Below are positions 1 to 20,944 of a DNA stretch of 20,944 bases, one piece after another. Position numbers and translations under genes: made by a program. The stretch covers positions 1 through 20,944 of IMG/VR virus record IMGVR_UViG_3300043449_001626, one strand, 5' to 3'. The notes beneath the pieces are model-generated. The model made no database searches. It was not told where the DNA came from and saw nothing but the letters and a program-made list of their open reading frames with translations. How positions within the stretch are numbered: position 1 is the first letter of the stretch; each line of letters opens with the position of its first letter. Origin of the DNA: a virus.

Positions 1-648
1 GCGGTTGGCAAATTCCCAGGTGCGTGGGCACGCATAGGTTTTGTCCGTGTGATCGGCCTTGAAGGTGTAGAGCTGGCCAGGCTTGAACTGGATGAACGAG
101 GTGATCATGTGATGCACGTCGCTCTTTTGAGCCCACTCTACCCAGCTGTCGGAATCCACCTGCAGCTCGATGTGAGACAGGCGTGATTGCAGGGCAGTGC
201 TCATCTCTTCGACGATGGCGCCGTCTGTCTCCAGGTTGCCTGCTGCCACGAGTGCGCAGTTCTTGTGCAAGCTGTGCTGGCCAATCTTGCGATCCAAAAG
301 GATCTTGTAGGCCGCTGCCTGCACTGCCTTAGGAGCTGAGTTGGCTTCGTCAAAGAACAGCAGCCAGCCGTTGTAGCCGGCCTTGGGAGACTCACCTTCC
401 AATGGGAAGGTGTCCATGGGCAGGTAGCCTGCTTTCTTGCGGGCTTCATCGATCTGGGGAAAGCCAGCCAGGTCAGTGGGGTCACACTGGGACAAGCGCA
501 GGTCGATGAGCTCAAGGCCGTATTGCTGGGCAATCTGATGCACGATTTGGCTCTTGCCGATACCGGGCGAGCCATGGAGCATAGGGACGATGCCTGCTTT
601 GATGTAGTCGGTGACCAAGTCAATGGCCTGGGGGATTTTTACTTGCAC
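1..648 (-). CDS. MoxR-like AAA+ ATPase (N4 gp24-type), partial
   Basis: The visible 216 residues form the front of an AAA+ ATPase; the rest runs off the left edge. Walker A is GSPGIGKS at about residues 26-33, Walker B is LLFFDEAN at about 96-103, and a sensor-1-like AAGN lies at about 135-138. This spacing and the DEAN box are typical of MoxR/CoxD-type ATPases, which act as chaperones with a von Willebrand A partner. N4-like phages carry such a pair (gp24/gp25), so the partner probably lies just beyond position 1. The start is a GTG at 646-648, because no ATG lies in frame between it and an upstream stop. It overlaps the end of the preceding 62-aa gene by 10 bases, suggesting translational coupling. 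ATPase identity is sure; the gp24 equivalence is family inference. Confidence 0.9.
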   Translation of the reverse strand, partial: MQVKIPQAIDLVTDYIKAGIVPMLHGSPGIGKSQIVHQIAQQYGLELIDLRLSQCDPTDLAGFPQIDEARKKAGYLPMDTFPLEGESPKAGYNGWLLFFDEANSAPKAVQAAAYKILLDRKIGQHSLHKNCALVAAGNLETDGAIVEEMSTALQSRLSHIELQVDSDSWVEWAQKSDVHHMITSFIQFKPGQLYTFKADHTDKTYACPRTWEFANR

Positions 649-827
649 GACGAAACTTTCAGGAGGGTGTTGTGGTAGGTCATCAACAGACTGAACAGGT
701 CGTTCTTGTCTGTGATGGGGAGCTTGGAGTCAGCGAAGTCTATGACTTCTTGGAGGCTTCCAAATGTAGGAAAGAGTCCCATGGGCGCCGCGCGGAGCTG
801 CGGCTGGGGGTTGGTTGCAGAGATCAT
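639..827 (-). CDS. small hypothetical protein (62 aa)
   Basis: A 62-residue protein of unknown function, with a Pro-rich start and a helical remainder containing acidic and Leu residues. Its ATG overlaps the TGA of the upstream helix-turn-helix gene as ATGA, and its end overlaps the GTG start of the ATPase by 10 bases, so it fits the coupled chain of the operon. No signal peptide, membrane segment or metal motif is seen. Support comes from the overlaps on both sides rather than from recognised homology. Confidence 0.65.
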   Translation of the reverse strand: MISATNPQPQLRAAPMGLFPTFGSLQEVIDFADSKLPITDKNDLFSLLMTYHNTLLKVSSCK

Positions 828-1120
828 TTTTTGAAGTGCTGGATCGTCTTTGCGATGAAATCAATGACGATGTCTTTGATGGAGCGAGGTGCGGGCTCGA
901 ACATGTCGATCTGGAGCGCCTCGGTAGCGGGTGTGGCAATCTTGGCTTTGCGGCCACGGTAGAAACGGATGCGATTCACACCCATTTCAACGAGGATGCG
1001 TTGAACAGTCCTTTTAGACACGCCGTGCATCAGTGCAAGCTCATCGGTAGTGAAAACACGTTCTCTGTAACCAGCAGCGATGAAATCCTTTTGGTTCTGG
1101 TCAAGACACTTAACGGTCAT
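824..1120 (-). CDS. helix-turn-helix DNA-binding protein (98 aa)
   Basis: Residues about 15-50 read as a helix-turn-helix: a segment with FTTDELALMHGVSKRTVQRI, where HGVSKRTV is the turn and recognition helix, followed by a basic patch with RGRKAK. This resembles the DNA-recognition part of small phage proteins and transposase/resolvase-type HTH folds. A longer acidic/hydrophobic tail could mediate dimer contacts. It overlaps its neighbours by ATGA at both ends (1117-1120 and 824-827). It may regulate phage transcription or bind DNA during replication; the sequence does not say which. Confidence 0.75.
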   Translation of the reverse strand: MTVKCLDQNQKDFIAAGYRERVFTTDELALMHGVSKRTVQRILVEMGVNRIRFYRGRKAKIATPATEALQIDMFEPAPRSIKDIVIDFIAKTIQHFKK

Positions 1121-1440
1121 GGTTGTTCTCCAATGGCCACCATCATTGCAGCACTGAGCTTGCTGAAATGGTTTAAGGCCTTCTGAGTGGGGTATAGAAA
1201 CTTGGTACGGCGGTTTTCACCTTCGTACTGATGAAAAATCAAGCCTGCTTTGCGCAGGTCATCAAGTTTGCGATGCAGAGTGGCTGCTGAAGCCAACTCT
1301 TGTAGCTCCATGGCTTCAGTAACAGTCAGTGCTTCGTGTCGAGCACACACTGAGATGATTTCTAAGAGCCGTTGAGCGGTGATGTCGACTTTGAGATCAA
1401 AGCTGTCAACGTGGGAGAGGAATTTCAGGTACAGCGACAT
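1117..1440 (-). CDS. winged-helix protein (107 aa)
   Basis: The sequence shows the pattern of a winged helix: helices around residues 20-60 with LTVTEAMELQELASAATLHR as the HTH core, then a wing with GLIFHQYEGENRRTKFLYPT. It resembles MarR-like or phage replication-initiator-like winged-helix proteins. It lies next to a second HTH gene, with a 4-base overlap, so two DNA-binding proteins are made together. The ATG at 1440 follows the 45-aa zinc-type gene by 3 bases. The exact target is unknown. Confidence 0.75.
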   Translation of the reverse strand: MSLYLKFLSHVDSFDLKVDITAQRLLEIISVCARHEALTVTEAMELQELASAATLHRKLDDLRKAGLIFHQYEGENRRTKFLYPTQKALNHFSKLSAAMMVAIGEQP

Positions 1441-1443
1441 GGG

Positions 1444-1581
1444 TCATGGTGCTTTCTTCACTGGGACTTGAGGGAACTCCTTCATCTCTCCGCAGCGTTG
1501 GCATTGAAAGACAGGGAAGGGCTTGGCCTGGACAGTTTTCCAGTCGTGTTTGCAGTTAGCAGGGGTTTGAGGGCGATTCAT
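1444..1581 (-). CDS. tiny zinc-ribbon-like protein (45 aa)
   Basis: Translation of the minus strand from the ATG at 1581 gives 45 residues ending in a TGA at 1444. It begins MNRPQTPANCKHDWKTVQ and contains FQCQRCGE, giving the pattern C-x2-W ... C-x2-C seen in minimal zinc ribbons of phage proteins (CKHDW ... CQRCG). The upstream AAGAAAGA can serve as a weak ribosome-binding site. It overlaps the end of the preceding 53-aa membrane peptide by 26 bases in another frame and is followed after 3 bases by the winged-helix gene. Function unknown. Confidence 0.65.
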   Translation of the reverse strand: MNRPQTPANCKHDWKTVQAKPFPVFQCQRCGEMKEFPQVPVKKAP

Positions 1582-1717
1582 GAGGTTCTTTCTTGGGAAG
1601 GATCTGGATTGCTTTGACAGCTACCCAGCACATGGCGATAAAGCCAACCGTCCCACAGAGAAGCCGGATGGCTTCTTCAGTTACGTGGATGGTGATGTGG
1701 AGGTCAGGTTGGAGCAT
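1556..1717 (-). CDS. small single-pass membrane peptide (53 aa)
   Basis: An ATG at 1717 preceded by AGGA at a good distance opens a 53-residue frame. It has an amphipathic start (about residues 5-18), one hydrophobic helix (about residues 19-35, with GTVGFIAMCWVAV), and a basic tail with LPKKEP. It overlaps the preceding 71-aa membrane gene by 37 bases and the following zinc-type gene by 26 bases. Such small membrane genes in overlapping frames are common in phage operons, and spanin-like arrangements are one possibility, but nothing here proves a lysis role. Confidence 0.5.
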   Translation of the reverse strand: MLQPDLHITIHVTEEAIRLLCGTVGFIAMCWVAVKAIQILPKKEPHESPSNPC

Positions 1718-1896
1718 TTGATGTCCTGGTTGAGTCGATATTGCAGGGCCATGCCCCAGACGGTTCCCCAGATGATCCAGATCACTCGAGCAGCAGTGCT
1801 CCAGGTTTCAGGGTCACGGTTCCAATTGATGAAGCCCATCAGTACATACGCAATGAGGTACATGGCTGGGTAGGCAATGAAGTCGAGGTATTTCAT
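1681..1896 (-). CDS. small two-pass membrane protein (71 aa)
   Basis: Two hydrophobic helices are clear: about residues 2-24 (YLDFIAYPAMYLIAYVLMGF) and about residues 36-55 (ARVIWIIWGTVWGMAL), with a polar link containing NWNRDPE. The start at 1896 is chosen over an in-frame ATG at 1926 because AGGA lies just upstream and the ATG overlaps the TGA of the preceding gene as ATGA. Function unknown; it may act at the host inner membrane. Confidence 0.65.
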   Translation of the reverse strand: MKYLDFIAYPAMYLIAYVLMGFINWNRDPETWSTAARVIWIIWGTVWGMALQYRLNQDIKCSNLTSTSPST

Positions 1897-2069
1897 AGGG
1901 CAGTTCCTAGGTTTTTTCCTGCCCACTCGATGTACTTAGCATCGGTGTGAGCAATCTTGCTGGGTTTTTTCTTTGGCTTGGGTTTGGCTACTGGCTTGGT
2001 CAGTTTTACCGGTTCAACCGGTTTTTCCCGTTTTGGCCAGGGCGCTCCAGGTGCGAGGACTGTCTTCAT
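1893..2069 (-). CDS. Lys/Pro-rich small protein (58 aa)
   Basis: A perfect AAGGAG lies before the ATG at 2069. The 58 residues hold a basic Pro/Lys stretch (EKPVEPVKLTKPVAKPKPKK) followed by a more folded end with AKYIEWAGKNLGTAL. Repeated codons for PVEPV make a strong inverted repeat in the DNA near 2007-2019. The high charge suggests nucleic-acid or protein binding. It follows the stop of the 140-aa gene by 3 bases and overlaps the next gene by ATGA. Confidence 0.65.
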   Translation of the reverse strand: MKTVLAPGAPWPKREKPVEPVKLTKPVAKPKPKKKPSKIAHTDAKYIEWAGKNLGTAL

Positions 2070-2072
2070 GTC

Positions 2073-2495
2073 TTACTCCTTAATGCCGTGGGCGGCTTCA
2101 ATGGCTCGGGCAAACTTACGAGGGTATAACCAGTATTCGGTTGCAATCTTTTCCATCTCCTCTTCCGTCAGCGGCTTGCGCTGTGGTGGCTGCGGGGATG
2201 TGACTTTGCGTGTTGGGATCGTGATGAGCCGAAGCAAAGTATCAGCTTCTTCAAGACTCAAAACATCATCGCTGTAAGCCCCCCACTCGTGGCGGCGAAG
2301 ATTCCACACTTCGCGGTAACCCCTTGGGTTCCATCTTGCAATTGCGTAATGGCCTTTTACGCCATCGGCACGGTCGCTCAAATACGGAACCCACGCCACA
2401 GGCTCCTGCTCTAACTCATTGCATTTAGGCCACCCACATTGCAGGTTATGGTGTGGACACACTCCGTTGTTTTCTTGTTTGGCTTTACAGGTCAT
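2073..2495 (-). CDS. Cys-rich phage protein with AHGI-type tail (140 aa)
   Basis: The first 25 residues hold four cysteines and two histidines (CKAK, CPHHNLQC, WPKC), a likely metal site. The middle is aromatic and resembles small phage proteins with a VAWVPY start. The end carries the helical tail LTEEEMEKIA ... YPRKFARAIEAAHGIKE, a tail found on many unrelated phage hypothetical proteins. The start overlaps the stop of the 60-aa gene by ATGA. No function is assigned. Confidence 0.8.
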   Translation of the reverse strand: MTCKAKQENNGVCPHHNLQCGWPKCNELEQEPVAWVPYLSDRADGVKGHYAIARWNPRGYREVWNLRRHEWGAYSDDVLSLEEADTLLRLITIPTRKVTSPQPPQRKPLTEEEMEKIATEYWLYPRKFARAIEAAHGIKE

Positions 2496-2674
2496 AGGTC
2501 ATCGTCTTTCTCCACGGGCTCAATTCCTGAGCCGTGGCATTTGGTGCATGTGGCGCCGTCGTACATGCCTTCGCCTGAGCCGCTACAACCGGAACAGATA
2601 TCGTCTTCGTAGTCCTCTTCCTCGAGGAGCTCGTCAGGATCATCTGGATCTATGTCGTTGTTCAGTGGGCTCAT
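2492..2674 (-). CDS. DnaJ-type zinc-finger mini protein (60 aa)
   Basis: Two CxxCxGxG units are visible: CSGCSGSGEG and CTKCHGSGIE. These are the repeats of the DnaJ central zinc domain, here pared down to one pair that could bind one zinc. A very acidic leader (residues 6-25, many D and E) and an acidic tail flank them. Such mini-fingers are widespread in phages without known function. It overlaps the next gene by ATGA and follows the 62-aa gene by 2 bases. Confidence 0.75.
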   Translation of the reverse strand: MSPLNNDIDPDDPDELLEEEDYEDDICSGCSGSGEGMYDGATCTKCHGSGIEPVEKDDDL

Positions 2675-2676
2675 GG

Positions 2677-2865
2677 TTATTTCCCATGCAAAATGCTGTT
2701 GCCCTTGGGCGAGCAGACAACGTACTTGTACTCTTGCTGACCTTTATTTTTGTAAAGCTCATCAATGGCTCGGTAGCACTGTTTCTCGTTGGGATACTCG
2801 AACTCGCGGTAAGTACCGCACATGCCCCAGGAGTGGAGCGTGCAGATGGCTAATATCCAGGTCAT
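2677..2865 (-). CDS. small secreted-type Cys protein (62 aa)
   Basis: The first 12-14 residues are hydrophobic (MTWILAICTLHSW) and the rest has four cysteines in total, including CYRAIDELYKNK and YVVCSPKG, resembling small phage proteins thought to be exported or membrane-anchored with disulfides. The ATG overlaps the stop of the preceding 42-aa membrane peptide as ATGA. No clear cleavage site can be fixed. Function unknown. Confidence 0.65.
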   Translation of the reverse strand: MTWILAICTLHSWGMCGTYREFEYPNEKQCYRAIDELYKNKGQQEYKYVVCSPKGNSILHGK

Positions 2866-2990
2866 ACGGTTTCGGCTTTCTGGCAGTTGTAAATCTTTGG
2901 CAAGGATTCAAGCCACAGGTACACGCTGCCGGTTAATACAAGGGTTGTGGCGAGGACTGTCGCCCCGATGGTGATTAGGATGGTTTTCAT
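2862..2990 (-). CDS. single-pass membrane peptide (42 aa)
   Basis: An ATG at 2990, overlapping the TGA of the preceding gene as ATGA, opens a 42-residue frame with one hydrophobic segment (residues 3-26, ILITIGATVLATTLVLTG) and a polar tail with one cysteine. It ends in an ATGA overlap with the next gene, so it fits the operon chain exactly. Function unknown. Confidence 0.65.
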   Translation of the reverse strand: MKTILITIGATVLATTLVLTGSVYLWLESLPKIYNCQKAETV

Positions 2991-3310
2991 TTCGTGAGCT
3001 CCGGGTAGAAACACTGCAGGACGGCAAACGTGATCAGCATGGCCATTAAAAAGACCAGGATCTTTTTGGCCACGGATTGCCTGTCTTCAAGGTCTTTAAA
3101 GATTTGAGCGCGCTCTTCTAAGTAGAGGTCATAGACTCCTGGAGGTGCTTGGTAGATGAACCACTCGCGCAGCTGATCGCGCTTTTGCTGAACTACGTAA
3201 CGCTGGCGCGCACGCTCGATGGCCAGGTCGTCCAGTGGACTTTCAGGGGCCATCTTGGGTGGGTCAGTTGGTTTTTTCTCGAAGAAATCCTCGTTATCTA
3301 CGTCGTGCAT
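2987..3310 (-). CDS. C-terminally anchored helical protein (107 aa)
   Basis: A polar, charged first half, a long helical middle (RARQRYVVQQKRDQLREWF and LEERAQIFKDLEDRQSV), and a hydrophobic helix at about residues 85-101 (ILVFLMAMLITFAVL) describe a tail-anchored protein with a cytoplasmic coiled domain. It is the first gene of the leftward operon that ends in the AAA ATPase. GAAAGA sits before the ATG. Function unknown. Confidence 0.7.
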   Translation of the reverse strand: MHDVDNEDFFEKKPTDPPKMAPESPLDDLAIERARQRYVVQQKRDQLREWFIYQAPPGVYDLYLEERAQIFKDLEDRQSVAKKILVFLMAMLITFAVLQCFYPELTK

Positions 3311-3398
3311 CGGGTTGGGTCTTTCTATAGGCGTGGCATAGTCAAAAAATGATTTTTGACGAAGTCAGAATATCGGTTTAGAAGTTTTTCGGGATTGG
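3311..3398 (-). promoter_or_regulatory. AT-rich leader with 8-bp-arm palindrome, candidate middle promoter
   Basis: This gap lies between the terminator of the RNAPII operon and the first gene of the next operon, so a leftward promoter is expected. It is AT-rich and contains a perfect inverted repeat, GTCAAAAA - 4 nt - TTTTTGAC, at 3341-3360. N4 RNAPII promoters are AT-rich with little else known to me, so assignment to RNAPII is inference. Confidence 0.4.
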
Positions 3399-3399
3399 C

Positions 3400-3431
3400 A
3401 AAAAAATAGGGCCCACCCTTTCGGATGAGCC
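3400..3431 (-). terminator. intrinsic terminator of the RNAPII operon
   Basis: On the minus strand GGGCTCATCC, loop GAAA, GGGTGGGCCC form a 10-bp stem (with G-T pairs), followed by A and then seven T. It lies after the 111-aa gene, so it closes the RNAPII transcription unit. Confidence 0.85.
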
Positions 3432-3440
3432 CCAGTTTTC

Positions 3441-3478
3441 CCAATCACCAAGCGCCGGGTAGGCGCCTCGGCCAATCA
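3441..3478 (-). repeat. GC-rich hairpin between TGATTGG direct repeats
   Basis: The core is GCGCC GGGTA GGCGC (3452-3466, plus strand). On the minus-strand RNA the stem extends with CCGA/UUGG around a single bulged G. The 7-base direct repeat CCAATCA (TGATTGG on the coding strand) flanks it at 3441-3447 and 3472-3478, and the second copy contains the TGA of the 111-aa gene. A similar sequence sits in the RNAPII leader at 6451-6466. Confidence 0.55.
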
Positions 3479-3811
3479 AGCTTGCTTGATCAGCATAGAA
3501 GTCTTCTCGAGTTCTAGAAGTTCTTTGTGGTGGTCGGTGAGATGGTCTAGGTATTCGCCATCGACATCCATGCGAAGGCCTTCCCCACGGGTGAACGTGG
3601 AACAGGTCTCGGCATAGTTGAGCTCTTTGGCTTTTTCGTAGAACTGATCGAATGGGGCATCTGGATGAAGCCCCATGGCACAGTTGAAGGCAGTGCCCTC
3701 AACCGTGTAGTTGCTGTACCCCTCATCCCGAAGGATGTGGTACCGGCATTCTGTGCACTTGGCGAACAAGCTCACATACGGCCTGCGGTGGGTTTGCTTA
3801 ACAAAGGCCAT
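3476..3811 (-). CDS. Cys-rich protein after RNAPII catalytic subunit (111 aa)
   Basis: A 111-residue protein with CTECRYH near residue 19 and further cysteines at FNCAMG and ETCSTF, so a zinc site is likely. The rest is acidic with a Leu-rich helical end. Its ATG lies inside the last codons of the RNAPII catalytic subunit (14-base overlap), which implies coupled translation. N4 RNAPII needs helper proteins such as gp2 for middle promoters; whether this gene serves that role cannot be told from sequence. Confidence 0.75.
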   Translation of the reverse strand: MAFVKQTHRRPYVSLFAKCTECRYHILRDEGYSNYTVEGTAFNCAMGLHPDAPFDQFYEKAKELNYAETCSTFTRGEGLRMDVDGEYLDHLTDHHKELLELEKTSMLIKQA

Positions 3812-5039
3812 AGTTGGAGTGGCGAATCACATCACCCAAGTTGTTGGACAACTTGTTGAAGGTGCCTGGGGTTCCATGGATTTGGCTCAGCAGGTCATCC
3901 AGCAGGTTGCTATCGGCCAGGTCAGCCAGGATTTCCTTGTACTGCCAGCGCACCCAGTTGATGTTGTTGGGATGTGCTTTGAACTCGTCATGGATGGTGA
4001 CGAGGTGGAAGGGCTGGTACTGCAGCATGCCGTTGACGATGGTGGCCAGCTTGTTCAGGTGCTCTGGGGACATGAAACGGGTGTTGTCAGCTGTGAGGAG
4101 CGGCAGGATCACGACGTCGGCAACGGTGCTGCGTTTGTAGTGATCCAGGTACTTATTGATGGGATCTTGTGGATCCGCAATGTAAGCACATGGGTTCAGG
4201 TGGCGAGAGATCATCTCGATTTCCAGCAGGGCAGCAGCGTGCTCCACAACCTCACGGTCGTAGTTACAGCGGCGGTGCATCGAGCGCAGGATGTAAGCAT
4301 CTACGCTGTGGGTCAGGTTGGCGGCATTGCTCAGGCCAGCCTTCTGCCCTTGGTTCTCGTAGAACTCGTAGGTGAAGGTGGCATGGTCCAACTCGTCAAC
4401 TTCAATGCGTGCTTCCTTTTTGGTCATGACCTTGATGCGAGCATCGAAGCCGTCGGGCAGCACCCAGGCATGTTGCAGGGCATAGGGTTGCCAGCTGGCC
4501 AACAAGTCCTGCAGCAGTTCCCAGGCGCCCGGAGCAATAGCTTTGGCTGCTTCATAGAAGGCGCTGAGCTCTTTGGTTTCCTCACCGAAGATGATCTTTG
4601 GCTGGGCTTTGGAGCCGTAGAAGCTGGTCATCAGAGCTGACTTGGCGTCCTTGCGGGACACGGCCAGGCTGTTGCCCAGAATGACTTGCATTGCTTCAGT
4701 GCAGGCACTGTAAGCATCAGCGCGCACTTCAGGGTTGACCAGGCCAGTGGCCTCAGCACCCGCGTGACAGCCCGTCAGAACGGACATCACTTGGATACCA
4801 GAGCAGCAGCCATCGACGCCCACGAGGTGGCCAGAAGGCAGACCAGCTTGAGCCTTACGGATAGCAAGGACAGCCTTCATGTACAGCGGAGCCGTCTCTG
4901 CAGACACAGAGAGGTTCTCGAGTTGGACCAAGTTGTCTTCAGCCCAGCTGATACGGTCTTCAAACGTGAGTTTGTCGAGCCCATAGTGGGTGGCAGCATC
5001 AATCAGCAGATATTGCCAGCCGGTATAAGTCTTGAACAT
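3798..5039 (-). CDS. T7-like RNA polymerase, catalytic C-terminal subunit (N4 gp16 / RNAPII)
   Basis: This 413-aa subunit carries the palm and fingers of a T7-family RNA polymerase. Motif A is GVDGCCSGIQ with D76 (T7 D537). Motif B is R129, K133 and Y141 in SRKDAK ... SFYGSK, the same spacing as T7 R627, K631, Y639. Motif C is VTIHDEF with H350-D351 (T7 H811-D812). The first residues (GWQYLLIDAATHYGLDK) match T7 just after about residue 450, where the other subunit stops. Between HSVDAY (about residue 244) and HD lie about 106 residues against 27 in T7, so about 80 residues are inserted. The chain ends YGLC rather than the T7 FAFA. AAGGA precedes the ATG. It would transcribe middle genes together with the product at 5515-6423. 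Confidence 0.95.
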   Translation of the reverse strand: MFKTYTGWQYLLIDAATHYGLDKLTFEDRISWAEDNLVQLENLSVSAETAPLYMKAVLAIRKAQAGLPSGHLVGVDGCCSGIQVMSVLTGCHAGAEATGLVNPEVRADAYSACTEAMQVILGNSLAVSRKDAKSALMTSFYGSKAQPKIIFGEETKELSAFYEAAKAIAPGAWELLQDLLASWQPYALQHAWVLPDGFDARIKVMTKKEARIEVDELDHATFTYEFYENQGQKAGLSNAANLTHSVDAYILRSMHRRCNYDREVVEHAAALLEIEMISRHLNPCAYIADPQDPINKYLDHYKRSTVADVVILPLLTADNTRFMSPEHLNKLATIVNGMLQYQPFHLVTIHDEFKAHPNNINWVRWQYKEILADLADSNLLDDLLSQIHGTPGTFNKLSNNLGDVIRHSNYGLC

Positions 5040-5048
5040 GTTGAGTCC

Positions 5049-5303
5049 TTAGGTAGGTGGATTGAGTAGTTCTAGAAGTCGAAGTTCTTTGGGAACCTCT
5101 GCATCTAGAACAGGAATGAGGTCACATCGGTACCATTCGGTGCCGTGGCCATTGCCTGGGGTACAAGAGATGTACCCACCGTTGTAGACCTCGAGGCCAT
5201 GGGCTTCTCGGATGTCAGATGGAATGCCTCCCAGACTGGAGAAGTGACTGCTCCGCCACCACTGCTGCACCAGTTGCTGGGCGTAGTAGAGGCGAACAAT
5301 CAC
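5049..5303 (-). CDS. unknown protein between RNAPII subunits (84 aa, GTG start)
   Basis: The GTG at 5301-5303 overlaps the preceding TGA as GTGA, and the gene ends 9 bases before the catalytic RNAPII start. The protein opens with an aromatic, Gln-rich helix (YYAQQLVQQWWRS), has a Gly-rich middle with two cysteines (ISCTPGNG, WYRCDLIP), and ends Leu-rich. No family is recognised. Its place inside the RNAPII operon suggests co-expression with the polymerase. Confidence 0.7.
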   Translation of the reverse strand: MIVRLYYAQQLVQQWWRSSHFSSLGGIPSDIREAHGLEVYNGGYISCTPGNGHGTEWYRCDLIPVLDAEVPKELRLLELLNPPT

Positions 5304-5518
5304 GGCACATCCAGTATCAGTAGATGGGCCTTGAAGGCAGTGGGGAAGTTGTCAGGTTTGACTTCTTTGAGGTGTCCGCCCAGCCACATCCCCCAGGTGG
5401 GAGATTGGCGGTCGGCACCCATGTCAAGGCAGTAGTAGCCTTGGCAGTCGGTGAGCTCTTCCGGTTCATTGGCTTCCTTGAAGTTGCCCATGCGGTAGAG
5501 GTAGTAGCGTGATTTCAT
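5300..5518 (-). CDS. unknown protein between RNAPII subunits (72 aa)
   Basis: A 72-residue protein with many Tyr and Gly residues (MKSRYYLYRMGNFKEA, GYYCLDMGADRQ, WGMWLGGH). The ATG overlaps the TGA of the RNAPII N-terminal subunit as ATGA, and its own stop overlaps the next GTG. It reads as a compact beta-rich protein. No family is recognised. With the 84-aa gene it separates the two halves of the polymerase. Confidence 0.75.
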   Translation of the reverse strand: MKSRYYLYRMGNFKEANEPEELTDCQGYYCLDMGADRQSPTWGMWLGGHLKEVKPDNFPTAFKAHLLILDVP

Positions 5519-6423
5519 TCAGGTACTCCAGTGACAACCTCTTCTTGAGCGAGCTCAATCGAGGCTTTCTTGAAGGCAGTGCCCTGCGTAGTGATGTGGT
5601 ACCCACTCGCATAAATGCGGCCACGTTTATCCACCTTGTGGGTGAGATAGAAGCGGTTGTCGCATTGCACCATCAGGTTGTAGAACTTGTAGGACTGGGT
5701 CTTGAAGTCCCGCCACAAGTCTTCTTTTTCCTGGGTGTCGAGCTCGAACGTGGGTTCTTCCTCAACCTTGGACAGGAACTCAGTGTCTAGCCTTAGCGGC
5801 ACACTGTTCATCAGGTTCAGGACATCCAGACAGATGTCTCCATCGTGGTGGTTGCCTGTGCCCAATATCAGGGTGTCGTTGTGGGTCAGGTACCCGCTAC
5901 TGAAGTTGTGAGTCAGCTCCAGTGGCTTGCACACCATGGGTGGCAAGTACTGGGAGTTCTCAATGAAGTCCACCAAGTTGACTGGCAATGCCATCCTAGA
6001 TACCAGCGTGAGGCTGGCCATCTTGTCTGGCTTGTCGATATCGAACAGGTCTGTTTGACACAGAACTGCGAGCAGTTCTCCTACTGTGGCGATAGCCTCA
6101 GTCTTGTCAGAGAACTTCAGTCGACTGGCAATCTGGGCACTCACCGAGGTGAATAGCTCAGGTCGCATGTAGTAGGCCACGCCTACCAAGATGTCGGTGA
6201 CCAGCTCCAGAACATCAAGGTTCTTCAGCTGCTCAATCCTTTTCATCTTGGATTGGTAGTACTCGCCGGCCATGTATTTGTGCACCAGGTTGACACCATC
6301 CCAACGTCTGATATTGGTCTCGACATCTGCCTCGATGAAAGCGCGAAGCTTGGCATCGATGTGCTTGCGGTTGTACCGCTCCTCATTCATTTCTTGCAGG
6401 ATCACCTGCTTAATCGTCTCCAT
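5515..6423 (-). CDS. T7-like RNA polymerase, N-terminal subunit (N4 gp15 / RNAPII)
   Basis: The 302-aa product starts at the ATG 6421-6423, preceded by TAGGAG; an in-frame upstream extension to 6501 crosses a hairpin and has no good ribosome site. It matches the N-terminal and thumb/palm-entry part of T7 RNA polymerase. About residues 159-176 resemble the PPKPW region, and DKRGR at 265-269 is the T7 DWRGR motif, followed by IYASGYHITTQG and a stop near the position of T7 residue 450. The region before the PPKPW-like segment is about 100 residues shorter than in T7, so the promoter-recognition domain is reduced, as in N4 RNAPII. It heads an operon whose mRNA begins close to hairpin EP4. Confidence 0.95.
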   Translation of the reverse strand: METIKQVILQEMNEERYNRKHIDAKLRAFIEADVETNIRRWDGVNLVHKYMAGEYYQSKMKRIEQLKNLDVLELVTDILVGVAYYMRPELFTSVSAQIASRLKFSDKTEAIATVGELLAVLCQTDLFDIDKPDKMASLTLVSRMALPVNLVDFIENSQYLPPMVCKPLELTHNFSSGYLTHNDTLILGTGNHHDGDICLDVLNLMNSVPLRLDTEFLSKVEEEPTFELDTQEKEDLWRDFKTQSYKFYNLMVQCDNRFYLTHKVDKRGRIYASGYHITTQGTAFKKASIELAQEEVVTGVPE

Positions 6424-6425
6424 AG

Positions 6426-6438
6426 GTTCGCTCCTAAG
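6426..6438 (-). promoter_or_regulatory. RNAPII Shine-Dalgarno within a 13-nt inverted-repeat arm
   Basis: On the minus strand this is CTTAGGAGCGAAC, containing the ribosome-binding TAGGAG of the RNAPII N-terminal subunit. Its exact reverse complement occurs on the same strand at 6594-6606, inside the 3' end of the upstream early gene's mRNA. The early hairpin EP4 lies between the two arms. Confidence 0.7.
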
Positions 6439-6439
6439 A

Positions 6440-6479
6440 GGACATACCAGCGCGCCGGGATAGCGCCTGCCACATGTCC
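6440..6479 (-). promoter_or_regulatory. 5' leader stem-loop of the RNAPII mRNA
   Basis: The minus strand can fold as GGACAT ... CAG-GCGC - 7-nt loop - GCGC-G-CTG ... ATGTCC, with the outer 6-bp arms at 6474-6479 and 6440-6445. If transcription starts about 11 nt from the EP4 loop, this stem begins three or four bases from the RNA 5' end, just upstream of the Shine-Dalgarno. A 5'-terminal stem of this kind could protect mRNA or affect translation (inference). Confidence 0.5.
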
Positions 6480-6500
6480 GTCTTCCCGGCCGGTAGGCCA
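6477..6500 (-). promoter_or_regulatory. early hairpin promoter candidate EP4
   Basis: GGCC GGTA GGCC (6488-6499, plus strand) matches the CC-GGTA-GG core of three other sites. The downstream side on the minus strand (GGGAAGACGG) is a weaker match to the AGnnATGG shared by EP1-EP3, with one extra base. It lies before the RNAPII operon. Confidence 0.55.
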
Positions 6501-6554
6501 AGAGGAGCGCGACAACGGTCGACTGTCTTTGCTGTGGTTCAGTCCACCACTCAC

Positions 6555-6592
6555 AAAAAAAAATAGGCCACCACTCGTGAGAGTGATGACCT
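6555..6592 (-). terminator. strong intrinsic terminator of an early unit
   Basis: The minus strand has a fully paired 12-bp stem (AGGTCATCACTC / GAGTGGTGGCCT, some G-T pairs) with loop TCAC, then A and nine T. It closes the unit of the 89-aa gene and separates it from EP4. Confidence 0.9.
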
Positions 6593-6593
6593 A

Positions 6594-6606
6594 CTTAGGA
6601 GCGAAC
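6594..6606 (-). promoter_or_regulatory. anti-Shine-Dalgarno arm in the tail of an early mRNA
   Basis: On the minus strand this reads GTTCGCTCCTAAG, 3 bases after the stop of the 89-aa gene and before its terminator. It is perfectly complementary over 13 nt to the RNAPII ribosome-binding region at 6426-6438. It could pair in read-through RNA or as a separate RNA. Confidence 0.55.
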
Positions 6607-6609
6607 GGA

Positions 6610-6879
6610 TTACTCGAGGGCGAAGCCGGAAGCGTCGCCTGGGACAGCCGATTGGAACTCCATCTCGAGCTTGCTCAGAATCTGAGCGACGCGCGACGGG
6701 TCTTCATTCAGCCACTGCAGCAAGGTCTTCTCGCTGTGCTTGGATTCCTTGAGCGGAATAGCACCGAGCTTCTTGCGTTTGCCATCTTTCGAAGGCAGGT
6801 ACAGGTTGATGAACCCTTGGGCTTTCCAGCTGTCGTTGTTGGCTTCAGGGGTGCGAGTGGTGTTGGTGTTGAAAGACAT
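6610..6879 (-). CDS. early phage protein (89 aa), unknown function
   Basis: GGAG lies before the ATG at 6879; longer in-frame starts would cross hairpin EP3. The protein has a Thr/Asn-rich start, then a conserved-looking core, GFINLYLPSKDGKRKKLGAI, which reads like a beta hairpin with a basic loop, then a helical part with TLLQWLNEDPSRVAQILSKL. Similar 80-100-residue proteins with a LYLPSKDG-type core occur in phage early regions, but I know no function. It is the only gene between EP3 and a strong terminator, so it is probably expressed alone and early. Confidence 0.8.
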   Translation of the reverse strand: MSFNTNTTRTPEANNDSWKAQGFINLYLPSKDGKRKKLGAIPLKESKHSEKTLLQWLNEDPSRVAQILSKLEMEFQSAVPGDASGFALE

Positions 6880-6916
6880 GTGAGACTCCAAAGATAAAAG
6901 ATTGTCGGCAGGATTT

Positions 6917-6939
6917 GCCATTTCTCGCCCGGTAGGGCG
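6917..6939 (-). promoter_or_regulatory. early hairpin promoter candidate EP3
   Basis: CGCCC GGTA GGGCG (6926-6939, plus strand): 5-bp stem and 4-nt loop. On the minus strand it is followed by AGAAATGGC, matching AGTCATGGA of EP1 and AGGGATGGA of EP2. The putative RNA then starts with a small stem GGCA - 5 nt - TGCC. Confidence 0.65.
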
Positions 6940-7023
6940 TGCACCCAGACAAAAGAACAACCCCCACAGCAACGCAAAGAGCGCAGCATTGTGGAGGAAG
7001 TCGGGTGTTTTGGTTGATGCGAA

Positions 7024-7116
7024 TCAACCGCGATATGCAAGCATGGCTCCTATCCCACCCCAAAGGATGAGATTGAGCATCACGAGTGCAGCTTGTTTGA
7101 GCTTGGCTTTATACAT
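7024..7116 (-). CDS. tiny membrane peptide (30 aa)
   Basis: An ATG at 7116, with AAAGGG upstream, opens a 30-residue frame ending at 7024. A basic start (MYKAKLKQ) is followed by one hydrophobic helix (AALVMLNLILWGGIGAMLAY), the classic shape of a small inner-membrane peptide. It is the last gene of the EP2 unit, 15 bases after the 41-aa gene. Early membrane peptides in N4-like phages may alter host uptake or growth; here that is only a possibility. Confidence 0.6.
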   Translation of the reverse strand: MYKAKLKQAALVMLNLILWGGIGAMLAYRG

Positions 7117-7131
7117 AGGGTTTACCCTTTC

Positions 7132-7257
7132 TTAGTGAAGTTCTAGGTGGTCATACACCAGTGGTTCGAACACGGTGTTTTCGGTGGTGAGGCAGTCAAT
7201 CAGTTCATCGCTGAACTGTTCGACGGCATCGACGAGGTCGTTGAGAAGGTCATTCAT
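7132..7257 (-). CDS. small acidic protein (41 aa)
   Basis: AGGAG lies 7 bases before the ATG at 7257, a good ribosome-binding site. The 41 residues are acidic and helical (MNDLLNDLVDAVEQFSDELID) with one cysteine and an aromatic end. It overlaps the stop of the preceding 63-aa gene by 8 bases. Small acidic early proteins often bind and inhibit host factors, but no family is recognised. Confidence 0.65.
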   Translation of the reverse strand: MNDLLNDLVDAVEQFSDELIDCLTTENTVFEPLVYDHLELH

Positions 7258-7441
7258 GAGTAGTCTCCTGAGGTTGTGAAGAAGGGTTGTAATGGCGCTC
7301 GTCATCTAACCGAACATATTCGGTGATGACGGTTTCAGGTTTCAAGCGCAAGGCCTTGGCCACCTGAAGTGGAGGCAGAGCCTGGCACCAAGCCGAATAG
7401 ATATCAGCCTTGGTTTCTACGGTGCATTGAGAGATGGACAT
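7250..7441 (-). CDS. small protein with possible HTH (63 aa)
   Basis: AAGGAG precedes the ATG at 7441. Residues about 10-40 (KADIYSAWCQALPPLQVAKALRLKPETVITEYVRL) resemble a helix-turn-helix in which LQVAKALRLKPETV would be the turn and recognition helix. A polar tail follows. Early location suggests a regulator, though the fold is only suggested by pattern. An in-frame extension to 7537 is less likely because it would overlap the preceding gene without a ribosome site. Confidence 0.7.
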   Translation of the reverse strand: MSISQCTVETKADIYSAWCQALPPLQVAKALRLKPETVITEYVRLDDERHYNPSSQPQETTHE

Positions 7442-7451
7442 AAAGAACTCC

Positions 7452-7673
7452 TTAGTTGGATGGATAGCGTTGCTCGAAGCGGACCACATTGCGCACCAGA
7501 AAAGCAGCAATGAAGGCTTGAGCAGCCGCAAAAGCAAAAGGTATGTACTGGCATGGCTCTGGCCAGAAAAGGCCTAGAACAAGCTGTCCGCAAGCAGAGA
7601 TGGCCATGAACATGGCAACACCGAGTTCACGGTGGATGTAGAACAGTTGTTTGATTCGTTTAGATGTCAGCAT
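7452..7673 (-). CDS. small two-pass membrane protein (73 aa)
   Basis: GGAG precedes the ATG at 7673, which is chosen over an ATG at 7721 lying close to the EP2 start point. A basic N-terminus (MLTSKRIKQLFYIHRE) leads into two hydrophobic helices, about residues 18-38 (AMFMAISACGQLVLGLF) and 46-62 (YIPFAFAAAQAFIAAFL), then a basic end. It is the first gene of the EP2 unit. Its ribosome-binding site is in the second arm of a perfect 9-bp inverted repeat in the leader (7676-7684 / 7714-7722). Function unknown. Confidence 0.7.
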   Translation of the reverse strand: MLTSKRIKQLFYIHRELGVAMFMAISACGQLVLGLFWPEPCQYIPFAFAAAQAFIAAFLVRNVVRFEQRYPSN

Positions 7674-7675
7674 GA

Positions 7676-7722
7676 GATGTCTCCATTGGTTGATTGAAGT
7701 GGGGATGTCAACGGGAGACATC
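7676..7722 (-). promoter_or_regulatory. leader inverted repeat covering an early ribosome-binding site
   Basis: GATGTCTCC (7714-7722 on the minus strand) and its perfect complement GGAGACATC (7676-7684) are separated by 29 nt. The second arm holds the GGAG used by the 73-aa membrane gene, so a fold would hide it. Confidence 0.55.
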
Positions 7723-7724
7723 TT

Positions 7725-7747
7725 TCCATCCCTCGTCCGGTAGGACG
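7725..7747 (-). promoter_or_regulatory. early hairpin promoter candidate EP2
   Basis: CGTCC GGTA GGACG (7734-7747, plus strand), then AGGGATGGA downstream on the minus strand. Stem sequence differs from EP1 and EP3 while pairing is kept, which argues for a functional hairpin. Confidence 0.65.
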
Positions 7748-7945
7748 TTGAGCCTATCGGCTAAGTATCGGTATGGGGATTAAGTTAGTTAGTGCTCGCT
7801 AACGTGAGGGTTATCACTGAACTGAGACTTCGCTCAGTCTTTCTCCCAAATACCTGCAGCTGAACCTATCGGTTCAGGGCAAGGATTGCCCATGCAGTTC
7901 TCCCTATCTAGAACTGACTGACTCTGAGTTGTGTAGTTGTGTAGA
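7748..7945. other. noncoding hairpin cluster
   Basis: About 200 bases (within the 303-base gap 7674-7976) hold no convincing gene but at least five inverted repeats on the plus strand: AGCC TATC GGCT (7751-7762), CTCGC TAAC GTGAG (7795-7808), ACTGAG 6 nt CTCAGT (7821-7838), TGAACC TATC GGTTCA (7861-7876) and, directly beside it, GGGCAA GGA TTGCCC (7877-7891). A tandem 8-mer AGTTGTGT occurs at 7927-7942. It may be a structured RNA, a set of protein sites or polymerase-binding hairpins. Confidence 0.5.
7834..7893 (-). CDS. possible 19-aa leader peptide
   Basis: AGGGAG lies 6-7 bases before an ATG at 7893; the frame codes for MGNPCPEPIGSAAGIWEKD and stops at 7834. The start codon touches the arm of a 6-bp hairpin with a 3-nt loop. 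The peptide is too short to judge by composition and no promoter is seen right before it, so it may be chance. Confidence 0.2.
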   Translation of the reverse strand: MGNPCPEPIGSAAGIWEKD

Positions 7946-7971
7946 AAGGGAAACCCCACCGAAGTGGGGTT
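7945..7971 (-). terminator. intrinsic terminator after the first early gene
   Basis: On the minus strand AACCCCAC TTCG GTGGGGTT forms an 8-bp stem with a stable TTCG loop, followed by a broken pyrimidine tract (TTTCCCTTT). It lies 5 bases after the stop of the 64-aa gene, so termination may be incomplete. Confidence 0.7.
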
Positions 7972-7976
7972 GGAGC

Positions 7977-8171
7977 TTAGGCTTGGAGGGCTTTAGCTTT
8001 GGCAGTGGCGATAGCTTGGTCTTGTTCGATTTCCCAGACTTGGACGTGCTTGTCACCGACGGTAGCGATGCGGTGGACGATGTCGCCAGAGGCTGAGAAG
8101 GCGAGAGCGTATTTCTCGAGACCAGCACAGAGGCTGACGAATACTGAGAGGGCTGCGCGGATTGCATTCAT
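7977..8171 (-). CDS. first early gene, small protein (64 aa)
   Basis: AGGAG precedes the ATG at 8171 and the gene lies about 40 bases after EP1. It has an Ala/Val-rich N-terminal part (MNAIRAALSVFVSLCAGLEK), a beta-like middle and an Ala/Lys-rich helical end. No family is recognised. It sits alone between EP1 and a terminator, so it is expected to be among the first phage products in the cell. Confidence 0.75.
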   Translation of the reverse strand: MNAIRAALSVFVSLCAGLEKYALAFSASGDIVHRIATVGDKHVQVWEIEQDQAIATAKAKALQA

Positions 8172-8207
8172 AGTGATAACTCCTGATGTTCATGAACGGA
8201 CGGAATG

Positions 8208-8230
8208 TCCATGACTCACCCGGTAGGGTG
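8208..8230 (-). promoter_or_regulatory. early hairpin promoter candidate EP1
   Basis: CACCC GGTA GGGTG (8217-8230, plus strand), followed on the minus strand by AGTCATGGA. The expected RNA would begin near the A of ATGG, about 11 bases from the loop as in N4 virion-polymerase promoters, and would then fold GGAC - 5 nt - GTCC and GTTCATGAAC. Confidence 0.65.
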
Positions 8231-8587
8231 GATGAGGAGTAGAGGTATAGCGGAGCTATAGGGGGGGGTAGTCTAGGAATTGTGTAGTGGACTACCAGTA
8301 CTGCATCCGTACCCCGCTACAAAAAATCTGAAAAACCCGACCCCTAAAATTTTGCAGATTGCGCACAGAAAACCTGTGCCTAATTTTTAAGCACAATGCC
8401 CGACCGAAGTTGAGGGGTTTGGTTTTTATGTAAACTGCGGCTTGTCCGCTCCCCCCCCCCCGGTTTCACCTACCCTGCGTACTTATATTTAATGGTCTTA
8501 TATATAGCTATTTAGTATTACACTCTATTAGCTATTTTCTTTTTGGTTTACTATAGGAACCCTATAAGGTGATTTCTAGAGGAACCA
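8231..8587. other. divergent noncoding junction with homopolymer tracts
   Basis: No gene is seen in these 357 bases between the leftward early genes and the rightward virion genes. Contents: hairpin TATAGC GGA GCTATA (8246-8260), G8 (8261-8268), GTAG TGGA CTAC (8284-8295), terminator-like GCACAG 5 nt CTGTGC plus T-rich tail on the plus strand (8363-8388), C11 (8451-8461), an AT-rich block (about 8480-8580) with direct repeat TAGCTATTT (8505-8513, 8529-8537), and TATAGG AAC CCTATA (8552-8566). The AT block probably holds the late promoter. In N4 the genome ends lie between the equivalents of these two gene sets. Confidence 0.5.
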
Positions 8588-9298
8588 ATGACCGCTCTTA
8601 CCGTAGATCAATTCAAGATGGCTCTTCCAGATAAGGTGAAGAAGAGCATCAATCAGGAGTTGGTTGACCAGATCAACCAGACCTTGGCCGATCCCGAGAT
8701 GTATGAGGCCTACAGGGATAACCTACTGAGCTATACGAAGGTGATGGCTGATGGCCGGTTCAAGGTGCAGGAGTATGTTAATGCCGTAAAGTACGTGAGC
8801 CACAAGCTGATGGGGGCCACGAACATCGAGGCGTATTCAAAGACGTTTCCTGACAAGATCCAGAGGTTTGCTGCTGCTGGGGTGACGGCCAAGGACATTG
8901 CGAGCTATGTCACGGCCTACAACAAAAGCAAGCTGGTCAACCTGATCTTTGAGCAGACCTTGATTCCCAGCTACGTGCTGAACCAGGATCTGTACCAGAA
9001 GGCCTTGAATGTGCAGGCCGAGCTGATGGTGACGGCGCGCAGTGAAAAGGTGAGGTCCGATGCAGCTAACTCCTTGCTGTCCCACCTCAAGATGCCAGAG
9101 ACCCAGAAGGTCGAGCTGGATGTGAAGGTCAAGGAAGATGGGAGCATTGCCCAGTTGCGGCAGGCTACGTTGGAGCTGGCCCGCGCGCAGCGCTTGGCCA
9201 TGGAATCAGGACAGGTCACCGCACAGGATGTGGCCCACAGTCGGGTGATTCCGGCTGAAGTGTTTGATGTCGAGGCCAAGGAAGTAACTCATGATTGA
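8588..9298 (+). CDS. putative terminase small subunit (N4 gp69-like)
   Basis: The 236-aa product is helical and polar, with no membrane segment. The ATG at 8588 has AGAGGA upstream. It overlaps the large terminase start by 8 bases, the usual place of a small terminase subunit, and N4 gp69 sits in the same relation to gp68. Repeated helical blocks (DKVKKSINQELVDQINQTLA, KLVNLIFEQTLIPSYVLNQD) and an acidic end fit a DNA- or ATPase-binding packaging protein. The role rests on context; no HTH stands out. Confidence 0.7.
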   Translation: MTALTVDQFKMALPDKVKKSINQELVDQINQTLADPEMYEAYRDNLLSYTKVMADGRFKVQEYVNAVKYVSHKLMGATNIEAYSKTFPDKIQRFAAAGVTAKDIASYVTAYNKSKLVNLIFEQTLIPSYVLNQDLYQKALNVQAELMVTARSEKVRSDAANSLLSHLKMPETQKVELDVKVKEDGSIAQLRQATLELARAQRLAMESGQVTAQDVAHSRVIPAEVFDVEAKEVTHD

Positions 9299-10901
9299 CC
9301 CAGTAGCAGAGGCCCTGGCACCGTGGACGGTGGAGCAGTACCTGAATGAAACCGACTACCAGCACGATCCGAACTACGTGCCTAGTGACTTTGCACTCGA
9401 GTTCGTCACCTTCATCAAGCTGGTGAATGGCGCGCAGGGTGAGGAAAACAAGACCCCGCTGGTCCACTACCGGATGCTCGATACGATCACCTACGGTGGC
9501 CGGCGAATTATCAACCTCTGCCACCGCGGTATCGCTAAGACCACTGTGATGGGCGAATACCTGTTCCTCTACATTGGCACCTACGGTGAGATCCCGGGGT
9601 TCGGCCGAATCGACCTGGCCCTTTACGTTTCGGACTCGATCGAGAACGGTGTGAAAAACATGCGCAAGAACTTGGAGTTCCGCTGGGACAGTTCCGATTT
9701 TCTGAAGCAGTACATCCCCGAGATCCGTTTCACGGACATCCGCTGGGAATTTAAGAATGCCGACGGCAAAGTCTTTATCGTCAAAGGCTACGGCGCCAAG
9801 ACCGGTGTGCGCGGTGCGAAAGAGCTGGGCAAACGTCCGCAGCTGGCCGTGCTCGATGACTTGATCTCAGATGAGGATGCGCGTTCCGCGACGGTGGTCT
9901 CTGCTGTGGAAGACACCGTGTACAAAGCGGTGGACTATGCGCTTCACCCAACCAAGAACATGATCATCTGGTCTGGTACGCCGTTCAATGCAAAAGATCC
10001 GCTGTACAAAGCTGTTGAGTCTGGTGCATGGGGCGTCAACGTGTTCCCAGTGTGCGAGCAGTACCCTTGTACCCGTGAAGAGTTCCGTGGTTCATGGCCT
10101 GATCGATTCACCTACGACTATGTCAAGCAGCAGTACGACAACGCGGTGAAGCTGGGCAAGGTCGACACCTTCAACCAGGAATTGATGCTGCGAATCATGA
10201 GCGAAGAAGATCGCATGATTCAAGACAGCGACATCTGCTGGTACAACATTGACTTGGTGCTGCGCAACAAGAGCCGATTCAACTTCTACATCACCACCGA
10301 CTTTGCCACGTCCATCAAGGACAAATCCGACTACTCAGTAATTTCAGTCTGGGCCTACAACAATGTGGGTGATTGGCTCTGGGTAGATGGCATCTGCAAA
10401 CGTCAACTCATGGATGCCAACATCAATGATCTCTTCCGTCTCGCGCAGGTCTACCGTCCACAAGCTGTGGGCATTGAGGTTACTGGTCAGCAGGGTGGAT
10501 TCATCCAATGGATCCAAAGTCAAATGCTCGAGAGGAATATTTACTTCCCTCTTGCTTCCGAAGGCAATGACACCAAGCCCGGCATCCGACCCAACACCAA
10601 TAAACTCGTTCGGTTTAATACCGTGGTTCCTCTGTTCAAAGCACGTAAAGTCTTTTTCCCGCTAGAGAAGAAGGCAGAGCCTACAATGGCGGAAGCCGTT
10701 AACGAATTGAGCCTGGTTTCCGTTTCTGGATTCCGTAGTAAGCACGATGACTTCATCGACACGATCTCGATGCTGGCATCACTGAACGCTTGGAAACCTT
10801 CAGAGGAAGCCCCGCTGAAGACTTCAAGCAAGGGCGATGGGGTGTGGGAGCTCGACGTAGAAGAAGAGCCCGACAACCGGATGGCGTCGTACATCGTGTA
10901 A
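9291..10901 (+). CDS. terminase large subunit (N4 gp68-like)
   Basis: The DNA-packaging motor, 536 aa. The ATPase part shows a Walker A-like HRGIAKTT at about residues 78-85, Walker B LAVLDD at about 185-190, and the coupling motif SGTPF at about 228-232. The nuclease part shows the three acidic clusters of the RNase H-like fold: D337 (TTDFAT), E396 (GIEVTG) and D486/D487 (KHDDFID). It would cut concatemeric DNA and pump it into the prohead through the portal. It overlaps the putative small subunit by 8 bases and is followed after 10 bases by the adaptor gene. Complete. Confidence 0.95.
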   Translation: MIDPVAEALAPWTVEQYLNETDYQHDPNYVPSDFALEFVTFIKLVNGAQGEENKTPLVHYRMLDTITYGGRRIINLCHRGIAKTTVMGEYLFLYIGTYGEIPGFGRIDLALYVSDSIENGVKNMRKNLEFRWDSSDFLKQYIPEIRFTDIRWEFKNADGKVFIVKGYGAKTGVRGAKELGKRPQLAVLDDLISDEDARSATVVSAVEDTVYKAVDYALHPTKNMIIWSGTPFNAKDPLYKAVESGAWGVNVFPVCEQYPCTREEFRGSWPDRFTYDYVKQQYDNAVKLGKVDTFNQELMLRIMSEEDRMIQDSDICWYNIDLVLRNKSRFNFYITTDFATSIKDKSDYSVISVWAYNNVGDWLWVDGICKRQLMDANINDLFRLAQVYRPQAVGIEVTGQQGGFIQWIQSQMLERNIYFPLASEGNDTKPGIRPNTNKLVRFNTVVPLFKARKVFFPLEKKAEPTMAEAVNELSLVSVSGFRSKHDDFIDTISMLASLNAWKPSEEAPLKTSSKGDGVWELDVEEEPDNRMASYIV

Positions 10902-10911
10902 GGAATCAATC

Positions 10912-11655
10912 ATGAATCTCAAAGAAATCTTCGACCAGCTCACCTATGGCGAGCTCTCTCAAATCTCTATCGGTGGCGGGGCCGCTGGCCAAATCCGTCC
11001 TGAGGACTATGCCAAGCTGGTGGCTCACACCAACCTGGGCCTGACCGCGCTGTACAAGCGCTTCAACCTGAAGGTGGGCCGCTTCACACTCGAGCTGCAG
11101 CCTGGGTTGTTGAACTACCAACTGAACTCGGCCTACTGCAAGAGCAATGCTCGAAGCAAGCAGGTGCTGAAGTACATCGACGACACGGCCATGCCTTTCA
11201 AGGACACGCTGCTGAAGGTGGAATACGTGTTTGCTGAGACTGGTTTTGAGTTCAGCGTGAACAATCCCGTCGACTTGCTGTCTATGAACACCCCAAGCCA
11301 GCGTGTTTTGACGGTGCCGGCAGACATTGTGGCCAAACTGGACACCCTGCCTGACGAGCTGAAGACCGATACCCTGGAAGTCGTGTTCCGAGCCAACCAC
11401 CCGAAGATCCTGACCGACGAAGGCGAGATCGAACCGGAAGAAACCGAGCTCGAGCTGCCAGAAACACACGTCGATGCGCTGCTTTACTACATCGCCAGCC
11501 GCGTGCACACCCCAGCGGGCATCGGGGGCGAGGACAACACGGGCAACATCTACTACCAGAAGTACGAGATGGCCTGCCAGGAGCTGGAGAACCAGAACCT
11601 GCAGATCGACAAGGGTGCCCAGTACAACCGTATCGAGAAAAACGGCTGGGTCTGA
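10912..11655 (+). CDS. head-tail adaptor / neck protein (N4 gp67-like)
   Basis: A GGAATC-type ribosome site precedes the ATG; the product has 247 residues. Its C-terminal third (HVDALLYYIASRVHTPAGIG ... NIYYQKYEMACQELENQNL) is the helical pattern of phage adaptor proteins that stack under the portal, where paired helices with an ALxYYIASRxxxP element are common. The location directly after the large terminase equals N4 gp67, a neck/tail structural protein. The N-terminal part begins with a helix (NLKEIFDQLTYGELSQI). The role in the neck is by family and context. Confidence 0.75.
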   Translation: MNLKEIFDQLTYGELSQISIGGGAAGQIRPEDYAKLVAHTNLGLTALYKRFNLKVGRFTLELQPGLLNYQLNSAYCKSNARSKQVLKYIDDTAMPFKDTLLKVEYVFAETGFEFSVNNPVDLLSMNTPSQRVLTVPADIVAKLDTLPDELKTDTLEVVFRANHPKILTDEGEIEPEETELELPETHVDALLYYIASRVHTPAGIGGEDNTGNIYYQKYEMACQELENQNLQIDKGAQYNRIEKNGWV

Positions 11656-11657
11656 GT

Positions 11658-11939
11658 ATGGAAAAAGATTCTCGACTCGAGCGCGCGGGGGTGTCTGGGT
11701 ACAACAAGCCCAAGCGCACCCCAGGCCATGCCACCAAGAGCCACATCGTTGTGGCCAAGTCAGGCGACCTGGTCAAGACCATCCGGTTTGGCCAGCAAGG
11801 TGTGTCGGGTAGCCCTAAAAAACAGGGCGAATCTAATTCCTACCGCGATCGCAGGGAAGCTTTCAAGGCCAGACATGCCAAAAACATCGCCAAAGGCAAG
11901 ATGTCAGCGGCTTATTGGGCCGACAAAGTGAAGTGGTAA
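11658..11939 (+). CDS. conserved basic phage protein (93 aa)
   Basis: Short, very basic, with the sequence flow RAGVSGYNKPKRTPGHATKS, VVAKSGDLVKTIRFGQQGV, and ARHAKNIAKGKMSAAYWADK. I recognise this as a widespread phage protein that often lies among virion and packaging genes, with no established function. A KW end and many Arg/Lys suggest DNA or capsid contact. It begins 2 bases after the adaptor gene and is followed by a two-way terminator. Complete. Confidence 0.85.
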   Translation: MEKDSRLERAGVSGYNKPKRTPGHATKSHIVVAKSGDLVKTIRFGQQGVSGSPKKQGESNSYRDRREAFKARHAKNIAKGKMSAAYWADKVKW

Positions 11940-11955
11940 ACCCGCTGCAAACATG

Positions 11956-11983
11956 AAAAAAGCCCCGTGATTGGGGCTTTTTT
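11956..11983. terminator. bidirectional intrinsic terminator
   Basis: AAAAAAGCCCC - 6 nt - GGGGCTTTTTT works on both strands. It ends the rightward unit at 11939 and the leftward dUTPase at 12001. Confidence 0.9.
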
Positions 11984-12000
11984 CTTTGGTTTGTCGGGAT

Positions 12001-12420
12001 TTACTTGCCGGTCGACCCAAATCCACCTTCACCGCGCACTGTTTCATCGAGAGAATCCACCTGGTTTAGGCTGATGTTGGCGATCGGCACGATCAGGAAT
12101 TGGAATACCCGGTCGCCGGCAGCCCATTGGAAAGGCAGCCCGGATTTAGTTTTGACCGCGGCTTTCCATTCTCCGCGATAATCGGAGTCAATCACACCGC
12201 ATGTGTTGTTGAGTTCTACACCGTGCTTTGCACCGGCACTGGAACGCGGCAGCAATAAACCGACGTGGCCCTCGGGGACTGCAGCAGCAAAACCGAGTCC
12301 GACCAAACGGCTTTCTCCGGTGGCTTCACCTGCCTCAGGCATAAAGATGTCGAACGCTCCTGCTTTGTCAGAAGCCTTTGTTGGCATAATGAATGCCGAG
12401 TGAAGAGATTGAATGTCCAT
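12001..12420 (-). CDS. dut: dUTP diphosphatase
   Basis: The enzyme splits dUTP to dUMP and pyrophosphate, keeping uracil out of phage DNA and supplying dTMP precursor. All five trimeric-dUTPase motifs are present in 139 aa: motif 1 AGAFDIFMP (20-28), motif 2 PRSSAG (58-63), motif 3 GVIDSDYRGE (75-84, with the catalytic Asp), motif 4 DRVFQ (103-107), and motif 5 RGEGGFGSTG (129-138). Motif 1 has Phe where Tyr is usual. It lies opposite to the virion genes around it, between a two-way terminator and a divergent 59-base gap, so it must have its own promoter and may be a moron-type insertion or a moved early gene. Confidence 0.95.
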   Translation of the reverse strand: MDIQSLHSAFIMPTKASDKAGAFDIFMPEAGEATGESRLVGLGFAAAVPEGHVGLLLPRSSAGAKHGVELNNTCGVIDSDYRGEWKAAVKTKSGLPFQWAAGDRVFQFLIVPIANISLNQVDSLDETVRGEGGFGSTGK

Positions 12421-12479
12421 TTCGTTACTTTCAAAAGGTTTAACGGGATGATCTTAGGTACCTAAAGAACTGCGCAATT
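12421..12479. promoter_or_regulatory. divergent dut/portal gap with palindrome
   Basis: This gap must hold the start signals for both dut and portal. It contains the perfect 12-base palindrome TTAGGTACCTAA (12454-12465), a possible operator. The portal ribosome site is weak (AAAGAA). Confidence 0.4.
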
Positions 12480-14657
12480 ATGATTCAAGACGACAACACG
12501 CAAGCTGTTCAGCTTGGGCTGGAAGCACCAGCACTGACCAACTGGAAGAATCCACCTAAGCTCGGTACGCTCAAGTCGGATCTTACGTATGCCACCCCTA
12601 CGCACAATCTTCAGAAAACCAAGATTGCTGAGTGGCTTGACAACCTGAACGTCACCGGTTCAGCAAAGGTCAATACACCCAAGGGAAACTCGGCGATTGT
12701 TCCAAAGCTAATCCGGAAGCAAGCCGAGTGGCGATATGCTGCATTGAGCGAACCGTTCCTCAGTACGGATGATGTGTTCAACGTCAAACCCGTGACCTGG
12801 GAAGATCGCAATGCAGCAAAGCAAAATGAACTGGTTTTGAATCACCAGTTCAACGTGCATGTAGACAAGACCAAGTTCATCGATGAGTACGTGCGCACTG
12901 CAGTCGATGAGGGTACGGTAATTGTCCGTGTAGGTTGGGAATTCGAAGAGGAGGAATACCTCGCCGACGTCCCGGATGTGGAATATGTGATCAACCCTGA
13001 GTTTGCCCCGATGCACGAGCACCTTGATGCACTCGAAGAAGACTCTCCCAGCGAATACGCAACCGACGTTCCAGAGGAACTCAAGCAAGCGCACGAGCTT
13101 TACAAAGAACAGGGCCAGCCGATTGAACCGGTGGTCAAGGGCCAGAAGAAAGAGAAGCGAATGCGCACGCTCTTCAACCGCCCGACCTTGGAAGTCTGCG
13201 ATTACCGCAACGTGACGATCGACCCCACCTGCTTGGGCAACATCGACAAGGCTGGCTTCGTCATCTACACCTTCGAGACTTCGATGTCGGCGCTGAAGAA
13301 AGACAAGCGCTACAAGAACCTCGAGTACGTGAACATCGATGCCAACACGGTTCTGGGTACCCCAAACCACACGCCCTCAGACGGCGTGCGCAGCTTCAAC
13401 TTCAACGACGCACCGCGCAAAAAGCTGGTGGTTCACGAGTACTGGGGCTACTGGGATCTGAACGGTGACGGCAAAGTCGAGCCATTCGTTGCCGCCTGGG
13501 TGGGCGACACCATGATCCGCATGGAGAAGAACCCCTACCCCGACAAGAAGATTCCCTTTGTTGTCGAGCACTACCTGCCCGTTCGCAAGAGCAACTACGG
13601 CGAGCCAGACGGCGCGCTGCTGGAAGACAACCAGAAGGTGGTCGGTGCGGTCACGCGCGGCATGATCGACATCATGGGCAAGTCGGCCAACGGCCAGACG
13701 GGTATCCGCAAGGACATGCTGGACACGACGAACCGCCGTCGCTTTGACAAGGGCCTGGACTACGAGTTCAACGCAAACGTCGATCCTCGCCAAGGTGTCT
13801 TCATGCACACCTACCCCGAGATCCCACAGTCGGCCCAGTTCATGCTGAGCCTGCAGAACATGGAAGCCGAGTCGATGACCGGGGTGAAGTCATTCTCCCA
13901 AGGCGTCTCTGGCCAATCCTTGGGTGATGTTGCTGCCGGCGTGCGGGGTGCACTGGATGCAGCTTCCAAGCGCGAGCTCGGAATCCTTCGCCGTCTATCA
14001 AGCGGCATCGTCCGTATCGGCCGCAAGATCATTAGCATGAACGCCGAGTTCTTGTCTGACGAAGAAGTCGTCCGAATCACCAACGATGAGTTCGCAGTCA
14101 TCCGCCGTGACGACTTGGCTGGCAACTTCGACCTGAAGCTCTCCATCAGCACGGCCGAGGAAGACAACAACAAGGCTGAGCAGTTGGCTTTCCTGTTGCA
14201 GACCATTGGGCCGAACGGTGACCGCGGCATTGTGAACATGATCCTGGGTGACATCGCGCGCTTGCGCAAGATGCCAGACTTTGCTCACCGTGTGGAGACA
14301 TTCCAGCCTCAACCTGATCCGCTGCAGCAAGAGAAGGCTCAGCTCGAGATCGAATTGCTCAAGGCTCAGATTGCCAAAGAGCAGGCCATGGCCATGCAGC
14401 ACCAAGCAACCGCTCAACTGAATGTGGCTAAGTCTGAAACAGAAGGTCAAGTGGCTGCAAACGTCAAGTCAGATACCGATCTCAAGAACTTGGATTTCGT
14501 CGAACAAGAATCCGGCGTTAAACAAGAACGTGAGAAGGAACTGCATGGCGAACAAGCTCGCAGTCAGATGATGACGAAGACCATGGAACACGATTTCCAG
14601 CGCGAAGAACGTGGTCATGATTTACTCAAAGAGTACATCCGGAAACAACCAGCTTAA
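12480..14657 (+). CDS. portal protein (N4 gp59-like)
   Basis: At 725 aa this is the size of the large N4-type portal (about 760). It would form the dodecameric ring at one capsid vertex, nucleate head assembly and let DNA through. The middle part (about residues 250-480) has the mixed, Gly/Pro-rich pattern of portal wing and stem, with GVSGQSLGDVAAGVRGALDAASKRE and a helix near the crown. The last about 110 residues form a long Gln/Glu/Lys coiled coil (EKAQLEIELLKAQIAKEQAM ... VKQEREKELHGEQARSQ), a barrel or crown element. Placement between terminase/adaptor and scaffold/capsid supports the call. Confidence 0.9.
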   Translation: MIQDDNTQAVQLGLEAPALTNWKNPPKLGTLKSDLTYATPTHNLQKTKIAEWLDNLNVTGSAKVNTPKGNSAIVPKLIRKQAEWRYAALSEPFLSTDDVFNVKPVTWEDRNAAKQNELVLNHQFNVHVDKTKFIDEYVRTAVDEGTVIVRVGWEFEEEEYLADVPDVEYVINPEFAPMHEHLDALEEDSPSEYATDVPEELKQAHELYKEQGQPIEPVVKGQKKEKRMRTLFNRPTLEVCDYRNVTIDPTCLGNIDKAGFVIYTFETSMSALKKDKRYKNLEYVNIDANTVLGTPNHTPSDGVRSFNFNDAPRKKLVVHEYWGYWDLNGDGKVEPFVAAWVGDTMIRMEKNPYPDKKIPFVVEHYLPVRKSNYGEPDGALLEDNQKVVGAVTRGMIDIMGKSANGQTGIRKDMLDTTNRRRFDKGLDYEFNANVDPRQGVFMHTYPEIPQSAQFMLSLQNMEAESMTGVKSFSQGVSGQSLGDVAAGVRGALDAASKRELGILRRLSSGIVRIGRKIISMNAEFLSDEEVVRITNDEFAVIRRDDLAGNFDLKLSISTAEEDNNKAEQLAFLLQTIGPNGDRGIVNMILGDIARLRKMPDFAHRVETFQPQPDPLQQEKAQLEIELLKAQIAKEQAMAMQHQATAQLNVAKSETEGQVAANVKSDTDLKNLDFVEQESGVKQEREKELHGEQARSQMMTKTMEHDFQREERGHDLLKEYIRKQPA

Positions 14658-14672
14658 AAAAGTAATATGATT

Positions 14673-14701
14673 GAGGGGTGGATAACACTTATCTATCCCT
14701 C
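14673..14701 (+). terminator. 12-bp hairpin after portal, possible weak terminator
   Basis: GAGGGGTGGATA - ACACT - TATCTATCCCTC is fully paired with G-T pairs. The tail (TATTAACTTTT) is only partly T-rich, so it may be an RNA-processing or attenuation site rather than a full terminator. Confidence 0.5.
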
Positions 14702-14730
14702 TATTAACTTTTCGAAAGCACTGGTAGACA

Positions 14731-15069
14731 ATGAGCACCAACCAACTCAAAGAGATCGAAGAAAACATCAAGGCAGCACGTAAGCTGGTTGATTTGGGCG
14801 ACACCCTCGAGCGTTTGAAGTCCAACCGTGACTTCCGAGCAATCGTTTTGGAAGGCTACTTCGAAAAAGAAGCCATCCGTCTGGTTCAAGCCAAATCCAA
14901 TCCAGCCCTCCAATCTCCCGAGATGCAAAAGCTGATCCTCACCCAGATTGACTCCATCGGCAATCTGAACCTCTTCTTTGCAACTATCGTTCAACAAGCC
15001 TCCATTGCCCGCAAGAGCATTGAGCAGGATGAGTCGATGATCGAAGAACTTGCTGCTGAGGAGGTCTAA
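14731..15069 (+). CDS. small virion-cassette protein (N4 gp58 position, 112 aa)
   Basis: A helical 112-residue protein, acidic at both ends, with a coiled-coil-like start (MSTNQLKEIEENIKAARKLV) and a QSPEMQKLILTQIDSIGNL segment. It sits between portal and scaffold, ending 2 bases before the scaffold start, the place of N4 gp58. It could assist head assembly. No catalytic or metal motif is seen. Confidence 0.75.
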   Translation: MSTNQLKEIEENIKAARKLVDLGDTLERLKSNRDFRAIVLEGYFEKEAIRLVQAKSNPALQSPEMQKLILTQIDSIGNLNLFFATIVQQASIARKSIEQDESMIEELAAEEV

Positions 15070-15071
15070 TC

Positions 15072-16304
15072 ATGGCTGATCCTCAAGACACCAAGCAACA
15101 ACAGGAACCTGATTACCTCTCCATGTCGGACGAGGAAATCATGAACATGACGGGCCCTGGGCCTGCTGCTGTTGGTTCCACCGAAGACGAGGACGACTCA
15201 GCTGATCCAGCTGATGACGGTGCTCAAGACGACCAGGCTGCTGGCGACGCTGATGCTGCAAATGCCGAGGGCGATGCCCAAGCAAACGCTGACGAAGGCG
15301 AGGACGACGACGCAGCTGCCGAGGAAGCCGGTACGGCGACCGACGGCAAAGCGCAGTCGGCGGACGATGCCGAGGGCACAGAACAAAATCAACAGGATCA
15401 AAAACCTGCTGACCAAAAAGATTCTCCAAAGGCTGAAGATAAGCCTGCAGATGAATCTACAATTGATTTCAAGCAAGAGTACGAGCGTCTTCTGGCTCCA
15501 TTCAAGGCAAACGGGCGAGACATCAAAGTCAACTCAGTTGACGAAGCTGTCACCCTGATGCAGATGGGAGCCAACTACAACAAGAAGATGGCCGCTCTGA
15601 AACCCAATCTGAAACTCATGAAGTTGCTTGAAAAAGCAGAACTTCTGAGCGAAGAGAAAATCAGTTTCCTGATCGACCTGAATCGTAAAGATCCAGCCGC
15701 GATCAATAAACTGGTGAAGGACAGCGGAATTGATCCTATGGATCTGTCCGCTGACAAAGCAAGCGCGTATAAGCAGTCTACTTACACTGTTGACGACCGC
15801 GAGATAGAGCTGGATACGGTCCTTGATGAAATTCAAGGAACTCCTTCGTACACCCGGACACTCGATATTGTTGGCACTAAGTGGGACGCTGCAAGCAAAG
15901 GTGTGATTGCTGCCAATCCTGCCATTATGCGAGTCATCAATGAACACGTTTCAAGTGGCATTTATGATCGCATTCAGAAAGAGATTGACAACGATCGCAT
16001 GTTTGGTCGCTTGGTTGGTGTATCTGATATCGAAGCCTACCGGCAAGTCGGTGACCGACTGCACGCTCAGGGCGCGTTTAACGCAGTGGCTCAGGGTAGC
16101 TCCCAAGCCAAAGCGCAACAAGCCGCTGAGAAAGTTGTGGTCCAACCGAAACCGAAGCAGGTCGATGGTGATGCACTTAAAGACAAAAAGCGGGCTGCAA
16201 GCTCCACTAAAACTGTTGTCTCTAACTCGATGCCGGCGGACTTCAATCCCCTGTCGATGTCTGATGAAGAGTTCAGCAAACATGTGAACAAACAATTTCT
16301 GTAA
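15072..16304 (+). CDS. scaffold-like / head-assembly protein (N4 gp57 position)
   Basis: Just before the capsid gene, 410 aa, with features of a scaffold: a long disordered, very acidic N-terminal part (about residues 35-130, Asp/Glu/Ala/Gln), a helical middle (about 131-340), and a basic C-terminal region (KPKQVDGDALKDKKRAA) of the kind that binds coat protein. The heptad LSMSDEE is present twice, at about residues 16-22 and 394-400, near both ends. AGGAG precedes the ATG. A direct functional proof is not possible from sequence. Confidence 0.8.
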   Translation: MADPQDTKQQQEPDYLSMSDEEIMNMTGPGPAAVGSTEDEDDSADPADDGAQDDQAAGDADAANAEGDAQANADEGEDDDAAAEEAGTATDGKAQSADDAEGTEQNQQDQKPADQKDSPKAEDKPADESTIDFKQEYERLLAPFKANGRDIKVNSVDEAVTLMQMGANYNKKMAALKPNLKLMKLLEKAELLSEEKISFLIDLNRKDPAAINKLVKDSGIDPMDLSADKASAYKQSTYTVDDREIELDTVLDEIQGTPSYTRTLDIVGTKWDAASKGVIAANPAIMRVINEHVSSGIYDRIQKEIDNDRMFGRLVGVSDIEAYRQVGDRLHAQGAFNAVAQGSSQAKAQQAAEKVVVQPKPKQVDGDALKDKKRAASSTKTVVSNSMPADFNPLSMSDEEFSKHVNKQFL

Positions 16305-16320
16305 TTAAGGAAACCGTATC

Positions 16321-17736
16321 ATGGGTCAACAATTTAACAATCCCCCTGCCGTCGCTTCGACCGTCGGCCCTCAAATCGTCAATCACTACTACGCTAAAAA
16401 AGCGCTGGTAGAGCTGCCGAAACTGCAATTCTTCAGCCAGTTGGCTGACGTGACTTCTATGCCTAAAAACTACGGCAAGAAGATCAAGCGTTATCACTAC
16501 ATGCCTATGCTCGATGATCGCAACATCAACGACCAAGGTATCGATGCTGCTGGCGTCGCAGTGACCAACACTCAGTACTACGTGACTTTGCCCCGTGCAG
16601 TTTTGGCTGTGGCCAACGCTGACAAGGCAACTGCCGCTACTGCGATCAACGACAACCTTGATGGCGTGACCGCTGTTGCTGGTGCTGATGGTTCTGCTGG
16701 TACTGGCAAAGCCACGATCACCGTGACTGGTTCTTTGAACTTCAAGGTTGCCAACGCTACCAAAGCCAACGCCATTGCTGCTCTGAACATCGGCGCTCTG
16801 ACCCAACAAGGTTCGGGCAACATGTACGGTTCTAGCAAGGACATCGGCACAATCTCCGGCAAGATGCCTGCTCTCTCTGAGACTGGCGGCCGCGTGAACC
16901 GTGTGGGCTTCAAGCGTATCGAACTCGAAGGCACTCTCGAGAAGTTTGGCTTCTTCGACGAGTACACCCAAGAATCGATGGACTTCGACACAGACGAAGG
17001 TTTGATGGAACACATCAACCGCGAAATGCTGTTGGGTGCCAACGAGATCACTGAAGATGCTTTGCAGATCGACTTGATCAACGCCGCTGGTGTGGTGCGC
17101 TTCCCCGGTGCTGCTACAACCAACAGCGAAATCACTTCGAGCACTGTTGTGACCTATGGTGACTTGATGCGCGTCTCGATCCAGTTGGATCAAAACCGTT
17201 GCCCCAAGCAAACCAAGATCATCACCGGTTCTCGCATGATCGACACCAAGACCATCCCGTCTGCTCGCGTGGCTTACATCGGTAGCGAATTGCTCCCCGT
17301 GTTCCGTGCGATGAAAGACTTGCATGACAACCCTGCCTTCGTTGGCGTGGAGCGTTACGGTGATGCCGTGGGTACTACCCTGAACGGTGAAGTCGGTACC
17401 GTTGACCAATTCCGTTTGGTCGTGGTTCCTGAAATGATGAAGTGGGCTGGTGCCGGTGCTGATGCTTCTGGCGACGCAACCTGTTACGAAACTTCTGGCC
17501 GTTACGACGTGTTCCCAATCTTGGTGGTGGGCGATGAGTCCTTCACAACCATCGGTTTCCAAACTGATGGCAAGAGCGTGAAGTTCAAGATCTTGCACAA
17601 GGCTCCTGGTGAAGCAACTGCTACCAGCCTGGATCCATACGGCGAGACTGGCTTCATGTCGATCAAGTGGTACTACGGCTTCATGGCATTGCGTCCTGAG
17701 CGTATTGCCTTGATCAAGACTGCAGCTAAGCTGTAA
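16321..17736 (+). CDS. major capsid protein (N4 gp56-like)
   Basis: At 471 aa, this is the coat protein by place and pattern: AAGGAAACC precedes the ATG; the start has [20 protein letters not shown] and [20 protein letters not shown], typical of the HK97-fold N-arm and spine of N4/T7-type coats; the end is [20 protein letters not shown], the standard closing strand in which the coat meets its neighbours. A segment at about residues 94-165 is rich in Ala/Thr/Gly/Asn and looks inserted; N4 gp56 is about 400 aa as I recall, so this could explain the extra length. A strong terminator follows. Confidence 0.92.
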
Positions 17737-17742
17737 TCGATA

Positions 17743-17782
17743 GAGGAGGGGAGAGAAATCTCCTCTCCTCGTTTCTGTTTCC
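17743..17782 (+). terminator. intrinsic terminator after the capsid gene
   Basis: GAGGAGGGGAGA - GAAA - TCTCCTCTCCTC pairs over 12 bp with one G-T, followed by GTTTCTGTTTCC. Partial termination would keep coat mRNA more abundant than the following genes. Confidence 0.8.
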
Positions 17783-17801
17783 TCAACTCTGAAAGAACGC
17801 A

Positions 17802-18395
17802 ATGTCTGAAAATACTCAAGACACCGATATCCAAGTAACAGCCGAAGACGAGCTCACAGCGCTCAAAGCGCGCGCCGACATGATGGGCGTTGCCTATCAT
17901 CCCTCCATTGGTTTGGAGAAGTTGCGTGAAAAGGTGAATGCCGCCGTGACAGCAACAGAAGCACCTGCTAAGGAAGAGGCACCAGAGCCTACCGCAGCCC
18001 AAATTAACACTGCCGTTGAGACTGAGACTCAACGCAACAAGCGCTTGAAAGATGATGCAGCCCGTTTGGTGCGCATCCGTCTGACCTGCATGAATCCAGC
18101 CAAAGCCGAGTGGCCAGGCGAGATCATTAGCGTCGGCAACGCAATCGTTGGATCATTTTCCAAGTTCGTGCCTTTCAACGCAGACGAAGGTTGGCACGTT
18201 CCGAACATGATCTACAAGGCTTTGGTCGATCGCCAATGCCAAGTGTTCGTGACCACCGCCGACAGCCGTGGCAACAAGACTCGCAAGGGCAAGCTCATCC
18301 GTGAGTTCGCCATTGAAGTGTTGCCTGACCTGACGAAAGACGAGTTACATGACTTAGCTCAACGTCAAGCCATGGCTGGTTCAGTCGACAACTAA
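17802..18395 (+). CDS. HeH/LEM-domain virion-cassette protein (N4 gp55 position)
   Basis: The first about 50 residues hold the short helix-extended-helix pattern LTALKARADMMGVAYHPSIG-LEKLREKV, a DNA-binding element of the HeH/SAP/LEM type seen in many phage proteins. A low-complexity Ala/Glu/Pro linker follows, and then a conserved folded part (KRLKDDAARLVRIRLTCMNP ... GEIISVGNAIVG ... VPNMIYKALVDRQCQVF) widespread in phage proteins next to coat genes. It lies after the capsid terminator, like N4 gp55. The role is unknown; capsid or DNA binding is possible. Confidence 0.8.
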   Translation: MSENTQDTDIQVTAEDELTALKARADMMGVAYHPSIGLEKLREKVNAAVTATEAPAKEEAPEPTAAQINTAVETETQRNKRLKDDAARLVRIRLTCMNPAKAEWPGEIISVGNAIVGSFSKFVPFNADEGWHVPNMIYKALVDRQCQVFVTTADSRGNKTRKGKLIREFAIEVLPDLTKDELHDLAQRQAMAGSVDN

Positions 18396-18416
18396 AAACA
18401 AATCCTGGATAGACCT

Positions 18417-19061
18417 ATGACCGCAATTACCAATGCAGATCTGACCACCAAAACCGTTGGTGGGACTGGCGTGTTCGATGTCCTGATGTCTGCTGCTGCA
18501 GCGCATTTGGAAGCCGAGTTTGCCAAGAACCGGATCAAGGGCACTGAGTATTCAGAGGTCTATCTGGGTGCCATGACACAAGTCCTGCAGACAGCGACCC
18601 AGTTCCTTCTGACCAAACAGAAGGCAGACTTGGAAGCGCAGCTGCTGGTCAAACAAATTGCCCTGGTGGAGCAGCAACGTCTCAACGCTGTAGTCGAGAA
18701 CACCGTGCTGGTGGCTCAAGAGTGCAAGCTGCGCGCTGAGTACGATCTCACCATGGCCAACATCCTCAAAGCCAATCAGGAAACTGCATTGCTGGCTCAG
18801 AAGACCGCCAGCGAACGTGCACAGATCCTGTCTCTGGGTGTGGACGAAGACTCGGTGCTGGGCCGTCAGAAGTCCCTGTACCAAGCGCAGACCGATGGCT
18901 TCAAACGTGATGCCGAACAGAAAGCTGCCAAGGTCATGATCGACACCTGGAACGTGCGACGAACCACGGACGAAGGTACCGTGGCCGACGGCACCAACAT
19001 GCTCAACGATGCAACGGTGGGCCGAGCGGTCACCAAGTTGCTAAGTGGAGTCGGGGCCTAA
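18417..19061 (+). CDS. helical virion protein (N4 gp54-like)
   Basis: The 214 residues are almost all helical, rich in Ala, Gln, Leu and Glu, with long heptad-like segments (LEAQLLVKQIALVEQQRLNA and EYDLTMANILKANQETALLA). The N-terminal VGGTGVFDVLMSAAAAHLEA pattern is common to such phage proteins. In N4-like phages the equivalent gp54 is a virion protein, thought to be delivered with the DNA or placed in the neck. It stands 21 bases after the gp55-type gene and is followed by a terminator. Confidence 0.8.
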   Translation: MTAITNADLTTKTVGGTGVFDVLMSAAAAHLEAEFAKNRIKGTEYSEVYLGAMTQVLQTATQFLLTKQKADLEAQLLVKQIALVEQQRLNAVVENTVLVAQECKLRAEYDLTMANILKANQETALLAQKTASERAQILSLGVDEDSVLGRQKSLYQAQTDGFKRDAEQKAAKVMIDTWNVRRTTDEGTVADGTNMLNDATVGRAVTKLLSGVGA

Positions 19062-19081
19062 CCCCCAAGGGCAATAAACAG

Positions 19082-19105
19082 GGGAGCCAAGTGCTCCCTT
19101 TTTTT
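19082..19105 (+). terminator. intrinsic terminator before the large ejection protein gene
   Basis: GGGAGC - CAAGT - GCTCCC then seven T, a compact terminator 20 bases after the gp54-type gene. Confidence 0.9.
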
Positions 19106-19125
19106 CTTAGAAGTCAGGACTGCAC

Positions 19126-20944
19126 ATGGGATGGAATCCGTTCAAAAGCGAAGAGGTCACACGGGTGGCCACTTCTGTTTCTCGGCTCATCGACAACGAT
19201 GCCGTTCCTGATGCCGTCAAGTCTGGCTCAATCAAAGCGCTCTTCAGTGATGGCAACGTCGCTGACTATGTCATGGAAGAGCTCGTGGCTAGTATCGGTA
19301 TGCGCGCTGAAAAAATGTACCGGTACGCTGAGAACCAATACACCTGGGGCATGCCGTCCGGTGAAATCTATTCAGCCAACCAAGCCCGCCCGCAAGTAGA
19401 AGCGTTTCTCGAGCAAGCCGAGGGCGCGCAGATTGCTATTGAGTATTCGCACTACGGTTCTCCGAACGTGCAGCACATGGGCTGGATGGCTTTGATGGAT
19501 GACCATGGGTACAACCCAGACACCAACCAGTTGGCCAACCTCACCACTCAGAAGGGCACGCCTGTCTACTTGAAGGACATGATCGTTGTGGTACCTGAAA
19601 GCCAGTTGGCTACGTTGGACAAAGCTATGCTTGAGCAGTGGGGCATGTCTGCAGCTGCCGGCTACACGCCGCAACGCCCTGCTTCTGGTCCTGAGCTGGC
19701 TCCGTACACAGCACACACCCCGATCGCTATCAGCAGCGCAGCTACAGAGCTGCACCTTGTCGTGAGCTACGTGTGGAAAATGGGAGCCACTGTGATGGAA
19801 GATTCCTTTACGCTTTCTCACGCAGCATTTGATTACCGGGATGGCTACTTCATGACGAAGTATGTGGTGGGTACCGAGACCAAGTACTGGGCCTACCTGA
19901 ACAAGTCAGGTGTGCATTCTGAGCTTGACAACATCTTTGTAGATGGGCCGGCCGAATCGGGATCGTATTTTCCGTTCACCTACTTCCGGTATGCCAAGTC
20001 ATCGACTTCTTCAAACAAGACAACCCAGGCCTACAAGACTTCCAAGAAGATGATGAAGACCTTGGGGCTGGACTTTGATGCCGTTGGTGCGGCTGTTGAT
20101 GAGAACCCAGACATTGCCGACATCGAGCAGGCCATGCTGGTGTTTGCTGTTCCCCCGGTGTCCACCAACAAGCAAGAAAACCGCTATTTGTTCGACTACT
20201 TCAACACGCTACGAGAAGCCACGGAGCAAGACAACTCAGCAGCCGTTGCGCAATCGTTGCGAGTTCTGGGTGGTGGTTCTGGCTTCCAGTGGGGCAGCAG
20301 TGCGCACACCGTCATCATTCAAGACCAGCGCTTCAAGAAAGCCCTGAGCCACAGCGGCATCTACAAGCGGATCCGCGCGGGCGTGATCGGTAGCGTCGAC
20401 ACCTACACCAGTGCGTTCGAGACGATCAACGTCGAACAGGCTGTGTCGAACTTTGAAACGGGCGAGCTCTATACGGAAATTGTGCCCACCAAGACCCACA
20501 CGTACCGCCATCAGATCTCGGCCAACATGTACGAAGAGATCGTGGTGATTGGTTTGCAGATGACCTATTACATCTACGGTGGCTACAACACCGTGGGTGA
20601 CGAGACGGATTCCATTCTTCTGATCCCCATCGACAAGACGGTGTCAGAGGACTATTTAATCTCTGATCGAGAGATCCTGTATTCCCGGGCCCTGCACTTT
20701 GTGTTCAACAGTCGCGTTGTGACCAAAGTGAAGTGGTATCAGCAAACTTGGTTTCGAGTCTTCCTGATTATTGTGGCGATCGTTTTGACGGTCATTGACG
20801 TGGGATCAGATGGGGGTTCTTGGATTGCTACAGCCTTAGAGTTAACCGGGACAGAAGCTATTGTGGCTACGGTGATTTTCAACCTGGTGGTTGGTATGGT
20901 CATCATGCCAAAAGTGTTTAAAGTCTTTGTCAAAGTGTTTGGTC
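19126..20944 (+). CDS. large virion protein with membrane segments (N4 gp52-like), partial
   Basis: An open frame runs from the ATG at 19126 (AGGA 7 bases upstream) through the right edge, 606 codons without a stop. It starts MGWNPFKSEEVTRVATSVSR. A long soluble part with many Tyr and Gly (YVVGTETKYWAYLNKSGVHS, SSAHTVIIQDQRFKKALSHS) is followed by two hydrophobic helices near residues 542-556 (VFLIIVAIVLTVIDV) and 580-598 (ATVIFNLVVGMVIMPKV). This matches the place and look of N4 gp52, a virion protein that probably interacts with the host membrane during ejection. The virion RNA polymerase (gp50) should lie further right. The gp52 name is by order and character only. Confidence 0.75.
   Translation, partial: MGWNPFKSEEVTRVATSVSRLIDNDAVPDAVKSGSIKALFSDGNVADYVMEELVASIGMRAEKMYRYAENQYTWGMPSGEIYSANQARPQVEAFLEQAEGAQIAIEYSHYGSPNVQHMGWMALMDDHGYNPDTNQLANLTTQKGTPVYLKDMIVVVPESQLATLDKAMLEQWGMSAAAGYTPQRPASGPELAPYTAHTPIAISSAATELHLVVSYVWKMGATVMEDSFTLSHAAFDYRDGYFMTKYVVGTETKYWAYLNKSGVHSELDNIFVDGPAESGSYFPFTYFRYAKSSTSSNKTTQAYKTSKKMMKTLGLDFDAVGAAVDENPDIADIEQAMLVFAVPPVSTNKQENRYLFDYFNTLREATEQDNSAAVAQSLRVLGGGSGFQWGSSAHTVIIQDQRFKKALSHSGIYKRIRAGVIGSVDTYTSAFETINVEQAVSNFETGELYTEIVPTKTHTYRHQISANMYEEIVVIGLQMTYYIYGGYNTVGDETDSILLIPIDKTVSEDYLISDREILYSRALHFVFNSRVVTKVKWYQQTWFRVFLIIVAIVLTVIDVGSDGGSWIATALELTGTEAIVATVIFNLVVGMVIMPKVFKVFVKVFG

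Follow-up and report, generated by a model that had tools for sequence, protein, structure and literature searches.

For transcription that starts from a hairpin in DNA, the model enzyme is the virion RNA polymerase (vRNAP) of phage N4; its rules derive from three promoters, all of the same phage. The N4 early promoters carry a perfect inverted repeat of 5–7 bp with a 3-nt loop on the template strand. Initiation is supercoil- and SSB-dependent and resistant to rifampicin, and the enzyme requires a G at template position -8. The promoter rules also comprise a 5' G and a 3' A in the loop, a C-G closing pair, -10G, -11A/G and +1C (PMC4496689). Hairpin promoters resembling those described below in family and position have been predicted in the Pseudomonas phages LUZ7 and LIT1 (PMC3715699), and promoters of the same kind in Klebsiella phage KP8 and Pectobacterium CB1-like phages (PMC6950046, PMC6027278). 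CB1 is described and KP8 printed with 3-nt loops (PMC6950046, PMC6027278), as are LUZ7/LIT1 (PMC3715699), whose sequences we found to agree.

Here we analyze a stretch of 20,944 nucleotides, positions 1 to 20,944 of IMG/VR record IMGVR_UViG_3300043449_001626 (the window), in which the corresponding loops have 4 nt. PHROG and Pfam matches assign it to the Schitoviridae (N4-like phages), as RNAP1, RNAP2, an N4-type TerL, a portal and a major head protein are all present. RNAP1 (5515–6423, minus strand; N4 gp15-like, PHROG 2166) matched 463 phage records, and RNAP2 (3798–5039, minus strand) is N4 gp16-like (PHROG 2051, PF00940). The record stops short of the vRNAP gene, which encodes about 3,370–3,720 aa in relatives with long records. 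Its last gene (19126–20943), used as a query, recovered a sole relative, which is 58% identical.

Four tetraloop hairpins of the early region

The plus strand of the window contains four CCGGTAGG hairpins, each heading a leftward early unit. EP1 (CACCC-GGTA-GGGTG, 8217–8230), EP2 (CGTCC-GGTA-GGACG, 7734–7747) and EP3 (CGCCC-GGTA-GGGCG, 6926–6939) have stems of 5 bp, compared with the 5–7 bp of N4, whereas that of EP4 (GGCC-GGTA-GGCC, 6488–6499) has only 4 bp. Where the outer bases of the stem differ between sites, both members of the pair differ. The sites, their paired changes and the short stem of EP4 are exactly as given in the preliminary description of this DNA. The first early gene (7977–8171, 64 aa) and the small ORF behind EP2 (7452–7673), the putative start of which we place at 7673 on account of a GGAG ribosome-binding site, are both without a family match; the 89-aa gene behind EP3 (6610–6879) belongs to PHROG 6271, annotated as 'toxin'. 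All three lie on the minus strand, and so does an intrinsic terminator-like site (6561–6596) that separates the EP3 and EP4 units. As in N4, the sites precede early units, RNAP1 included.

Short stems are common, and the 4 bp of EP4 could suggest that the inverted repeats arose by chance in an early region rich in GC. However, 400 dinucleotide shuffles yield on average 0.08 GGTA-loop hairpins closed by C-G and with 4 bp or more in the stem (maximum 2), where the window has four; for the strict form (stem of at least 5 bp, GG at offset 11) the shuffles give 0.04 and the window three. Chance, to which we assign a negligible probability, is already refuted by the comparative data given below, in which orthologous places and covariation extend over dozens of genomes. 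The one further CCGGTAGG of the record (16036–16043) is on the opposite strand, distant from the early block, and has a 3-bp stem.

We consider EP1–EP4 to be, very probably, the vRNAP early promoters of an N4-like phage in a GNNA-tetraloop variant. Like N4 P1–P3, they are template-strand hairpins with a C-G closing pair and a loop that begins with G and ends with A. If the N4 numbering is counted from the downstream arm, GGTA provides -10G, -11G and the final A in agreement with the N4 rule. The loop is 4 nt long at all four sites, whereas those of N4 (GAA/GGA) have 3 nt, and template position -8 is C at all four sites as opposed to the G of N4; the equivalent base in triloop relatives is G, A or C. 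The loop change would amount to one base added on the upstream side of GNA, with the 5' G, the 3' A and the closing pair retained. Unusually stable mini-hairpins in DNA have been reported for two loop types, GNA and GNNA (PMC4686876), and since both are stable, a switch between them would leave extrusion possible and alter polymerase recognition. Nearest-neighbour hairpin energies did not separate the template from the non-template strand; the special GNNA loop may escape this model.

Start site and 5' end of the predicted transcripts

On the minus strand, the EP1, EP2 and EP3 hairpins are followed by AGTCATGGA, AGGGATGGA and AGAAATGGC, respectively. Past the hairpin, the strongly conserved element consists of the GG in ATGG, at the 12th and 13th nt after the loop. 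At EP4, the weaker site in view of its 4-bp stem, it lies one base further out. N4 P1–P3 also have their GG start at a set distance downstream, but as the 10th and 11th nt, so that the spacer of the window is 2 nt longer (3 nt at EP4). The preliminary description had placed ATGG at the N4 distance, which does not hold; given the longer spacer, the first G is a likelier +1 than the A. A spacer above the N4 length (offset 10 or 11) is also found in triloop relatives and in LUZ7, where three of the four early sites that we located have GG at offset 11, like the window.

Spacing and homology to N4 suggest a +1 at 8210 for EP1, with a 5' RNA stem GGAC-ATTCC-GTCC (8198–8210, minus strand). The putative starts of EP2, EP3 and EP4 are 7727, 6919 and 6479; the EP3 transcript would open with the stem GGCA-AATCC-TGCC, and at EP4 GGACAT pairs with ATGTCC at 6440–6445. 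Such a 5' stem beginning at the start is shared with N4 P1 and P2.

Comparison with related contigs and with reference phages, dozens in all, shows GG at a set distance from the hairpin. On the sense strand, it is found at offset 11 after 99 of 173 triloop and 22 of 36 tetraloop hairpins, and on the opposite strand after only 2 of 38 and 1 of 16, although these counts are not independent, as many rows are metagenome contigs related to each other. Both the spacing and the preference for one strand depart strongly from chance. At 56 of 170 sites (shuffle mean 9, maximum 17), a 5' RNA stem of 4 bp starts with this GG.

These data also bear on the alternative, raised in the preliminary description, that the hairpins function at the RNA level, in the leaders of early mRNAs transcribed from a promoter further upstream. 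They do lie a short way ahead of start codons, their RNA would be able to fold likewise, and read-through transcripts from upstream would include them. However, beyond the hairpin a second stem starts right at the conserved GG, which is also the case in N4 transcripts, and the GG spacing is constant despite the changing loop length. No sigma-70-like sites beyond chance were found near EP1–EP4, the terminator-like site stands between EP4 and the preceding unit, and the template-strand loop belongs to the GNNA type, which is stable in DNA (PMC4686876). Because the RNA stem begins at the GG, past the DNA hairpin, we regard a leader function as very improbable.

The promoter reading suggests the following course of events. 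After DNA entry, supercoiling would extrude the short hairpin on the template (plus) strand, and the injected vRNAP would read its loop and stem. The RNA would then begin at the GG 11–12 nt beyond the loop, and from there transcription would run to the left, into the early genes as well as RNAP1/RNAP2.

The same places in related phages

The nearest relatives of the window (RNAP1 80–82% identical) have an N4-type 3-base loop, template GGA, at all four places, and the loops at these places across relatives are N4-type GGA/GAA triloops. Hence, EP1–EP4 are orthologous promoters in which the loop has changed from GNA to GNNA. In L006–L010, the EP1 place lies about 1.6 kb upstream of RNAP1 and holds triloop hairpins, AC-TCC-GT in the sense orientation; the EP4 place of relatives is occupied by GGAC-TCC-GTCC, and TGGCAAATCCTGCC, which follows EP3, is kept in triloop relatives. 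The scan recovered N4 P1–P3 and the four annotated KP8 early promoters as positive controls.

EP3 orthologs were aligned by the downstream GGCAAATCC, the loop length and offset were chosen for the best pairing in each row, and rows with at least three pairs were retained. Across 10 distinct arm pairs, base pairs 1–4 are formed in every genome, a result that is slightly favoured by this choice and filtering. When the arms are swapped between genomes, pairs 2 and 3 match in just 44–47%. Scanning the DNA for other EP3 copies with a TACC loop turned up a single true relative, L049, together with five unrelated hits.

The proposal of N4-type promoters with a new 4-nt loop is thus supported by the triloop orthologs in its first part, and requires correction in its second, as the tetraloop recurs in several lineages. 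It is present in L049, L059, L061 and L064 and in the named phages Frozen and Ea9-2 (Erwinia) and RHEph22 and RHph_I1_6 (Rhizobium). Hairpins of these four phages lie at the N4 P1/P2 places or before an N4 gp2-like gene and, like those of the window, combine a GNNA tetraloop with a GG start, but at the N4-like offset 9, with GTAA/GGAA loops rather than GGTA, and in distant genomes. We found no published description of them in the literature searched.

Loop length and the injected polymerase

A single loop length is used in 35 of the 36 genomes with at least three sites (permutation maximum 25); L015 has one tetraloop-like site amid triloops. At least four changes of the tetraloop label are needed on the RNAP1+RNAP2 tree, which rules out a single origin on that tree. 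Related phages have changed loop size repeatedly, with all the promoters of a genome changing together. On the vRNAP tree, the tetraloop genomes L049, L059 and L061 share one 100/100 clade with L018/L019. Loop class appears to follow this tree better than that of RNAP1/2, and because the three genomes group there, promoter class appears tied to the injected polymerase. Three more contigs with vRNAPs of this clade (G028–G030) are without the early region and hence outside the loop comparison; G031, the vRNAP of which is 29% identical to that of L059, has a different loop, TCT. Of the N4 contact residues, which could be aligned in the N4-like branch only, R119 and W129 are missing from the tetraloop phages Frozen and RHEph22; this is only suggestive, since the triloop phage C121 (promoter loop TGC) has lost them too.

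Palindromic sites repeated ahead of early units, with the middle polymerase genes adjoining, could also serve another factor, as RNAP1/RNAP2 promoters or regulator operators. The N4-type vRNAP hairpins at the corresponding places in relatives and the better agreement of loop class with the vRNAP tree make this highly unlikely.

If EP1–EP4 are vRNAP promoters, loop length may act as a lock that makes the injected polymerase specific for its own promoters, a vRNAP swap converting all early promoters between GNA and GNNA, with the window phage as a recent case. We advance this tentatively, at slightly less than even confidence. The trunk genes of the window fall among triloop phages, yet its four promoters are tetraloops, so under such a lock its vRNAP would be expected from the L049/L059/L061 clade. 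Because that gene lies outside the record, the agreement between vRNAP and loop class in this phage is predicted.

Since the loop-length variant recurs in nature and the tree of the polymerases is known, promoter recognition in this family can be studied as a case of co-evolution, by asking which residues read a loop of three bases and which a loop of four. The triloop and tetraloop systems would provide cognate promoter-polymerase pairs that perhaps do not cross-react. Furthermore, a simple rule, a T-N-C or T-N-N-C loop with GG 9–11 nt on and a 5' RNA stem, may find early promoters in many N4-like genomes.

Hairpins in the window and in its relatives

The preliminary description had proposed a family of four hairpins with a 4-nt GGTA loop, and the CCGGTAGG core is indeed found on the + strand at 8220, 7737, 6929 and 6490, in EP1 (8217-8230), EP2 (7734-7747), EP3 (6926-6939) and EP4 (6488-6499), respectively. 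Their stems differ by paired substitutions, as had been claimed, and the four GGTA-loop hairpins with stems of 4 bp or more compare with a mean of 0.08 when the window is dinucleotide-shuffled 400 times. The window contains only one further copy of the 8-mer, on the opposite strand, far from the early block and with a 3-bp stem.

Other hairpins are present nearby. Directly upstream of EP1, at 8247-8261, lies a perfectly paired hairpin whose loop is of the N4 type (sense TATAGC-TCC-GCTATA); it lacks a GG at promoter spacing. The related contig L008 carries a similar additional hairpin (GTAGC-TGC-GCTAC) at the matching position. In the interval from EP2 to the first early gene, two palindromes, at 7753-7764 (minus strand AGCC-GATA-GGCT) and 7860-7877 (minus strand CTGAACC-GATA-GGTTCAG), have GATA loops that are also of the GNNA kind, on the strand opposite to the EP loops. 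The divergent intergenic region separating the early and structural halves contains a run of 8 G at about 8262-8269 and a run of about 11-12 C at about 8450-8461.

The 20,944-base virus record comes from an N4-like phage and encodes the N4 gp15- and gp16-like polymerases RNAP1 (5515-6423) and RNAP2 (3798-5039) on the minus strand, and rightward terminase, portal and head genes. Since all 463 phage records matched by RNAP1 are below 60% identity and DNA matches to the closest named phages are short only, the phage seems to represent a Schitoviridae branch that has yet to be described.

The exact motif was not recovered in relatives: CCTACCGG occurs as a promoter-like hairpin upstream of RNAP1 in none of the 42 loci collected by a protein search with RNAP1. 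The five nearest relatives (L006-L010, RNAP1 80-82% identical to that of the window) carry four hairpins; counted from the start of RNAP1, they lie near -47, -475, -1240 and -1600, which are the places of EP4, EP3, EP2 and EP1. Their sense loop is TCC, i.e. template GGA, the same as in promoter P2 of N4. EP3 is orthologous to the relatives' site because the downstream TGGCAAATCCTGCC is identical in both. Among the EP3 orthologs anchored on this sequence there are 10 distinct arm pairs; base pairs 1-4 are all formed within each genome, compared to only 44% and 47% pairing at pairs 2 and 3 for arms combined across genomes, although the within-genome figure is favoured by the procedure, which picked loop length and spacing per row by best pairing and dropped rows with fewer than three pairs. 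Exchanges of G-C for C-G on both arms can nevertheless be seen directly. Most relatives keep the gene behind EP3 (6610-6879), which has a match to PHROG 6271, a family carrying the annotation 'toxin'.

Spacing and the start site

The distance to the probable start differs from the proposed N4 value: a GG does lie at a fixed distance, but the spacer is longer than in N4 (offset 11 at EP1-EP3, the 12th and 13th nucleotides after the loop, and one base more at EP4, versus offset 9). Considering hairpins with a T..C sense loop at all loci, GG at offset 11 follows 99 of 173 triloop and 22 of 36 tetraloop hairpins on the transcribed-sense strand, but only 2 of 38 and 1 of 16 on the opposite strand. 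A second triloop group, with L006-L010 among its members, has GG at offset 10. The hairpin-GG distance, measured from the downstream arm, does not increase with loop length. The same scan recovered P1, P2 and P3 of N4, with GG at offset 9, and all four early promoters annotated in phage KP8. The longer spacer is shared by the window clade and LUZ7.

We infer that +1 is the GG, at 8210, 7727, 6919 and 6479, in agreement with the N4 rule that the template +1 is C (PMC4496689). A 4-bp RNA stem opens exactly at the GG in 56 of 170 sites from many loci, including N4, compared to 9 in shuffles (maximum 17); it does so likewise in N4 P1 and P2. Early transcripts in N4-like phages tend to carry such a stem at their very 5' end, with +1 as its first base (GGNN...NNCC); it may be a signal for stability or displacement.

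Loop classes across genomes

A single loop length is used in 35 of the 36 genomes that have three or more sites (label permutation maximum 25), the exception being locus L015 with one extra TGCC site. Besides the window (sense TACC), tetraloops occur in the related genomes L049 (TGCC, TTCC, TACC, TACC), L059 (TTCC, TACC, TGCC, TGCC, TACC), L061 (TACC, TGCC) and L064 (TGTC, TTAC, TTAC, TGAC). Named phages with tetraloops, at N4 spacing, are Frozen and Ea9-2, with template GTAA and GGAA in front of gp1 and gp2, and two Rhizobium phages with template GTAA, RHEph22 and RHph_I1_6. Read on the template, every tetraloop of the window and of L049, L059, L061 and L064 is GNNA and every triloop is GNA, the outer G and A being required by the scan itself. 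Two kinds of DNA mini-hairpin have been described as unusually stable, those with G-C closed GNA and GNNA loops (PMC4686876), and N4 extrusion requires the loop 5'G, 3'A and closing pair (PMC4496689). Thus, the tetraloop class keeps a known physical requirement and alters the loop size. Candidate early promoter hairpins with other sense loops in MIF8 (ATA), BUCT194 (AGA), G031 (TCT) and ZC03 (CAAG) suggest still further classes in the family.

The N4-type triloop hairpins at the same places in relatives, the spacing and the loop-class data support the proposal of virion RNA polymerase (vRNAP) promoters of a new 4-nt-loop subclass, and the four window sites are very probably such promoters, with the phage's own vRNAP as their predicted user. 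The early promoters described for phages LUZ7/LIT1 (PMC3715699) and CB1-like phages (PMC6027278) and those in the KP8 promoter table (PMC6950046) have 3-nt loops. A search of open papers gave no match for virion RNA polymerase with tetraloop; an earlier mention elsewhere, for instance in a long-read study of LUZ7 transcripts, is possible. The loop variant thus appears new, within a promoter kind already known. As the sites lack the N4-defining 3-nt loop and -8G and also differ in start distance, they are best classed not with the canonical N4 promoters but as a sister variant that would share their mode of working.

Evolution of loop class and vRNAP

Within the N4-like branch of vRNAPs, the N4 loop-reading residues R119 and W129 are missing in the tetraloop phages Frozen and RHEph22; R904, the N4 reader of -8G, is retained in Frozen (-8G) and is E in RHEph22 (-8C). 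Because the triloop phage C121 (GCA) has also lost R119 and W129, the loop reader would seem, judging from these alignable residues, to change along with the loop more generally.

A minimum of four changes, on supported branches, is needed to account for the tetraloop label on the RNAP1+RNAP2 tree, where the window is nested in a triloop clade (100/100); forcing the tetraloop genomes together was rejected (p-AU 2.5e-53). On the vRNAP tree the label requires two changes, and L049, L059 and L061 form a single clade (100/100) together with two GTA-triloop genomes, L018 and L019. The RNAP1 of L061 is placed apart from L049, L059 and the L018-type genomes, and joining all of these on the RNAP1/2 tree was rejected (p-AU 2e-7). 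The vRNAP and RNAP1/RNAP2 trees are strongly discordant for records L008-L010, L061 and L011, the vRNAPs of L008-L010 grouping with L076/L062.

Because the vRNAP tree unites L049, L059 and L061 while the RNAP1/2 tree rejects the joining of L061, the vRNAP genes appear to have moved separately from the RNAP1/2 genes and the promoter class to accompany the vRNAP, a link that comes from only three tetraloop vRNAPs of that clade, a modest sample in which single contigs are possibly assembly chimeras. In a published survey vRNAP had no covariance partner among hallmark genes (PMC10654107). The vRNAP genes appear to be exchanged among N4-like phages.
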